Source: Fodinibius roseus
Lineage (GTDB): Bacteria > Bacteroidota > Rhodothermia > Balneolales > Balneolaceae
Direction: 5' to 3'
Length of the DNA stretch: 64,000 nucleotides
NCBI RefSeq assembly: GCF_900129315.1
Contig: NZ_FQUS01000006.1
Location: 124,001 to 188,000 of the forward strand
Shown here: one piece after another, positions 1 through 64,000 of the stretch
How positions within the stretch are numbered: position 1 is the first letter of the stretch
How the letters are laid out: each line of letters starts with the position of its first letter
Translations under genes and position numbers: made by a program
The notes under the pieces: model-generated
Database searches by the model: none
What the model was told of the DNA's origin: nothing
The model's input: only the letters and a program-made list of their open reading frames with translations

Positions 1-174
1 ACAGCCTACGGGAACCTGAGCCAGGTTTCTGTTCGTGATGGCTCTATCCTCCAGCGGGGGGATATCGTAGGGCTGTCGGGCGATCAGGCCTCTGCAAACG
101 GGGAATCGGTCTTTTTCCTGGTCCGGGAAAACAATGACAACCTTGATCCCGAAAACTGGCTCCGAAAAAAATAG
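1..174 (+). CDS. C-terminal end of an M23 (LytM/EnvC-like) peptidase
   Basis: The frame is open from the first base and stops at TAG 172-174, so only the last 57 residues are present and the start lies outside the window. The visible part reads YGNLSQVSVRDGS, then QRGDIVGLSG, and ends with a hydrophilic tail with DPENWLRKK. This is the usual end of a LytM/M23 domain: the 'Y.nL..v.v..G..v..G..iG..G' strands followed by 'f.vr......dP..WL'. Such proteins cut or activate cutting of peptidoglycan in the periplasm, and EnvC-like members are activators without zinc ligands. The metal-binding motifs lie upstream, so peptidase and activator cannot be told apart. Confidence 0.7.
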   Translation, partial: TAYGNLSQVSVRDGSILQRGDIVGLSGDQASANGESVFFLVRENNDNLDPENWLRKK

Positions 175-273
175 ATCCAGGAATATCTCTTTGCCGAAAA
201 TCTCAATTGCTTTCCGCTCAAAAAATACTGTTTTTATCGGTACACCTAAATACGAATACATGCACCTCTCCTT

Positions 274-1695
274 ATGAAAATTAAGCGTTTTTATTATTTG
301 CCCTTGGTTTTAGGCATTTTCCTTGTTTCGGTACCCAACAGTTTAGCAATAGACTTACCGGCTATTTTTCAAAACGGGATGGTATTGCAGCAAAACAGCG
401 AAGTAGCTGTCTGGGGCACCACGAACCCTAATATAAAAGTAACGGTTACGACCGGTTGGAACCGTGAATCCTATAATACTTTCTCTGGTAAGAATGGGAA
501 ATGGCAAGTTGATGTATCTACACCTCAGGGAGGATTTAACGAATATGAAATAACTATTGAGGCAGATGAAACAGTAACACTGGAAAATATTTTAATAGGA
601 GAGGTTTGGCTTTCCTCGGGGCAGAGCAATATGGCAATGCCTGTCAAAGGATATATCAATCAGCCAATCAATAAAAGTATGGATATTCTGATGGACGCTA
701 AAAATCCCTATATCCGGTTATTTGAAATTGAAAGAAACTCTGCTTCGAAACCTGCTCCCGATATCAAAGGAACCTGGACAAAAAGTAATATACATACGGT
801 CAAAGATTTTAGCGTCGTTGCTTTTATTTTTGGAAAGCAATTATTCGAAAAGCTCGAGATTCCTATTGGACTAATCGGCAGTTACTGGGGCGGATCTTCC
901 GTCGAAGCATGGATGAATGCAAAAGCTTTAGATGAATATCCCTCTCTGGATCCTTCATTACAAAAAAATCAAGAAAAAAATGCTAATCGCATACCTTCTG
1001 CTCTATTTAACGGTATGATCAAACCTATTATACCGTACGGAATAAAAGGAGCTATTTGGTATCAGGGCGAAACTAATAGGGATAGAGCTAAAGAGTATCG
1101 AAGCCTTTTCCCGGATATGATTCGGTCTTGGCGGGAAGAGTGGGGAATCAGTGACTTCCCCTTTTATTTTGTGCAAATAGCGCCGTATTCGTATGATGGG
1201 AGCAATATGTCGGCTTTTCTAAGAGAGGCACAGCTAAAAACCATGCAAAAGGTATCTCATTCAGGGATGGCGGTAACAATGGACATTGGCGAAAAAAACA
1301 ACATTCATCCGGCTAAAAAAATCCCCGTCGGAGAAAGATTATCCTTCTGGGCTTTAGCCAAAACTTACGGAATAGAAGGCTTGCCGTATTCCGGTCCGGT
1401 ATACCAGGCTATGGACGTAAAAGACAATAAAGTTCATCTCAGTTTTAAATATGCACCTAATGGATTTACTACTTTTGACAGGGAGTTAACAGCATTTGAA
1501 GTAGCGGGAGAGAATAAAAAATTTGTCCCTGCCAACGCAACAATAAGCAACGATAAAATTATTGTATGGAGCGAAGAGGTTAACGAGCCTAAAGCAGTAC
1601 GTTATTGTTTTAAAGACTGGTGTGTTGGAAATTTGTACAATACAGCGGGACTGCCAGCTTCATCTTTTCGAACTGATGACTGGAATGTTAAATAA
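274..1695 (+). CDS. Sialate O-acetylesterase family protein, secreted
   Basis: This 473-residue protein starts with a clear signal peptide (MKIKRFYYLPLVLGIFLVS, cleavage near residue 25). It shows the SGNH-type acetylesterase block: SSGQSNMAMPVKG holds the nucleophile serine, WGGSSVEAWM is the next conserved block, and IWYQGETNRDR is typical of the family. The family removes O-acetyl groups from sialic acids or plant-type sugars in the periplasm or outside the cell. The length matches bacterial and gut-type SIAE proteins. The coding sequence is visibly richer in A+T (many AAA, AAT and ATA codons) than the neighbouring genes, which suggests acquisition from another genome. No polysaccharide utilisation genes (SusC/D) or sialidase are nearby, so the true substrate is unknown. 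Confidence 0.85.
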   Translation: MKIKRFYYLPLVLGIFLVSVPNSLAIDLPAIFQNGMVLQQNSEVAVWGTTNPNIKVTVTTGWNRESYNTFSGKNGKWQVDVSTPQGGFNEYEITIEADETVTLENILIGEVWLSSGQSNMAMPVKGYINQPINKSMDILMDAKNPYIRLFEIERNSASKPAPDIKGTWTKSNIHTVKDFSVVAFIFGKQLFEKLEIPIGLIGSYWGGSSVEAWMNAKALDEYPSLDPSLQKNQEKNANRIPSALFNGMIKPIIPYGIKGAIWYQGETNRDRAKEYRSLFPDMIRSWREEWGISDFPFYFVQIAPYSYDGSNMSAFLREAQLKTMQKVSHSGMAVTMDIGEKNNIHPAKKIPVGERLSFWALAKTYGIEGLPYSGPVYQAMDVKDNKVHLSFKYAPNGFTTFDRELTAFEVAGENKKFVPANATISNDKIIVWSEEVNEPKAVRYCFKDWCVGNLYNTAGLPASSFRTDDWNVK

Positions 1696-1726
1696 GACTC
1701 AATAAATAAATACTTATATACTATCC

Positions 1727-2185
1727 ATGCACAACTGGCAACGTACTTTTGCATTTATCAGCGGAACGTTAGTTCTGGGGCTGCTGCTCATTGTCGTCTC
1801 CCATAATTTCATCCATTATGTAGATCGGGAAGGCACGACCGGCTATCTTTTTCTGATGGGCTTCGGGCTGGTTTACCTGAACCTGAATTTTGGCATCAGC
1901 CGCCGTTTTATTATTAAGGCGGTGGACCTGAACTGGCTCTGCTACCTCATGGCTTCCCTGACTATCGCTCCCACAATTTTCTGGGTCTATACCAGGGATG
2001 TGGGACTCGGCCAGTCGGAGCTCCTTTTCGTCGTTATCACGATATTTTCAGCATTCCTGGGTACCTACTTCGGCATACGACGCGGTCTGGTAAAACGAGC
2101 GATCTATATTCGTCGACTCCGGGAAGACGAACAGGAGCTGCCGGATTCCCTGAAACGCCCTCACGACGATCTCCGCCCAAACTAA
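1727..2185 (+). CDS. Small integral membrane protein, function unknown
   Basis: This 152-residue protein has four hydrophobic stretches at about residues 9-30, 40-57, 68-88 and 98-116. A charged cytoplasmic-type tail follows (RRLREDEQELPDSLKRPHDD). I do not recognise a family. The base composition returns to the local average, unlike the AT-rich esterase 31 bases upstream, so the two need not have a common origin. The ATG is the first in the frame and gives a normal membrane-protein start (MHNWQRTFAFISGTLVLG). It could be a stress- or envelope-related accessory membrane protein, but nothing in the context supports a specific role. Confidence 0.6.
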   Translation: MHNWQRTFAFISGTLVLGLLLIVVSHNFIHYVDREGTTGYLFLMGFGLVYLNLNFGISRRFIIKAVDLNWLCYLMASLTIAPTIFWVYTRDVGLGQSELLFVVITIFSAFLGTYFGIRRGLVKRAIYIRRLREDEQELPDSLKRPHDDLRPN

Positions 2186-2513
2186 AACAGCTCCTTTTTC
2201 CCATCCGGGATACGATTTTTTTTTCAGATGCTGGGAGCTTTTTATCCCGATCAACCCGGGGTGTAGCGTTCCGGCTCTGCCAAGGTAGTCATCCTGTCTG
2301 CCTTCAGCCGATATATTTAACAACAAGAAGGTTATTACTATTCGCAACAGACAGAGAAAAACCTGACAGGTAAGCCGGTGTCTTGGGCTGCGACATTGAT
2401 TCAGCTGCTGTTTCGAAGGGGGGGGCACACCTGCCGGGCCAGGCAGCAGCCTTAAACCTGCGGAGGAAAGACGTCCTCCCTTCAACCGCTTAATGATATT
2501 TTTCGGACGGACA
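2186..2513. other. Convergent intergenic spacer with inverted repeats
   Basis: These 328 bases separate two converging genes and carry no convincing gene. Visible structure: AGCTCC near 2187 and GGGAGCTTTTT near 2235 could pair across a long loop as a weak terminator. A nested inverted repeat lies near 2402-2449 (GCTGCTG pairing with CAGCAGC, enclosing CCTG/CAGG), beside a run of eight G. GGAGG/CCTCC flank positions 2462-2481. A reverse reading frame of 165 codons crosses this spacer but is unlikely to be real. Confidence 0.4.
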
Positions 2514-3170
2514 TCAATTAAAGCGGTATAAGTCAATTCCGACATTCACCTGCATAGTTCGGGCATCCGCCCTGAAAATCCGGCCGCTTTCCCAGTCGGG
2601 ACCCACTTCAACAAAAAAACCCAACGTATTGCTGATGCGATAGGCCACACCGCCCCGCAATCCGAGGCGGACCCGGAACCCTTCTCCTCCGGTGCGGGTG
2701 TTTGCCAGCTCTCCTACAGCCATATTGTTACCGAACAGGGCCTTTCCCTGCACGTAGGGCTGAAAACGATTGGTCTTAAAGGGGTATGCCCGCACCATGG
2801 GACCCAGTCCCCAGCTCCCGAGACCAAAACCGGATTCATCCCCGGAGTTATCCACAAAAAAACTGCCCAACACCTGAAATCCCACCCCGACCCGGGGCGA
2901 CATCATCCGTATATTACGAAATACGAATTCAAGCTCGGAGCTGCCATCCGTTTGCAATGTATCGTTGCCGAGATAAGAATAATCGCCCAGCGCGTGCAAA
3001 TTGACCGTCAGCCCGTTAATTCCCACATCCGACCGCAGCGGCTGTATGGCCGCATTGTCCCCGGGTGATTGCGCCTGAAGAGCGGTTGCTGAAATCAAAA
3101 AAATACTTGTTGCGAAAATAATCGTTACTAACGGATTTGCAGGAAGGCTGTCCATATTATTTTTCATCAT
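2514..3170 (-). CDS. Outer-membrane beta-barrel protein
   Basis: This 218-residue protein has a signal sequence (hydrophobic core VTIIFATSIFLISATALQAQ, cut after AQ near residue 34). The mature part alternates polar and hydrophobic residues in strand-like segments, such as SSELEFVFRNIRMMSPRVGVGFQV and GFRVRLGLRGGVAYRIS, and ends with VNVGIDLYRFN. This pattern is typical of the eight-stranded OMP_b-brl/OmpA-barrel fold of Bacteroidota. The function is unknown, and there is no OmpA-like peptidoglycan-binding domain. It is transcribed away from the subtilase gene. Confidence 0.65.
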   Translation of the reverse strand: MMKNNMDSLPANPLVTIIFATSIFLISATALQAQSPGDNAAIQPLRSDVGINGLTVNLHALGDYSYLGNDTLQTDGSSELEFVFRNIRMMSPRVGVGFQVLGSFFVDNSGDESGFGLGSWGLGPMVRAYPFKTNRFQPYVQGKALFGNNMAVGELANTRTGGEGFRVRLGLRGGVAYRISNTLGFFVEVGPDWESGRIFRADARTMQVNVGIDLYRFN

Positions 3171-3454
3171 ACAATATTTATATCGAAATACGAGGTTAAT
3201 TTAATAGTTCAAGACCTGTCTCTTGCAACGCACAGAAAATACGTATCTTGCAAAAGAATTTTAAGCCATAAAGTAAGGCTGATAGAGAACTTGACAAACT
3301 CTTTTCCTGAAGAAGCGTTAGCATTGGTATTCCGTAAAGAGATCAGGCTGCTTTACATTGTGATAAGGGCTTCGGTTAAGGCCACCGCCCTGCCTCCGTC
3401 TTTGCGGCATAGGTGCGACGATAGAAGAAATAAAAAGACAGGGAATCATTTATT

Positions 3455-3462
3455 TACATTTG
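3455..3462 (+). promoter_or_regulatory. Candidate -7 box TACATTTG of the subtilase gene
   Basis: TACATTTG matches the TAnnTTTG -7 motif known from Bacteroidota promoters. It lies 27 bases before the ATG at 3490, giving a short leader. It overlaps the more upstream in-frame ATG at 3460, which argues that the later ATG is the true start. No clear -33 box was found. The rest of the 319-base divergent spacer (3171-3489) shows nothing else I can name. Confidence 0.3.
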
Positions 3463-3489
3463 AAGTGCGTTTTTCTACCATACTTCCAT

Positions 3490-6400
3490 ATGATTACAAC
3501 GATACCATCACGGACGATACTGCTTTTGTTGCTTTTCCTGCCCCTGGCAGCCATGGGGCAACAGCCAAACTATGCTCCCGATCGATTGCTTATCAAATAC
3601 GAGTCGGACCAGCGGCTCCGGCAGCTTAAGGGCAAGCTCACAAGCGATCCCCGGGCTGCTGTTGAGCAGTTTCTGCGGCTTTCGGGCATGCGGACGATAC
3701 AGCCGCTTATGAAAACCCGTCAACGACAAAAACTGCGCCGGGAAAACAGGTCCGGGGCAGATGACCTGTTACGCATCCATGAGGCAACTTTCAGTCAGCG
3801 CATCGATCCGCTTCACCTTTCAGCCAAGGTCGAGCGTATGCCCGGTGTTGCCTACGCTGAACCCAAATACATACGCCGGCTCCATCTCACTCCCAACGAT
3901 TCCACGCTCGAAAAATTCATCGATTTCCACCGGTTTTCCGAAGCCTGGGACCTTTCCACGAGCGGCCCGGAAGTGGTCATCGCAATCGTTGACGGCGGGG
4001 TAAATTATACCCATCCGGAACTCGACGACAAGCTGTGGGTCAACCAGGAGGAAGTGCCGAACGCCCTTCGTCCCACCGCGGACCAAAATGCTGATGGCAG
4101 CGTGACCGCTACGGAGATTGGGCAGTATCTGCGGGACAACGGGGAAGACTACAACGGTGACGGGCAAATTCAGCTGGACGATGCCCTTCATCCCGGTGCT
4201 CCCTTTACGGACCGGGCAGACGGCGACAGCAACGGCTATACCGACGATCTTTTTGGATGGGACTTCCGGAACTCGGATGCTACCGGTCAGGTCGCCGGGG
4301 ACCATAATCCTATGCATGACGGCACGGACCATGGCACCCATGTGGCCGGCATAGCTGCAGCAGAGACGAATAACCAGTCCGGTATTGCAGGGGCTGGTTT
4401 TAACAGCACCTACATGGCGGTGAAAGCGGGCGGCACCCCCGATGATCCGACCTCCGTAGGCTATGGATTTGAGGGCATTCTGTATGCCGCAGAACAGGGA
4501 GCCGACATCATCAACTGCAGCTGGGGGGGCGACGGCTTCTCCAACGCCGAACAGGATGTCATCAACTACGTAACCCGGCGGGGCGCCCTGGTCGTCTCCT
4601 CCTCGGGCAATGACGGGGTGGACAAGGTGAGTTATCCCGCCGGTTATGACAACGTATTGGGAGTGGGATCGGTGGAGACCTCCGATATGGTGTCCGGGTA
4701 CTCGAACTATGGATACGAGCTGGATGTGCTGGCCACGGGCTCGGGCCTCCTGAGCACCAGCTATGGCGAATCGTTCACAAGCAAGAGCGGCACCTCTATG
4801 GCTGCGCCGGTCGTGAGCGGACTGGCGGCCCTGCTGAGGTCAATCCACCCGGGGTGGTCCGCCGAACGCATCGGACAGCAGATTCGCACCTCGGCTGTTT
4901 CTGTTGAAAACGACAACGCAAGTGGCTTTGCCCATAAGCTGGGAAGCGGTAAGATCGACGCCTTTAATGCGCTGAATACCGATCAGCCGGGACTTAAACT
5001 CACCTCGGTCCGCTTCGAGAACAGAGAGGGAGAAAAACTGCAGCTCAACCAGCCGGGGACCGTGTACGCCAATATAGTAAATGTAGGGAAGCCGGTCTCC
5101 GACATCGACCTCCAGCCCGAAGCGGTACAGGATGAAGGGATTGAGCTGTCAGCCGGCAGCACCCGGCTCCCGCCCCTTTCCACTGGTGATTCTACGGAAA
5201 TCACTTTTGAGCTGACCATCGGCGACGATTTTGATCTCAGGGCAACGCCTGCGATACGCCTGAACTTCCGTGATCCAAACGGAAGCTACGAGGATTTCGG
5301 AATCGCGCAGTACGAGGAATTCCTGCACGACGTTGTGGCCGAAAACCGCGTTAAAACCTCATTCGGCTCCGACGGCACGATTGGTTTTACAAAGCCGCTC
5401 CTGGGCGCAGGCGGAGTAGGATTTGTCCCCCGCACGCGAACGTCCGGCGGGTACGCCGAGGGGAGGAACCTGCTTTTCGAAGGGGGACTGATGGTCGAGA
5501 TTGACGGCACATTGTATGATGCGGTTCGAAGCGAAACCGGCCGGGTTTCCCGCGACTTTACCCCGCTGGAGCTTTTTACGACCACCCGGAACGAATCCGT
5601 CTCCGATCTCGACGGACACGCCACATTCCGGCTCGAATCGGATACGACCCACGATGCGACCATCCGCCTGCAAACCTATGCCTATAATCATCCCCGGCTG
5701 AGTAATGCCGTGCTGCTTCAATATACGCTTCGCAATAACTCCTCTTTCCGTGAGCTTACCAATGTGTATGTGGGACTTTTCAACGACTGGGATATCGGGG
5801 ACTCCGCTGATAACAACGCCTCCTTTATGCCTGCCGACAGCCTGTTGTATTTTTCCGAGGCTACCGAAAACAGCAGTGAACCCATCACTGCAGTGGCCAC
5901 GATGGGTCCGATATCAGGCATTCTCGCCATTGACAATACGACAGAAGGATCGCAGGACAGCCTGAGTTTCGGTCTCTATGACGGCTTTACGGACACCGAA
6001 AAACGGTCGGCCCTGAAAGCCCGGAAGACGAAGACCGGCAGGCAACACAGCGATATTTCCGGGGTCGTTGCTTCGGGTCCGTATACCCTGGATCCGGGGG
6101 CAGAAATCGTGGTCGGCTTTGCTTATGCATTCGGAGACGACGCGGAGGTGTTGGCCGACCAGGTAGCTGCCGCCCGGGCTCAAAAACCGTTTGAGGTTTC
6201 GCCCGCCGGACGGGCGGTATCCGACGAAGAGCCAGCCGAAACGAAGCTCTTTCAGAACTACCCCAATCCTTTTCGCAGGGACACGCAAATTCGCTTTGAC
6301 CTGGCAAAGGCTTCTCATGTCACCCTTACCATCTATGATGTATTGGGACGCAGGGTGCGGGTTCTTCGCAATGCAGAAATGGGAGCAAAATCGCATTTCG

Positions 6401-6498
6401 TTACGTTTGATGCAGATGGATTAAGCAGCGGTGTCTATTTTGCCCGCCTTAAGACCCCTGATGGCGTACGAGTCCTGCCTATGACGCTGATCAAATAG
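3490..6498 (+). CDS. Secreted S8 subtilase with EF-hand inserts and C-terminal sorting domain
   Basis: The start is set at ATG 3490, giving 1002 residues; the ATG at 3460 would add ten residues before the signal peptide (MITTIPSRTILLLLLFLPL). A prodomain-like region covers about residues 25-125. The catalytic domain holds Asp168 (IVDGG), His281 (DHGTHVAG) and Ser436 (GTSMAAP), plus an SSGND oxyanion motif. Two canonical calcium-loop motifs lie between Asp and His: DQNADGSVTATE (198-209) and DYNGDGQIQLDD (220-231). After several beta-sandwich regions, the last 85 residues start with NYPNPF and resemble the T9SS/FlgD-like sorting domain of this phylum. The protein is expected to be an exported, calcium-dependent protease. 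A repeat element begins six bases after the stop. Confidence 0.9.
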   Translation: MITTIPSRTILLLLLFLPLAAMGQQPNYAPDRLLIKYESDQRLRQLKGKLTSDPRAAVEQFLRLSGMRTIQPLMKTRQRQKLRRENRSGADDLLRIHEATFSQRIDPLHLSAKVERMPGVAYAEPKYIRRLHLTPNDSTLEKFIDFHRFSEAWDLSTSGPEVVIAIVDGGVNYTHPELDDKLWVNQEEVPNALRPTADQNADGSVTATEIGQYLRDNGEDYNGDGQIQLDDALHPGAPFTDRADGDSNGYTDDLFGWDFRNSDATGQVAGDHNPMHDGTDHGTHVAGIAAAETNNQSGIAGAGFNSTYMAVKAGGTPDDPTSVGYGFEGILYAAEQGADIINCSWGGDGFSNAEQDVINYVTRRGALVVSSSGNDGVDKVSYPAGYDNVLGVGSVETSDMVSGYSNYGYELDVLATGSGLLSTSYGESFTSKSGTSMAAPVVSGLAALLRSIHPGWSAERIGQQIRTSAVSVENDNASGFAHKLGSGKIDAFNALNTDQPGLKLTSVRFENREGEKLQLNQPGTVYANIVNVGKPVSDIDLQPEAVQDEGIELSAGSTRLPPLSTGDSTEITFELTIGDDFDLRATPAIRLNFRDPNGSYEDFGIAQYEEFLHDVVAENRVKTSFGSDGTIGFTKPLLGAGGVGFVPRTRTSGGYAEGRNLLFEGGLMVEIDGTLYDAVRSETGRVSRDFTPLELFTTTRNESVSDLDGHATFRLESDTTHDATIRLQTYAYNHPRLSNAVLLQYTLRNNSSFRELTNVYVGLFNDWDIGDSADNNASFMPADSLLYFSEATENSSEPITAVATMGPISGILAIDNTTEGSQDSLSFGLYDGFTDTEKRSALKARKTKTGRQHSDISGVVASGPYTLDPGAEIVVGFAYAFGDDAEVLADQVAAARAQKPFEVSPAGRAVSDEEPAETKLFQNYPNPFRRDTQIRFDLAKASHVTLTIYDVLGRRVRVLRNAEMGAKSHFVTFDADGLSSGVYFARLKTPDGVRVLPMTLIK

Positions 6499-6504
6499 CC
6501 TGGC

Positions 6505-6645
6505 GAGAACTTTTTGAACCGTTCTTTAGCCCAATATCGGCGTTATCGCTCGGTTGAAATCCTCACATATAGACTATTTGCTGCGACTCCAATCTCCCCG
6601 GGGCCTTGATCCCGTACAAAATTCTCGGTCTTTCAAAGTCCTCTT
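6505..6645 (+). repeat. R1 element copy A (about 141 bases)
   Basis: The ends read GAGAACTTTTTGAACCG and CGGTCTTTCAAAGTCCTCT and form an imperfect terminal inverted repeat. It begins six bases after the subtilase stop. It belongs to the same sub-family as copies B and F, sharing CCCAAT, a GGTTGAAA-type inner arm and CTTGA before the right end. An imperfect inner pairing joins 6552-6561 with 6585-6594. The bases up to 6815, just before the next gene, hold an eight-C run and AT-rich sequence but no other gene. Confidence 0.75.
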
Positions 6646-6815
6646 GATAAGAGTCCGGCAGACTCCCGGGAAGGGGTTTGCTACCCGGCGATCGGTTTTT
6701 TTTAAACTCATATTCGTCCCCCCCCAGCGGCCACCGGGGAACAAAATCCGCCTTTTTTACCTACCATTTTTAGATTCTTTCCTATCATAATTTTTATTAC
6801 AAATAAAACAGGGCA

Positions 6816-8555
6816 ATGTTATTCAAAAAAAACCTCTCATTTCGGTCATCTTATGCTATTTCTTACCCATTTTTTTTCTGTGTATTCATCTTTTCTAACA
6901 TAGTGGTGGACGGACAACAGGCCTGGGCTCAACAACTTGAGGAAAACGATATTTACAGGGAATATCTTCAGACATTAACCATTAGCGGCCTCCTCGCTCG
7001 GCCGGAGGAGCCATTTGATCTCTTCAACCACGAGTACTCCCATCTCAACAGGCTCGATCATTTGCAGCAGCATCCGTGGTCCGGTGCACCCAATCCGATA
7101 TTCCATACCGGCGGCACCCGTGAAAAGTTATCAGCACCTGCGGGCCCCGGCCCAGAAAATCATTTCACGATCGCTCCCCATGATCCCAGGCTGCGAACCT
7201 ACTGGCAGTCGCTCGAACCCGGCGGACAGCATGACGGCCCGGTCTGGCAAGGAAGGGGATTCACCAGTGATTGGTCGGGCGGCTTTTTTTTGCGATACCG
7301 CTTCCTGTCGGCTTCTTTGCGTCCCCATCTCATATTCAACCAGAACAGAAGTTTTGAACTCTCCCCGTACGAAAATAATCCGAACAGGTCGCCCTATGCC
7401 TACGCTCTCGGCCGCATAGACTGGCCCCAGAGATTTGGGAATCATTCTTTCTGGACGGCGGATTGGGGAAACTCCTATCTGCGCGCCGACTACCGGGGAT
7501 GGGCTGCCGGCATTTCCAATGAACATATGCGGTGGGGACCCGCACGCAGGAATGCCATTCTTATGGACAGCAATGGTCCCGGCTTCCGCCACTTCTTTAT
7601 CAGTACCTCGGAGCCCAAAGACATTTATGTCGGTCACCTGAAAACCAAGCTGTTCTGGGGTAAGCTGATGGAATCCGATTACTTCGATAATAATCCAGAG
7701 AATGATGAACGATATGTATCGGGACTTACCCTGTCGGTAAGTCCCAAGCCGGTGCCGGGACTGAGGGTTGGCCTCAATAGAATTTTTTATGAAATCATTC
7801 CACCCGAAGGCATCCCGGCCGGCAACCTGTTCAAAATCTTCGAAGCCTTTACAAAAACGACTCTCACCGATGAGTCGAACATCAGCGGCAACGACCAGTC
7901 CGATCAGCTTATCTCCCTGTTTGGCCAGTGGGTCTTCCCCGAAAGCGGGCTGGAAATTTATGGAGAATGGGCGCGAACGGATCACAGCTGGGACTGGCGG
8001 GACTTTGTTACCGAACCCTCCCACAGCCGGGGCTATACCCTGGGCCTGCAAAAAACGTTTGACCTGAGCAGCAAAAAAATAGTATCCGTTACCACCGAGC
8101 TGACCCAGCTCGAAGCCAGTAAGTCGGGTGCTTTTCGTGGATACGCTCCCTTCTATGTTCACAGCAGATCGCCCCAGGGATATACCAACCGGGGACAACT
8201 GATGGGGGCTGCCATCGGACCGGGATCCAACAGCCAGTACCTGGGGGGATCCCTGTATTACGACAAAGGCCGTATCAACATATTCGCCCAGCGGGTCGCT
8301 AAAAACAACGATTTTCTTTACCTGTCGGATGCCATGCTTGATGAAGATATTCAGAATCCAAATCACAACAAGTACTGGCTGCATAATGTAGAAATGAGGT
8401 TCGGAGCGTCTGTTCTATTCTTCTACAAACAGTTTGAAACAGATATCGGCATTACCTACCGGCGCGAGATTAACCATGATTACATCTACGAAAATGATCA
8501 ACATCACCTTGGCATAAAGCTCTCTCTCCGATATCGTCTCTCTGCATTGAGATAA
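6816..8555 (+). CDS. Capsule assembly Wzi-family outer-membrane protein
   Basis: This 579-residue protein has a hydrophobic signal region in the first 40 residues (SYPFFFCVFIF, cut near AWAQ). Its body is rich in aromatic residues alternating as beta strands. The segments FGNHSFWTADWGNSYLRADYRGWAAGIS and NEHMRWGPARRNAILMDSNGPGF correspond to the conserved core of the Caps_assemb_Wzi family. Wzi proteins form an 18-strand outer-membrane barrel that binds capsule polysaccharide and anchors it at the surface. The length fits Bacteroidota members. No other capsule gene is adjacent. The stop codon lies inside a perfect 14-base palindrome. Confidence 0.85.
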   Translation: MLFKKNLSFRSSYAISYPFFFCVFIFSNIVVDGQQAWAQQLEENDIYREYLQTLTISGLLARPEEPFDLFNHEYSHLNRLDHLQQHPWSGAPNPIFHTGGTREKLSAPAGPGPENHFTIAPHDPRLRTYWQSLEPGGQHDGPVWQGRGFTSDWSGGFFLRYRFLSASLRPHLIFNQNRSFELSPYENNPNRSPYAYALGRIDWPQRFGNHSFWTADWGNSYLRADYRGWAAGISNEHMRWGPARRNAILMDSNGPGFRHFFISTSEPKDIYVGHLKTKLFWGKLMESDYFDNNPENDERYVSGLTLSVSPKPVPGLRVGLNRIFYEIIPPEGIPAGNLFKIFEAFTKTTLTDESNISGNDQSDQLISLFGQWVFPESGLEIYGEWARTDHSWDWRDFVTEPSHSRGYTLGLQKTFDLSSKKIVSVTTELTQLEASKSGAFRGYAPFYVHSRSPQGYTNRGQLMGAAIGPGSNSQYLGGSLYYDKGRINIFAQRVAKNNDFLYLSDAMLDEDIQNPNHNKYWLHNVEMRFGASVLFFYKQFETDIGITYRREINHDYIYENDQHHLGIKLSLRYRLSALR

Positions 8556-8564
8556 CATGTTATC
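8551..8564. repeat. Perfect 14-base palindrome GATAACATGTTATC
   Basis: The palindrome contains the TAA stop of the Wzi-like gene (8553-8555) and is followed by TTGTTATCCC, a partial third copy of the half-site. It could be a protein-binding site or a small hairpin. No regulator is nearby to suggest which. Confidence 0.35.
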
Positions 8565-8721
8565 TTGTTATCCCAAACCCTTAACTTCATGGTTGGCGAC
8601 CGGCGGGTATCAACAGGCGGACATCGGACTGTGTCCGACGAGCCGGGCGCAATGAGGGCATGTGCATATATGCCTCAGTAATTTTTCGCATCCAATCGAT
8701 AGCAAGCAAGCTTCTTGAAAT

Positions 8722-8757
8722 AAAAATGCCCGGCTGACTAAACAGCCGGGCATTTTT
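8722..8757. terminator. Bidirectional rho-independent terminator
   Basis: The arms AAAAATGCCCGGCTG (8722-8736) and CAGCCGGGCATTTTT (8743-8757) are perfectly complementary around a six-base loop. A T run follows on the plus strand and, through the A run, on the minus strand too. It sits between the convergent Wzi-like and DUF4382 genes and can serve both. Confidence 0.9.
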
Positions 8758-8825
8758 TGTTGTTAATTCTTCTAAGAACATAAGCATTAGCCCGCATTTA
8801 TCGCTGGAAAATGCAGATTAGCTTT

Positions 8826-9701
8826 TTACTCGTTTTCGTCCAGTATGATCGGATCCAGGTTTGTTTCTGAGCCACTTTCAACAGATATGCCTGTCTCTGT
8901 GGTAACAGAATATTGATCGCCGGCCGGTTCTATTACCAGATCATACAGCCCCTCTTCGAGTCCCCGCAACATAAAGCCGCCATCTGTTGTATCGGCGTGG
9001 GTAGAGCTGATCGTGTCGCTTCCCGCAACAGCAAAAACCGTCGGCCTTGCATCTACGGGTTCCACCGTCCCGGAGATCGATCCGGCTTCCGCCTTTTCAC
9101 CGCTCTCAACAAAGGCCTTGAGCACCGGTTTCAGGATGTATTTACCACTCCTTCCTGCTTTGTGGACCGAGCGGGACGCATCGAAATCGATAATCACATC
9201 GAGCTCTTCACCGGCTTCAAGTTCGGTCTTGAATTTGATCTTATATCCCGATTGCTGGCCGCTGGGTACTTTGAGGTCGTGCAGCATATCATCCACCATG
9301 ACGGTGTTGTCATGCCCGAGAATCAGCCGAAGCTCCCGGTATCGTCCGGGATCCAAGTCTGCCGAGGACAGCAAGGTGTCAACCCCGTTTGTCAACTCCA
9401 GCAGGTTTATGGTCATCGGATCCACCGGCAGCTCTATCCATTTGCCATCCTTGTCCGGATCCACATCAACGGTATCGTCACTGAATGGTGTATAGTGAAT
9501 ACGAAGTGCCTGAACCTCCACATTTACCTCCTGGTAGTCGCCAGGGGCATCGGTAAGCTTCACGTTCATATGAGCCTTCCCGTGCTTTGGCCCGTTGAAA
9601 TCCACATCTTGACATGAAACAGCAAGCAGTATTACTGCTCCAAATACAAAGATACTTTGTATAATGCGGTTATGCATTACGTTGAAATTAGCTTTCTTCA
9701 T
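8826..9701 (-). CDS. DUF4382 domain lipoprotein
   Basis: The start chosen (ATG 9699-9701, MKKANFN) gives a lipoprotein signal with lipobox LAVSC; two other in-frame ATGs at 9725 and 9677 are possible. The first 160 residues after the cysteine (AHMNVKLTDAPGDYQEVNVEVQ, LRIHY, PVDPMTINLLELTNG, LSSADLDPGRYRELRLIL) match DUF4382, a beta-rich domain of outer-membrane or surface lipoproteins. A second carboxypeptidase-regulatory-like beta-sandwich follows (GSISGTVEPVDARPTVFAVAG to LRGLEEGLYDLVIEP). The function is unknown; carbohydrate-binding-like folds are common in such proteins. It ends next to a strong bidirectional terminator. Confidence 0.8.
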   Translation of the reverse strand: MKKANFNVMHNRIIQSIFVFGAVILLAVSCQDVDFNGPKHGKAHMNVKLTDAPGDYQEVNVEVQALRIHYTPFSDDTVDVDPDKDGKWIELPVDPMTINLLELTNGVDTLLSSADLDPGRYRELRLILGHDNTVMVDDMLHDLKVPSGQQSGYKIKFKTELEAGEELDVIIDFDASRSVHKAGRSGKYILKPVLKAFVESGEKAEAGSISGTVEPVDARPTVFAVAGSDTISSTHADTTDGGFMLRGLEEGLYDLVIEPAGDQYSVTTETGISVESGSETNLDPIILDENE

Positions 9702-9840
9702 ATAGTTTGCCCTAACTTTTTTCATGATTATTTGCCCTGTCTGAATTATTATTTTGTAATAATTAATATATACTATATGTAGTATATCTTTTATTATTAG
9801 TCTGGATCCGAATTTTTTGTTCCGTAATTTTTATTTTCTG

Positions 9841-9862
9841 AAAAAAAGACCGCTACTGCGGT
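9841..9862 (-). terminator. Weak terminator-like hairpin upstream of the DUF4382 gene
   Basis: On the minus strand ACCGC-AGTA-GCGGT is followed by CTTTTTTT. The five-base stem is short. It would stop antisense transcription leaving the gmhB-like gene, or act as an attenuator in the DUF4382 leader. Confidence 0.3.
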
Positions 9863-9983
9863 TTGAATCCTGTTGATTGAGTGTCAGGTGGGAATGTACG
9901 AGAAACGGAGGCAGGCGTATCGAGCTGGCACCTGCCCTGCTGTTTTTTTACTTTGGATATTTATCTTAGATTCATACAACCAC

Positions 9984-10532
9984 ATGAATAAAGCATTTTT
10001 TCTCGATCGCGACGGTACCATCAATGTAGATTACAATTTTGTGCACCGCCCGGAAGAATGGAGATGGTGTGAAGGGGTTATTGAGGCGCTGCAGTGGATA
10101 CGCGACCACCATTTTAAAATTATTGTCGTAACCAACCAGTCGGGTATCGCGCGCGGGCGATACACGGAGAAGCAGGTGCAGGCGCTCCATCGCTGGGTGG
10201 ACCAGCAGCTTCTGGAACACACCGTCTCCATCGATGACTGGTATTATGCCCCGCATCATCCCGAATATGACCCCGATCAACGGTATGTGCCGGAAGATCG
10301 GAAACCCGGCACCGGCATGTTTCAAAAAGCTGCTCAAAAGCACCGTATAGATTTCGGGCAGTCATATATGGCCGGAGATAAATTGAGCGACCTGAAACCG
10401 GCCGTTGACCTGGGAATTACGCCCTTCTTTATCAAATCGCGCCATGAGCCCCATCAGGATACCGAATGGCTGCGACAACACGGGATTGAGAAATATCAAT
10501 CGCTGCATGCCGTCACAAAAATGCTGTCATAA
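9984..10532 (+). CDS. gmhB: HAD-IIIA phosphatase, GmhB-like
   Basis: ATG 9984 is preferred over an upstream in-frame ATG at 9873 because the protein then begins MNKAFFLDRDGT, the normal family start. HAD motif I is DRDGT (D8 and D10), motif II is VVTNQSG, and the lysine and GDK.SD region (SYMAGDKLSDLKPA) are all in place. The segment RKPGTGMF is also typical. GmhB removes the C7 phosphate from heptose bisphosphate in LPS-core or S-layer sugar synthesis; close relatives include histidinol-phosphatase. The metal-binding cysteines of classic zinc-containing GmhB are not seen (the loop reads APHHPEYDPDQRY), so the exact substrate is uncertain. Confidence 0.75.
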   Translation: MNKAFFLDRDGTINVDYNFVHRPEEWRWCEGVIEALQWIRDHHFKIIVVTNQSGIARGRYTEKQVQALHRWVDQQLLEHTVSIDDWYYAPHHPEYDPDQRYVPEDRKPGTGMFQKAAQKHRIDFGQSYMAGDKLSDLKPAVDLGITPFFIKSRHEPHQDTEWLRQHGIEKYQSLHAVTKMLS

Positions 10533-10601
10533 CGCCTAAAAAAGGTGAATTAGTCTCTCTTTTTTATTACTCTTAATATTACAAGGGTATGGGTGGCAGG
10601 T

Positions 10602-11618
10602 ATGAAACGATCATTCGCAGTTCTTATATTTGTATTGTTGTGCAGCAGGGCAGCCTTTTGTCAGCCTCGGGATACGGATACGCTCTCCTACGTGCATCCC
10701 TACTGGTCGCCCGACGGTCAATATATTGCCTTTGCTTCAGCACTCAGGGGTAATTTCGATATCTATGTGATTGATTTAAATACCCATGATGTGCAAAATA
10801 TAAGTTCTCATCCCGCTCACGACTACTACCCGGCCTGGTCGCCCAACGGAAAGTATGTCGCTTTTTTTTCCGAAAGGGAGCGGGAATTGTACTACGACAT
10901 GCGCCACGCTCATAACGAATCGGAACAATTCCCCATAAGCTCCGCACGGGACGGCGATCTTCCCTCATGGTCGCCGGACAGCCGTAACCTGCTCTACCAT
11001 TCCAATGAAGACGGGGATATGGAAATATATCTTCGCAATTACCAAACCCAGGATATCAGGAAGCTCACTTCCAACGAAACTACGGATGTCTATCCTTTCT
11101 TCTCTCCGGATGGTAATCACATTTTGTTCCTGTCGGATCGGGATGGAAATATTGAAATCTACACCATGGAGCCCGACGGCAGGAATCAGCAGCGACTTAC
11201 CCACTCTCCCCATTCTTATGAGGTGGATCCCGTGTGGTCGCCCGATGGAGAGAACATTGCCTTTGCCTCCGACCGCAATGACAATTTCGACCTGTACGTA
11301 ATGGATGCCGACGGCTCCAACCAGACACAGCTGACCACCGACCATCATTTCGATCTTGCTCCACAGTGGTCGCCGGATGGCCGGACCCTTCTTTTCACCT
11401 CTAACCGCTTCGGTAATTTCGACCTTTATGTCATTGATATTGACGGGACGAATATGAAACAACTCACGGCACACAGCGGAAAAGATTACTACGCTTCCTG
11501 GTCGCCCGACGGGGAAGAAATCATCTTCTGTTCCGACCGCTCCGGCAAAGATGAAATCTATATCATGAACCGGGACGGGACGGGGTTGAGAAGGATTGAA
11601 ATCAGCAGCAGCCGGTAG
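10602..11618 (+). CDS. TolB-like beta-propeller protein (WD40-like/PD40 repeats)
   Basis: ATG 10602 starts a signal peptide (MKRSFAVLIFVLLCSRAAFCQ); a GTG three codons upstream is less likely. The mature protein is a run of seven blades, each with the PD40 pattern W/F-SPDG followed by hydrophobic strands and then 'SDRDGN.ElY.M', for example PFFSPDGNHILFLSDRDGNI. This is the propeller of TolB/DPP-IV-like proteins. It has no N-terminal TolB domain and no peptidase domain, so it is a periplasmic propeller of unknown partner, perhaps a binding scaffold. It has no linked Pal or Tol genes. Confidence 0.8.
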   Translation: MKRSFAVLIFVLLCSRAAFCQPRDTDTLSYVHPYWSPDGQYIAFASALRGNFDIYVIDLNTHDVQNISSHPAHDYYPAWSPNGKYVAFFSERERELYYDMRHAHNESEQFPISSARDGDLPSWSPDSRNLLYHSNEDGDMEIYLRNYQTQDIRKLTSNETTDVYPFFSPDGNHILFLSDRDGNIEIYTMEPDGRNQQRLTHSPHSYEVDPVWSPDGENIAFASDRNDNFDLYVMDADGSNQTQLTTDHHFDLAPQWSPDGRTLLFTSNRFGNFDLYVIDIDGTNMKQLTAHSGKDYYASWSPDGEEIIFCSDRSGKDEIYIMNRDGTGLRRIEISSSR

Positions 11619-11638
11619 GGCGGCTTATCCTCTTGTCA

Positions 11639-11771
11639 ATACTTCGAATGTAGCCGGTCAGCTGCGTTGAAGATAAAAATAGCGTGCCAGACGCAGCGGA
11701 GTCCCTTTCTGCCGCTTTTTTTCCGTCGCCTTGCAGAAGTACAGATTGCCTGGTGAGGAAATCCGGGCTAA
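11639..11771 (-). repeat. R2 element copy 1 (about 133 bases)
   Basis: Reverse-complemented, this stretch aligns along its whole length with 28219-28350, with most positions identical. It starts TTAGCCCGGAT, contains GTACTTCTGCAAGGCGACGG, and ends with a long CGCTATTTTTATCTTCAACG stretch and TTCGAAGTAT. Inside, GAAGG/GGAAAAATAGC-type and GCTATTTTTATCTTC-type arms can pair around a smaller GC-rich hairpin. It is non-coding and lies just downstream of the propeller gene. Confidence 0.65.
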
Positions 11772-11847
11772 TTGTATATCTCACTGAATTTCTTGCCATT
11801 CATTTATTATATTAAGCGACTGAATTTGATAAATCAGTCCCGCCAGG

Positions 11848-12003
11848 AGTCTGTCGGACGTTGAGGGTCGTGACGAAAGCCAGACGGTTTGAGTCATATT
11901 TCCGGGGTCTTTTGAGGCGAATAGTGGGTCTGTTTAAAAAAAGAGCTCGGAATCCGGCCAAAGCCGACGGACTCGCAGTAGATTTTGCCAAGTCCGACAG
12001 GCT
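11848..12003. repeat. Spaced inverted repeat, possible third element (R3)
   Basis: AGTCTGTCGGAC (11848-11859) is the near-perfect inverse of GTCCGACAGGC (11992-12002). About 130 bases with further GTCC/GGAC-type motifs lie between. The layout resembles a short mobile element with terminal inverted repeats, but only one copy is present in the window. The rest of the 436-base spacer before sucC holds R2 copy 1 and AT-rich sequence. Confidence 0.3.
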
Positions 12004-12015
12004 TACAGACCGGCG

Positions 12016-12024
12016 TATAATTTG
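12016..12024 (+). promoter_or_regulatory. Candidate -7/-10 box TATAATTTG before sucC
   Basis: TATAATTTG resembles both the sigma-70 TATAAT and the Bacteroidota TAnnTTTG motif and lies 30 bases before the sucC ATG. A matching upstream box is not clear. Confidence 0.3.
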
Positions 12025-12054
12025 CAGTAACTATTAACCTTACAGATTGTCGTT

Positions 12055-13263
12055 ATGAAAATCCATGAGTACCAAGCCAAAGAATTATTAAAAGAATACA
12101 ATGTAGCTGTCCCCGCGGGCGTATCCGCTACAACGGTGGACAAGGCTGTTGAAGCTGCCCGGGAGATGAAAGACAATGGCGCCGGCCTGTTTGTTGTCAA
12201 AGCGCAAATCCATGCCGGGGGACGCGGAAAAGGGAAGACCAAAAACAGCGGTGCGAGCGGCGTCATTCTCTGCGATACCCTTGAGGAAGTGCGCGAGGCG
12301 GCCGAATCGCTGCTTGGCGATACGCTGGTTACGGTACAGACCGGAAAAGAGGGGCAGGAAGTCACCCGCATTTACGTCACGGACGGGGTGGATATCGAAC
12401 AGGAGTTTTACCTGGGTATTCTGCTCGACCGGTCAAAGAGCAAAAACGTGATCATGGTTTCGACGGAAGGGGGTGTTGAAATTGAAAAAGTAGCTGAAGA
12501 AACGCCCGAAAAGATTGTGAAGGAATGGGTGGAACCGGGCATGCAGCTGCAGCACAACCAGGCGCGTCACCTGGCGTACGCCCTCGGATTCGAAGGCGAT
12601 GCCTTCAAAAAGGCCGTGAAGTTTATCATGGCGCTGTATAACTGCTACGAAGAAACCGACGCCAGCCTGGTGGAAATCAACCCGCTGGTACTTACCCCGG
12701 GCGGGGATGTGATGGCGCTCGATGCCAAAATGACCTTCGACGATAATGCGCTTTTCCGTCACAGCGATATTGCTGAACTGCGCGATAAATCGGAGGAAAA
12801 CCCGGTTGAGCTGGAAGCCTCCGAATACGGGCTGAATTATATTAAGCTGGACGGCAATGTGGGCTGCATGGTCAACGGAGCCGGACTGGCCATGGCTACC
12901 ATGGATATCATTAAACTCTCGGGCGGTGAGCCGGCCAACTTCCTCGATGTGGGCGGCAGTGCCAATGTGGAAACAGTCAAAAATGGGTTTCGTATCATCC
13001 TGGAAGATAAAAACGTGAAGGCGATTCTCATTAATATCTTTGGCGGTATCGTGCGGTGCGACCGCGTGGCCAATGGAGTAATTGAGGCCGTAAAAGACCC
13101 TGAAATTGCTGAGAAGGTGCAGGACGTCCCCATTATTGTCCGCCTGCAGGGTACCAATGCCGAGGAAGCCAAAGAGATCATCGACAATTCAGATCTGAAT
13201 GTTATCTCTGCCGTTCTGCTCAAGGAAGCAGCGGAAGAAGTATCCAACGTGCTGGCGGCCTGA
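12055..13263 (+). CDS. sucC: Succinate-CoA ligase (ADP-forming) beta subunit
   Basis: This 402-residue protein begins MKIHEYQAKELLKEY, the typical start of the ATP-grasp beta chain. The nucleotide-binding motif GGRGKGKTK, ETDASLVEINPLVLTP with the metal-binding Glu/Asn, and the C-terminal CoA-ligase lobe (GNVGCMVNGAGLAMATMD, then FLDVGG, then NIFGGIVRCD) are all complete. With SucD it interconverts succinyl-CoA and succinate with ATP or GTP formation in the citric acid cycle. sucD is not in the window, so the two subunits are encoded apart. Only nine bases separate the stop from the downstream sulfotransferase gene, so they may share a transcript. Confidence 0.97.
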   Translation: MKIHEYQAKELLKEYNVAVPAGVSATTVDKAVEAAREMKDNGAGLFVVKAQIHAGGRGKGKTKNSGASGVILCDTLEEVREAAESLLGDTLVTVQTGKEGQEVTRIYVTDGVDIEQEFYLGILLDRSKSKNVIMVSTEGGVEIEKVAEETPEKIVKEWVEPGMQLQHNQARHLAYALGFEGDAFKKAVKFIMALYNCYEETDASLVEINPLVLTPGGDVMALDAKMTFDDNALFRHSDIAELRDKSEENPVELEASEYGLNYIKLDGNVGCMVNGAGLAMATMDIIKLSGGEPANFLDVGGSANVETVKNGFRIILEDKNVKAILINIFGGIVRCDRVANGVIEAVKDPEIAEKVQDVPIIVRLQGTNAEEAKEIIDNSDLNVISAVLLKEAAEEVSNVLAA

Positions 13264-13272
13264 TCCTGCATC

Positions 13273-14085
13273 ATGAAAAGAATCCATATCGTCGGGGTAA
13301 GTCCCCGCACCGGGACCACACTCATGGCAGAAGCCATTAAGACGTGTTACCATGTCGATTACTATACCACGCATGAAGATCGATTATTTACCCGTGCGCC
13401 CGGTCATCCGGATATTTTCCTGACCAAAAACCCGAAAGATGTCATGATAGCGGGACCCAGCCTGCGGGTTGACCCCGATCTGTATGTCATCTGTATGTTG
13501 CGCGATCCCAGGGATATTGTTTGCAGCAAACACAAGAAAGACCCTGATCGCTACTGGGCCAGTCTCCGCTACTGGAAAATGTACAGCAGAGAGGCGGGGC
13601 GTCTGCAGGGCCACCCCGGATTTATCCTCATACGGTATGAATCTTTTGTATCCGATCCCGATGAGGTACAAGACCTCTTGTCCGCCAGGATCCCCTTTCT
13701 GGAAAAGAAGGTGCCTTTCAGCAAATACCATGAAGCGGCTTCCGTTTCGGATTCCTCCCAAAAAGCCCTCAGCGGGGTGCGTCCCATCCAACCGACAAGT
13801 GTGGGCCGCTGGCGGGATCATAAAGAACGTATTGCGGGACAGCTGAAACTGCACGGCTCCCTTACGGAAGACCTGATCCGTTTCGGATACGAAGAAGACG
13901 AGCAGTGGCTGAACGAACTCGAAGGAGTGGAACCGGACCTGAGTCCCAGTCATTTTCCGGAATATATGACCTTCAGAAAAAGAATCTCCCTGAAGTTCGG
14001 AAAATATCTGGAGGCGTTCCGCCGAATGGTGGAACAAATGATGGGTCGCCGAATCAGAATTACACATCCCAAAAAATGGTTCTGA
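13273..14085 (+). CDS. Sulfotransferase family protein
   Basis: This 270-residue protein starts MKRIHIVGVSPRTGTTLMAEAI, where SPRTGTT is the 5'-phosphosulfate-binding P-loop of PAPS sulfotransferases. VICMLRDPRDIVCSKH is the 3'-phosphate-binding strand (R-D-P-R-D and S). Near the C-terminal third PTSVGRWRDHKERI matches the conserved 'vgrWr..ls....' segment. It transfers sulfate from PAPS to an acceptor that cannot be named, probably a surface glycan or lipid. It lies nine bases after sucC with no functional link I can see. No PAPS synthesis genes are in the window. Confidence 0.8.
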   Translation: MKRIHIVGVSPRTGTTLMAEAIKTCYHVDYYTTHEDRLFTRAPGHPDIFLTKNPKDVMIAGPSLRVDPDLYVICMLRDPRDIVCSKHKKDPDRYWASLRYWKMYSREAGRLQGHPGFILIRYESFVSDPDEVQDLLSARIPFLEKKVPFSKYHEAASVSDSSQKALSGVRPIQPTSVGRWRDHKERIAGQLKLHGSLTEDLIRFGYEEDEQWLNELEGVEPDLSPSHFPEYMTFRKRISLKFGKYLEAFRRMVEQMMGRRIRITHPKKWF

Positions 14086-14151
14086 GCACGGATTTTCAAA
14101 GAGCTCATTTAAGACAGCCAGCGAGAATAGATTCCTGCCTCACTCATTTTT

Positions 14152-14290
14152 TTACCGGTCGCCCCTATATAAACCGGTCGACCCTATATAAATACCTGAC
14201 AACACAGTGGCGGCGCCGATATATTCCATCGTTGTCGTTGGCCGGTTGAAGAGCAGAATATCCCCCATAAAAGCTATAGCAGAACATAAA
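14152..14290 (-). pseudogene. Remnant of an EamA/DMT-family transporter, C-terminal fragment
   Basis: Read on the minus strand from just after the bshA stop, the frame gives AFMGDILLFNRPTTTMEYIG and then AATVLSGIYIG before TAA. This matches the last two helices of EamA drug/metabolite transporters (LLF.E.P....ylGa.lil.Giyl). There is no start codon and none of the first nine helices, so this is a leftover after deletion. Its 3' end has been lengthened by a 19-base tandem duplication that adds STGLYRGDR. Confidence 0.55.
14154..14191. repeat. Two tandem 19-base units
   Basis: ACCGGTCGCCCCTATATAA (14154-14172) is followed at once by ACCGGTCGACCCTATATAA (14173-14191), differing at one base. It lies at the end of the EamA transporter remnant. 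Confidence 0.85.
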
Positions 14291-14293
14291 ATA

Positions 14294-15439
14294 CTATGCC
14301 ATCTGCTTTTGAAGCTCCTCCTTGCACGTCTCATAATACTGCTCGTAGATACTCACGACCTTGCCCATCTCAAAACGCTCGGCCTGCCTGCGGGCATTGC
14401 GGGCCATTTGCTCGTGCAGTGATCTATCCTGTAAAATATCAACAGCATAGTTTGCCATGCAGTCGGTATCGTCCAGGTCACAAAGATAGCCGGTCTCGCC
14501 ATGAACGTTGACTTCAGGCAACCCGCCGATATTGGAACTGATTACCGGCACGCTGCAGCTCATCGCCTCAAGGGCCGCCAGGCCAAACGTCTCGGAGCCG
14601 GAGGGGATGAGAAACAGGTCGGCAATGGAGAGCACTTCCTCCACCTGGTCCTGCTTACCCAGGAAACGGACATGATTGCAGATGCCCAACTCACGGCAGC
14701 GTTTCTCAGCCCGCTGACGATCGGGTCCGTCGCCCACCAGCAGCAGCTTGGCGTCGATCTCATTTTCCAGTATCCGGTGAAATACATTCACCACTTCCGG
14801 CACCCGCTTGACCTCCCGGAAATTGGAAACATGTACCACCACTTTTTCGCCATTGGGACAGATGGCGCGTTTAAAGTGGTTTTTATTGGATTTTTTAAAT
14901 CGCTTGAGATCAATAAAATTAGGAATAACCTCTATCTTTTTCCTGATGTCAAAACGATTATAGGTCTCTTCTCTCAGGAATTCCGAAACCGCCGTTACCC
15001 CATCACTTTGGTTAATAGAGAAATCGACGACGCTCTTATAACTGGGATCACTGCCCACAATCGTAATATCGGTACCGTGAAGCGTCGTAATCAGCGGGAC
15101 GTGCGCGGCCTTTTCACCCAAAATCTGTTTGGCAAGGTAGGCGCTGGTTGCATGCGGAACTGCATAATGAACATGCAACACATCGATCTTTTCGTACTCA
15201 ATGAGGTTGGCCATCTGATTAGCTAACGCCAGATCATAGGGAGGATATTCAAAGAGCGGGTAGGTGTTCATGTTCACCTCGTGATAGGAAATATTGGTCT
15301 GAAACGTATCCAGACGGGCCGGCCGGTCGTAGCTGAGGATATGCACATTATGATTCCGGTGAGCCAATTCTTTGGCCAGCTCCGTTGCCACCACACCACT
15401 GCCCCCGAAAGTGGGATAACACACAATTCCAATATTCAT
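14294..15439 (-). CDS. bshA: N-acetyl-alpha-D-glucosaminyl L-malate synthase
   Basis: This 381-residue GT4 glycosyltransferase starts MNIGIVCYPTFGGSGVVATE, the signature start of BshA. Other BshA landmarks are VLHVHYAVPHATSAYLAKQ, TTLHGTDITIVGSDPSY, VHVSNFREVKRV and the GT4 donor site GSETFGLAALEAMSC. It joins GlcNAc from UDP-GlcNAc to L-malate, the first step of bacillithiol synthesis, in the cytoplasm. bshB and bshC are not in the window. Bacillithiol is the main low-molecular thiol in this phylum and in Firmicutes, and it fits with the electrophile-detoxification cluster at 46.9-51.9 kb. Confidence 0.93.
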   Translation of the reverse strand: MNIGIVCYPTFGGSGVVATELAKELAHRNHNVHILSYDRPARLDTFQTNISYHEVNMNTYPLFEYPPYDLALANQMANLIEYEKIDVLHVHYAVPHATSAYLAKQILGEKAAHVPLITTLHGTDITIVGSDPSYKSVVDFSINQSDGVTAVSEFLREETYNRFDIRKKIEVIPNFIDLKRFKKSNKNHFKRAICPNGEKVVVHVSNFREVKRVPEVVNVFHRILENEIDAKLLLVGDGPDRQRAEKRCRELGICNHVRFLGKQDQVEEVLSIADLFLIPSGSETFGLAALEAMSCSVPVISSNIGGLPEVNVHGETGYLCDLDDTDCMANYAVDILQDRSLHEQMARNARRQAERFEMGKVVSIYEQYYETCKEELQKQMA

Positions 15440-15658
15440 GCTATATATCCTTTCTGCTGTTTACGTTACCGGTCAACGCTATAATAATGATTTTTTACCA
15501 CTTTTGATTGATTAACAAAAATTTGTCCTTCCCCATTTCCCGGCCTCGATATTAGGTGTAAAGCCAGCTATCTCTTATATTACAGACTTTTAGAAGATTG
15601 CACAAAACGTGGATCCATTTTCACCTTTGTCATACTATTTCAACAAGCATGTAACCTT

Positions 15659-16420
15659 ATGGCAGGACATTCCAAGTGGTCTAATATAAAGCATAAAAAG
15701 GCCAAAGAAGACAAAAAAAGAGCGAAAATATTCAATAAGCACCTTCGCGAAATATCGGTAGCTGCCCGCGAAGGCGGCGGCGACCCCGAGATGAATCCCC
15801 GGCTCGATACGGCCATAAATAACGCAAAGAGCGATAATGTACCCAAAGATAATATTGAACGAGCCATTAAAAAGGGTACGGGCGAACTTGACGAGGGGGA
15901 TGGTCGTTATGAAGATGCCACCTACGAAGGCTACGGCCCGGGGGGCATTGCTTACTTTATTGAAGTGACCACGAATAACTATAACCGCACCGTTGGGGAT
16001 ATTCGCCATATTTTTACCTCCCACGGGGGTAATCTCGGCACGGACGGCTCGGTCGGCTACCTGTTTGAGCAGAAGGGCATGATCGGTATTGCCCCGGGAG
16101 AGCACGATGAGGAGGAGTTTATGCTAAATGCCATTGATGCCGGTGCTGAAGAAATAGACACAGACGGCGACTTTTTCAACGTCACTACGGCACGCGATAC
16201 GATGTATGAGGTCAGAGACGAACTGGAAGAGGGGGGATATGATATCGAATCTGCCGAGCTTATTCGAATCCCCATGACGGAAGTCAAGGCTGATACGGAG
16301 GTAGCGGAATCAAACTTTAAGCTGATGAATAAGTTTGAGGACAACGACGACGTATCCAATGTTTTTACGAATATGAAAATGGATGATGAAACGTTAGCTA
16401 TTGCTGAACAAATGGATTAG
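15659..16420 (+). CDS. yebC: YebC/PmpR family DNA-binding or translation-linked regulator
   Basis: This 253-residue protein starts MAGHSKWSNIKHKKAKEDK and contains NAKSDNVPKDNIERAIKKG and YEGYGPGGIAYFIEV, the hallmark blocks of the YebC/TACO1 family. GHSKWS and the acidic C-terminal domains are complete. Members act as transcription regulators or help ribosomes through difficult motifs such as polyproline. The gene is divergent from bshA and 59 bases upstream of batC, so it may head the bat transcript. Confidence 0.95.
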   Translation: MAGHSKWSNIKHKKAKEDKKRAKIFNKHLREISVAAREGGGDPEMNPRLDTAINNAKSDNVPKDNIERAIKKGTGELDEGDGRYEDATYEGYGPGGIAYFIEVTTNNYNRTVGDIRHIFTSHGGNLGTDGSVGYLFEQKGMIGIAPGEHDEEEFMLNAIDAGAEEIDTDGDFFNVTTARDTMYEVRDELEEGGYDIESAELIRIPMTEVKADTEVAESNFKLMNKFEDNDDVSNVFTNMKMDDETLAIAEQMD

Positions 16421-16479
16421 GCCCGGTACCGGGTGAGGAATCTGTTATATTATTTAATAAACATCCATACAAAAATCCT

Positions 16480-17256
16480 ATGATGAGAATTATTCTTGTA
16501 ACCGTGGCGGCTTTTCTTTTGATGGGTCTTGCCCCCGAAGAGGCCCGCAAGGCAAATGAAGCCTATGATAACGGCGAGTATGAGAAAGCTGTTGCTCTTT
16601 TCAAAAAAGCGATTGATGCTGAACCCGACAATCCGAAATTGTTTTACAATCTCGCAAGTGCCCAGGCCAAGGCGGGCAACAGCGAAGAAGCGATCCGTAC
16701 GTTTGAACAATTCAAGAATATGACGAATGACGCCGAGCGGCGTGCCATGGCTAATTATGATATCGGCAATATCCTGGCGGAAGCGAAAAAATGGGATCAG
16801 GCACTGGAGTATTACAAGCGGTCACTGCGCTACATGGCCGGTGACGAAGATGCCAAACACAACTATGAATTAGCCCGGAGAAAGAAACAAGAACAGCAGG
16901 AACAAGACGGGAATCAAAATAAAGACCAACAGAATCAGCAGAATCAAAATCAACAGGATCAGGATCAGCAGCAACAGCAGAATCAAAATCAAGACCAGCA
17001 GAACCAGCAGAACCAGCAGAACCAGCAGAACCAAAATCAAAACCAGGATCAGGATCAGCAAAACCAGCAAAATCAAGAGAACCGACAGGATCAAAATCAA
17101 CAGGACCAGCGGCAACAGCCCCGGCAAAGTAACATCAGTCAGGCCGAGGCTGAAAAAATCCTGAGAGCGCTGGAGCAAAAGGAAAAAGACCTGCTCCAGG
17201 AATTCAAAAAACAAAAAATGAAGTCCAGCAAGAATACGAATGAAAAAGATTGGTAG
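16480..17256 (+). CDS. batC: BatC-like TPR protein with Gln/Asn-rich tail
   Basis: This 258-residue protein has a short N-terminal hydrophobic segment (MMRIILVTVAAFLLMGLA). Three TPR units follow at about residues 20-125 (KANEAYDNGEYEKAVALFKKAI, then NLASAQAKAGN, then YDIGNILAEAKKWDQALEYYKRSL). Residues 140-215 are nearly all Q, N and D (runs of QNQQ, QDQ), encoded by repeated CAGCAGAAC-type codons near 17001-17036. The tail SQAEAEKILRALEQKEKDLLQEFKKQ is typical of BatC. Bat proteins are membrane-associated aerotolerance factors. The gene overlaps batD by 17 bases, indicating translational coupling. Low-complexity repeats make its length prone to change. Confidence 0.8.
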   Translation: MMRIILVTVAAFLLMGLAPEEARKANEAYDNGEYEKAVALFKKAIDAEPDNPKLFYNLASAQAKAGNSEEAIRTFEQFKNMTNDAERRAMANYDIGNILAEAKKWDQALEYYKRSLRYMAGDEDAKHNYELARRKKQEQQEQDGNQNKDQQNQQNQNQQDQDQQQQQNQNQDQQNQQNQQNQQNQNQNQDQDQQNQQNQENRQDQNQQDQRQQPRQSNISQAEAEKILRALEQKEKDLLQEFKKQKMKSSKNTNEKDW

Positions 17257-19024
17257 CTTCTTTTGTGCAATTTGTTCTGCCGTAGCGCTAATCGGACTAT
17301 TTCCTCCTCATGCGTTGGCACAGCCTGAGGTCTCCGTAGAGGCTACGGTTTCGGAAACAACGATTTATACCGGAGAGCGTATTCAGCTTTCCATTCGAAT
17401 AAGTGGAGACTTCAACAATGTTTCCCGTCCCTCTTTGCCCAACTTTCAGGATGGGTTTCGTCTTCTCAGTAATACCCCGTCTACTTCACGAAGCTACCGG
17501 TATGTCAACGGGCAAAGCAGCACCTCCTATACCTATAGCTACCAGCTGATCGCCCAGCGGGAGGGCGATCATCGGATTCCCCCCATTTCCGTCACGATCG
17601 ATGGCGAAGAGTTTACTACCGACCCTATTGAGGTATCCATTATTAACCGCAATGAATCGGCGAAGTCCCAAGACGAACAACAGCCTGATATGTTTGTACA
17701 GCTGGAAGTTTCGGATAATCAACCGGTTACCGGACAGCAGATCATTTCGGACGTCGTCTTGTATTTTCAGGATGGACTGGAAGTCAACTCATACCAGCCG
17801 GTGCCGGGCTGGAAAGCAGAAGGCTTCTGGAAAGAGGAGCTTAACAACAGGGAGCGCCCCCAGGCAAATACGACCATCATCAACGGTGTTCGCTACCGCA
17901 AGGCACGCCTTCTGCAGTTTGCGCTTTTTCCGACAAAAAGCGGCACCCTGAAAGTAAGTCCCTACAAGATCATCGTTTCGGTCCGCTCTACAAGCAGGTC
18001 TCGTGATGACCCGTTCAGCAGCTTTTTTGGCGGCATGGGCCGCAACCAGCAGCAAATAGAACTGGAAAGTGACCCAGTAACACTGGATGTTCAATCGCTG
18101 CCCTCTCCTGAGGACGACACTTATTTTGGTGCAGTCGGTTCCTATAATATCAGCCGGGAAATAAGTACGAATAAGGCGACAGAGGGAGAATCTATTGAAA
18201 TTACGACCCGGGTTAGCGGGACCGGCAACATACCGCTGATTTCAAAACCCGAATATGAGCTGCCCGAGGGACTCGAGGTCTATGAACCGCAGGAGGCTTC
18301 GGAGCTGAACAGAGGCAATCGCCGTATCAGCGGCACCAAAACATTTACGGATGTGGTCATCGCCCGCTCCGCCGGTGAATACACGGTACCTGAAAAAGAA
18401 GTGGCCTATTTCGATCCGGAACGGGATGCATACATCACCCAAACCTTGCCCGCGCTGCATTTTACCGTACGGCCGAACCCCGAGAACATAGTCCAACAAG
18501 ATCCCCGCGGATCATTGCCTGTAAGTCCCGTTACAGGTCTCGCAAGCTGGACAACCCTTGAAGAGGCCCCCCTGGTATCATACTGGTGGTTCTGGGCCGG
18601 CTTGTTCGTTCCGCTGTGTTTGCTGGCGATTGCTTACTGGCAAAAGAGCTACTTCGACCGGATGACCAATGATCGTGCCTTTGCCCGATCCCAAAAAGCC
18701 TCGGGTACCGCTGCCGACCGGCTCAACCAGGCCGTGGACCTTTCTGAGCAGGGACATATCAAACAAGCCTATAACATGTTGCAAAAAGCGATCACCGGCT
18801 TTATCGGCGACCGGTTGAATCTTCCCGAAGCCGGTCTTTCCAACGAGGATTACCTCCAGGCCTTAAAACAGAATGATATCGATGCCGAACTCGTTAAAAA
18901 TATCCGCATGCTGCTGGATAAATGCGCTTCTATCAGCTACGCTCCGGAGGCTACCCATGAATATCTGAAATCACACGTTGGTTTAGCTCAAAGCACCCTC
19001 GAGAAATTGAAAAAAGTATTATAA
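17240..19024 (+). CDS. batD: BatD family oxygen-tolerance protein
   Basis: This 594-residue protein begins with a signal peptide (MKKIGSFFCAICSAVALIG, cut near ALAQ). The BatD pattern follows: EVSVEATVSETTIYTGERIQ, then LRYV..SSTSYTYSYQLIAQ-like strands (here YRYVNGQSSTSYTYSY), then ISVTIDGEEFTTDPIEV. The first 400 residues are periplasmic beta-sandwich domains, and a single transmembrane helix lies near 450 (YWWFWAGLFVPLCLLAIAYW). A helical cytoplasmic domain ends the protein. Its role is envelope maintenance linked to oxidative stress in Bacteroidota and Spirochaetes, by family only. It lies between batC and batE in one operon. Confidence 0.9.
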   Translation: MKKIGSFFCAICSAVALIGLFPPHALAQPEVSVEATVSETTIYTGERIQLSIRISGDFNNVSRPSLPNFQDGFRLLSNTPSTSRSYRYVNGQSSTSYTYSYQLIAQREGDHRIPPISVTIDGEEFTTDPIEVSIINRNESAKSQDEQQPDMFVQLEVSDNQPVTGQQIISDVVLYFQDGLEVNSYQPVPGWKAEGFWKEELNNRERPQANTTIINGVRYRKARLLQFALFPTKSGTLKVSPYKIIVSVRSTSRSRDDPFSSFFGGMGRNQQQIELESDPVTLDVQSLPSPEDDTYFGAVGSYNISREISTNKATEGESIEITTRVSGTGNIPLISKPEYELPEGLEVYEPQEASELNRGNRRISGTKTFTDVVIARSAGEYTVPEKEVAYFDPERDAYITQTLPALHFTVRPNPENIVQQDPRGSLPVSPVTGLASWTTLEEAPLVSYWWFWAGLFVPLCLLAIAYWQKSYFDRMTNDRAFARSQKASGTAADRLNQAVDLSEQGHIKQAYNMLQKAITGFIGDRLNLPEAGLSNEDYLQALKQNDIDAELVKNIRMLLDKCASISYAPEATHEYLKSHVGLAQSTLEKLKKVL

Positions 19025-19026
19025 CT

Positions 19027-19809
19027 GTGGAACGATCATTGCTACAACGGATATTGCTATTGATTTTTCTTTGTGGAGCTATCCCTGTGTCGGGCGATGC
19101 TCAACAGCGTCCACAGGCCCTGTTTGACGAAGCCAACAAGTTGCTGAGCTCCGGTCAGAATATGGAGGCCGTCCAGCGGTACCAACAGCTTGAAAATCAG
19201 CAAAACCTGTCCGGTGCGCTTTTTCTGAACCTCGGGATTGCCTACCAGCGGGTAGATTCTCTCGGAAAGGCCAAATATTATTATCTAAAATCGTCTCAAT
19301 TTGAAGAAACAGCAACCAGAGCCGAACAGATGCTGGATTATATTAACAAACAATTCAGCCATCAGTCAGCCATCCTTCCGAAGCTGCCCTGGGATGTTGC
19401 GACCCACTGGCTGCAAGACAATATAGGTGCACGGACCTTGCTGGGAGCCGGACTCATCCTGTTTAATATGGGGATTCTTTTTTTTATAGCCCGCTGGTTT
19501 ATACGAGGGCTCCCACGGGCGGTAAAGACCATAAGCTTTACAATCGTCGGACTTGCTGTCGCCATTATGGCCACTGCCTTTTATACACAGTATGTAAGCA
19601 ACCGCTACAGTGTTGCGGTCATGGTGACCGAAGATGCTCCGGTGGCTGAAACCCCCCGGGAAGATGCTTCGCTGGTCAGCCAGGCTTTTGAGGGCTATAC
19701 CTTTACTGTTGATCACAAACGCAGCAATGCACAACCTGAATGGAGCTATGTTCGCATGAGCAACGGCCTGTACGGGTGGATACCTACGAAAGAGATCATG
19801 ATACTCTAA
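19027..19809 (+). CDS. batE: BatE-like TPR/SH3 membrane protein
   Basis: The start is GTG 19027, two bases after the batD stop. The 260-residue protein has a signal sequence (LLQRILLLIFLCGAIPVSG) and TPR-like helices (ALFDEANKLLSSGQNMEAVQ, then ALFLNLGIAYQRV). Two membrane helices lie near residues 139-160 and 172-190. The bacterial SH3-type C-terminal domain (SVAVMVTEDAPVAETPREDAS to LYGWIPTKEIMIL) completes the usual BatE layout. It likely works with BatC and BatD at the inner membrane. batA and batB are absent here, so either the set is split or this lineage has only batCDE. Confidence 0.8.
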   Translation: MERSLLQRILLLIFLCGAIPVSGDAQQRPQALFDEANKLLSSGQNMEAVQRYQQLENQQNLSGALFLNLGIAYQRVDSLGKAKYYYLKSSQFEETATRAEQMLDYINKQFSHQSAILPKLPWDVATHWLQDNIGARTLLGAGLILFNMGILFFIARWFIRGLPRAVKTISFTIVGLAVAIMATAFYTQYVSNRYSVAVMVTEDAPVAETPREDASLVSQAFEGYTFTVDHKRSNAQPEWSYVRMSNGLYGWIPTKEIMIL

Positions 19810-20021
19810 CCCGTAGTTCTCCCGAGTAAGCCACGCAATAGCGCTAAGCCTCGTGGCAGCCATGGGTGTTCGTTATTTTAAAACATGAACTGGTCATAAT
19901 ATCCTTATTGCGCGACAACCCGGAGTATAATGGGTCCTGGCACTGCCTGAACCTCGAACGCGAACGATAGATAGAGTTATGAAGAAGATGATGATGCAGC
20001 TTCATTATTAAACATACTATG

Positions 20022-20163
20022 AGAGGCCTTTGAAAAACCAGAAATTTTGTTCAAGGTCAAGGCCAGAGGGAGGTTGGAATCGCAGCATATTGCCCATATG
20101 TGAGAATTTCAACCGACCGATAACACCGACATTGGGGAAAAGACCGGTTTTGCAAAGCCCTCT
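20022..20163 (-). repeat. R1 element copy B (about 142 bases, inverse orientation)
   Basis: The ends AGAGGCCTTTGAAAAACCAG and GGTTTTGCAAAGCCCTCT form the terminal inverted repeat. The inner arms GGTTGGAA (20072-20079) and TTTCAACC (20107-20114) pair with one G-T wobble around 27 bases. It is close in sequence to copy A. It ends 35 bases before the M20 peptidase start, so it may lie in that gene's leader. The remainder of the 389-base spacer shows a weak GCCACG/CGTGGC hairpin near 19830-19857 and nothing else. Confidence 0.85.
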
Positions 20164-20198
20164 ATCAAATAAGCCCTTGTAAATCAGCCTTTATTTTT

Positions 20199-21569
20199 AT
20201 GTCTACGATAACCGATTATATTGACGCCAACAAAGAAACCTTCAGGGAAGAGCTCTTTGCGTTCTTACGCATTCCGAGCATCAGTACCAGCTCCGAACAT
20301 AAAAACGATATCTGTGACGCTGCCCGGTTTCTTTTGGACAAACTGGAGTCGCTGAATATGGACCGGACCGAGCTCTTTGAAACGGACGGCAATCCCATCG
20401 TTTACGGAGAATTAACGACGGATCCAGCCCATCCGACGGTTCTGGTCTACGGCCATTACGATGTACAGCCCCCCGACCCGCTGGAGCTTTGGAAAACGGC
20501 CCCTTTTGAACCCACCGTGCGCGACGGCAATATCTACGCACGGGGGGCCAGCGACGACAAGGGACAGTCATTTACGCACCTCAAAGCCGTGGAGTCTTAT
20601 CTGGCTTCCGGGGAATCGTTCCCCGTCAATATTAAATTTATTTTTGAAGGGGAAGAGGAAATCGGCTCTCCCCACCTGGTGCCGTTTATCGAAGCCCACG
20701 AAGAACTGCTTGCCTGCGATATGGTCCTTATCTCCGACACGGCGATGTTTGCCGAAGATACCCCCTCCATCACCTATGGCCTGCGCGGGCTGGCGTACAT
20801 GGAAGTGGAAGTAGAAGGCCCCAACCGCGATCTGCATTCCGGGGTATACGGCGGGGCCGTTGAGAATCCCGCCAATGTGCTGGCCGGGATCATCGCCCGG
20901 CTGAAAGATAAGGACGGCATAATACAGATCCCGGGGTTCTATGATGACGTCAAGGATCTGACAGACGAAGAACGAGAGGCTTACCGGCAGCTTCCTTTTG
21001 ACGAGTCGGCCTATAAAAAAACATTGGGAGTGGACGCTTTGCACGGGGAGAAAGGGTACTCTACCCTGGAACGGGCCACCGCTCGTCCCACCCTCGATGT
21101 CAACGGACTCTGGAGCGGATACCAGGGAGAAGGGGCCAAAACCGTATTACCCTCCAACGCCGGTGCCAAAATAAGCATGCGGCTGGTCCCGGATCAGGAC
21201 CCCCAAAAAATCGCCCGGCTCTTTGCTGAACAGGTAGAATCCCTGGCCCCCGATACGGTCTCCGTAACGGTCACCGAACATCACGGGGGACAACCGGCGA
21301 TAACGGATCTCTCCTTTTACGGGTTACAGGCCGCGGCAGACGCTTTTGAAGCGGTATACGGGCGTGAACCGCTCTTTACCCGCGAAGGCGGCTCCATTCC
21401 CATCGTCGCCGATTTTCAACAGCTCCTGGGGGCCCAATCCATCCTGATGGGCTTCGGGCTCAACAGCGACGCCATCCACTCGCCGAACGAGAAATTTGCG
21501 CTCAAGGATTTCTACCGTGGCATTCAAACCTCTGCCCGGTTTTTTGAGTTTTTACCGAAATACTCCTGA
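20199..21569 (+). CDS. M20 family dipeptidase
   Basis: This 456-residue protein has the M20 metal sites in order: YGHYDVQP (His and Asp), YARGASDDKGQ (bridging Asp), FEGEEEIGSPH (Glu pair), then DTAMF and a C-terminal His region (GLNSDAIHSPNEKF). The dimerisation lid sits between about residues 200 and 370. It most resembles the carnosinase-like/CPG2 dipeptidases that cut short peptides in the cytoplasm. There is no signal peptide. It is followed by a bidirectional terminator. Confidence 0.9.
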   Translation: MSTITDYIDANKETFREELFAFLRIPSISTSSEHKNDICDAARFLLDKLESLNMDRTELFETDGNPIVYGELTTDPAHPTVLVYGHYDVQPPDPLELWKTAPFEPTVRDGNIYARGASDDKGQSFTHLKAVESYLASGESFPVNIKFIFEGEEEIGSPHLVPFIEAHEELLACDMVLISDTAMFAEDTPSITYGLRGLAYMEVEVEGPNRDLHSGVYGGAVENPANVLAGIIARLKDKDGIIQIPGFYDDVKDLTDEEREAYRQLPFDESAYKKTLGVDALHGEKGYSTLERATARPTLDVNGLWSGYQGEGAKTVLPSNAGAKISMRLVPDQDPQKIARLFAEQVESLAPDTVSVTVTEHHGGQPAITDLSFYGLQAAADAFEAVYGREPLFTREGGSIPIVADFQQLLGAQSILMGFGLNSDAIHSPNEKFALKDFYRGIQTSARFFEFLPKYS

Positions 21570-21708
21570 GGGATAACCTCTTAAGCCGGATTCTTACCCA
21601 GTAATTTGGCCCCGGATAAAGCAAAGGTGAACCAGGAAAAAATACGTCTAACTATAGATGCGTTAATTGCACCGGGCATCACTTCAATGCCCCCCGGTAA
21701 AACAACTA

Positions 21709-21740
21709 TGCCCGATCCTTTGAATGGACCGGGCATTTTC
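21709..21740. terminator. Bidirectional terminator between the M20 and Gfo genes
   Basis: TGCCCGATCC (21709-21718) and GGACCGGGCA (21726-21735) pair, with one unpaired position, around TTTGAAT. The hairpin is followed by TTTTC on the plus strand and preceded by an A-rich stretch for the minus strand. The neighbouring genes converge on it. Confidence 0.75.
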
Positions 21741-21792
21741 ACAATAATTGCAACAGCCGCTTTATCCCGGATCAATCTCCGGGAGGCCGGGG

Positions 21793-23193
21793 CTAACCGA
21801 TTATTTCCCTCCAGCCGATGCGGAAATCATTTCGTTCATCTAGCCATTCATTGGCTTCCGGCAGATTTCTGACCCGCATATTGTCGGCATCCCACTGCAG
21901 CTTGGTATTGGCATCCTTGAAACGGATCGCCATGTTACCGACCAGCATGGTCTCGGTAAGAGCGGCCGCATATTCAAAATTCGAGGAAGTCGTTCCGTTG
22001 CCCTTGGCTGCATTCACCCATTCTTCATGGATGCCCGGGGAACGTTCCATCGTCTTTTCCGGCTCACCGATATCGTTTATATCCGATTCGGGAATAAACC
22101 GCGCATTCTGTCCGTATACATCGGCCATCAGCTTCCCTTCCGAACCATGGAAGATCATTCCCCCGCCGCTGGCTCCCAGTGGCTTGCCGTCTTCCAGCTC
22201 CTCGGGGCGGGGCGGCAGTAATCCGCCGTCGTACCAGTTCAGTTTGACAGGGCCCCGGTCGCCCGTGGACGGGAAGGTATAGTGGACCGATGAACCGAGC
22301 GGAAAGGCCTCGTTGTTAAAAGGAGTGGAACTGGCATGTACCTGCTCCGGCATCCCCAGGTCGAGCGCCCAGTACGGCTGGTCCATGATATGGGCTCCCA
22401 TATCTCCCAGCGCCCCCGCACCGAAGTCCCAGCGCCCGCGCCAGGCAAAAGGAGCGATCCCGGGATCATAGGGACGGTAGGGCGAGGGGCCCACCCAGAG
22501 ATCCCAGTGCATCGTATAGGGAACGACCGGCATCTTGTCAGACTCCTGTACGTCGGCACCCTGCGGCCAGTAGCCCATGGGACGGTTGGTCCAGCAGTCA
22601 ACTTCCGAGACTTCTCCGATGGCTCCCTGCCGGATATATTCTATAATCTTGTAGGTGCTTTCAAAAGCGTGACCCTGGTTGCCCATCTGAGTCGCAACGC
22701 CTGTCTCCTCGGCGACATCGGCCATCCGTCGTGCTTCGTAGATGGTCCGCGTCAAAGGCTTCTGTACAAAGGCATGCTTGCCCCGCTCCATGGCATAAAT
22801 AGCAATGGCCGCGTGGGTATTATCCGGGGTGGCTACCATCACCGCATCAATTTCATCTTCCTTTTCCAGCATTTCCCGGAAATCGACGTAGCGCTTGGCC
22901 TTGGGATAGCTGTATAAGGTATCTGCCGCATAATCCTGGTCCACATCGCAGAGGGCATAAATATTTTCTCCCAGTTCTGCCAACGAATTCGTATTGCTTG
23001 CCCCCATGCCGCCTACCCCGATGCAGGCGATATTAAGCCGGTCGCTCGGGGCCTTATATCCTGGCCCACCCAATACATGACGGGGTACGACGAAAAAACC
23101 AGCAGCAGCTGTTGCCGAAGTGCTCAAAAAATTTTTCCTTGAGATCCCATTCGCTTCCGTTTCCCCTGTACTCTTTTTCTTATCCTTACTCAT
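21793..23193 (-). CDS. Gfo/Idh/MocA family oxidoreductase with TAT-like signal
   Basis: This 466-residue protein has the export-like start ISRKNFLSTSATAAAGFFVV, a Tat motif with RK in place of RR, so export is likely but not certain. The Rossmann NAD(P) site follows: LNIACIGVGGMGAS, then CDVD. The conserved substrate-lysine motif is GKHAFVQKPLTR (the EKP-type Lys reads QKP). The C-terminal half has the family's beta sheet. Such secreted oxidoreductases in Bacteroidota and Planctomycetes act on sugars or inositol-like compounds; the substrate here is unknown. No isomerase or sugar-transport gene is next to it. Confidence 0.88.
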   Translation of the reverse strand: MSKDKKKSTGETEANGISRKNFLSTSATAAAGFFVVPRHVLGGPGYKAPSDRLNIACIGVGGMGASNTNSLAELGENIYALCDVDQDYAADTLYSYPKAKRYVDFREMLEKEDEIDAVMVATPDNTHAAIAIYAMERGKHAFVQKPLTRTIYEARRMADVAEETGVATQMGNQGHAFESTYKIIEYIRQGAIGEVSEVDCWTNRPMGYWPQGADVQESDKMPVVPYTMHWDLWVGPSPYRPYDPGIAPFAWRGRWDFGAGALGDMGAHIMDQPYWALDLGMPEQVHASSTPFNNEAFPLGSSVHYTFPSTGDRGPVKLNWYDGGLLPPRPEELEDGKPLGASGGGMIFHGSEGKLMADVYGQNARFIPESDINDIGEPEKTMERSPGIHEEWVNAAKGNGTTSSNFEYAAALTETMLVGNMAIRFKDANTKLQWDADNMRVRNLPEANEWLDERNDFRIGWREIIG

Positions 23194-23480
23194 AAAGCCA
23201 TTTTTTTGTTCAACAGTTTAAATTGAGTACCTAATTTAGAAAAATGTTACCGAATAGCAAACCACATCAGTGAATTTTACATACAGCTATAGGTATTGGT
23301 TATCGGTTAATAGTAATTTGGGTGCGGATTCGTCAGTCCTGGCTTTACCCTCATCATCTACACTTCCCGGCCCTATTACCTTTAATTATTGCTTTTGTTC
23401 ACGACTTGTATTCCCAGTCGTCCACAAGAGATGATCAATACCAAAAAACACCTGAACGGAAGGATACCAGTAACTAAAAG

Positions 23481-23620
23481 AAAGCTTTAAAAACCCAGTT
23501 TTTTTCAATACCAATCCCTGAGTGATTTTAACACCACAGTATATAGTAGACTACAGGTGAGGGTGTTGAAATAGCGGAAATATAAAGGGTGGGCAACACA
23601 ACGGTTTTGCAAAGGTCTCT
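23481..23620 (-). repeat. R1 element copy C (about 140 bases, inverse orientation)
   Basis: The left end AAAGCTTTAAAAACCCAG and right end CGGTTTTGCAAAGGTCTCT are inverse. The inner arms TTTTAACACC (23526-23535) and GGTGTTGAAA (23562-23571) pair with one wobble around 26 bases. Its last two bases overlap the stop codon of the TolC-like gene (TAG, 23619-23621 on the minus strand). Bases 23194-23480 hold nothing recognisable apart from a small ACGACT/AGTCGT hairpin near 23400. Confidence 0.85.
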
Positions 23621-25118
23621 AAAACTCGTACGTAATAGGCTGGTCGTTCTGGAAATCATAGAGGGTCAGGGCCCGGAGATTATACCAGCCCGTCCAAAAC
23701 GTTCGCAGGGCTCGAATGTACGCCTGCCGGGCCGAATCTTTCTCTTCCTGGGCAATAAAAAGGTTGGTGATATCGATTTTTCCGATCAGATATCGATTTT
23801 GGGCCACCTCGTAGCGTCGCTGGGCAATCGTATCCGCCTGGGCGGCAATCAGGGCCTGCCCGCGCAGCTGCAAAAACTGGCTCACCGTATATTCCACCTC
23901 CTGGATAAATTGCCGGCGCTGAAAGTCAATACTGTTTGCTACCTCTTGCTGCTGGTTTCGTGCAGAATTAACCTGGGCGCGGCGTTTTCCCCAATTGAAA
24001 ATCGGCACTTCAAATCCCACGGTCACAAACTGACGGTTTTGCGCATTATTATACAGATCCCCAAAATTTTCCGACGACTGGTTCAGGCCAAAATTGGCAT
24101 TTAACGTGGCCGCAAAGCCGGCTTCGCTCCTGGCCTGCGCCAAATTCCGCTCGGCCTGGATTTCATTCAGCCGATAGCTAAGCGATTCACTGTTGTTTTC
24201 CATTGCCAGCTGTTTTGCTTTTGATACATCGACCGATATCTCCGGCAGCTCTTCCGGCTCTTCCAGGTCGAGCGTAACATCCGTGGGATAGCCCAGCAAA
24301 ATTTTGAAGTCATTGAGCACCCGTTCATACTCGATGCGGGCCGTCGTCAGCGAAGATTCCGCATTTCGCAAAGCCAGTTCACTTTGCAGCAGATCATTCT
24401 CCGCGATACTTCCCACATTGTAGCGGCCCTGTGAAATTTGATAAATAGAGTCATTTCGGGCGACGTTAAATTCGGCATTCTCCCGGTTAATTTTAGCCAG
24501 GTATACATCAAAGAACTGTTGTGTTACCGTCTGGGCAATATCTTCCATCTCCTCCACAAACTGCTTTTGGGCAATTTCGTAACGCAGAGGCTCGGTTTTG
24601 TTTCTCCATTTTAAATTATTGAACTGGAAAAGAGGCTGACTCAATCCGACGACCAGCGGCGTACTTTGCCAAAGGTAAGTGTTTTCATTTCCGAAAATTC
24701 CCAGCCGTGTGAGTCCTGTGGAAAGAGAAAGGTTTCCACCGGTAGGTAAGATATTTTGATTGATGGACAATGATGCCGAGGCCTCCGACTGTGTGCGCGA
24801 CGAAAAGGTAACTTGCCCGTTATCCAAAACATTGGAGAAAATAGACTTATTGTACCCCGGCGCATCGCCCGAGAGGGACAGGCTGGGCAACAGGTCGGCC
24901 TCAAACGACTCGTACTCCCATTTACTGGAAACCAGGGCATACCGCGCTGCATTGGCAATAGCGCTTTGATCCTGGGCAATGGTTATACACTCCTGGAGCG
25001 ACAGCGTACCCACATCATTCGATTGCCGGCTCTGACCCTCGATCGTATGCGTTCCAAGGAAGAAAAAAATGAAGATTGTACAGATGAAAAGTCGATTGTT
25101 ATATCTATATCTATTCAT
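23619..25118 (-). CDS. TolC-family outer-membrane efflux protein
   Basis: ATG 25116-25118 (MNRYRYNNR) is chosen because it begins a signal peptide (LFICTIFIFFFLGTHTIEG), giving 499 residues; an upstream ATG would sit well inside the ABC gene. LSLQECITIAQDQS is the typical first helix of TolC/OEP. The two OEP repeats with long heptad-like helices follow (SELALRNAESSLTTARIEYERV and the second near DSARQAYIRALRTFWTGWY). It forms the outer-membrane channel of a tripartite exporter. It overlaps the ABC permease gene by eight bases. Its stop codon borders the R1 copy C element. Confidence 0.92.
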   Translation of the reverse strand: MNRYRYNNRLFICTIFIFFFLGTHTIEGQSRQSNDVGTLSLQECITIAQDQSAIANAARYALVSSKWEYESFEADLLPSLSLSGDAPGYNKSIFSNVLDNGQVTFSSRTQSEASASLSINQNILPTGGNLSLSTGLTRLGIFGNENTYLWQSTPLVVGLSQPLFQFNNLKWRNKTEPLRYEIAQKQFVEEMEDIAQTVTQQFFDVYLAKINRENAEFNVARNDSIYQISQGRYNVGSIAENDLLQSELALRNAESSLTTARIEYERVLNDFKILLGYPTDVTLDLEEPEELPEISVDVSKAKQLAMENNSESLSYRLNEIQAERNLAQARSEAGFAATLNANFGLNQSSENFGDLYNNAQNRQFVTVGFEVPIFNWGKRRAQVNSARNQQQEVANSIDFQRRQFIQEVEYTVSQFLQLRGQALIAAQADTIAQRRYEVAQNRYLIGKIDITNLFIAQEEKDSARQAYIRALRTFWTGWYNLRALTLYDFQNDQPITYEF

Positions 25119-26472
25119 GTCTGAGTGCGTGTACGGGATCTTGTTCTGCGGCTCGTTGTGCGGGGAAGAAACCAAAGATCACCCCAATCGCCATTGCGAC
25201 TCCGAATGAGATAAAAATGGAGCTCAGCGTAACAATGGTTGCAACGCCCGCTGTTAGCTCTATGATGTAACTAAAGGCAATACCCAACATAATACCTATG
25301 ATCCCTCCGGAGATGCTGATGGCCAGCGCCTCTGTTAAAAACTGCAGCTGAATATCCCGCTCATGCGCTCCCACGGCGCGCCGTACGCCGATCTCCCGGT
25401 AGCGCTCTACCACCGAGGCCAGCATAATATTCATAATGCCGATGCCCCCCACGATGAGGGAAATGGATGCAATAGAGGAGAGAACAATATTGAAAATTTC
25501 CTGGGTCCGGCGCTCCTGCTGGAGCAGAAGCTCAGGGACAATCACCTCAAAATCAATAACCGTATTATGCCGGCGCTGCAGCATCTTGCGGGCAATTTCT
25601 GCGATCGGCACGCTGTACCGGGTATCGGTCACCTGTACGATCATTTTATCGATCTGGTGATAGTTATTGCCGCTGCCGGCCGATGAATTCCCATTATTAT
25701 TACTGCTGCTGTTATTACTATTGCGTTCCGCAGCAGCCTGCTGAATCTCCCGTCCCGTCACCATCGCCCGGTTTTTATACCGCAAAAGCGCCGTCGTTAC
25801 AGGGACATAAATGTCCAGATTGTAGTTTCGAATTCCCAGGTTCTGAATGTTTTCCGTGCTCATTTCCCGCTCTTTCAGCACTCCTGTGACGGTCAGCCAG
25901 GTATTCCCCGCCTTAATTTTTTGTCCCACGGGGTCTTCACCCGCAAAAAAACGGGTCTTCACGTCCGAACCGATCACACAAACCGGATCTGCATTCGTAA
26001 GCTGAACATCCTTGAATATATTGCCCTCGGCAATTTCAAAGTTATTGATCCCGAAATAATGATCATTTACGCCTACGAGCTTTCCCGATCGCAATCGGCC
26101 GCCCCGGATGAAGGAAGTCTCATAAATTATTTCAGGGCTCACATTCTCAACCTGAGGAATCTGTTCTTTGATACTTTCCATGTCTGCGAGCGTCAGACCG
26201 GGGGAATACTTTTGCTGTTTTTCTGCCAGGGAAGAAGCATTGGATACCTCCCCCTCAACCTGTTGAATCACCGGTTCAATAATCACATTATTCGTGCCCA
26301 GCAGCTTCATCTGGCTTAAAACCTCCTCCTGGGCGCCCCGGCCTATGGCAAGCATGGCAATGACGGAGGCAACGCCAAAAATAATACCGAGCGAGGTCAG
26401 AAAGGACCGCATGGCATTCTGCCGGATCGCGTCGAGAGCAATATCAAGGTTATATAAAATAATTTGAAGCAA
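25111..26472 (-). CDS. MacB-type ABC transporter permease (no ATPase domain)
   Basis: This 453-residue protein shows the MacB periplasmic-core start (LDAIRQNAMRSFLTSLGIIFGVASVIAMLAIGRGA), a helix at about 20-42, a periplasmic domain, and three C-terminal FtsX helices (SIASISLIVGGIGIMNIMLASV, then GVRRAVGAHERDIQLQFLTEAL, then a last pair). It has no N-terminal nucleotide-binding domain. A low-complexity Ser/Asn-rich insert lies near residues 245-265 (NSNNSSSNNNGNSS). It exports peptides, macrolide-like drugs or lipoprotein-like cargo with an HlyD adaptor and TolC; the cargo cannot be named. The ATPase needed to drive it is missing from this operon. Confidence 0.9.
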   Translation of the reverse strand: MLQIILYNLDIALDAIRQNAMRSFLTSLGIIFGVASVIAMLAIGRGAQEEVLSQMKLLGTNNVIIEPVIQQVEGEVSNASSLAEKQQKYSPGLTLADMESIKEQIPQVENVSPEIIYETSFIRGGRLRSGKLVGVNDHYFGINNFEIAEGNIFKDVQLTNADPVCVIGSDVKTRFFAGEDPVGQKIKAGNTWLTVTGVLKEREMSTENIQNLGIRNYNLDIYVPVTTALLRYKNRAMVTGREIQQAAAERNSNNSSSNNNGNSSAGSGNNYHQIDKMIVQVTDTRYSVPIAEIARKMLQRRHNTVIDFEVIVPELLLQQERRTQEIFNIVLSSIASISLIVGGIGIMNIMLASVVERYREIGVRRAVGAHERDIQLQFLTEALAISISGGIIGIMLGIAFSYIIELTAGVATIVTLSSIFISFGVAMAIGVIFGFFPAQRAAEQDPVHALRHE

Positions 26473-26521
26473 CGTTATTTCACTCTGTACTTAGTTGGCA
26501 TGCTTGTGAAAATCTTCCTGT

Positions 26522-27928
26522 TTACTGAGAACTGCGTCCGGCGCTACTATCCGGTCCCGATTGCTCAATAGGTCGCTCCTCTGTTTCCGGGTTCTCCTCA
26601 TCAGGCGTCAATTCCTTCGTATCTTCCAGCGGATCCGATTTCAATTCTTCCTCGTCGTACTGCTCCCGCACTTCCGCCGGCAGGTAGGTTTTTGGAATGC
26701 CCGACGTATCGGCCGGCGTGGATAAAAAGAGTTCATCATCAAGCGAAATACCTTCCCTGATCACCACATCATTGTCATTCATCAATCCGAGGACTACCTG
26801 TTGCATAGTCACATTCAACCCGTCTCTTTTGAACACGAAGTTCAGGGAATCAACCGTATGAATCGTCTCCAGGGGCACATATAGTACATCCTGCAGCTTG
26901 CTGACATTAATGGTGTTGCTGGTGGTCATAGCGGGACGCAAGGTTGTATCGGCTTCATTTATCTCTATGGTCACCCGGAACACCTTGGAATCGGAATTGG
27001 GGCGCTGCTCCCCGATATTGGCTACGCTGGTGACCCGGCCCGTCAACTGTTTTTCCGGCATGGCGTCAAGCCCTATATCCGCCCTTTGACCGGATCTTAT
27101 ATTCTGAATATCCACCTCATTGACATAGGTCTCAGAATTCATCACGCTAAAATCGGGGAGCTCGGCCACGACCGGGTCCCAGGCGCTGATGGAACTTCCC
27201 TCGGTAACTTTGGTCCCATCCCGGTTCCGTTTGTAGATGACCATTCCGTTTTCGGGAGCATAAATGGTAAACTTCTCCATCACCTCCCGGATGCGCTGCA
27301 CTTCTCTTTGTTCCTGCTTTAAATCGGTTTCAATCTCCCGGAGGTTCACTTCGGCCTGGCGGACCTGCGTCTTGTAATTTTTGCGGGCCTGACTCAGTTC
27401 CCGCTGTGCTCGTTCATATTCGATCTGTACCTGTCGCTGCACCGCGGGCGATTCGTACTGCGATTGTTCTACCGCGATCTGGGCTTCTTCCACGGCATAC
27501 TCCAGGTTGATCAGATTATCGCGGGCCTGAGAAAGATTAAGCGTGCTGTCGAGCTGGGCGCTTTCATATTGCGATTCGGCTTCTTCGAGTTCCAGTTGCG
27601 CATCCTGCAAATTACTGGAAATTTCCGAGCGGTCGAGCTCAGCGACAAAATCTCCCTTTTCAACCACCGTCCCTTCAGGAATCAGCCGCTGTATAGGTAC
27701 ACTATAAATCCGAAACTCCCGTATCCCCTCCGGTCCCCGTATGCTCGTGGAATTTTTAGCCTGCAATTCGCCTGTTGTCGTTACATTAACTTCGAACGTG
27801 CCCCGTTCAGGAGCCGTATAGATAGCCGGAGCTTCGCTGGATTCGCTTCCGAACGCAAACCAAAAGATAAATAACAGGGCTATTGCGCCACTCAAATAGA
27901 GATATTTTTTATTCTTTAAAAAAGCCAT
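26522..27928 (-). CDS. HlyD/MacA-type periplasmic adaptor
   Basis: This 468-residue protein has one N-terminal membrane helix (KYLYLSGAIALLFIFWFAFG) and the membrane-fusion layout: a biotinyl-lipoyl-like half (TGELQAKNSTSIRGPEGI), a long coiled-coil hairpin (about residues 105-220, AQLELEEAESQYESAQ to LKQEQREVQRIREVMEKF), then the returning lipoyl half (IYAPENGMVIYKRNRDG) and beta-barrel domains. The C-terminal 60 residues are very acidic (DEEELKSDPLEDTKELTPDEENPETEE), consistent with a salt-adapted proteome. It starts the adaptor-permease-TolC operon, 49 bases before the permease. Confidence 0.9.
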   Translation of the reverse strand: MAFLKNKKYLYLSGAIALLFIFWFAFGSESSEAPAIYTAPERGTFEVNVTTTGELQAKNSTSIRGPEGIREFRIYSVPIQRLIPEGTVVEKGDFVAELDRSEISSNLQDAQLELEEAESQYESAQLDSTLNLSQARDNLINLEYAVEEAQIAVEQSQYESPAVQRQVQIEYERAQRELSQARKNYKTQVRQAEVNLREIETDLKQEQREVQRIREVMEKFTIYAPENGMVIYKRNRDGTKVTEGSSISAWDPVVAELPDFSVMNSETYVNEVDIQNIRSGQRADIGLDAMPEKQLTGRVTSVANIGEQRPNSDSKVFRVTIEINEADTTLRPAMTTSNTINVSKLQDVLYVPLETIHTVDSLNFVFKRDGLNVTMQQVVLGLMNDNDVVIREGISLDDELFLSTPADTSGIPKTYLPAEVREQYDEEELKSDPLEDTKELTPDEENPETEERPIEQSGPDSSAGRSSQ

Positions 27929-28218
27929 ACTGTATTTTTTTGCCTTGTGATGTCATAAAAAAATTAGAGAACATACTCCTGAAAAGAATATCCCTACTAA
28001 TACTGTATCAATTCTGAAGATCGTACCGCTCATTATAATTATTATCTAAATAGTACTTATCAACAATAATAATGATTCATCAAAAAAGAAAGCCAACGAG
28101 TAGTTATACGAAATCTAATTACAAAAGTTTTACTTTTTTTGACGGGTCCGTATTCTCTCTTTCGGAAAACGCACTGTTTACACACGGGTGCCACGCAGCG
28201 AAAAGAAAATTCTGTGGG

Positions 28219-28350
28219 TTAGCCCGGATTTTTTACCAAGAAATTTGTACTTCAGCAAGGCGAAGGAAAAATAGCAGCGGAAAGGTACTCCGCTGCGTCC
28301 GGCACGCTATTTTTATCTTCAACGCCGCTGACCGGCAACCTTCGCAGTAT
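28219..28350 (+). repeat. R2 element copy 2 (about 132 bases)
   Basis: It aligns with the reverse complement of 11639-11771. It begins TTAGCCCGGATT, continues GTACTTCAGCAAGGCGAAGG and ends CGCTATTTTTATCTTCAACG, then TTCGCAGTAT. GAAGGAAAAATAGC and GCTATTTTTATCTTC are near-complementary arms, and the internal GCAGCGGA-AAGGTAC-TCCGCTGC forms a perfect eight-base hairpin. It lies upstream of the adaptor gene. Bases 27929-28218 are AT-rich leader sequence with no gene I can support. Confidence 0.65.
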
Positions 28351-28440
28351 GTCACACGCTGTTATAATTTTTTGGCTTCAAAAATTGGTAGAAAGTTATC
28401 TGTATCATTTGGTTACCACAAAGTACCAACATCTTTGAGG

Positions 28441-28583
28441 AAGGCTCCGAAAAACCAGGAATTTTAGTCAATATCAACCCCTGAGCGAATTCAAAACGGC
28501 AGCATATAATGTATGTCTATGTGAGGTTGTTGAATGAGCGAACATGCAGAGATTAGCTAAAAGGACGGTTTTGCAAAGGGTTC
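28441..28583 (-). repeat. R1 element copy D (about 143 bases, inverse orientation)
   Basis: Ends AAGGCTCCGAAAAACCAGG and ACGGTTTTGCAAAGGGTTCC. The inner arms ATTCAA (28489-28494) and TTGAAT (28530-28535) pair perfectly, with possible extension across a one-base bulge. It belongs to the C/G/H sub-family (CTGAGCGAATTC next to the inner arm). It lies downstream of panD. Confidence 0.8.
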
Positions 28584-28642
28584 CTGGGTCATCGGCTTAA
28601 GAGGGGAAAAGAATGAAAGGAGAGCCGGGGAGAACTCCATAA

Positions 28643-29068
28643 CTATTCGTCGACAACCGTATTGTCAAGCATACCCGATTCCGGATCGTACTTCGTCGCA
28701 TACTCCGTTTCGTCAACAATGGTCTTGGGATCGTTATGTTCATCCACAATAACCACTTTGGGCCTGAATTGTTCCGCTTCTTCGGGCGACATATCCGCAT
28801 AAGCTATCACAATAATGCGGTCACCGACCTGCGTTCTCCGTGCTGCGGCCCCGTTCAGGCAACACACCCTCGAGCCGGCCTCTCCGGGAATGGTATAGGT
28901 TTCAAGGCGGGCGCCGTTGGTAATATTAACCACCTGCACCTTTTCATAGGGCAAAATGCCGGCCTCATCCAGCAATTCGGAATCAATCGTTATACTGCCC
29001 TCGTAATAAAGATCCGCTTCCGTGACCTTCATCTGATGCAGCTTTGACTTGAACATCGTAACTTTCAT
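28643..29068 (-). CDS. panD: Aspartate 1-decarboxylase
   Basis: This 141-residue protein starts [20 protein letters not shown]. The self-cleavage Gly-Ser is in [12 protein letters not shown], the site that makes the pyruvoyl cofactor. [13 protein letters not shown] and [20 protein letters not shown] are the other conserved blocks. It makes beta-alanine for pantothenate and CoA synthesis in the cytoplasm. It lies eight bases after panC in the same operon. The C-terminal 20 residues ([15 protein letters not shown]) are acidic and somewhat longer than in E. coli PanD. Confidence 0.95.
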
Positions 29069-29076
29069 GATCGTGC

Positions 29077-29925
29077 TTATGTGTCAACTATAAGATTATC
29101 AATTAACCGTGTTTCTCCAAGATAAACGGCCCCGCCCAGAATATATTTGTTCCCGGGTGTGATCTCGCGTGACGGAGCCACTTGCCCAAAAGAGTACACC
29201 TCAAGATAATCAATTTCAAACCCTTTTGCTTCCAATTCCTTTTTCTGGTGATCCAGCAGTAAGCCGATATTTGTCGCCCCGTCCACAATCTGCTGCTTTA
29301 GATAGCGCAGGGAGCGATACAAGCCGGGGGCCCGTTTTCGCTGATCTTCACTCAAGTAGGCATTGCGGCTACTCAGCGCCAGCCCGTCGTTCGCCCGTTT
29401 AATGGGACCCATGACCAATTTCACGTCATGGTTAAACTCCGTGACCATCTGCTGCAGGATGCGAAATTGCTGGATGTCTTTCTGGCCGAAAACGGCAATA
29501 TCCGGCTTCACAATATTGAATAACTTGTTGACGACCAGCAGGATGCCTTCAAAAAAACCGGGGCGCGACTTCCCGTCCATATGGTCATTCAGCTCATCCA
29601 CCTCAATACGTAAAAACTGCTTTTCCGGATACATCACCTCGTTGGTCGGCACAAAGACCGCTCTAATCCCCTCTTCCTTGCAGAGCGCAAGGTCCTCTTC
29701 AAGGGGCCGGGGATACTCATCAAAATCTTCATCGGGACCAAATTGCTCGGGATTCACATAAATGGACACAATCACCTCATCCGCCTGCTGCTGCGCCAGG
29801 CGAAACAGCGACAGGTGTCCCTCGTGCAGAGCCCCCATCGTGGGGACGAATCCAACCGTTTTACCCTGTTTTTTGAGCTTACCTACTGCCTGACGGATGT
29901 CATCAATGTGCCGTATCGCTTCCAT
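29077..29925 (-). CDS. panC: Pantoate-beta-alanine ligase
   Basis: The start chosen is ATG 29923-29925 ([12 protein letters not shown]); the open frame extends further upstream, but that stretch lacks homology-like sequence. [18 protein letters not shown] is the PanC ATP/pantoate signature. [19 protein letters not shown] and [12 protein letters not shown] are the other catalytic blocks, and [11 protein letters not shown] is complete. It makes pantothenate from pantoate, beta-alanine and ATP. With panD it forms a two-gene operon; panB is not in the window. Confidence 0.95.
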
Positions 29926-30012
29926 ATATAATACGAGGAGATAAAAGCAGAATTTTATTGCAGGAAAACCCTGCAGGATCAAAATCATTCTTCATTTTCT
30001 TGCTGAATTGAG

Positions 30013-31830
30013 TTATACGGCCCGCCCCGGATCGAAGTCCTCCAGCAGTTGCTTTACGCGATTCAGGAACGCACCGCCGTGGGCGCCGTCAATAATGCGA
30101 TGATCATAACTCATAGAAAGATACATCATATGCCGGATGGCAATAACATCCCCCTCCTCCGTCTCCCGGACCACGGGACGCTTTTCAATGGTCCCGGTCC
30201 CGATGATCGCTACCTGGGGCTGGTTGATGATCGGCGTTCCCATCAGGTTGCCCACACTGCCGTAGTTCGTCAGCGTGATGGTGCCGCCTACCAGGTCGTC
30301 CGGACTCAAGTCTTTATTCCGGGCCTTCACGGCAAGGTCATAGACCGCATTGGCCAGACCGACCAGGTTCTTCTCCTGGGCATGTTTTATGACCGGTACA
30401 ATCAAGCCTCCTTTGCCCCCTTCACCCAGCGCAACAGCCAGACCGAAGTTGATATCCTTCTTCAGCAGAATTTGATCATTCTCGCTGTCTACCGAACTGT
30501 TAATCAGCGGAAATTCGCGTATCGCCTGGATGATTTTTTCAATAAAGAGCGGCGTGTAGGTCAGTTTTACCCCGGCGCGCTCCTTAAACTCTGCTTTGTG
30601 TTCTTCGCGCCAGCGGACCAGCTTCGTCACATCCACTTCCGAGAACGTGGTTACGTGAGCGGAGGTCTGCTTCGACCGGATCATATGCCTGGCAATGGTT
30701 TTGCGCATACGATCCATCTTGATCGTTTCAACATTTTGTGAGGGACGCTGTATATCCAGCTCGCCCGCCGAAATAGAACGTTGTTGTCCCTCTACAGGCG
30801 CCTGTTTCTGCCGGGCTTCAGTCTGGACCGGTTCCTTGTCACCTGCTTTTTCCGGCTCTTCGACCTCACCCGACTTCCGTTTTTCAAGGTAGTTCATGAT
30901 ATCCTCCTTGGAAACCCGTCCCCCTTGTCCCGATCCTTCGATCATCTCAAGTTCTTCCTGCGAAACACCTTCCTCTTTCGCTATAGAGCGTACCAGCGGG
31001 GAGTAGAAGCGCCCGTCGCTTCCGATACGCTGGGGCTCTGTTCCTTCCGGGGGCGCCTCATCTGCAGTACCCTCCTTTGCGGAAGCGGATGCCTGCGGAG
31101 CCGCTTCTTTCTCATCCGTCGTTTCCTTCTCCGAACCGGCTGCCGCAGCGGCCTTTCCGGTGGCAATGACAGCGATCGTTTGTCCCACTTCAATGGTGTC
31201 GCCTTCTTCAGCTAAAATTTCAACAAGTGTTCCGGCCTGGGGCGAAGGGACTTCCGTATCCACCTTGTCGGTCGCTATTTCGAGGAGGGCCTCATCTTCT
31301 TCCACGGGGTCCCCGACCTTTTTAGTCCACTCTATCACCGTTCCTTCCATCACGGATTCCCCCATCTGGGGCATCTGGACTTCAACCCGCTCGCCTTCTT
31401 CACCGGCCGTATCTTCTTTTTCACCTTCCTGCTGCTCTGCGCCCTCGCTTTCCTCCTCCTCAGCTTCCGGGGAAGAGTCTTCCACAGGCTCATCCTTATC
31501 CTCTTCTTCCGTCTCTTCGGCTTCCTGCTCTGCCCCTTCCTTATTCTCTTCCGCTCCATCGTCAGCAACAGCTGCCTCAGCCGCCTCGGCATCCGTCTCG
31601 ATGACTGCAATTACCTGGCCCACTTCAATCGTCTCATCCTCTTCGGCTAAAATCTCAACGAGGATGCCGGCCTGGGGTGAAGGGACTTCCGTATCCACCT
31701 TGTCGGTCGCTATCTCGAGGAGCGTCTCATCTTCTTCCACGGAGTCCCCGACCTTTTTAGTCCACTCTATCACCGTTCCTTCCATCACGGATTCCCCCAT
31801 CTGGGGCATTTCTACTTCCACTCGGGCCAT
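30013..31830 (-). CDS. 2-oxo acid dehydrogenase E2 (dihydrolipoamide acyltransferase), two lipoyl domains
   Basis: This 605-residue protein has two lipoyl domains, each with MGESVMEGTVIEWTKKVGD and the lipoylation motif EIATDKVDTEVPSPQAG (Lys44 and Lys189). An acid-rich linker joins them. A small E3-binding domain follows (FYSPLVRSIAKEEGVSQEEL, then GQGGRVSKEDIMNYL). The C-terminal acyltransferase domain ends with the catalytic YDHRIIDGAHGG. It moves acyl groups to CoA in a pyruvate, 2-oxoglutarate or branched-chain complex; MPQMGESV favours a SucB- or BkdB-like role, but the substrate cannot be fixed. E1 and E3 genes are not adjacent. The two lipoyl coding segments are nearly identical at DNA level (about 31299-31376 and 31734-31811). 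Confidence 0.93.
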   Translation of the reverse strand: MARVEVEMPQMGESVMEGTVIEWTKKVGDSVEEDETLLEIATDKVDTEVPSPQAGILVEILAEEDETIEVGQVIAVIETDAEAAEAAVADDGAEENKEGAEQEAEETEEEDKDEPVEDSSPEAEEEESEGAEQQEGEKEDTAGEEGERVEVQMPQMGESVMEGTVIEWTKKVGDPVEEDEALLEIATDKVDTEVPSPQAGTLVEILAEEGDTIEVGQTIAVIATGKAAAAAGSEKETTDEKEAAPQASASAKEGTADEAPPEGTEPQRIGSDGRFYSPLVRSIAKEEGVSQEELEMIEGSGQGGRVSKEDIMNYLEKRKSGEVEEPEKAGDKEPVQTEARQKQAPVEGQQRSISAGELDIQRPSQNVETIKMDRMRKTIARHMIRSKQTSAHVTTFSEVDVTKLVRWREEHKAEFKERAGVKLTYTPLFIEKIIQAIREFPLINSSVDSENDQILLKKDINFGLAVALGEGGKGGLIVPVIKHAQEKNLVGLANAVYDLAVKARNKDLSPDDLVGGTITLTNYGSVGNLMGTPIINQPQVAIIGTGTIEKRPVVRETEEGDVIAIRHMMYLSMSYDHRIIDGAHGGAFLNRVKQLLEDFDPGRAV

Positions 31831-31994
31831 CGTTAGTCAGATTAAATCGTTAAAAATTCAGAGAGAAATTCATATACAAAGAAACCACCTTCAGCGTTCA
31901 TTCAGCAGCCCTCAAAGATCATAATAAATGCGATTAGATCAAAATAGATGCAACAGGATACTACACCCTGTATAGCCTACATTTGGCATTGCTC

Positions 31995-32576
31995 CTATTC
32001 CTTCAAAAGCTCTTGAATGCGTGGCTCCAGCTCCTTGGTCGTAACGGCTCCGACGGCAAAATAGCGAAGGCTTCCATCCTTGTCGATAATATAGGTGGTC
32101 GGGATTCCCATGGTCGGGCCGTATTTGTCCATAATGGTGCCGTCATCAATAACAACCGGGTAGTTCACGTCGTATTTTTCTAAAAACGGATCCACAACCG
32201 AGCGGCCCTGCTCGTCAATAGAAACGCCCAGAATTTCAAGTCCCTGATCGCGGTATTCGGAATAGAGATCCACAAATTCAGGGGTTTCTTCGTGGCAGGG
32301 AGCACACCAGGTGGCCCAGATGTTTAACAGAACGACCTTGCCTTTCTGCTGTGACAGCTTAAAGGTTTCTCCATCCACCAGTTGCACGCTGAAATCTTTA
32401 GCCTCCGCTTTATTCTGAGCGGGATACAAGGGAGCCGAATAAGGGTCCAGCCGGGGAGCTGTTTCTGTGGGTTGGGAACCTGACCGGTTTTGATCCGGCT
32501 GGTCGGAGGAACAGCTCCATCCCAGCAGGGCGACCAGCGCCATTAAAAAACCTGTCTTTACTTTCCTGACCATCAT
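31995..32576 (-). CDS. TlpA-like thioredoxin-fold lipoprotein
   Basis: This 193-residue protein has a lipoprotein signal with lipobox LLGWSC near residue 21. The mature domain contains KLSQQKGKVVLLNIWATWC and then APCHEETPEF, so the redox motif is Cys-Ala-Pro-Cys. GVSIDEQGRSVVDPFLEKY and GIPTTYIIDKDGSL (the cis-proline region) are standard. It reduces disulfides in the periplasm, for cytochrome maturation or metal-binding proteins. It is 21 bases downstream of the DUF411 gene, so the two may work together on copper or other metal handling. Confidence 0.92.
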   Translation of the reverse strand: MMVRKVKTGFLMALVALLGWSCSSDQPDQNRSGSQPTETAPRLDPYSAPLYPAQNKAEAKDFSVQLVDGETFKLSQQKGKVVLLNIWATWCAPCHEETPEFVDLYSEYRDQGLEILGVSIDEQGRSVVDPFLEKYDVNYPVVIDDGTIMDKYGPTMGIPTTYIIDKDGSLRYFAVGAVTTKELEPRIQELLKE

Positions 32577-32597
32577 GAGAAATCCTAATCTTCTTTT

Positions 32598-33086
32598 TTA
32601 ATAACTCGCATAAGTATCCCGGTTCCCTTCCTCGTCGAAAAGGATGACATCGTACGGATCGGTCCGGTTCCCCTGTTCCATACCCGGAGATCCGACAGGC
32701 ATTCCGGGCACCGCTAATCCAACGGCATCGGGACGTTCCTCCAGCAGCTTTTTGACCTCCCTCGCCGGTACGTGTCCCTCCACCACATACCCATCCACAA
32801 GGGCGGTATGGCAGGAGCCCATGTTATAGGGGACCCCCAGATCGGCTTTGATACCTGCTATTTGATCGGTGGGTTTCTCGGTCACCGTAAAGCCGGCTTC
32901 CTCCATATGATTGCCCCAGGCCGAACAGCACTCGCACCCGGGATTTTTATACATCACTACCTGGTCCGCACCCTGTGCCTGCATTGCGGACTGCTGTTCA
33001 TAATAGTTATCGATAATGTACCAGATAGCACCGCCGGCAATAACGATAATGGCAGCGGCATAGGCAAAAAAGCGGGTGGGTTTCAT
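32598..33086 (-). CDS. DUF411 domain protein, membrane-anchored, probable metal binding
   Basis: This 162-residue protein has one N-terminal helix (FFAYAAAIIVIAGGAIWYII). The DUF411 core follows: VVMYKNPGCECCSAWGNH holds a C-x-C-C motif, VPYNMGSCHTALVDGYVVEGH holds another Cys and His, and LAVPGMPVGSPGME follows. These are the usual metal-ligand candidates in DUF411/CopG-like proteins, often found near copper resistance genes. The last 40 residues are weakly acidic. It precedes the TlpA-like gene with a gap of only 21 bases. Confidence 0.85.
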   Translation of the reverse strand: MKPTRFFAYAAAIIVIAGGAIWYIIDNYYEQQSAMQAQGADQVVMYKNPGCECCSAWGNHMEEAGFTVTEKPTDQIAGIKADLGVPYNMGSCHTALVDGYVVEGHVPAREVKKLLEERPDAVGLAVPGMPVGSPGMEQGNRTDPYDVILFDEEGNRDTYASY

Positions 33087-33118
33087 AAAAGACGGAGTTG
33101 ACTTATGATAATGGTTAG

Positions 33119-33358
33119 CGGAAAGATAAGAATTCTTCCGGTCGATTAGAACTCCAAAATAGCCTCTTTATTAGGCTGGCAGGAACTCAACAGCGTGCAG
33201 TGGCATTATGGATCGTTCACGATGTCGGTTGGGAAATGATGCCAAAAACATCGGAAATCCTTATGCGAAAAGTTCTGGATCACACCCTAACAGAAAATAC
33301 AGGAATCGGCTTAGTACAAATTACTGAAAAGGGTATTATCGAAATTCGAAAAAAGTGA
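33119..33358 (+). pseudogene. Unrecognised open frame without a clear start
   Basis: The frame is open for 79 codons before TGA (33356-33358) and reads, in its last part, LFIRLAGTQQRAVALWIVHD, then GWEMMPKTSEILMRKVLDHT. It has no ATG until residue 40 (33236); a GTG at 33200 is possible. The residue pattern looks protein-like and it is richer in A+T than its neighbours. I do not recognise a family. It could be the end of a lost gene. The rest of 33087-33400 shows nothing. Confidence 0.3.
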
Positions 33359-33400
33359 TGGCAGGTGTTTTCCCTGAGGGCTGAATTTTACCAGGTGCCA

Positions 33401-34519
33401 TTAGCCCAGCGCATATTCCAGGTCCTCCAGCAGGTCCTCGGGATGCTCAAGTCCCACGCTGATGCGAATCAGGTTCTCCGGGGTTTCGGAACCGGTGCCC
33501 TCGCTGCTGCGCCGGTGCTCCCAGGTGCTTTCGACGCCGCCGAGGCTGGTAGCGCGACTTATAAGCCGGGCTCTGCCGACAATATCGATGGCCTGATCCC
33601 GGCCGCCGTCAATCAGGAAAGAGATCATTCCTCCATACCCGCTCATCTGTTTTCCGGCGATTTTGTGACCCCCGTGCGAAGCCAGCCCGGGATAAAACAC
33701 GTTGCTCACCCGGCTGTGATCTTCCAGAAATCGGGCCAGTGTCTCGGCATTTTCGTTATGCCCGCGCATCCGGTACGGGAGCGTTCTGGTGCTGCGGGCC
33801 AACAGCCAGCAGTCGTCCGGGGAGGGCACGGCGCCGCCTATCTGTTGAATAAGACGAATCTTATCAAACAGCGGTCCCTTTTCCCCTGCCACCACTGCGC
33901 CGCCCAGGATATCGCTGTGACCGCCAAAATATTTGGTGGTCGAATGCACCACCAGGTCGGCCCCCAGGTTAAGCGGCAGCTGATTCACAGGGGTTGGCCA
34001 GGTGTTATCGACACAAACAATGGCCTCCCTGTCGTGCGCCAGGGTACTTATGGCTTCAATATCCATGATGTTCATCATGGGATTCGAAGGCGTTTCCACC
34101 CAGATGAGGCGGGTCTTTTCGTTCATGTGTCCGGAAATATTTTCCAGGTCCGTCATATCGATAAAATCGGCCTGCAGTCCCCACGGCTTCATCAGCTCGT
34201 TGACCAGCCGGCGGTTGCCGGCATAGACATCCCGGGGTATAATGATATGATCGCCCGGGGACAGGGCCTGTAATACCGCTGATGCGGCCGCCACCCCGGA
34301 AGAAAAAGCGGCCGCTGCTTCGCCCTCTTCCAATACCTTTAATACATGTTCCCACTGTACCCGGTTGGGATTTTCAAGCCGCGTGTAGTGCCAATCGCCC
34401 TTGGATCGACCTTCTTTGTCTATTTCATATACCGTGGACCGGTGAACCGGCGGCACGATATCAGCCGCGTCACTGGCTATTTCCATAGCGGCATGAATAG
34501 CTTGTGTATCTTTATGCAT
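33401..34519 (-). CDS. Cys/Met-metabolism PLP enzyme (cystathionine beta/gamma-lyase type)
   Basis: This 372-residue protein is a fold-type I PLP enzyme of the trans-sulfuration family. The start has the typical VPPVHRSTVYEIDKEG and YTRLENPNRVQWE. FSSGVAAASAVL and VETPSNPMMNIMDI are the next blocks, and STTKYFGGHSD contains the Schiff-base lysine. SLGGVESTWEHR and GLEHPEDLLEDL end the protein. It could be a cystathionine beta- or gamma-lyase, gamma-synthase or methionine gamma-lyase; the sequence does not settle which. It stands alone, with the M48 protease gene 73 bases upstream. Confidence 0.88.
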   Translation of the reverse strand: MHKDTQAIHAAMEIASDAADIVPPVHRSTVYEIDKEGRSKGDWHYTRLENPNRVQWEHVLKVLEEGEAAAAFSSGVAAASAVLQALSPGDHIIIPRDVYAGNRRLVNELMKPWGLQADFIDMTDLENISGHMNEKTRLIWVETPSNPMMNIMDIEAISTLAHDREAIVCVDNTWPTPVNQLPLNLGADLVVHSTTKYFGGHSDILGGAVVAGEKGPLFDKIRLIQQIGGAVPSPDDCWLLARSTRTLPYRMRGHNENAETLARFLEDHSRVSNVFYPGLASHGGHKIAGKQMSGYGGMISFLIDGGRDQAIDIVGRARLISRATSLGGVESTWEHRRSSEGTGSETPENLIRISVGLEHPEDLLEDLEYALG

Positions 34520-34592
34520 AGTTTTTATATTATTTTTTTAAGGCAACAAGATCAAGATTAAATACAATAGATATCTTCTTCAAACAACGTTT

Positions 34593-35834
34593 TTAATTAT
34601 ACGAGTCACCGGTCCTGATCGCCTTAATGCGCTGCAGCACCGGCGGGTGCGAGTAGTTCAAAAACACATAAAAGGGATGGGGCGTCAGGTTCGAAAGATT
34701 GTCTTTGGAAAGCTTTTTCAGGGCGCTGATCATCGGCTCACTCCGGTAGGTGGTCGAGGCAAAGGCATCCGCCTCAAACTCGTACTTCCGCGAAAGCACC
34801 TGCATAAAGACCGACACAATCATATCAATGGGAGCGTAGAGCATGCCGAAGAATATGAGTCCGGCATACACCGACATCTGCTCCATATAAAAGGCATCGT
34901 ACAGTCCCTGGGAATTGAGGAACACCGAAAGCAGGAAGAACATAATCCCGGTCTGCAGGATGCTGATCCCCATATTTTTAATTATATGCTTCTTTTTATA
35001 ATGGCCGATTTCATGGGCCAGCACCGCCACCAGCTCATCCTCGGTATGATTGTCAATGAGCGTATCGTAGAGGGCAATGCGTTTATTTTTGCCGAAACCC
35101 GTAAAGAAAGCATTCGACTTGCTGCTCCGCTTGGAGCCGTCCATCACGTATACACCCTCCATGGCAAAGTTCACCTTGTCGGCGTAGCTGCGGATTTTCC
35201 GGCGCAGATCGCCCTCTTCCAGCGGCTCAAAATCATTGAATATCGGCATGATCCAGGTGGGAGCCACAAACTGCACAAAGAGCGTAAAGGCCGTCACTGC
35301 CCCCCATGCATACAGCCAGGCATACTGGTCAATAAACGTAAAGAACGCCAGAATCCCCGCCAGCAGCGGTCCCCCGAGCACAACCCCCAGCGCCAGGCCT
35401 TTCAGCAGATCCAGCACAAACGTCCCGGGCGTCGTTTTGTTGAAGCCGTATTTTTCCTCGATCACAAAGGTGGAGTAGATACTAAAGGGCAGCGACAGGA
35501 TGCTTTTGGCAAGGATCAAGAGCCCGATATACGCCAGCCCGGTCCAGATAACACCCAGCTGCCAGCTGCGAACGATCTCATCCAGCCAGTTGAATCCCCC
35601 GGCAAACCAGAATACCAGCAGCAGGGCCAGGTTAAAGACCGACGTGAGAATCCCGAATTTGGTCCGCTCCTTCGTATACGCCTGCGACTGCTCGTAGGTC
35701 TGTTCATCATACACATCGCTGAACTCACCGGGCAGTCCCTCGTCCAGTGACCGGAGGTTGTAGTAATCGGCCACCAGGTTGAGCACAAAATCGATGGCCA
35801 GTGTCGCTAAAATGATGACTGCAAAAATATTCAT
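34593..35834 (-). CDS. M48 (Ste24-type) membrane metalloprotease
   Basis: This 413-residue protein has several membrane helices: residues 1-22, about 65-85, 103-120, 145-175 and 290-330. The zinc site HEIGHYKKKH (VLAHEIGHY) and the third-ligand region YEFEADAFAS are intact. STE24/CAAX-type peptidases cut membrane-linked or prenylated-like peptides; in bacteria M48 members serve membrane protein quality control. The fold and length fit Ste24 better than the shorter HtpX. An 'FTGFGKNKRIALYDTLIDNH' stretch matches the Ste24 substrate-chamber region. It ends near the PLP enzyme gene. Confidence 0.9.
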   Translation of the reverse strand: MNIFAVIILATLAIDFVLNLVADYYNLRSLDEGLPGEFSDVYDEQTYEQSQAYTKERTKFGILTSVFNLALLLVFWFAGGFNWLDEIVRSWQLGVIWTGLAYIGLLILAKSILSLPFSIYSTFVIEEKYGFNKTTPGTFVLDLLKGLALGVVLGGPLLAGILAFFTFIDQYAWLYAWGAVTAFTLFVQFVAPTWIMPIFNDFEPLEEGDLRRKIRSYADKVNFAMEGVYVMDGSKRSSKSNAFFTGFGKNKRIALYDTLIDNHTEDELVAVLAHEIGHYKKKHIIKNMGISILQTGIMFFLLSVFLNSQGLYDAFYMEQMSVYAGLIFFGMLYAPIDMIVSVFMQVLSRKYEFEADAFASTTYRSEPMISALKKLSKDNLSNLTPHPFYVFLNYSHPPVLQRIKAIRTGDSYN

Positions 35835-36103
35835 GGTAAATCAGCTAAATTTGTCCTGACAAGTTCGGGAGTACTCCAACTATTGTTCACACCTGTTCAT
35901 CCACCGCTTCTTCCATCATAAATACCGGCATGTTATCACCGGTGTACGACAGGCTAACTGCTGCGGGTCTTTCCCCGTTCCGGCAGCCGCTTATGAAAGT
36001 CATATAATAACCCAAATTATCAATCATTTTCAAAGCCCAAGGTACGGAAACTGCCCATGATCTTTAAATGGGTAATCATTTTAAAAATGTTGGGTTTTGT
36101 CAA

Positions 36104-36111
36104 TAAATTTG
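36104..36111 (+). promoter_or_regulatory. Candidate -7 box TAAATTTG of the APC-USP gene
   Basis: TAAATTTG matches TAnnTTTG and lies 44 bases before the ATG at 36156. A T-rich stretch with TTTTG precedes it, at a spacing shorter than normal for a -33 box. The remaining divergent spacer (35835-36103) holds an ACCGG..ACCGGT repeat near 35931-35944 and nothing else. Confidence 0.25.
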
Positions 36112-36155
36112 TAATTTCACATTTTGCTCTCAACTCTGTCTAACAAACACTATGT

Positions 36156-38507
36156 ATGGCCGACTTACGTCGCGAACTTGGTTTTTGGGATGCTTTGACT
36201 ATCGGGGCCGGAACCATGATTGGCGCCGGTATCTTTCTCCTTGCAGGAGTAGCACTGGAACTAACCGGTCCGGCGGCTATTTTTTCTTACCTGATTGCCG
36301 GGTTTATATGTATCATTACCGCATCCAGCGCTGCAGAACTGGCTACCGGCATGCCGACTTCCGGCGGGGACTACTTTTTTGTATCCCGCGCATTGGGACC
36401 GGCCTTTGGGGCTATTTCCGGCGTAGGAATCTGGTTAAGCCTTACTTTTGCCATCTCTTTTTATCTCTTTGGATTGGGAGAATATTTGAGTCAATTTATG
36501 CCTCTTACTCCGTTCTGGGGAGCCGTGCTCGGTGGGATTCTGCTGATTATCCTCAATATTGTAGGAGCAAAAGAATCGGGTCGAACTCAAGTGGTTATTG
36601 TTCTTACCCTGTTTGCCATTCTGGGAGGATTTAGTTTTTTCGGTTTTTTCAATATTGAAACTGCAAATCTAAATCCCTTTTTTCCACTGGGTTTTGAACC
36701 CATCTATGCTACCACCGCACTGGTATTTGTCTCTTTTTTGGGCTTTGTAAAAATTGCTGCCGTCGCCGAGGAAATCAAGGATCCTTCCAAGAACCTGCCG
36801 CGTGCTCTCATTGGATCGGTTGCTCTCGTTACCGTTTTATATGTGGTTATTCTTTTGGTTATTGCCGGTATGTTTCCACAGTCAACTATTCGCGAAGTAA
36901 GAGATCCCTTAACGACGGCTGCCCGGCAAATGCTGGGAGGATTTGGTGGCATAGCCATTATTTTTGCAGGGCTACTTGCTACATTATCATCCGCTAACGC
37001 CAGTATTATGGCCTCTTCACGGATCAATCTTGCCATGGCACGCGACCGGATGGTACCAAAGTGGCTTAGTAAAATTCACGAAAAGTTACTCACACCTTAC
37101 CGGGCCATCCTGCTTACGGGTATTTTAGCACTTGGTTTTTTACTGATAGAGAGCCTTGAGGATCTTGCTAAAATTGCCAGCGTTTTACAATTATACAGCT
37201 ATGCCGCACTTAATATTGGCTGTATTGTGCTGCGTGCAGCCAATCCGGACTGGTATAAGCCAAGCTATCGTACGCCGGCAAGTCCATTCGGACAACTTGT
37301 AGCTGCCATAGGTTGCCTGGGAGTTATCCTGTACTCGGGTCCTTTTGCACAGATTGCCATCGTTATCCTGATTGTTGCAAGTCTTGGCTGGTATGTAATC
37401 TGGGGACGTCAAAAGGTTTCTATTGAACATGCAATCCCATTATTCAAAGAGCGCTGGCAAGAACACGGCTTGAGTCTCTTCCGTCTGCCAACTGAAAAAG
37501 CCGAAGCGGAAGAAGTAGAGGAATGGATCCCGACCAAACGTCCACTCAATACCAACAAGCCCCGTCATTTGGTTACGGCGCTTGCAAATCCCGAACATGA
37601 GACGGTTCTGCTAAGGCTTGCACAATTTATTTCTACAGGAAAAGAGGAGCCGGGTATTGTAGAAGGCATGCACTTTATTCACGTTCCTTACCAGACACCT
37701 ATTTCCACTATCCGGGAAAAGCTGGAGCAGCGGCCTTCCACCCAACGAAAAATCGATACCATCCTCGAACAATCCAGCAAAGCATCAGAACATATCAAAA
37801 ATGGATATAAGGATATCCTTAAAAAGACGGATTTCCGCTCAGTTACTGATGCTGCCCACGATGTTTTTGGAGCTATGATTTCAGAAACCCAAGAACGCGG
37901 AGCCGATATGTTGCTAATGGGCTGGCAGGGAGGGTTTAGCGTGGGACGTATATACAATTCACCGGTACAGCGCATTGTCCAAAATTTGAAAGCAGATGTT
38001 GGCATCCTCAAAAACCGGGGCCTTGATACCATCGATTCCATTTTGTTGCCGTGGGGGGGAGGACTACATGCCTGGCTGGGACTCGAACTGGCCGTACGTA
38101 TTGCACGCGTCCATGATGCCGAACTCAAGATTTTACGTCTCATCAAAGCCGGCACCGATCCCTCCGCAGAACGGGAATCGCTGCTTGAGACTATAGCTCC
38201 CCTCGTTAAAGATTTTGACCGCCTTCAGCTTGAAATTCGTCATGCCGACGATGTTACAAGCGGCATTATGGCTGATTTTGAAGATACTTCTCACGATCTC
38301 GTCATTATTGGCGCCTCCCGTGAATGGGGTATTCGCAATGTCCTTATCGGCACCATCCCTGATATTATTGCCGACCGGGCCCCTTGCTCGGTCTTAATGG
38401 TGCGACGGTATGTTTCTGAACACTGGAAAGTAAAAGCAAGTGAAGGGTTTAAACGCGTCAAAGAAAATCTCGGGCTGAGTTCTTCCCCAAAATCCGGGAA
38501 CAGGTAA
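36156..38507 (+). CDS. APC amino-acid/cation permease fused to two universal-stress domains
   Basis: This 783-residue protein begins with an APC-superfamily permease, about residues 1-425: LTIGAGTMIGAGIFLLAGVA is the helix 1 signature, followed by eleven more hydrophobic segments. Two C-terminal cytoplasmic UspA-like domains follow (about 460-620 and 625-760). The second ends GASREWGIRNVLIGTIPDII and then ADRAPCSVLMVRR, the ATP-binding UspA motif. Such fusions couple nucleotide or stress sensing to transport. The cargo is unknown. It sits upstream of the TrkA/TrkH/K+ channel genes, so a role in ion or osmolyte balance is plausible. Confidence 0.9.
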   Translation: MADLRRELGFWDALTIGAGTMIGAGIFLLAGVALELTGPAAIFSYLIAGFICIITASSAAELATGMPTSGGDYFFVSRALGPAFGAISGVGIWLSLTFAISFYLFGLGEYLSQFMPLTPFWGAVLGGILLIILNIVGAKESGRTQVVIVLTLFAILGGFSFFGFFNIETANLNPFFPLGFEPIYATTALVFVSFLGFVKIAAVAEEIKDPSKNLPRALIGSVALVTVLYVVILLVIAGMFPQSTIREVRDPLTTAARQMLGGFGGIAIIFAGLLATLSSANASIMASSRINLAMARDRMVPKWLSKIHEKLLTPYRAILLTGILALGFLLIESLEDLAKIASVLQLYSYAALNIGCIVLRAANPDWYKPSYRTPASPFGQLVAAIGCLGVILYSGPFAQIAIVILIVASLGWYVIWGRQKVSIEHAIPLFKERWQEHGLSLFRLPTEKAEAEEVEEWIPTKRPLNTNKPRHLVTALANPEHETVLLRLAQFISTGKEEPGIVEGMHFIHVPYQTPISTIREKLEQRPSTQRKIDTILEQSSKASEHIKNGYKDILKKTDFRSVTDAAHDVFGAMISETQERGADMLLMGWQGGFSVGRIYNSPVQRIVQNLKADVGILKNRGLDTIDSILLPWGGGLHAWLGLELAVRIARVHDAELKILRLIKAGTDPSAERESLLETIAPLVKDFDRLQLEIRHADDVTSGIMADFEDTSHDLVIIGASREWGIRNVLIGTIPDIIADRAPCSVLMVRRYVSEHWKVKASEGFKRVKENLGLSSSPKSGNR

Positions 38508-38568
38508 TCCCGACAACCTTCACAGATCAGTCAAAGTTATTCTTATAAACTATCTTTCTAATATTCTG

Positions 38569-39270
38569 TTAGTTTGTCTCCAGCATCTTGTCTACATCAT
38601 CCTTGTGACCTACCAGCAGCAGTCGATCATTTTGTTGAATTTTGGTTTGACCATCGAGTATCCCGATAGGCCGGTATTGCTTGGGCAAACCTATTTTTTG
38701 ATCGGCCTCGCTCGGCCGCTTAATGGTAATCAGGTTGAGCTGATATCGTTTTCTTATTTCCAGTTCCTCAAGTGAATACCCAACCATGGAATCAGGCGCA
38801 TCCACCTCAAACATCGCCATGCCTTCGCCAAGATCAAAAACATCCGACATGCCCCGGCGAACCAGCGAGATACCCATACGCTCAGCTACCTGCCGCTCGG
38901 GATGAATCACATCCGTAATGCCGATTTGTTTGAGAATTTGTTCCTGAGTGTAGGAACCCGCCCTGCCATACACTTCTTCGACCCCGGCGTTCAGCAAATG
39001 CATGGCAATAAGTACCACCGGCTCGAACGTTTCTCCGATGGCAATAATAGCGACATCCACATTGGTAATACCGTGCTCTTCCAGCAGGTCCTCATCAGTG
39101 CCATCGAAACAGATCGCATCAGAGACATAGTCTTTGACCTGTTCTATATGCTCCATATTGTTGTCAATAGCTATTACGTAAGCTCCCTCTTCCGAAAGCT
39201 TTTTTGCAAGCGCACTGCCAAAAGCCCCGATCCCAATAATAGCAAACTGCAGTTCTGTTCTTCGTTTCAT
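38569..39270 (-). CDS. trkA: TrkA/KtrA-type potassium-uptake regulatory subunit
   Basis: This 233-residue protein has one RCK module. The NAD-binding site is FAIIGIGAFGSALAKKLSEE (GIGAFG), the end of the second strand is VIAIDNN, and the C-terminal TrkA-C part reads ISLVRRGMSDVFDLGEG with IQQNDRLLLVGHKDDV. It is one RCK unit, as in KtrA/KtrC, not the double unit of E. coli TrkA. It gates the TrkH subunit by binding NAD/ATP/ADP on the cytoplasmic side. It is transcribed downstream of trkH with a gap of 153 bases. Confidence 0.9.
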   Translation of the reverse strand: MKRRTELQFAIIGIGAFGSALAKKLSEEGAYVIAIDNNMEHIEQVKDYVSDAICFDGTDEDLLEEHGITNVDVAIIAIGETFEPVVLIAMHLLNAGVEEVYGRAGSYTQEQILKQIGITDVIHPERQVAERMGISLVRRGMSDVFDLGEGMAMFEVDAPDSMVGYSLEELEIRKRYQLNLITIKRPSEADQKIGLPKQYRPIGILDGQTKIQQNDRLLLVGHKDDVDKMLETN

Positions 39271-39423
39271 AAAAACGGACGATTAATTGAAAACATCATT
39301 TGACCATAGTTAAACATCACTCTGAACGTACTCCAAATAAATCTATCGTATTTTTTCGCCAAGAGCGAAATCTCAACAATACCTTAAATAAATCAAGCGA
39401 GATATTTCACTTTATACTACCCC

Positions 39424-41286
39424 TTAAGATACCATAATACTTTCTTCAGGATAACGATATTTGCGGTTGTCAGATCTGGTGGCAAAAGCAACCATAAAAG
39501 TCAAAATTCCTACTCTTCCCACAAACATCGATACAATAATGATACCTTTCCCCCACGACGTCAGATCTCCCGTAATGCCCCGGGACAATCCGACCGTAGC
39601 AAAGGCCGAAACCTCCTCAAACAACAAATCCAAAAAAGCGTGATCCTCCACGATGGTTAACAATATGGTGCTAACGCTTATACAGATCATAGCCAGTAGA
39701 ATAACGGTCATTGCCCGGAAAACAATAATATTGGGAATGGTGCGCTTAAAAAGCTCCATACGTTTTTTCCCGTGTATAATCATTGAAATTGCACGTACCA
39801 GAACCGCAAAAGTCGTTGTTTTAATACCTCCCGCTGTGGAAGCCGGAGAACCGCCGATCAGCATTAAGATTAACATACCAAGGATCACCGGCACGCCCAT
39901 CGCGCCGGTATCCACCGTATTAAAACCCGCAGTTCGGGTTGTAATGCTTTGAAAAAGGGATAATAAAAACTTCTCAGCGGGAGAATGTCCGGCAAGCGTA
40001 TTATTCCATTCCAGCATGAGCACAAATACGGTACCCACTGCAATTAAAATGGCCGTGGTAACCAATACCACCCGCGTATGGATGGAAAGACGCCGGCGCC
40101 AGATTTTTTGATCTGTTTTTCGCTGCATAACTTCCCATATGACCGTGAACCCGAGTCCCCCGAGCACGATGAGCACCATCGTGGTAATATTAATCCCCCA
40201 GTTGGTAGCATTGTGTGCATCGGCCAAACTGTTGGTAAATAGCGAAAATCCGGCGTTGCAAAAGGCGGAAATCGCATGGAAAACAGAAAACAGAAATCGC
40301 TGTCCCGGGGAAGTAAATTCCATATTCCAACTGAAATAATAAGCAACCACAGCCACCGCCTCTACCAGGAAGGTAAAGCCGACCACCTTTTTCAGGGTAG
40401 CCGTAACAAGGCTGGTGTTTTTTTCGGCCACCATATCTTTGATGGTATTCATCTGTCCCACGCCAAGTCCCCCGCTGATAAACAGGAACAGAAAAGTAGC
40501 AAAAGTGATAATTCCAATTCCACCGAGCTGTATCAGGGTCATTATTACCAGCTCCCCGAAAAGAGTAAAATGAGTGGCCGTATCCACGACAATGAGTCCC
40601 GTCACGCATACTGCGCTGGTAGAGGTAAACAGGGCATCGATAAACACCAATCCCTGACCACCCTGTGTTGCCCCCGGCAGCATCAGCAGTAGAGTACCTC
40701 CGGCAATAAGAGAAAGAAAACTATATACCAGAAATCGAGCGGTATTTCGCTGATCCTCAAGCAGCTCCGGCAAATACTGTACAAATTTGATAACAACAAT
40801 AAACAGGAGATATCCCTTCAGAAACCGAAGGAAAAAAGCTTCGGGTTCTTCCACCATAAAAAATAATGGTTCAATAATGCTAGTCGATGGAACCCACAAG
40901 TCGAGAAGAATAAATAGCGAAAATACTGTGAGAACTCCCTCAAACCAGCGTTTTTTCAAATAATTTTGCCGGTCACTGGTCAGTATCAATCGCACTATAT
41001 AGCTGACTACAAATCCAACCAGCAAAAGGCTCTCTATTTGATAGTTCAACTGCTCCAGTTCGGGCGTTAATTCGAATCCTACCGGGATGAGGATACTGGC
41101 AACAACCAAAAGGGCAAGCAGGACATTAAAAACTCTCAAATAAGGGTGAGCAACCTTGTCGATCTCGTAGATATCATCTTGTACAAAATGGAAAAAAAGA
41201 TTGGCTCTTTTCTTAAAATCGCGCCAGCGTCTAAGGGCCCTATACCATTTTTGTTTCCAGCGATAAGGTATTTTCATAGAATCCAA
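39424..41286 (-). CDS. trkH: TrkH-family potassium transporter with extra N-terminal membrane region
   Basis: This 620-residue protein shows the four P-loop regions of TrkH/KtrB: FTSTSAVCVTGLIV, FHAISAFCNAGFSLF, TTRTAGFNTVD and FEEVSAFATVGLSRG. These form the K+ filter. The first 175 residues add about four extra helices (for example VFNVLLALLVVASILIPVGF and SLLLVGFVVSYIVRLIL) preceded by a positively charged stretch (WKQKWYRALRRWRDFKKRAN). The extension is unlike the shorter KtrB and may be a regulatory or voltage-sensor-like module. It takes up K+ coupled to Na+ or H+. ATG 41275-41277 is an alternative start. Confidence 0.93.
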   Translation of the reverse strand: MDSMKIPYRWKQKWYRALRRWRDFKKRANLFFHFVQDDIYEIDKVAHPYLRVFNVLLALLVVASILIPVGFELTPELEQLNYQIESLLLVGFVVSYIVRLILTSDRQNYLKKRWFEGVLTVFSLFILLDLWVPSTSIIEPLFFMVEEPEAFFLRFLKGYLLFIVVIKFVQYLPELLEDQRNTARFLVYSFLSLIAGGTLLLMLPGATQGGQGLVFIDALFTSTSAVCVTGLIVVDTATHFTLFGELVIMTLIQLGGIGIITFATFLFLFISGGLGVGQMNTIKDMVAEKNTSLVTATLKKVVGFTFLVEAVAVVAYYFSWNMEFTSPGQRFLFSVFHAISAFCNAGFSLFTNSLADAHNATNWGINITTMVLIVLGGLGFTVIWEVMQRKTDQKIWRRRLSIHTRVVLVTTAILIAVGTVFVLMLEWNNTLAGHSPAEKFLLSLFQSITTRTAGFNTVDTGAMGVPVILGMLILMLIGGSPASTAGGIKTTTFAVLVRAISMIIHGKKRMELFKRTIPNIIVFRAMTVILLAMICISVSTILLTIVEDHAFLDLLFEEVSAFATVGLSRGITGDLTSWGKGIIIVSMFVGRVGILTFMVAFATRSDNRKYRYPEESIMVS

Positions 41287-41551
41287 AGATAGGAATATTT
41301 ATGAAACCTTAAAGAGATTTGGCATCCTGTCAATGGATTACTTTAGCTGGTAATATAGTTATAGTTAAATGAGATAATCGAAAAATGTATTTTCAATAGG
41401 AATTTCATCAACATATTCTCATCTGAATTTTATTAAAAATAGCTTTATTCTGGTTTTGAACTATCTTATTCGTTAAAAATATTCCATAATTGAAAGCTTA
41501 GCGGCAGTTGATTTGACAAAGAAAGCTTTCATAGCATAAAAAAATTCAGCA

Positions 41552-43240
41552 TTGAAGTTCTTTACTTCCCAGCTCACACAAATAATATCCACGCGCGGTA
41601 CGAGGTATAATATAAAGCGGCTGGCCCGGTTTCTGGCCATCCTCACCGCTGTGATCGTTATCTATTCAATATTTTTCCACTTTATAATGCAGTACGAGGG
41701 ACAGTATTATAGCTGGGTTACCGGCTTTTACTGGACACTCACAGTTATGTCAACACTGGGCTTTGGTGATATTACGTTTACCAGTGATCTGGGACGCGCC
41801 TTCTCCATCCTTGTACTGCTGTCAGGAATGCTGTCACTGCTTATCCTTCTGCCCTTCACCTTTATTCAATTCTTCTATGCTCCGTGGCTCGAAGCGCAGT
41901 CCAAAGCCCGTGCCCCCCGTGAACTACCGGAAGATATTCGAGATCATGTGATAATTACCCATTATAATCCTATTTCAAGGGCTCTGATGGAGAAGCTGGA
42001 TCAGTACAATTACCGGTATGTACTGCTGGTAAGTGATTTAACGAAAGCGCTGGAGTATTATGATGAAGGATACAAGGTCGTGTTTGGTGAACTCGACGAT
42101 CCTGAAACCTATAAAAAAATACGGGTCAACCAGGCAGCTATGGTGGTTTCGCTCGGGACTGACATGGTCAATTCCAATATCTGTAATACCGTGCGTGAAA
42201 TGGATGAAGATGTTGCCATTGTAGCGACAGCAAATTCTGCAGATTCTATTGACCTGCTCAAGATGGCGGGATGTGATCATGTTATTAGAATTGGAGACAT
42301 GATGGGACGTGCGCTCTCACGCAGAACTATCGGGCAGGACAGCCGTATCCATGTGCTCGGCCGATTCGACAGCATGATCATTGCTGAAGCTATGGCTTAC
42401 GAAACCCCGCTTGTGGGTAAAACGCTTAAAGAAAACAAGTTGCGTGAACGTATGGGTATCAACCTGGTAGGCATATGGGAAAGGGGAAAATTTCTGAAGC
42501 CTCATCCTGATCTCTCTATTAAAAATGAAAGTATATTGATTATGTCCGGTTCTCCCGACCAGCTGAGAACATATGATGAATTTATGTCTATTTACCGTGT
42601 TTCGGATGAACCCGTAATCATTATCGGGGCCGGCCGGGTAGGCCGGGGTATTGCCGAAGCCTTCGATGAACGGGGGCTCGATTACCGGATTATCGATAAA
42701 AACCCCGATCGTATAAAAGATGACGAACGCTATATTCTTGGATCAGCCGAAGATTTTAAGGTACTGGAAAAGGCAGGTATTCAGAAAGCACCTTGCGTTC
42801 TTGTTACTACCCACGATGATGATATGAATATCTATCTTACTATTTATGTCCGGAGGCTGCGTCCCAATATACAAATTATCAGCCGTTCCACCCTTCAGCG
42901 CAATGTCAACACGCTGCACCGGGCCGGTTCGGATTTTGTACTTTCCTATGCCACAATGGGCGCTAATGCCATCTTTAATATTTTAGAACGAAACGATATC
43001 ATTATTATCGCGGAAGGTCTCAATGTGTTTACGGCTAAAACACCGTCCCATCTTGCCGGCAAATCCCTGAAGGATTCATTTATCCGTCAAGAGACCGGCT
43101 GTAATGTTCTCTCAATCAAAACAGGGGATGAACAGATCATTAATCCCCCACCCGATCTTGAAATTCCTGCTGAAAGTGAGCTTGTGCTGGTAGGTACGAA
43201 CGAGGATGAAATGAAATTTATGGATTCGTACAAGGAGTAA
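41552..43240 (+). CDS. Potassium channel subunit with two RCK modules
   Basis: The start is TTG 41552; the next in-frame ATG would remove helix 1. The 562-residue protein has helix M1 (about 28-45), a pore loop with filter TLGFGD (residues 68-73) and M2 (82-108). TLGFGD differs from the usual TVGYGD but is typical of some bacterial K+ channels. Two RCK modules follow. The second has the NAD motif VIIIGAGRVGRGIAEAF; the first has lost the glycine motif (VIITHYNPISRALMEK). The C-terminal TrkA-C domain is complete. Likely a ligand-gated K+ channel at the inner membrane. The gene is divergent from trkH. Confidence 0.9.
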   Translation: MKFFTSQLTQIISTRGTRYNIKRLARFLAILTAVIVIYSIFFHFIMQYEGQYYSWVTGFYWTLTVMSTLGFGDITFTSDLGRAFSILVLLSGMLSLLILLPFTFIQFFYAPWLEAQSKARAPRELPEDIRDHVIITHYNPISRALMEKLDQYNYRYVLLVSDLTKALEYYDEGYKVVFGELDDPETYKKIRVNQAAMVVSLGTDMVNSNICNTVREMDEDVAIVATANSADSIDLLKMAGCDHVIRIGDMMGRALSRRTIGQDSRIHVLGRFDSMIIAEAMAYETPLVGKTLKENKLRERMGINLVGIWERGKFLKPHPDLSIKNESILIMSGSPDQLRTYDEFMSIYRVSDEPVIIIGAGRVGRGIAEAFDERGLDYRIIDKNPDRIKDDERYILGSAEDFKVLEKAGIQKAPCVLVTTHDDDMNIYLTIYVRRLRPNIQIISRSTLQRNVNTLHRAGSDFVLSYATMGANAIFNILERNDIIIIAEGLNVFTAKTPSHLAGKSLKDSFIRQETGCNVLSIKTGDEQIINPPPDLEIPAESELVLVGTNEDEMKFMDSYKE

Positions 43241-43444
43241 TTCCCACCCCTTATCCGTATTTCTCACCATTAAACGTTGTGAGCTAATATGGAAAAGGAG
43301 ACCCCCAATCCTTTTATTCCTTTTGGAAACTAATTACAACCAAAAAGGGAGCCCTCATATGGAGATACGGGCTAATTGGGTTTAAGTTAACCATTCATTC
43401 ACCTGTGAAGTAGGTAAATCAAGAGAGTGTCCTCTTTTTATATT

Positions 43445-43522
43445 ACCTTTTAAAAAAGCAGGGATATTGTTCACCAACATAGTCTGAGCGATTGGGCAAA
43501 ACAACGGTTTTGCAAAGGTTCC
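43445..43522 (-). repeat. R1 element copy E, internally deleted (about 78 bases)
   Basis: The left part ACCTTTTAAAAAAGCAGGGA to CTGAGCGATT matches the first 50 bases of copy D. The sequence then jumps to the right end GCAAAACAACGGTTTTGCAAAGG. About 60 middle bases, including the inner arms, are missing. It shows that the family can shrink. It lies downstream of the K+ channel gene and 35 bases past the DUF3124 stop. Confidence 0.7.
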
Positions 43523-43536
43523 ATCAAATAGATGAA

Positions 43537-43546
43537 GGGGGGGGGG
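43537..43546. other. Run of ten G
   Basis: The G run is just outside the DUF3124 stop codon (43558). Such tracts vary in length during replication. As it is not inside a gene, phase variation of a protein is not indicated. Confidence 0.6.
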
Positions 43547-43557
43547 TAACTATTGCA

Positions 43558-44130
43558 TCACTCAGTATCCCCTTCTGTTGGCGAACTTTCCTGTATAACA
43601 CGCCCCACGCTTAAAAAGGAGATCCCCTGCTGATTGGAAGTGCTGATATTCACGGCCTCAATCACCGGCGGTACAACGGCTTGTTCCGACTCCCAGCTGA
43701 CCAGAAAATTAGCCCCGACCCCACCCCGCAGATCGCGCTCTTCAATGACATAGGAGGTTGAAGCCAGTGGAGCAATCCTGACGCTCGAATCAACATATTG
43801 CTGAACGAGCGTCCCTTTGGAATCGTAGTACGCTACTTTCGAAATGGTAAAAGATCGGTAGGGATCGGCATTGCGGATACTCAATGTGGTGGTCAGGTTA
43901 AACGTTTTTTCCCGGTCTTGCTGGTAAATATGGGAATAAACCGGCACATACACGATCTGGCCCATACTCGTGGCATCGCGCGTGAAGGACTCAGGCTGCC
44001 CGGCGATAACAGAATCGGCCGGCGTATCATGCTGCGGGACCGGTTTCTCAGCGACAGGTCGGGATTCCTGCCGTTCGCTACAGCCCATAAGAACCAACAG
44101 CAGGCATACAGCAGTATAAAAGCATTTCAT
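43558..44130 (-). CDS. DUF3124 lipoprotein
   Basis: ATG 44128-44130 (MKCFYTAVCLLLVLMGC) gives a lipoprotein signal with lipobox LMGC; an ATG 16 codons upstream is less likely. The mature part has the DUF3124 blocks GQIVYVPVYSHIYQQDREK, LTTTLSIRNADPYRSF, IAPLASTSYVIEERDLRGG and GANFLVSWESEQ. It is secreted and lipid-anchored. The family has no known activity. Here it sits between a K+ channel gene and a CPA2 antiporter, so association with cation handling is an inference. Confidence 0.8.
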   Translation of the reverse strand: MKCFYTAVCLLLVLMGCSERQESRPVAEKPVPQHDTPADSVIAGQPESFTRDATSMGQIVYVPVYSHIYQQDREKTFNLTTTLSIRNADPYRSFTISKVAYYDSKGTLVQQYVDSSVRIAPLASTSYVIEERDLRGGVGANFLVSWESEQAVVPPVIEAVNISTSNQQGISFLSVGRVIQESSPTEGDTE

Positions 44131-44293
44131 GGCATCAGGGTTATTCCGTTCGACAAAAATAAGACTGCGTGCAAACAATATACGGTACTCATCTTATATT
44201 TTATAATAAAGTGAGTAGAAGATCCTTTTTAAACCGGTCCAAAAACAACTATAGCAGTCAGCCTGTAAAGACAACCCAGCCCTGCCCCGGGAT

Positions 44294-46303
44294 TTAAAAT
44301 TCGGCCGTTGCACGGAACAGGTCCGCACACTCGGCAAAACGGTCGGCCAAACCGACCACAATTAAGCGATCACCCGGCTGTACCTCGAAATCGCCCGCGG
44401 GATTTCCCACGGTCTTGTCCCCCCGGCGAACGGCCAGCACCGTCAGGTTATGATTCTTGCGCAGCTGCAGTTCCTGTAAAGTTTTGCCGGCCACCGGGGC
44501 CCCTTCCCGAACCACTACGGCCCGGGTGTGCAGCCCTTCCTCATCCAAACCCTGCAGCACCATCAGGTGGGCCTCCTGCATACTGCCCCGAAATATTTCG
44601 TAGTCATGCGCCCGAAGCGTTTTGACATGTTGTTCAATCTCCTCCCGGGGAATCATGTAGGCACCCAGCACCTGTGAAAAAATGCGTACCGTCGTTTCCG
44701 TCTCTTCCGGTATTACGATATCGGCCCCTAAGTTTTCAAGCCGTACTACATCGGTGAGATACCGCGTCCGAACAATAATCTGCAGGGTAGGATTGTTATG
44801 GCGGGCTATCTTTATGATACGGGGACTGGCCGAAGGGGCATTCGTGGCAATCACACACAGCTTCGCTTTTGCAATGCCCGACAGCTCCAGGATGTGTTCG
44901 CGGCCGGCATCCCCGTAAATAGCAGGAATATCATTCCTTTTCATTTCTTCGACCGATTCCGGGTTCATCTCAACCACGACATAAGGAATGCCGGTTTCCT
45001 GCAGCACCTGGACCAGATGGCGGCCGGCCGGACCATATCCTACAATAATGACGTGATCCTCGAGCGTCTTTCGCTGGTCAGATTCCAAATCCCCGGATTC
45101 CTGCCCAAATCTTTTGAGCGGTGTCCGGGCAAGCATTGTTCCCAGTTTGGGACCCGCATTTAACAAAAAAGGCGTCAGAATCATTAACAGGACAGAGACA
45201 GCGATAAAAGTCTGCGAACCTATTTCACCCACCCCCGCCGGCGTCATACCGGCCGTCCGCCCGGCTCGTTCCAGCACGAATGAAAATTCCCCGATCTGTG
45301 CCAGTGCCAGTCCCGATGCCGCTGCAATGCGCACCGGGTAGCCAAGCACGAGCAGGCCGGTCGAGGTAATAATCAGTTTAAGGAGAATGACCCCCAGAGC
45401 GATTCCCACCAACAACAATGGATATTCCAGGACGTAGCGCAAGTCCAGGAGCATGCCCACAGAAACAAAAAACACGGCATTGAAGATAGTCCTCAGGGGC
45501 AGAATCTCACTGAGTGCCTGCTCGCTGAATTCACTTTCACTGACGATAAGTCCCGCCATAAAAGCTCCCAGGGCCAGGCTGACATTGGCCATGTTGCTGA
45601 GTGCTACCGTCCCGAAACAGATCGCTACTACGGATAAAAGAAAAAGTTCTTGCTTCCTGGTCTTGGCCACTTTTTCCAACACCCAGGGGATGATACGACG
45701 GGCGAGGATGAGGACGACCATGATCAGTAAAACCGCTTTACCAAGAATCCACAACACTTCATACCCGGAATCTGAATCTCCTGCAAGGATGGGAACCAGC
45801 AATACCATCAGTACAATGGCCAGATCCTGGAAGATGAGTACCGCCAGTGAAAGCTGCCCGGTAGGCGTATCCGTTTCCCCGCGCTGGCTGAATAAACCGA
45901 GTACGATAGCCGTACTGCTGAGAGCAACCAAAAACCCGGTATAAATACCGTTATTAAGTGAAACCCCGGACAGAACCAGTATCGCGGTCACGATTGCTGT
46001 TGTCACAATGACCTGGAAACTGCCGCTGACGACAATGGCTTTACGGATGCGATTGAGCTTCTCCAGGCTAAATTCGATACCGATGGTAAACAGGAGCAGG
46101 ATAACCCCGATTTCCGCCAGGATATCAACGAGTTCCTGTTCCGGAACCAGTGCGAAGGCGTTGGGACCGATAACCGCCCCGGCGATTAAAAATCCGACGA
46201 TAGGAACCAGTTTCAACCGGTAGCACAGGTAGGCGATACCCACGCTCACCATAAACAATACAACCAGCTCGTTTAAAAAGGGAAGTTCTACCGCAAAAAC
46301 CAT
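44294..46303 (-). CDS. CPA2-family cation:proton antiporter with TrkA domains (KefB/C-like)
   Basis: This 669-residue protein has about 13 membrane helices in the first 380 residues (LIAGAVIGPNAFALVPEQE, FTIGIEFSLEKLNRIRK and FSQRGETDTPTGQLSLAVLI are the usual CPA2 blocks). The Asp in LIFQDLAIV is the likely ion-binding residue. A Rossmann TrkA-N domain follows (VIIVGYGPAGRHLVQVLQE), then a TrkA-C domain (EGAPVAGKTLQELQL and GDRLIVVGLADRF). It most likely exports K+ or Na+ in exchange for H+. KefF/KefG-type partners are not nearby. It closes the 36-46 kb cation block. Confidence 0.93.
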   Translation of the reverse strand: MVFAVELPFLNELVVLFMVSVGIAYLCYRLKLVPIVGFLIAGAVIGPNAFALVPEQELVDILAEIGVILLLFTIGIEFSLEKLNRIRKAIVVSGSFQVIVTTAIVTAILVLSGVSLNNGIYTGFLVALSSTAIVLGLFSQRGETDTPTGQLSLAVLIFQDLAIVLMVLLVPILAGDSDSGYEVLWILGKAVLLIMVVLILARRIIPWVLEKVAKTRKQELFLLSVVAICFGTVALSNMANVSLALGAFMAGLIVSESEFSEQALSEILPLRTIFNAVFFVSVGMLLDLRYVLEYPLLLVGIALGVILLKLIITSTGLLVLGYPVRIAAASGLALAQIGEFSFVLERAGRTAGMTPAGVGEIGSQTFIAVSVLLMILTPFLLNAGPKLGTMLARTPLKRFGQESGDLESDQRKTLEDHVIIVGYGPAGRHLVQVLQETGIPYVVVEMNPESVEEMKRNDIPAIYGDAGREHILELSGIAKAKLCVIATNAPSASPRIIKIARHNNPTLQIIVRTRYLTDVVRLENLGADIVIPEETETTVRIFSQVLGAYMIPREEIEQHVKTLRAHDYEIFRGSMQEAHLMVLQGLDEEGLHTRAVVVREGAPVAGKTLQELQLRKNHNLTVLAVRRGDKTVGNPAGDFEVQPGDRLIVVGLADRFAECADLFRATAEF

Positions 46304-46621
46304 CTGCCGTTACATTAATTTTAAACTTACCGGGAAAACCCGCATTCCATACTCCCGTTAATATGAATAATTTGTTCTCCCCTTGCTAATGGAATTTATC
46401 TACATTTCCAATTATACCCCCAACCTATCTCTTAAACGATTCCCCGGCGGAACATAACGATAAACTCTATACATGATTTAATCTCCGGCCGCTCCCTTCT
46501 TAAGAAAAATTCAATAGAATACCCGGCTGCACGGAGCAGCCATTTCGGACAGCGAATTCCCCTCCTGTCTGTCACGATTCATTGGAGCAGGAAGATGGAC
46601 AGGGCTGCGGTAAGGCTTATT

Positions 46622-46768
46622 GAATCCTATGCAAAACCGTCTTTTTTGCTAATTTTGGCGTTACCGGTCGGTCAAATGCTCGCATACGGACTCATATGCT
46701 GCAAATGCACCCTCCCTCTCTGGGTTCCTTGACCCTGAACAAAATTCCCGATTCTACAAGGGCACCTT
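46622..46768 (+). repeat. R1 element copy F (about 147 bases)
   Basis: The left end AATCCTATGCAAAACCG and right end CCCGATTCTACAAGGGCACC are more worn than others. The middle (GGCGTTACCGGTCGGT, CTCATATGCTGC) clearly matches copies A and B. Inner pairing is not obvious in this copy. It lies between the CPA2 antiporter and the SDR gene. The rest of that 577-base spacer (46304-46880) shows no gene. Confidence 0.7.
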
Positions 46769-46880
46769 ATAGTAGGAATGACCCGTAAACACCTTGCAAT
46801 AACGGGTGGTGTGAATGAATTAGCCTGCCGATTCGTTTGGAACGTTCAGGATAAATACAAAATCTTTTAATTTATTGACT

Positions 46881-47597
46881 ATGGATCTTGCGAATCGACA
46901 TTTCATCATCAGCGGGGGGACCGGCGCCCTCGGATCCGCTGTCACGGGTCGGTTGCTTGAGGCCGGGGCCCCCTGCAGCATCCCCTGTTACGATAAATCC
47001 GAACTGGAGCATTTCGAATATAAAGATCACGAGAATATTTATATTCAGACGGGCGTAGACCTGGCGGATGAAAAGGCCACCCAGAATTTTTATACCATGG
47101 CCACCAACCAGAACGGTCCTCTCTGGGCCTCCATCCATATTGCCGGCGGATTCGGCATGGGCAGCATTGAAGATACCCCGCTTGCCGATTTTAACAAACA
47201 GCTGCAGATGAATACCGTGACCTGCTATAATGCCTGCCGGGCGGCTGTCCAGTGGATGCGGGAGTCGGAATACGGCGGGGGACGCATTGTCAATATTGCT
47301 GCGCGTCCTGCTCTGGAGCCGCGCCAGGGAAAGGGTATGACGGCCTACACGGTGGCCAAGGCCGGGGTTGCCGCCCTCACCGAATCGCTTGCCGCGGAGG
47401 TAGTCGGCGACGGTATTTTGGTCAACGCCATCGCCCCCTCTGTTATTGATACCCCTCAAAACCGGGAAAGCATGCCGGATGCCAATTACGAGGACTGGCC
47501 CAAACCCGGGCAGCTCGCCCGGCAGATCACATACCTGTCCTCCCCGTCGAATGAAGTAACGCGCGGCAGTGTCGTTACCGTGTATGGGAAAAGCTGA
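46881..47597 (+). CDS. Short-chain dehydrogenase/reductase
   Basis: ATG 46881 is preferred over a TTG two codons upstream. The 238-residue protein starts MDLANRHFIISGGTGALGSA with the SDR glycine motif GGTGALG, has the HIAGGFGMG segment at the NAG position, and the catalytic YTVAK (Tyr and Lys). The C-terminal part VVGDGILVNAIAPSVIDTP is typical. Substrate unknown. It is the first gene of a set with an Old Yellow Enzyme, two ring-cleaving dioxygenases and an MhqD-like hydrolase, so it may reduce quinone- or aldehyde-type compounds. Confidence 0.85.
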   Translation: MDLANRHFIISGGTGALGSAVTGRLLEAGAPCSIPCYDKSELEHFEYKDHENIYIQTGVDLADEKATQNFYTMATNQNGPLWASIHIAGGFGMGSIEDTPLADFNKQLQMNTVTCYNACRAAVQWMRESEYGGGRIVNIAARPALEPRQGKGMTAYTVAKAGVAALTESLAAEVVGDGILVNAIAPSVIDTPQNRESMPDANYEDWPKPGQLARQITYLSSPSNEVTRGSVVTVYGKS

Positions 47598-47824
47598 CCC
47601 AGGCCGAACTGCTCAGCGAGAAATGCAGCTCTCTCAACAGAAAGAACGGGGCGGCCGATCGCCGGTTTTCACGTATGGCGACCTGCGAAAGAATTGAAAC
47701 GATCCGCGGAGACTGAAAAAAGATGGGAAGATAGGATTTTCTGAATGCCTGAGTTCTGAAGGCGAATTATGCGATAAATATATCATCAATGACCTCCATA
47801 AAAAATATCTATTTTGATATTATA

Positions 47825-47868
47825 TAGTTTAACATTAAACTAATTGGAGTAGTTAAGTTAGTTTAAAC
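47825..47868. promoter_or_regulatory. Candidate operator: inverted repeats upstream of the OYE gene
   Basis: TAGTTTAACATTAAACTA (47825-47842) is a perfect inverted repeat with 7-base arms and a 4-base centre. GTTTAAAC (47861-47868), a second palindrome sharing the same half-site, follows. Both are 70-115 bases before the ATG at 47939, in an AT-rich promoter-like region. MarR- or HxlR-type repressors use sites of this form. The rest of 47598-47824 shows nothing. Confidence 0.5.
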
Positions 47869-47938
47869 AATGCTGCGTTCAGGGATCGCCTTTTTAAATT
47901 TTTCATCCCTTAACGCCCAAACGAATATTCCCAAAACT

Positions 47939-49048
47939 ATGAACAAGCAACAACCACTTTTAGAATCGTATAATCTTTCAGGACTTGACCTTTCAAATCG
48001 TGTAGTCATGGCCCCCATGACCCGGAGCCGGGCCGGAGAGGGAAATGTCCCCACCGACCTGATGGCTACCTACTATAAGCAGCGGGCATCGGCGGGACTT
48101 ATTATCACGGAAGGCACGCAGATCTCCCGGCAGGGGGTGGGGTACCCGTGGACGCCCGGCATCCACAGCGAACAGCAGGTAGAGGGCTGGAAGAAAATAA
48201 CACAAGCGGTACATGAGAGCGGGGGACATATTTTTGCCCAGATCTGGCATGTGGGACGCGTTTCCCATCCGCTCTATCACGAGGGGGATAAACCGGTAGC
48301 GCCTTCCGCTGTCAAACCCGAGGGAGAGATTTTCACCGCCGAGGGCATGAAGGAATTTGTGTCCCCCCGCGCCCTTGAAACGGCGGAAATTCCGGGAATT
48401 ATCGAAGATTATGCACAGGCCGCCCGCAATGCCGCGGAAGCCGGCTTTGACGGCGTGGAGATCCACGGGGCCAACGGCTACCTGATCGACCAGTTTCTTA
48501 AGGATAGCACCAACCGGCGGGATGACGCCTACGGGGGCAGCATTGAAAACCGCAGCCGCTTTGCACTGGAAGTCGTAGAGGCTGTTTCCGGGGCTATCGG
48601 GGCCGATAAGACCGGCATCCGCTTTTCCCCGGCCGGACGCAACCAGGGCATTATCGACTCCAATCCCAAAGAAGTATTCGGCTACCTGCTGGAACAGCTC
48701 AACAGCTACGACCTGGCCTATGTGCACTTGATGGAGCCGATGGGGGATGTCAGTGATCTGCCAGACTATCCTGAAAAGGTCACGGAATTTTTCCGTCCCG
48801 TCTACGAGGGGACAATCATCACCAACGCAGGTTTCGACCGGGAAAGCGGCAATAAGGTTCTCTCAGAAGGTGCAGCCGACCTGGTAGCCTACGGGCGGAT
48901 TTTCCTGGCAAATCCTGATCTTCCGGAACGTTTTGCGGCACATGCCGACCTCAATGAACCGGATCCCGGGACCTTTTACGGAGGGGATGAAAAAGGATAT
49001 ACCGATTATCCCTTTATGGATAATGCCTCAAATGAGGCTGCGGAATAA
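47939..49048 (+). CDS. Old Yellow Enzyme family ene-reductase (NemA-like)
   Basis: ATG 47939 (MNKQQPLLESYNLSG) is chosen because the 23 upstream codons look like leader sequence. The 369-residue protein shows the flavoprotein TIM-barrel signatures: VVMAPMTRSRAG, the QIWHVGRVSHP motif with histidine, FDGVEIHGANGYLIDQFLK and the second His/Asn region, YGGSIENRSRF and a C-terminal YGRIFLANPDLP. It reduces alpha,beta-unsaturated carbonyls, quinones and nitro compounds with FMN and NAD(P)H. It sits in the electrophile-detoxification cluster next to the inverted-repeat operator candidate. Confidence 0.93.
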   Translation: MNKQQPLLESYNLSGLDLSNRVVMAPMTRSRAGEGNVPTDLMATYYKQRASAGLIITEGTQISRQGVGYPWTPGIHSEQQVEGWKKITQAVHESGGHIFAQIWHVGRVSHPLYHEGDKPVAPSAVKPEGEIFTAEGMKEFVSPRALETAEIPGIIEDYAQAARNAAEAGFDGVEIHGANGYLIDQFLKDSTNRRDDAYGGSIENRSRFALEVVEAVSGAIGADKTGIRFSPAGRNQGIIDSNPKEVFGYLLEQLNSYDLAYVHLMEPMGDVSDLPDYPEKVTEFFRPVYEGTIITNAGFDRESGNKVLSEGAADLVAYGRIFLANPDLPERFAAHADLNEPDPGTFYGGDEKGYTDYPFMDNASNEAAE

Positions 49049-49290
49049 AACGGTGCGGGTCCGTGCTGTGCGATAAGCGTCTAAATTGGTACATTCGGAT
49101 CACAGGTTTCGGGAAGATCCACAAGGCCCCGACTCCTGCGCCGATAGCTTGCAGCCGGAATCCCGCCGCATACATCCGTGCATGTCCGCATTACATGCCG
49201 TATGTTACTGAAGCCGCCAGTTACGCACAAGTTTATACCGGGGACCAAGCCAGGTAACCCGAACCAGGCATTTAACGTTTAACAGCTAAC

Positions 49291-50220
49291 ATGTCGCACG
49301 CTCAAGGAATCCATCATATTACTGCCGTCGCCGGCGATCCCCGGCGGAATTACTGGTTTTACACGCAGGTATTGGGACTGCGCCTCGTAAAGAAAACGGT
49401 GAACTTCGATGATCCCACGATATATCACCTGTATTACGGAAATGCATCGGGAGAACCGGGCACCATTCTTACTTTTTTTCCCTGGGAACACCTGGAGGAT
49501 GGCAAACCGGACCGGGGACAAGTGGTAGCGGTTTCCTTTTCCGTGCCCGCGAATTCCAGGGAATTCTGGCTTACCCGCCTGAAGGAACAAGACGTTGATA
49601 TGGAACCCCCCTTTGAACGGTTCGGCAGAGAAATAATCGGGCTCCAGGATCCGGACGGGCTGCACCTGGAGCTGGTGTTGGAGCCCAAAGCGGAGGCCCT
49701 TGGGGGATGGGCCGGCGGGCCGGTCCCGCAAGCCTGTGCCATCCGCGGCATTCACGGCGCTACCCTGGCCGAAAAAGATTATGCGGCGACCGGCCGGCTG
49801 CTGGAAGAAGAGCTGGGCTTTGAATTAACCGACCAGTTAGATGATCGGTACCTGTATGAGTCGGCAGGACTTCTTGGCTCAACAATTGAACTCATCGACC
49901 GGTTCGGTCCCAATGGCCGTCCCGGCAAAGGGACGGTGCATCATATCGCTTTCCGGGCAAAAGATGAAGAAGATCAGCAGGCGATACGCCGGCGCCTGTT
50001 GAACAAAGGATACTATCTTACGGAAGTAAAAGACCGCGATTATTTCAAATCGGTATATTTTCACGAACCCGGGGGCATATTGTTTGAAATTGCCACGGAT
50101 CCCCCGGGCTTTACCCGGGACGAAAAGCTTGAATCGCTCGGCGGCGCTTTGCAGCTCCCGCGGTGGCTCGAGGACCAGCGTCACCGGATCGAAGCAGAAC
50201 TGACCCCATTAACTAATTAA
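49291..50220 (+). CDS. Ring-cleaving dioxygenase, MhqO/MhqA-type (paralogue 1)
   Basis: This 309-residue protein has two vicinal-oxygen-chelate domains. The first starts IHHITAVAGDPRRNYWFYTQ with VKKTVNFDDPTIYHLYYG and ends LQDPDGLHLELV. The second has GTVHHIAFRAKDEEDQ and GGILFEIATDPPGF. The metal ligands are the HH of each domain and the Glu in the 'FEIA' strand. Relatives cleave hydroquinone-type rings. It precedes a second copy of the family by ten bases. Upstream bases 49049-49290 hold no gene. Confidence 0.85.
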   Translation: MSHAQGIHHITAVAGDPRRNYWFYTQVLGLRLVKKTVNFDDPTIYHLYYGNASGEPGTILTFFPWEHLEDGKPDRGQVVAVSFSVPANSREFWLTRLKEQDVDMEPPFERFGREIIGLQDPDGLHLELVLEPKAEALGGWAGGPVPQACAIRGIHGATLAEKDYAATGRLLEEELGFELTDQLDDRYLYESAGLLGSTIELIDRFGPNGRPGKGTVHHIAFRAKDEEDQQAIRRRLLNKGYYLTEVKDRDYFKSVYFHEPGGILFEIATDPPGFTRDEKLESLGGALQLPRWLEDQRHRIEAELTPLTN

Positions 50221-50230
50221 TTGGTTTATT

Positions 50231-51163
50231 ATGCCTGAACACCGTGGACTCCATCATATATCTGTCATTGCCAGCGATCCGCAAGCGAATTACGACTTTT
50301 ATGTCAAGAAGCTGGGGATGCGCATGGTCAAGAAAACCGTCAACCAGGACGATCCCACGAAGTACCACCTCTTCTACGCCAACGCGGAAGGGAGTCCCGG
50401 TTCGAGCCTGACCTTCTTTCCCTGGCCGGGAGCCCGTCGGGGCGTGCCGGGAACCGGGGAGGCCACGGACATTTCCCTGGCCGTTCCCGAGGATTCGCTC
50501 CCTTACTGGCGTGAGCGGCTTGCAAATCAGCATATAACCTATAGCGGGGCCCATCAGCGGTTTGGGAAACAGCTGCTTTCGTTTGAAGACCCCGACGGAC
50601 TTCAGCTGCACCTGGTCTTTGAGGACCGCAAGGGCGACCTTGACGGCTGGAAACGCTCTGAGGTCCCTGCCGAGCATCAAATTCAGGGGTTCTGGAGTAC
50701 GACGCTTACACTCGACCGTGTTGAGGATACGGAACATATTCTCACCGCTATCCTCGGCTTTGAGCAACAAGCCACCGACGGGAACGCCACGCTCTACCGG
50801 ACGAAAAGTGAGCTCGGCCATGCCCTCATTATCGAGGAAACGCCAAAAGCACAGGGTCAGAACGGGGCCGGTATTGTGCATCATGTGGCTTTTCAAACCG
50901 AGGACGATGATGATCTGAAAACATTGCGCCACGAAGTTTTACGGCTGGGACTCCAGCCCACCGAAATCATTGACCGGCACTTCTTCAAATCGGTCTACTT
51001 TCGCACGCCGGGGGGCGTGCTCTTTGAGATGGCGACGCACGGTCCCGGGTATTTCGTCCATTCGGATCCCTCGGAAGACCAGGCGGAAAAGCTGGAGCTT
51101 ACGCCCTGGCACGAATCCAAACGCGAACAGATTGAATCGGCCCTGCCGACGATAGAAATTTAA
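50231..51163 (+). CDS. Ring-cleaving dioxygenase, MhqO/MhqA-type (paralogue 2)
   Basis: This 310-residue protein repeats the layout of the previous gene: LHHISVIASDPQANYDFYVK, VKKTVNQDDPTKYHLFY, FEDPDGLQLHLVFED, and then GAGIVHHVAFQTEDDDDL and GGVLFEMATHGPGY. The C-terminal tail (EDQAEKLELTPWHESKREQ) differs from the first copy. It is a tandem duplicate that has drifted, so the two may prefer different aromatic substrates. It is ten bases downstream of paralogue 1 and 84 bases upstream of the hydrolase. Confidence 0.85.
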   Translation: MPEHRGLHHISVIASDPQANYDFYVKKLGMRMVKKTVNQDDPTKYHLFYANAEGSPGSSLTFFPWPGARRGVPGTGEATDISLAVPEDSLPYWRERLANQHITYSGAHQRFGKQLLSFEDPDGLQLHLVFEDRKGDLDGWKRSEVPAEHQIQGFWSTTLTLDRVEDTEHILTAILGFEQQATDGNATLYRTKSELGHALIIEETPKAQGQNGAGIVHHVAFQTEDDDDLKTLRHEVLRLGLQPTEIIDRHFFKSVYFRTPGGVLFEMATHGPGYFVHSDPSEDQAEKLELTPWHESKREQIESALPTIEI

Positions 51164-51247
51164 GCCGGGCCTCGTAGCCGTATTCCCCATATCGCATTCA
51201 TCGCCACAGCATCAGACGCTAAATCACTCACAACCAAATAACGTATC

Positions 51248-51922
51248 ATGGCCCTATTTCGAGTAGATCCGGATCATCCGTTTAGCGGTCCACACCAAAA
51301 CCAGTCAACCCTCACCCGCGGTCCCGCCGCGGAGGAGGCTGCCGTCGGCATGATCCTCATTCACGGACGGGGCGCATCAGCGGAAAGCATGTTGGCCCTG
51401 GCGGAAGAATTTGACCGGCCTGACATCCACTACCGGGCTCTCCGGGCCCGGCGGCATACCTGGTATCCCCGGTCTTTTTTATCCCCTATACCAATGAATC
51501 AGCCGGGTATTTCGAGCGGACTGCAGGCCATCTACGACCAGGTCCATGATCTCGGTGAAAACGGCATCTCAACCGATCATACGGTCCTGCTGGGCTTTTC
51601 GCAGGGCGCCTGCCTGGCAACGGAGTTTGCCGCGCGGCATCCGCAGCGGTATGGCGGAGTCGTGGGACTCAGCGGGGGACTGATCGGCGATGAGATAGAT
51701 CCGGGGAATTACAGCGGATCGCTGCAGCAGACGCCGGTCTTTCTGGGCTGCAGCGACCGGGATGCCCACATCCCCCGGGAGCGGGTCGACATTACGGCAC
51801 AGGTTTTCCGGCAGCTGGGAGCAGGCGTCACCAAGAAGATCTACAAGGGCATGGGACATAACGTCAACCAGGATGAGATAGATCATATCAACCGGCTGCT
51901 GTCGGATATTACGGGCATCTAA
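51248..51922 (+). CDS. mhqD: MhqD-like alpha/beta hydrolase (phospholipase/carboxylesterase family)
   Basis: This 224-residue protein has the serine-hydrolase fold without a signal peptide: MILIHGRGASAESML is the oxyanion strand, GFSQGACLATE holds the nucleophile serine, GCSDRDAHIPRERV the acid, and GMGHNVNQDEI the histidine. It resembles Bacillus MhqD, which acts with ring-cleaving dioxygenases in methylhydroquinone resistance. It is the last gene of the cluster, and an R1 repeat lies about 130 bases beyond its stop. Confidence 0.8.
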   Translation: MALFRVDPDHPFSGPHQNQSTLTRGPAAEEAAVGMILIHGRGASAESMLALAEEFDRPDIHYRALRARRHTWYPRSFLSPIPMNQPGISSGLQAIYDQVHDLGENGISTDHTVLLGFSQGACLATEFAARHPQRYGGVVGLSGGLIGDEIDPGNYSGSLQQTPVFLGCSDRDAHIPRERVDITAQVFRQLGAGVTKKIYKGMGHNVNQDEIDHINRLLSDITGI

Positions 51923-52052
51923 CGCACCAATGACGCTCAACCGGTGATCTTACACACGACCCGCGGGGATTTTAACAGCAGGGCCGTCTATAAACCATTG
52001 CTATTCCCCGTTTTATGATCATACATCAGAGGGGATTTTCAAAACAGTTTTA

Positions 52053-52193
52053 AGAAGCCTTTGCAAAACCGTTCTGTTGGCCAATCTCTTTATTTTCGCG
52101 CATTCAACATCCTCACACAGGCTTTATTTGGGATGGGCTTGAATGCGGTCAGGGGTTGATTTTACCTAAAAACCCTTGTTTTCAAAGGTTTTC
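52053..52193 (+). repeat. R1 element copy G (about 141 bases)
   Basis: The ends AGAAGCCTTTGCAAAACCG and CTTGTTTTCAAAGGTTTTCT are imperfect inverse repeats. The inner arms CGCATTCAA (52099-52107) and TTGAATGCG (52139-52147) are perfectly complementary around 31 bases. It belongs to the C/D/H sub-family. It lies between the MhqD-like and amidohydrolase genes; the remainder of this 535-base spacer shows no gene. Confidence 0.85.
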
Positions 52194-52457
52194 TTTATGT
52201 AGGAAGTACAAGGAGAACGTCTCCTGAAGGCCGACAATAGTCATTTTATTAAATTATTTGCCTTCATTCCGTTAATTGATGATTATTAAGAAAGCGTTAC
52301 GCAACCTCCCGCACGGTTGGTGTTACCGTCGGTGGGTAGGAACTTGTGCATCCCCTGCTCCGGGCAGGTAGGCTGGGATGACAAAACCGTCTACACTTGA
52401 ATATAGTATAATGGGATGAGTGTCTCTGATATTCTAATCAATAAAACAATTGATATC

Positions 52458-53837
52458 ATGATACGACAAATAGTTTTTCTGTTTTTAGCGGGATTACTGA
52501 TAGGCTGTTCGTCAAAGGAAACGATAGAGGCCGATAAAGTGATAGAAAACGTTCATGTGATCTCCATGAACGACGAGGAGGAAGAGGTCCGGCAAAACAG
52601 TACGGTTTTTATAGAGGAAGATCGTATTGTCCGGATCGCCGAAAATGACCGGTATGCGGCAGTAGAGGAGGCCGAGATCATTGATGGCGGCGGGGGATAT
52701 TTGATACCCGGGCTCTCTGAGATGCACGCTCATATTCCATCGGGCGATAACGACCGGTCCTATATCGATGATGTGCTGTTTCTCTACCTGGCCAACGGCA
52801 TTACGACCATCCGGGGCATGCTTGGGGATCCTCTGCATCTGGAGCTGCGCCGGCAGGCGGAACAAAACGAGCTGCTGAGCCCGCGTATTTACACATCGGG
52901 ACCCGGTTTCGGGGGTGATTTTGAAAGCCCCGAAGAGGCACGCCGGCAGGTGCGGGATCAGCATGAGGCCGGATATGACTTTCTTAAAATATTTCCGGGC
53001 CTCACTCTTGAAGAGTATAACGCCATTGCGGATGAGGCAGACTCCGTGGGTATTGAATTCTCGGGGCATATCCCCGCTTCTGTCGGCCTGGAAAGGGCGT
53101 TGGAAGCGGGACAGACGACCATCGATCACCTGGACAAATACGTGGAAGCCCTCGCTGCTGAATCCATAAATACGGATGAGGTTGAAAACCCGGGAGTCAT
53201 CTTCTTTGGCATGCATTTGACGCCCGAGGCCGACCGCGAACGCATTTCGGAAATAGCCCGGCGTACAGCGGAAGCGGGAGCCTGGAATGTGCCGACGCAG
53301 GCGCTCTCGGAGCATGTGATCGGGACCGACGACCCCGAAACACTGGCAGAGCGCCCCGAATTCCGGTATATGTCCCCCGAAACGGTCCAGCAGTGGATCG
53401 AAAGCAAACAATCCATTACCGGTAACGAGGCCTACAGCGAAGAGCTGGCCCGGGAATACCTGCAGCTTCGCCGGGATATCATCAAGGGCCTCCACGAGGA
53501 AGGGGCGGGACTGCTTCTGGGCTCGGATGCGCCCCAGATCTTCAATGTACCCGGCTTTTCGGTTCACCACGAACTGCGCTATATCGTCGAGGCGGGATTA
53601 ACGCCTTATGAAGCGCTCAGGACCGGCACCTACCATACCGCCCGGTACCTCGATGACCTGCAAAACAGCGGGACCCTCGCCGAGGGCAAGGTCGCCGATA
53701 TGGTGTTACTGGAAGCCAACCCGCTGGAGGACATTGCCAACTCGGATTCCATTGCCGGAGTGATGTACCGGGGAAACTGGCTGTCCGGGGATGAAATTGA
53801 AGAGCGCCTGAATGCTATAGCGGAAAAACATCAATGA
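52458..53837 (+). CDS. Amidohydrolase-superfamily lipoprotein
   Basis: ATG 52458 (MIRQIVFLFLAGLLIGC) is chosen because it gives a lipoprotein signal with lipobox LIGC; an ATG 14 codons upstream has no signal. The 459-residue protein has the metal-dependent hydrolase sites in order: EMHAHIP (His-x-His), YDFLKIFPG (possible Lys), FSGHIPASVG (His), TTIDHLDKY (His) and LLLGSDAPQIFN (Asp). It resembles imidazolonepropionase/prolidase-type secreted amidohydrolases. The substrate is unknown. Its stop lies ten bases from the end of the convergent phosphorylase gene. Confidence 0.88.
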   Translation: MIRQIVFLFLAGLLIGCSSKETIEADKVIENVHVISMNDEEEEVRQNSTVFIEEDRIVRIAENDRYAAVEEAEIIDGGGGYLIPGLSEMHAHIPSGDNDRSYIDDVLFLYLANGITTIRGMLGDPLHLELRRQAEQNELLSPRIYTSGPGFGGDFESPEEARRQVRDQHEAGYDFLKIFPGLTLEEYNAIADEADSVGIEFSGHIPASVGLERALEAGQTTIDHLDKYVEALAAESINTDEVENPGVIFFGMHLTPEADRERISEIARRTAEAGAWNVPTQALSEHVIGTDDPETLAERPEFRYMSPETVQQWIESKQSITGNEAYSEELAREYLQLRRDIIKGLHEEGAGLLLGSDAPQIFNVPGFSVHHELRYIVEAGLTPYEALRTGTYHTARYLDDLQNSGTLAEGKVADMVLLEANPLEDIANSDSIAGVMYRGNWLSGDEIEERLNAIAEKHQ

Positions 53838-53847
53838 CGGGCTGTTT

Positions 53848-56316
53848 TTAATCAACCTCCACATCCCAGATTCGCTCACAGTAGTCGCGAATCGACCGAT
53901 CCGAAGAAAAATGTCCCATATTGGCTATATTGATAATAGCTTTGCGGCACCACTCGTCTTTCTTTTTATAGACCCGCTCTACTTCGGCCTGTTTCTCCAC
54001 ATAGGACCGGTAGTCGGCCAATACCATAAAATAATCGCCTTCATTCAGCAGGGCGTTCGTAATGGGATGAAAAAGATCCGGGTCTTCGGGACTGAAATAG
54101 CCCTCGTGAATCTGGTCGATCACCTGTTTCAGCTCTTCATCCGAGTCATAGATCTCTTTCGGCTCATACCCCTCCCGGCGTTTATGCTCAATATCATCCA
54201 CCGTCATGCCAAAAATGAAGATATTTTCCGGTCTTACCTGCTCCCGGATTTCAATGTTGGCACCGTCCAGGGTCCCGATCGTCAGCGCCCCGTTCAGGGC
54301 AAATTTCATATTCCCGGTGCCCGAGGCTTCCATACCGGCCGTCGAAATCTGTTCGGAAAGGTCCGCAGCGGGAATCATCTTCTCGGCCAGTGACACGCTG
54401 TAATCGGGCAGAAACAGCACGCGCAGCGTATCCGAAACATCGGGATCGTTATTCACGATCTCCGCCACGTTGTTAATGAGCTTGATATGCAATTTCGCCA
54501 TGGTATAGCCGGGCGCGGCTTTGCCGGCAAAGAGCAGTGTGCGCGGTTCTATATCCGCACCGGGATTGCTTTTCAGGCGATTATAGAGGGTTATGGCATG
54601 CATGAGGGCCATCAGCTGGCGCTTATACTCGTGAATACGCTTAATCTGGATGTCAAAGATGGAGTGAGGGTCCACGCTGACACCCCGCTCCTTTTTGATA
54701 TAGGCCGCCAGCCGCTTTTTGTTGGCCAGTTTGATCTGCCGGACCGAGTCCTGGAACTCCTCATCCTCCGAAAACTGCTCGATTCGCCGGAGCTGGTCCA
54801 GCTGCGTAATCCAGTCGTCACCGATGCGATCGGATATCAGGTCAGCCAGCGCCCGGTTACACTGCCGCAGCCAGCGACGCGGCGTTATGCCATTGGTAAC
54901 ATTGGTGAACTTTTCGGGAAACTGCCGGGCAAAGTCCCTGAAGATTGTTTTTTTCATCAGGTTGCTGTGCAGCTCAGAGACGCCATTCACCTTCCTGGCT
55001 CCCACGATGCCCAGGTTGCCCATCCGCACCCGGGCATTCATTTCGTTGCTGATAATGCGCATCCGGTCTTTCTTGTCCCCTTCCTCCCCGCTCCCGGCGA
55101 CTTCAATAGTGTTCAGAAAGCGGCGATCGATCTCCCGTATAATCTGGGTATGACGGGGCAGCAGGTTGGCCATCAGCGAGATGGGCCACTGCTCGAGCGC
55201 CTCCGGCATCAGCGTGTGGTTGGTATAATTGGTTGTTTGGGTAACAATATCCCAGGCCGGCCCCCATTCCAGTCCTTCCTCATCCATCAGCACGCGCATC
55301 AGTTCGGGGATCGCAAGATTGGGATGCGTGTCGTTGCACTGCACCGCCATTTGATCGGGAATTTTCCGCAGGTCGTCGAACTGCTTCTTGAACCGCTGCA
55401 TGGCATCCTGCAGGGAGGCCGAAACCAGGAAGTACTCCTGCTTCAGCCGCAGCTCCTGTCCCTTGAACACCTTGTCGTTGGGATAGAGCACGCGCGAGAT
55501 ATTCTCCTCCAGCAGGTTATTACGCACCGCGTCGATATATTCGCCCTGGTTAAAACTCTTCAGATCGAACCCTTCGTCCGAAGTAGCTTTCCAGAGACGG
55601 AGCGTATTGACGACTTCATTCCGGTAACCCGGGATGGGCGTATCGTATGCCAGCGCATTGACTTTGTGCGTGTTGACCCAGTCGAAATGCATGCGCCCCT
55701 CCTTGTCTTTGCTGGCATTCGTCTCTCCATAAAACTGCACCTTGTATTTTTTGCGGGGACGAACGATGCTCCACGGGTAACCGTATTCGAGCCACAGGTC
55801 GGGTTTTTCGATCTGCCACCCGTCTTCAATATCCTGATCGAAGATGCCGTAGTCGTACCGGATGCCGTAACCGATCGCCGGCACGCCCAGGGTCGCCATC
55901 GAATCCAGGAAACAGGCTGCCAGGCGTCCCAGTCCCCCGTTACCCAGTCCCGCATCCACCTCGGTTTCGCGGAGTTCGTCGTAATCCAGGCCCAGTCCCT
56001 CAATCGCCTCGGCGGCCACGTCCTGCAGTCCCAGGTTGACCAGCATATTGTCCAGCAACCGCCCAATAAGGTACTCCATGGACAGGTAATAGACCCGCTT
56101 GGATTTCTGCTGGTAATAGCCCTGCTGGGTATCGATCCACCGGTCGTGGAGGCGATCCATCACGGTCATCACGACGCTGTGGTAGTGATCCCATTCTGTG
56201 GAAACATATTGATCCTTGGCCAGGGTATATTGCAAATGCTGTTTGATGTCCTCGCGGAAAGCATCCACGTCCATGCCGGTGCGCGGATGAATAGTCTGTT
56301 TAGAATCGGTAGGCAT
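53848..56316 (-). CDS. glgP: Glycogen/starch/alpha-glucan phosphorylase
   Basis: This 822-residue protein has the phosphorylase landmarks: YYLSMEYLIGRLLDNML and LGNGGLGRLAACFLDSMATL in the N-terminal half, VQCNDTHPNLAIPELMR and TNHTLMPEALEQWP in the middle, and the PLP site EASGTGNMKFALNGAL with Lys671 at the cofactor position. It releases glucose-1-phosphate from glycogen in the cytoplasm. The length is normal for the bacterial enzyme. It is 79 bases downstream of ispE on the same strand, so co-transcription is possible but the pathways are unrelated. Confidence 0.97.
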   Translation of the reverse strand: MPTDSKQTIHPRTGMDVDAFREDIKQHLQYTLAKDQYVSTEWDHYHSVVMTVMDRLHDRWIDTQQGYYQQKSKRVYYLSMEYLIGRLLDNMLVNLGLQDVAAEAIEGLGLDYDELRETEVDAGLGNGGLGRLAACFLDSMATLGVPAIGYGIRYDYGIFDQDIEDGWQIEKPDLWLEYGYPWSIVRPRKKYKVQFYGETNASKDKEGRMHFDWVNTHKVNALAYDTPIPGYRNEVVNTLRLWKATSDEGFDLKSFNQGEYIDAVRNNLLEENISRVLYPNDKVFKGQELRLKQEYFLVSASLQDAMQRFKKQFDDLRKIPDQMAVQCNDTHPNLAIPELMRVLMDEEGLEWGPAWDIVTQTTNYTNHTLMPEALEQWPISLMANLLPRHTQIIREIDRRFLNTIEVAGSGEEGDKKDRMRIISNEMNARVRMGNLGIVGARKVNGVSELHSNLMKKTIFRDFARQFPEKFTNVTNGITPRRWLRQCNRALADLISDRIGDDWITQLDQLRRIEQFSEDEEFQDSVRQIKLANKKRLAAYIKKERGVSVDPHSIFDIQIKRIHEYKRQLMALMHAITLYNRLKSNPGADIEPRTLLFAGKAAPGYTMAKLHIKLINNVAEIVNNDPDVSDTLRVLFLPDYSVSLAEKMIPAADLSEQISTAGMEASGTGNMKFALNGALTIGTLDGANIEIREQVRPENIFIFGMTVDDIEHKRREGYEPKEIYDSDEELKQVIDQIHEGYFSPEDPDLFHPITNALLNEGDYFMVLADYRSYVEKQAEVERVYKKKDEWCRKAIINIANMGHFSSDRSIRDYCERIWDVEVD

Positions 56317-56395
56317 AAAATCGCTGTGCTAATTGGATAATCGGTTAAGTCGGTAAGTAATCATTAAAAACGGACAATTAAAAATGAAAACAACT

Positions 56396-57259
56396 TCATT
56401 CTTTACGGTAGATACCGTAGTCAGGCGTAAAATGGGGACGCGTGAGATTACAGGGCAGATCGAGTTCCAGGAACCCCTTGTAGGCACTGGTAGCCACAAA
56501 ATCCTGCTCAAAGATACCGTATACAGCCGATCCGCTGCCCGTCATCGAAGCATAAAGCGCGCCGAATTCATACATCTGGTCTTTCAGGTTACCCGCCACG
56601 TGGATCCGCGGGAAGACCGCCTGCTCCAGGTCATTGACCAGCGTATAGCGCCACTCATCAATTCCGGTTTCAGTAAGCGTTTCCCTGAGATCAAAGTCGG
56701 GCTCGGGATTGGGCCGGCAGTTCTGGTAGGCCTCCGCAGTGCTGCTCGACTTGTCCGGGAAGCAGGTGACAATCCAATAGTCCGGCTGGATGTCAACAGG
56801 CTCGATATCGTGTCCCACCCCCCGGCCGATGCCGGCTTCGCCCCTGATAAAGAAGGGGATATCGGCCCCGAGATTTCGGCTCAGGTCGATCAGCTCGTCA
56901 TCGCTCAGGCCCATCTCTTCAATTTTGTTGAGCATGCGGAAGGTCAGTGCGGCATTGCTGCTGCCGCCGCCCAGCCCGGCCCCGGCGGGAATATGCTTGT
57001 CAACCTTGATCAGGTAGTTGTGCTTCAGCCCTACATAACGGTCAAGCGCGGCGACCGCCTTGTTGATCAGGTTGCTCTCACCCGTAGGAATATCCTCATC
57101 GCTGATCTCCAGCTTCATTTCGGGGGCCTGCTTTACCTCGAAGCGGTCGCTCCATTCCACAAAACAAAAACCGGTTTCAATCCGGTGGTAGCCGGTCGGC
57201 AAGCGCTCCAGCACATGCAGGCCGAGGTTTATCTTCGCATACGATTCAGCGATCCACAT
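56396..57259 (-). CDS. ispE: 4-diphosphocytidyl-2-C-methyl-D-erythritol kinase
   Basis: This 287-residue GHMP kinase begins MWIAESYAKINLGLHVLERL with RLPTGYHRIETGF. The ATP-binding motif is HIPAGAGLGGGSSNAAL, and YASMTGSGSAVYGIF is the C-terminal GHMP motif. It phosphorylates CDP-ME in the MEP isoprenoid pathway. The other MEP genes are not nearby. An R1 repeat lies 40 bases upstream of its start, inside the likely promoter region. Confidence 0.95.
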   Translation of the reverse strand: MWIAESYAKINLGLHVLERLPTGYHRIETGFCFVEWSDRFEVKQAPEMKLEISDEDIPTGESNLINKAVAALDRYVGLKHNYLIKVDKHIPAGAGLGGGSSNAALTFRMLNKIEEMGLSDDELIDLSRNLGADIPFFIRGEAGIGRGVGHDIEPVDIQPDYWIVTCFPDKSSSTAEAYQNCRPNPEPDFDLRETLTETGIDEWRYTLVNDLEQAVFPRIHVAGNLKDQMYEFGALYASMTGSGSAVYGIFEQDFVATSAYKGFLELDLPCNLTRPHFTPDYGIYRKE

Positions 57260-57299
57260 GGTAAGTCTCGTTATTGGTTTTGGTTATCTGCTATTTTTT

Positions 57300-57440
57300 A
57301 GAGGCCTTTGTAAATCGATCTATTGACCAGTTTCTGTATTTTCGAGAATTCAAAATACTCACAAATCTCTTATATGCCGTGGTTTCGAATTCGCTCAGGC
57401 TTTGATCTTGATCTAAATTCCTGGTTTTGCCAAGGCCTCT
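57300..57440 (+). repeat. R1 element copy H (141 bases, best-preserved ends)
   Basis: AGAGGCCTT (57300-57308) and AAGGCCTCT (57432-57440) are a perfect terminal inverted repeat. The inner arms GAATTCAAAA (57346-57355) and TTTCGAATTC (57383-57392) pair in nine of ten positions around 27 bases. It is flanked by T-rich sequence on the left and ATTACTATTA on the right. It sits just upstream of ispE. The remaining bases to 57611 hold GC-rich sequence with no gene. Confidence 0.9.
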
Positions 57441-57611
57441 ATTACTATTAATACAGCATGACATAGCTTACACTTCTACCGGCCGTTAAGCAGGTGGCGA
57501 AGCCCGTTTCCGCCCAAAACCCGGGCGGCGCTCCCGCAAGGGGAGACGGGTCTATCTTTCACAAGGATAAAGAAAAGAATTACTCACCCATTAGCCGGGA
57601 ATCCCGGACGG

Positions 57612-59033
57612 TCAACTGATATACTCGTCCTTGATACGCATCATATAATCGAAGGCGGCATCGTGCTCGTTGGGAATTTCCCCATCCAGGATCGCTTCCC
57701 TGATCGCATCTTTAATGTCACCGACCGCAGGTCCGGGCGAAATATCCAGGGCCTCCATAATCTCATCGCCGCTAATCGGATTTTTCCACTGCCTCATCCG
57801 GTCTTTTTTCTCGACCTCTTTGATTTTCTGCTCTACGTAGTCAAAATTACGATTATACTGCTTGACCTTGTAATCGTTTTTACTGGTGATATCGGCCCGG
57901 CACAGGGTCATCAGGTCATCGATGTCGTCCCCGGCCTCGTAGATAAGGCGGCGGACAGCACTGTCGGTGACCTCATCCGAAACCAGGGCGATGGGACGCA
58001 GGTGCAGGCGTACCAGCTTTCGGACATAGCGCATCCGCTCATCCAGCGGCAGTCCCAGTCTCCGGAAAATACGCTTCACCCACTGCGCGCCCAGCGCATC
58101 ATGTCCGTGGAACGTCCAGCCGGTTCCCTTCACAAACTTCTGCGTGGCCGGCTTGGCAATATCGTGCATGATAGCCGCCCAGCGCAACCACAGGTCCCCG
58201 CCCATTCCGGCCACATTATCCAGCACTTTCAGCGTATGCCAAAAATTATCTTTATGACGTATGCCCTGCACTTCCCTGACCCCGTGCAGTTTTACCATCT
58301 CGGGGAAAAAGTGGTGCAGGAGCCCCGTTTTAAAGAGATGCGCAAAACCGGTAGATGGTTTCGGCGCCATCACTATTTTGTTGAGCTCCTCCACAATACG
58401 TTCCTTGGAAATAATGTCAATGCGTTCGGCCATCTTTTCGATTGCGCGATAGGTCTCCCCTTCGATATCGAACTGCAGCTGCGTGGCAAAACGGATCGCA
58501 CGCATCATACGCAGGGGATCGTCATCGAAGGTAGTCAACGGATCGACCGGGGTGCGAATCAATCGTTTTTTCAGGTCCTGGATGCCCCCGAACGGATCCA
58601 TCAGCTGACCGTAATTCTCCCTGTTGAGCGACCAGGAAAGGGCGTTGATCGTAAAATCGCGACGCAGCTGATCGTCCCGCAGCGAGCCATCTTCCACGAT
58701 CGGCTTGCGGGAATTACGCCGATAGCTTTCCTTCCGGGCCCCCACAAACTCCAGGTCCATATTATCGTAGCTGATGTGGGCGGTCCCGAACTGCTTGAAC
58801 ACCGACAGCCGGTCGGTCCCCAGCATATCAGCGACCTTTCGGGCCAGCTTAATGCCCGAACCGACCGTCACAAAATCAATATCCAGGTCCCGATCCTCTT
58901 TTGTGCGGTCAAGATAGAAATCCCGCACATAGCCCCCGACCACATAGACCTGCTGTCCGACTGCCTCGCCGGCCCGGGAAATGACTTCAAATACATTATT
59001 ATGTTTGGGATGAATATCTTGCACGATTTCCAT
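57612..59033 (-). CDS. cca: CCA tRNA nucleotidyltransferase with HD domain
   Basis: ATG 59031-59033 (MEIVQDIHPKHNNVF) is preferred because the longer start (59054) reads through a repeat-like stretch. The 473-residue protein has the class II nucleotidyltransferase motifs YVVGGYVRDFYLDR, DIDFVTVG (Asp-x-Asp) and RRDFTINALSW, with DPLRMMRAIRFATQL. A C-terminal HD domain follows (WAAIMHDIAKPATQKF, FHGHDALGAQWVKRIF and RLHLRPIALVSDEVTD). It adds or repairs the 3' CCA of tRNA. It belongs to the HD-containing group of these enzymes. Confidence 0.95.
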   Translation of the reverse strand: MEIVQDIHPKHNNVFEVISRAGEAVGQQVYVVGGYVRDFYLDRTKEDRDLDIDFVTVGSGIKLARKVADMLGTDRLSVFKQFGTAHISYDNMDLEFVGARKESYRRNSRKPIVEDGSLRDDQLRRDFTINALSWSLNRENYGQLMDPFGGIQDLKKRLIRTPVDPLTTFDDDPLRMMRAIRFATQLQFDIEGETYRAIEKMAERIDIISKERIVEELNKIVMAPKPSTGFAHLFKTGLLHHFFPEMVKLHGVREVQGIRHKDNFWHTLKVLDNVAGMGGDLWLRWAAIMHDIAKPATQKFVKGTGWTFHGHDALGAQWVKRIFRRLGLPLDERMRYVRKLVRLHLRPIALVSDEVTDSAVRRLIYEAGDDIDDLMTLCRADITSKNDYKVKQYNRNFDYVEQKIKEVEKKDRMRQWKNPISGDEIMEALDISPGPAVGDIKDAIREAILDGEIPNEHDAAFDYMMRIKDEYIS

Positions 59034-59054
59034 TTTTTTATGCCGCGAACTCAC

Positions 59055-59438
59055 AAAGACTCAACTACTTGTTCCTTGAAAGAAACACTCAGCGTCCCCG
59101 CGGAACGGTTTTTTGTGCTGCTTTTCCTGGTCCGAATAAAAAGTATACAACTCCGGCTCTTGTTACGTCAATACTGTAAGCCTTGACCAAAAAGATACTC
59201 CTTCCGTCCGGCAAGGATCGAACATGCACAAATTAGCCCCCTCCCGGGAACGTACTGAGTCTCCTGTAATACTCTTGTCTCAGTCCATTGTTTAGTGTCT
59301 CGGTGATTCTCCGGCCGTTTTAAAATAAGCGTAAAAATAAGAACAAATCCGCTTGCTTTCAGGAATTCTTTGAGGGATCTTTTAGCCCCGATTTATAGTG
59401 AGAAATACGGGACAGTAGAATGACATAACCTGTTTAAT
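59055..59438. other. Spacer upstream of the CDF gene with a leader hairpin
   Basis: No gene seen. CCGCG near 59043 and CGCGG near 59099 border a stretch resembling a scattered intergenic repeat. A hairpin CCCGATTT / AAATACGGG (59387-59411) lies 28 bases before the GTG start, close enough to affect translation. Confidence 0.3.
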
Positions 59439-60371
59439 GTGAAATCATCCCCCGCAAAAACCGCGTTGCGCATCAGCCTGGTGGTATCCGCCGTGTCACT
59501 GGGACTCAAGCTCAGTGGTTTTTGGATCACCGGTTCCACCACGGCCATGTCGGATGCCGCCGAGTCGGTCATTCACCTGCTGGCCGTTTCGTTCGTATAT
59601 TACGGGCTGCTGCTCAGCACCAAACCAGCCGACGAGAAACATCTGTACGGACATGAACGGGTGGAGTTTCTCTCCGTCGGCATCGAGGGCGCAGTCATCA
59701 TCCTGGCGGGCATCACCATCATCTATCAGTCGATCGACAACTACCTGTACGGACATGATCTGACGGAACTGATGAGCGGTGTCTACCTCATTGGCGGTGC
59801 GGGCCTCATTAACTTAGTCCTCGGCAGCTACCTGGTTAAAACAGGCCGCCGTGAAAACAACATGATTGTCGTCAGCAACGGCAAACACACCCTGACTGAC
59901 GTGTGGACCAGCGCCGGTGCGGTGGCGACGCTGCTGATCATCCGGTTCACCGATTTCATCCTGCTCGACTCGATTGTGGCGGGACTGCTGTCCTTCTATA
60001 TCATGTACGAGGGATTCAAGCTCCTCCGGTATTCCGTAGACGGACTGATGGATTCGCGCAACCCCTGGATAGACCAAAGGGTCCGCAACATGCTCTCAAA
60101 AGAGCTGCCCGGCTCTATGCAGAGCGTCCATAATTTGCGTCACCGCACCACGGGTAATACTACCTGGGTTGAGCTCCATGCCGTTTTTAAAAAGGATATC
60201 AACCTCGAGGCCGCACACAACGACGCCACCCTCCTCGAAAAAAGGCTGATTAACGCCGTCAAGGGAGATGTGATTGTCACCATCCACCTCGAGCCCGAGG
60301 GACACCACGAGGAGGTCCACGATACCCTGAAAGACGCCGATCAGGATCGACCACTCGAAGATTTTATTTAA
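59439..60371 (+). CDS. Cation diffusion facilitator (CDF) metal exporter
   Basis: The start is GTG 59439. The 310-residue protein has six membrane helices in the first 205 residues. Helix 2 ends MSDAAESVIHLLAVSFVYY, a CDF signature (S-DA-ES.iH), and SNGKHTLTDVWTSAGAVATL is the helix 5 metal site (H-x3-D). The soluble domain follows (LRHRTTGNTTWVELHAVF and VIVTIHLEPEGHHEE). It moves divalent metals such as zinc, iron or manganese out of the cytoplasm with H+ or K+ exchange. Its end overlaps the convergent nucleotidyltransferase gene by eight bases. Confidence 0.9.
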   Translation: MKSSPAKTALRISLVVSAVSLGLKLSGFWITGSTTAMSDAAESVIHLLAVSFVYYGLLLSTKPADEKHLYGHERVEFLSVGIEGAVIILAGITIIYQSIDNYLYGHDLTELMSGVYLIGGAGLINLVLGSYLVKTGRRENNMIVVSNGKHTLTDVWTSAGAVATLLIIRFTDFILLDSIVAGLLSFYIMYEGFKLLRYSVDGLMDSRNPWIDQRVRNMLSKELPGSMQSVHNLRHRTTGNTTWVELHAVFKKDINLEAAHNDATLLEKRLINAVKGDVIVTIHLEPEGHHEEVHDTLKDADQDRPLEDFI

Positions 60372-61374
60372 CTTCAACACCAACCTTGGAGTGATCGCCG
60401 AGGTGTACTTCCTGGGTAACGTCCCGGAGTTCCGCATGCCGGCCGATCGTCGAATCTTCAATATTGCAATCCCTCAGGGAGGCCTCCTCCTGGATCAGGC
60501 TGTTCTTGACCGTGCATTTTTTTAGCTTGCTGCCGCGGGCGATACTGGCCCTGGGACCGATAATGCAATTTTCGAGCTTTACATCCTCCCCGATATAGAC
60601 CGGGGGGATAATCTTGGTATCCACGAACCGATCCTGGTCCACCTCCTCGTATTCCTTGTCGACAATGACGCCGGAGGTCTCCAGCCAGGCCGGCAGAGTT
60701 CCGCAATCGAGCCATTCATCTACCGTAGCCTTTTTAAAGACATTGTCCTTCTTCAGCAGGCGATCGAGGGCGTCGGTCAGCTGAAACTCGCCCCCGTGTC
60801 CCCGTACATTGTTCTCCAGCAGGTATTCGATCTCCCTCTTCAGCTTTCCGGCCTCTTTGAAATAATAGACGCCGATAATGGCGAGGTCGGAGATCGGCTC
60901 GCTGGGCTTTTCCACAAAGTCCGTAATCTTGCCATCCTCTTCAACCGCCACTCCAAAACGAGAGGGATCCTCCACCTCTTTCAGCCAGATTACACTGTCG
61001 GCCTCTTCAATGGAAACCGACCCCTCCATGTCAAAAATGGTATCCGCAAACACGATGATGCATTCCCCGTTCAGATCTTCTTTCGCACAATACACTGCGT
61101 GGGCCGTACCTTCAGCCGTTTCCTGCACGCGGAACGTGGCCTTCGCGTTCTGACGGTCGCTCATTGCCTGCAGCGCATCCTTGATTTCCCGGCCGAAATC
61201 GGGGCCCAGGATAAATACTATTTCATCGATGGTACGGTCCAGGGTGCGTGCAAACGTCTCTACGATGCGTTCAACGATCATTTTGCCCGCTACCGGCAAC
61301 AATGGTTTGGGAACGGTGTGCGAGTGTGGCCGGACTCTTGTGCCCCGGCCTGCCATTGGGATTATTAATTTCAT
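60364..61374 (-). CDS. Sugar-phosphate nucleotidyltransferase with beta-helix-type C-terminus
   Basis: This 336-residue protein starts MKLIIPMAGRGTRVRPHSHT with the nucleotide-binding G-x-G-T-R-x-R-P and TVPKPLLPVAGK. IVFADTIFDMEG is the metal-binding part and GVYYFKEAGKL follows. The C-terminal third has hexapeptide-type repeats (PPVYIGEDVKLENCIIGPRA, then GSKLKKCTVKNSLIQ), as in GlmU-like and RmlA-like enzymes. It activates a sugar-1-phosphate with NTP. The exact sugar is not clear; no cluster of nucleotide-sugar genes is present. Confidence 0.88.
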   Translation of the reverse strand: MKLIIPMAGRGTRVRPHSHTVPKPLLPVAGKMIVERIVETFARTLDRTIDEIVFILGPDFGREIKDALQAMSDRQNAKATFRVQETAEGTAHAVYCAKEDLNGECIIVFADTIFDMEGSVSIEEADSVIWLKEVEDPSRFGVAVEEDGKITDFVEKPSEPISDLAIIGVYYFKEAGKLKREIEYLLENNVRGHGGEFQLTDALDRLLKKDNVFKKATVDEWLDCGTLPAWLETSGVIVDKEYEEVDQDRFVDTKIIPPVYIGEDVKLENCIIGPRASIARGSKLKKCTVKNSLIQEEASLRDCNIEDSTIGRHAELRDVTQEVHLGDHSKVGVEVK

Positions 61375-61494
61375 ATATTTGAACGAATTTAGATGAAAGT
61401 TTATCGTATTTGTTTATCGGCAATAATATAACAGAAGTTCCATACTTTAGCGACTTTGCATCTGAGCTAATCCTCACAAATTAACAGGACACTA

Positions 61495-63168
61495 TTGAAC
61501 TGGTATTTAAACATTATTAACGGGCTGATCCTTTTATTCGTGATCGTCATGGTCCGTCATACGATACTCCGGGGACGCTACTTTCTGCACATCTTCCAAC
61601 AAAGCGGATACAAGCCCGGTGAATTCTGGCAGTGGCTTATGCAGCACTGGAACCAGCGGGTCATCACCCCCGAGCACGTGCTCTACAATGTTGTCATCGC
61701 CATCCTGCTATTCTTTCTGTCGACCACCATTACGGGCAGCGCGGCCATTATTATCCTGACCCTCTTCGGGATATCCTGGTTCGGACCCTTTGACTACTAC
61801 CGGGGAGAAAAGCCCAAAAAGCCGCTGGTGTTCACCCCCCGGATGATTCGCCTTACCATCCCTTTTGTCCTCTTTGCGTCCATCCTGCCGGTACTGACGT
61901 CCTACATCGCTTTTACCGGCCAAATCCCCTTTGTCCGGGCACAACTCAATACGGATATTCTGTACTCGGCGGATATCTATATTCTGTCGTTCGGATGGGT
62001 ACTGGGAAACGCCCTCGTCCCTTTCTTTATCTTTATAGCCGCCCTGATTACCAAGCCGGTTGAAACCTATGTACACCGACATTTCATCAGGCTGGCCAAA
62101 CAAAAGCTGGAGCGCATGCCCGATTTGACCGTTATTGCTATTACCGGCAGTTACGGAAAGACCAGCACCAAGTTCATGGTTCGCGACCTGCTCGGCGAAC
62201 GCTTTTCGGTCTGCGCTACGCCCGGCAGCTACAACACCCCGATGGGGATCTGCAAGGTGATCAACAACGATCTGGAGGCTTATCACCAGATTTTAGTGCT
62301 CGAAATGGGCGCCCGCTACGAAGGCAACATCGATGAACTGTGCGACATTGCCGAGCCGGATATTGCCGTCATCACCAATGTCGGCATTGCCCACCTGGAA
62401 ACATTCGGCTCCCGGGAGGCCATCGCACGGACCAAGTCCACCTTGGTGAGGCGCACCCGGCCCGGGGGGACGGCCGTCCTTAATGCCGATGACGAACGGG
62501 TTGCTTCCATGGCGGATCTCCGCGACGACCTCGATATCATCTACGTGGGACTGCACAACGGGGAGATCCGGGCTTCCCATATTCAGTATGACCAGGAGGG
62601 CATGCGTTTTATCGCCGCGGCCGGGGACGAATCCGAAACTTTTACCACCAGGCTGCTGGGCGCTCACAACGTCCGGAACATGTTGCTGGCAATCGGCGTG
62701 GCGCGGTCTTTCGGTATGCGCCTGACCACGATGGCGATGGCCGCCGCCCGCATGGAGCCGGTAGAGCACCGGCTGGAGCTGAAGCAGCAGGGCGGGCTTA
62801 CGATCATCGACGATGCCTTTAATTCCAACCCCGCGGGCGCCAAAAATGCCGTCGATATTCTTTCCCGCTTTGACAGCGGCAGGCGCATCATCATCACCCC
62901 GGGCATGATTGAGCTGGGTGATATCCAGGAGGAAAAAAACCGGTCCTTCGGCCGGCAGATAGGGGAGGCGGAGCTGGAATTGGTCATTCTCGTGGGTAAA
63001 AAGCAAACCGAACCCATCCGGGAAGGCATCCGTTCCACCGGCTTTGATATCGAAAACGTCCGGACGGTTCAAAGTCTCTCCGAAGCCAATCGCCTGATGC
63101 AGGAGTTCGCTCAGCCGGGGGACGTCGTGCTCTATGAAAACGACCTGCCCGACAGTTTTGATGAGTAA
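61495..63168 (+). CDS. Membrane-anchored Mur ligase (MurF-like)
   Basis: The start is TTG 61495. The first 190 residues are membrane helices (IINGLILLFVIVMVRHTIL, VLYNVVIAILLFFLSTTI and others). The Mur-ligase central and C-terminal domains follow: ATP motif AITGSYGKTSTKFMV (Lys222), VLEMGARYEGNIDELC, TNVGIAHLETFGSR, and DDAFNSNPAGAKNAVDI near the C-terminus, typical of MurF. The usual soluble N-terminal UDP-substrate domain of MurF is absent, replaced by the membrane region. It may ligate D-Ala-D-Ala or another amino acid to a lipid-linked substrate; the role is uncertain. Confidence 0.85.
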   Translation: MNWYLNIINGLILLFVIVMVRHTILRGRYFLHIFQQSGYKPGEFWQWLMQHWNQRVITPEHVLYNVVIAILLFFLSTTITGSAAIIILTLFGISWFGPFDYYRGEKPKKPLVFTPRMIRLTIPFVLFASILPVLTSYIAFTGQIPFVRAQLNTDILYSADIYILSFGWVLGNALVPFFIFIAALITKPVETYVHRHFIRLAKQKLERMPDLTVIAITGSYGKTSTKFMVRDLLGERFSVCATPGSYNTPMGICKVINNDLEAYHQILVLEMGARYEGNIDELCDIAEPDIAVITNVGIAHLETFGSREAIARTKSTLVRRTRPGGTAVLNADDERVASMADLRDDLDIIYVGLHNGEIRASHIQYDQEGMRFIAAAGDESETFTTRLLGAHNVRNMLLAIGVARSFGMRLTTMAMAAARMEPVEHRLELKQQGGLTIIDDAFNSNPAGAKNAVDILSRFDSGRRIIITPGMIELGDIQEEKNRSFGRQIGEAELELVILVGKKQTEPIREGIRSTGFDIENVRTVQSLSEANRLMQEFAQPGDVVLYENDLPDSFDE

Positions 63169-63291
63169 TATATCCGAATATTACACGACATAATCCGGTG
63201 AGTGCCCATTCAAAAGCCTCTACCACTTTTGATTCCCAAAGCGGTGCAAAAACGCACGGCTGAAAAATTTGTCATTGTTTGTAGGCGGCTA

Positions 63292-64000
63292 TTATCCCAT
63301 TATCTGCTCTATCTCAGCTCGCTCCTTGGGGACATCCGTCAGGTTCTCGTGGCCGTCGTCGGTAATGATAAGGTTATCCTCGATGCGCACGCCTCCGAAG
63401 TCCATCAGTTCCTGCAGCCTGGAGGCATTCAGGAATTGAGAAATAGTATCGTCTTCAAGGGCGGGCTTCAGCAAGGCCGGCACAAAATAAAGTCCCGGTT
63501 CGATCGTCAGCACCATACCCGGCTGCAGCGTACGGCGCATGCGCAGGTATTTTATCCCCGGGCGCTCGATGCGTTCCACCCCCTGCGGATACCCTCCCAC
63601 ATCATGGGTATCGAGTCCCAGGAAATGTCCCAGTCCATGGGGAAAAAACAGCGCAAAGACATCCTTTTTCATCAGGTCATCAAGAGTACCCGAAACGATA
63701 CCGGCGTCCCTGAGCCCCTGCATCATCACGCGCGCCGCCAGGACATGCAGATCTTCCATTTTAACATCGGGCTTCGCAGCCTCAATCACCTGCTTCTGGG
63801 CGTCAAGCACCGCCTCGTACACGGTCGACTGGATGGAAGTAAACGACCCGCTGGCGGGATAGGTGCGCGTGAAATCGGAAGCGTATCCATTGCACTCAAA
63901 TCCGGCATCGATCAGAAACAGGTCCCCGTCCTCAATCCTGTAGTTGTTTTCCACGTAATGCAGGATGGCGCTATTCTGGCCTCCCGCAAAAATGCCGTTA
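63292..64000 (-). CDS. M24 family metallopeptidase (Xaa-Pro aminopeptidase type), partial
   Basis: The gene runs off the window end; 236 C-terminal residues are visible. The M24 metal sites are all seen: DLFLIDAGFECNGYASDFTR (both Asp), the GLGHFLGLDTHDVGG segment (His), MVLTIEPGLYFVP (Glu) and GVRIEDNLIIT (last Glu). This is the pita-bread fold of aminopeptidase P/prolidase. It cuts the bond before proline in peptides. The N-terminal domain lies beyond the window. Confidence 0.9.
   Translation of the reverse strand, partial: NGIFAGGQNSAILHYVENNYRIEDGDLFLIDAGFECNGYASDFTRTYPASGSFTSIQSTVYEAVLDAQKQVIEAAKPDVKMEDLHVLAARVMMQGLRDAGIVSGTLDDLMKKDVFALFFPHGLGHFLGLDTHDVGGYPQGVERIERPGIKYLRMRRTLQPGMVLTIEPGLYFVPALLKPALEDDTISQFLNASRLQELMDFGGVRIEDNLIITDDGHENLTDVPKERAEIEQIMG

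Follow-up and report, generated by a model that had tools for sequence, protein, structure and literature searches.

The repeat R1 of Fodinibius roseus is an element of a known kind, an IS5-type MITE, and the unexpected part is the core of its hairpin, which is common to other bacterial groups. R1 is probably a small mobile DNA hairpin of the Balneolales that is moved by IS5-type transposases. We give a probability of roughly 0.8 to the reading that it is an IS5-type MITE with a hairpin core, that an IS5-family transposase mobilises it in trans, and that the fold matters in the source elements. A preliminary description of this DNA had noted that the inner arms of R1 change between copies while staying complementary, and had read this as selection for a fold, either in a structured RNA or for mobilisation. 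The observation was confirmed and the interpretation is partly supported; the IS5-type ends, the 5-bp target duplications and the core in common with the hairpins of other groups come in addition to it.

Copies and distribution of R1

Profile search and covariance model together found eight R1 copies in the window, the whole 64-kb stretch of DNA that was analysed (Table 1). The focal copy, G, was matched by nhmmer at 52054-52189 (E 1.6e-30) and by the covariance model with 92.4 bits, and lies between an ORF ending at 51922 and an ORF starting at 52416. All five arm pairs quoted earlier (copies G, H, C, B and D) were present and occupy matching positions of the element.

Table 1. Repeats and their parts in the window, and one related remnant elsewhere in the same genome
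Feature	Position	Strand	Remarks
R1 copy	6505-6643	+	subfamily B (GGTTGAA type); left end degenerate; nhmmer and covariance model
Second repeat pair	11639-11754 and 28235-28350	+ and -	116 nt, 88%; GCGTTGAAGATAAAAATAGC...GCTATTTTTCCTTCGCCTTGC
R1 copy B	20022-20162	-	subfamily B; 138.8 bits, top model score in the window
Copy B arms	20072-20079/20107-20114		GGTTGAAA/TTCCAACC, read on the - strand
R1 copy C	23479-23619	-	third subfamily (ATTTCAA type); exact 5-bp duplication TTTTA
Copy C inner arms	23526-23535/23562-23571
R1 copy D	28440-28583	-	subfamily A (CATTCAA type)
Copy D inner arms	28489-28494/28530-28535		ATTCAA/TTGAAT
Direct repeat	31166-31389 and 31601-31824		224 nt, 88% identical; in a predicted 605-aa ORF on the - strand
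R1 copy	43445-43522	-	internal deletion; 41.2 bits
R1 copy	46622-46762	+	subfamily B, diverged; 52.5 bits
Copy G left flank	52049-52053		TTTAA, putative 5-bp target duplication; offset from the family-wide test
R1 copy G (focal)	52054-52193	+	about 140 bp, intergenic; ends read from the sequence
Copy G left terminal inverted repeat	52054-52071	+	GAAGCCTTTGCAAAACCG, IS5 type
Copy G 5' inner arm	52099-52107	+	CGCATTCAA
Copy G 3' inner arm	52139-52147	+	TTGAATGCG
Copy G right terminal inverted repeat region	52173-52193	+	end is CAAAGGTTTTC
Copy G right flank	52194-52198		TTTAT, partner of TTTAA, 4/5 match; offset from the family-wide test
R1 copy H	57301-57440	+	subfamily A; 94 bits
Copy H arms	57346-57355/57383-57392	+	GAATTCAAAA/TTTCGAATTC
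IS5-family remnant (own genome)	L234 1298-2163 = contig C42 ~234.07-234.94 kb		frameshifted; R1-like ends GGGGCTTTGCAGAACC...CAAAGCCCCC

Over the whole genome the covariance model gave at least 150 matches, blastn 40 and the pattern of the R1 left end 167. The copy statistics below come from about 1.04 Mb of own-genome DNA (with overlaps), an R1-enriched sample in which profile searches found 136 copies, 119 of them full length. R1 was detected in 37 of 129 genomes and in 19 of 39 genera of the order Balneolales, as assigned from named records, and its length stays near 137-140 bp across genera. Three identical copies occupy different sites in genome G096. The viral contigs and plasmids searched held no R1, and a search of Rfam returned no match for it. 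Between genes of the same direction, as judged from crude longest-ORF calls, 35 copies lie against and 15 along the direction of the genes.

The second repeat pair of the window has a hairpin between GCGTTG and CGCCTTG which resembles the sX9-like core described below, with quite different arms; the pair may belong to the hairpin family of that core as a separate branch.

Ends, target duplications and candidate transposases

That the element is mobile is borne out by its flanks and ends. At a single fixed offset, 24 of 134 copies are flanked by an exact 5-bp duplication of the composition TWWWA, where 1.0 would be expected from exchanged flanks. The ends are GARRNCTTTGCAAAACC...CAAAGNYYTC, with the consensus GARRNCTTTG/CAAAGNYYTC. 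Terminal inverted repeats and target site duplications are hallmarks of a MITE, as are the short length of 137-140 bp, the lack of a transposase gene and the many copies. R1 is placed with the IS5 family by elements of about 1.3 kb in the same order, which encode an intact IS5-family transposase (PF01609 plus DUF772, with NF033581 above its cut-off) and have the ends of R1, down to a common asymmetry of C or T on the left and A on the right. The element in G098, with the ends AGAAGGCTTTGTAAAACCC and AGAAGGCTTTGAAAAACCC, has 17-19 bp in common with R1, and those in G043, G078 and G004 have similar ends; three IS elements in G004 and G072 are bordered by clean 5-bp duplications (TAATA, TTAAA and TTTTA). 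In G043 we observed two near-identical IS5-family copies (L255 and L262); TATTA stands to the left of one copy and to the right of its counterpart, which points to an inversion of the DNA between them.

The own genome yielded the frameshifted remnant of Table 1 but no intact IS5-type partner, and when about 1 Mb of DNA from this genome and its relatives was searched for an autonomous partner as paired ends at most 5 kb apart, there was none. G096, with its identical R1 copies, has no DDE_Tnp_1 gene, and no partner was seen there by end-pattern search. Among the sampled genomes the IS was present in 6 of 37 with R1 and 9 of 92 without, hence there is no clear association. ISL3 transposases, also sought as partners, occurred in G042 only. 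A locus in G058 (L045), where a left end is followed by a 96-aa ORF, was considered as an IS or gene cassette; it has no matching right end and is probably a truncated R1 copy. We also considered R1 as an integron attC, and rejected this as no attC core sites were visible by eye and target duplications are present.

From these comparisons we propose that an IS5-family transposase acting in trans on the R1 ends would move R1 as DNA, and that the fold would matter while an element is a source. Pairing may help to join both ends of so short an element, or hairpin-templated repair may re-match the arms of active copies. The missing intact partner and the lack of a clear association between IS and R1 count against this explanation. 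Further, the interior is conserved across genera beyond what a MITE needs, hence an added function of the core is possible.

Fold and covariation of the inner arms

The body of R1 forms one long imperfect hairpin. In an alignment of 129 copies, the antidiagonal i+j=140 (141 for the outer pairs) had the top mean covariation of 81 antidiagonals (z 5.1), and the top two APC-corrected G scores of 8911 column pairs were inner-arm pairs on this diagonal, 49-91 (AT 54, GC 36, TA 20) and 50-90 (TA 78, GC 32, AT 5). It should be noted that a tree-aware permutation null was used here in place of R-scape, and that it is conservative, as the subfamily splits are deep branches; over all pairs the best one, 49-91, reached only an E of about 0.1, because many changes fall on few deep branches.

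The arms do match better than shuffled ones. Their Watson-Crick fraction was.723 within the own copy and.542 when arms were exchanged across copies (0/300), and among 28 subfamily consensus or singleton sequences it was.739 against.558 (0/1000). Among 14 representatives, 19 of 38 pairs had changed on both sides; shuffles gave 9.3 such pairs and slid registers 6-9. Across subfamilies and species there are about ten types of complementary arms, with 5' arms including GCGCATTCAA, GGTCGGTTGAA, GCGATTTCAA, GGGATTTTAAAA, GCAACTTTAAAA, GCAAAAATGAAA, GTGGAATCGAAA, GTAAAATTGAAA, GAAAAAATCAAA and GTGAATTAGAA, and largely matching partner arms.

Within the three subfamilies, on the other hand, exchanging the arms had no cost (.717 against.723 own, 39/300), hence individual copies do not keep their inner arms matched. 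Relative to the subfamily consensus we counted 21 compensated double changes where 19.3 are expected under independence, next to 571 one-sided changes, and the 110 copies showed no inner-arm covariation within subfamilies. Since the exchange is costless and compensation is at the level of chance, inserted copies decay and only the lineages that propagate keep the fold. Inner-arm complementarity is thus maintained in the copy-generating lineages (subfamilies and species) and not in the individual inserted copies. The earlier statements that the arms stay complementary, and that the fold is kept rather than the sequence, hold between subfamilies and across genera and fail for the single insertion. 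The excess of G-T over A-C is slight overall (190 vs 152) and reversed in the inner arms (35 vs 61).

The six outermost terminal pairs also vary between copies and yet match within the copy, and do so inside subfamilies; own against exchanged pairs were 3.53 vs 3.02 (0/1000) and 4.06 vs 3.63 (5/1000) in two of them, and in the third subfamily the matching was not significant. One copy of the own genome (L094:818) has a perfect 22-bp stem that arose, relative to its relatives, by clustered changes in both arms.

A hairpin core shared with other bacterial groups

The interior of R1 is a hairpin module with homologues in other bacteria. Its core reads GAAATCCTCACrTA...TAyGCTnCGGTTTC...CCTTG, with the conserved internal-loop motifs GAAATCCTCAC and GCTNCGGTTT between flanking stems of free sequence. 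In a phylum-wide search, 25 genomes from two genera of one further family, f24, had full-length R1 matches (E down to 3e-10); of the 296 families sampled, no others outside Balneolales had one. In f24 the core is kept, and the outer stem differs by locus and is matched copy by copy; its duplex energy was -23.7 for own arms and -9.7 for exchanged ones, and 15 of 18 stems beat every exchange. Conversely, a sequence-only profile of the f24 core was searched against Balneolales DNA. All its matches, 28/28 at E<=1e-3 and 53/53 at E<=0.1, fell within R1 copies and in their orientation, and the reversed control matched nothing at E 0.1. We further observed that the outer stems of f24 copies (L268-L287) are fully complementary and often stand just 3' of apparent stop codons, and that some copies resemble terminator stems of the A-run/T-run kind whose loop holds the core.

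Matches of the f24 core extend to DNA of Comamonas and E. coli. The E. coli copy is an unannotated hairpin between qseE and qseG (L288 1440-1610, L290), and at least one core match was present in 5375 of 5426 complete E. coli genomes, at a median of two places; no description of its function was found in the literature. The Rfam model of sX9 (RF02228), a Xanthomonas sRNA, overlaps the copies of Comamonas, f24 and E. coli, which score 23-41 bits against it; the homology of the f24-type hairpin to sX9 falls just below the gathering threshold of 44 bits. R1 itself had no match to RF02228 at E 0.1 and is not counted as a member, and the R1 model aligned to the E. coli copy in its apical part only (19 bits); it is therefore f24 that connects R1 with E. 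coli and sX9. The outer stems of all these homologues differ from those of R1. In E. coli and f24 the homologous hairpins could well function as RNAs.

Why the arms match

Two explanations of the matching arms survive, selection on the fold of source elements and hairpin-templated correction, and to each we give somewhat less than even odds. Templated correction would need no benefit to the element at all; during replication or repair, a polymerase that switches template in the quasi-palindrome would use one arm to rewrite its partner, a mechanism by which RNA-like stems are documented to arise and persist (PMC8794818). Because template switching in a long quasi-palindrome also matches arms, covariation alone is no proof of selection here. 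The 22-bp stem of L094:818 and the terminal pairs matched within the copy in two of the three subfamilies speak for such correction, which should however act in every copy, whereas the inner arms have no excess of compensation within subfamilies and many stems keep mismatches at fixed positions. Pairing as a trait of propagating lineages and not of inserted copies speaks for selection for mobilisation. Here a cruciform or single-stranded DNA strand would join the ends of the 140-bp element for the transposase, and only elements able to fold would become sources; the length kept across genera and the position of ends and arms on one continuous hairpin diagonal are consistent with this. IS5-family transposition, however, is not known to need single-stranded DNA. 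A homologous core also exists elsewhere without IS5-type ends, which means that the core was not made for this transposase.

The structured RNA of the preliminary description, if taken as an element with a local function (terminator, mRNA stabiliser or sRNA) whose compensatory changes are selected at each locus, is a different matter. Conserved loops with variable stems do resemble a structured RNA, the outer stem of f24 matches within each copy, sX9, a related Rfam family, is an sRNA, and R1 copies between same-direction genes lie more often against than along them. Yet there is no within-subfamily covariation of the inner arms to go with a function per locus, nor a preference for G-T in them, nor an Rfam match of R1, and both strands fold equally, each modestly better than shuffles (z -2.2 for the + strand and -2.1 for the reverse). 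A locus-by-locus RNA function for R1 is thus unlikely, and as an account of the arms we give it very little weight.

More speculatively, and less likely than not in our judgement, one hairpin module with fixed internal-loop motifs and free stems might span two phyla or more, among them Bacteroidota, with Balneolales, and Pseudomonadota, with E. coli and Xanthomonas. It would be set in outer stems specific to each locus and close to genes or, in Balneolales, in IS5-type ends that made a MITE of it; a conserved host factor would recognise the folded strand and the MITE would exploit this.

Comparison with known repeats

ERIC and Correia/NEMIS are short palindromes repeated in intergenic DNA; they show traits of mobile elements and are predicted to have a fold in common. 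The same is true of bcr1 in the Bacillus cereus group (PMC2267715); these three differ from R1 in ends and host groups and are likened to it by description only, as is BRE of Bordetella and Comamonadaceae, a mostly intergenic repeat of about 90 bp (PMC3110155). The Comamonadaceae, hosts of BRE, are also where we saw an sX9-like copy. Ends of the R1 kind (GAGACCTTTGCA...) are found in the IS5-family MITEs BrickBuilt and MITEPgRS/464 of Porphyromonas gingivalis and in the IS5-family elements ISPg1 and ISNme1, whose published ends are GAGACCATTGCA and GAGACCTTTGCAAAA (PMC4596501). The P. gingivalis MITEs are, like R1, intergenic and non-coding with ends in common with IS5-family elements, but they have internal tandem repeats and irregular duplications (PMC4596501), where R1 has a conserved hairpin core, regular 5-bp duplications and an order-wide spread. 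The sX9 family and its relatives in Comamonas and at E. coli qseE-qseG are homologous to R1, via the f24 copies, in the apical stem-loop and the 3' part; they lack IS5-type ends, and the matches to the sX9 model lie below its gathering score.

Significance

Covariation in a bacterial repeat can arise solely in the lineages that propagate, with no function of the single copies behind it, and this is a trap for covariation tests on repeats. A concrete pair of transposase and donor is now at hand for testing the role of an internal hairpin in the transposition of very short elements. What is new is the homology of the hairpin core, from R1 to f24 and from f24 to E. coli, Comamonas and, just below threshold, Xanthomonas sX9, by which a MITE family spread over the order Balneolales is linked to a hairpin which almost every E. 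coli genome carries, as do other bacteria.
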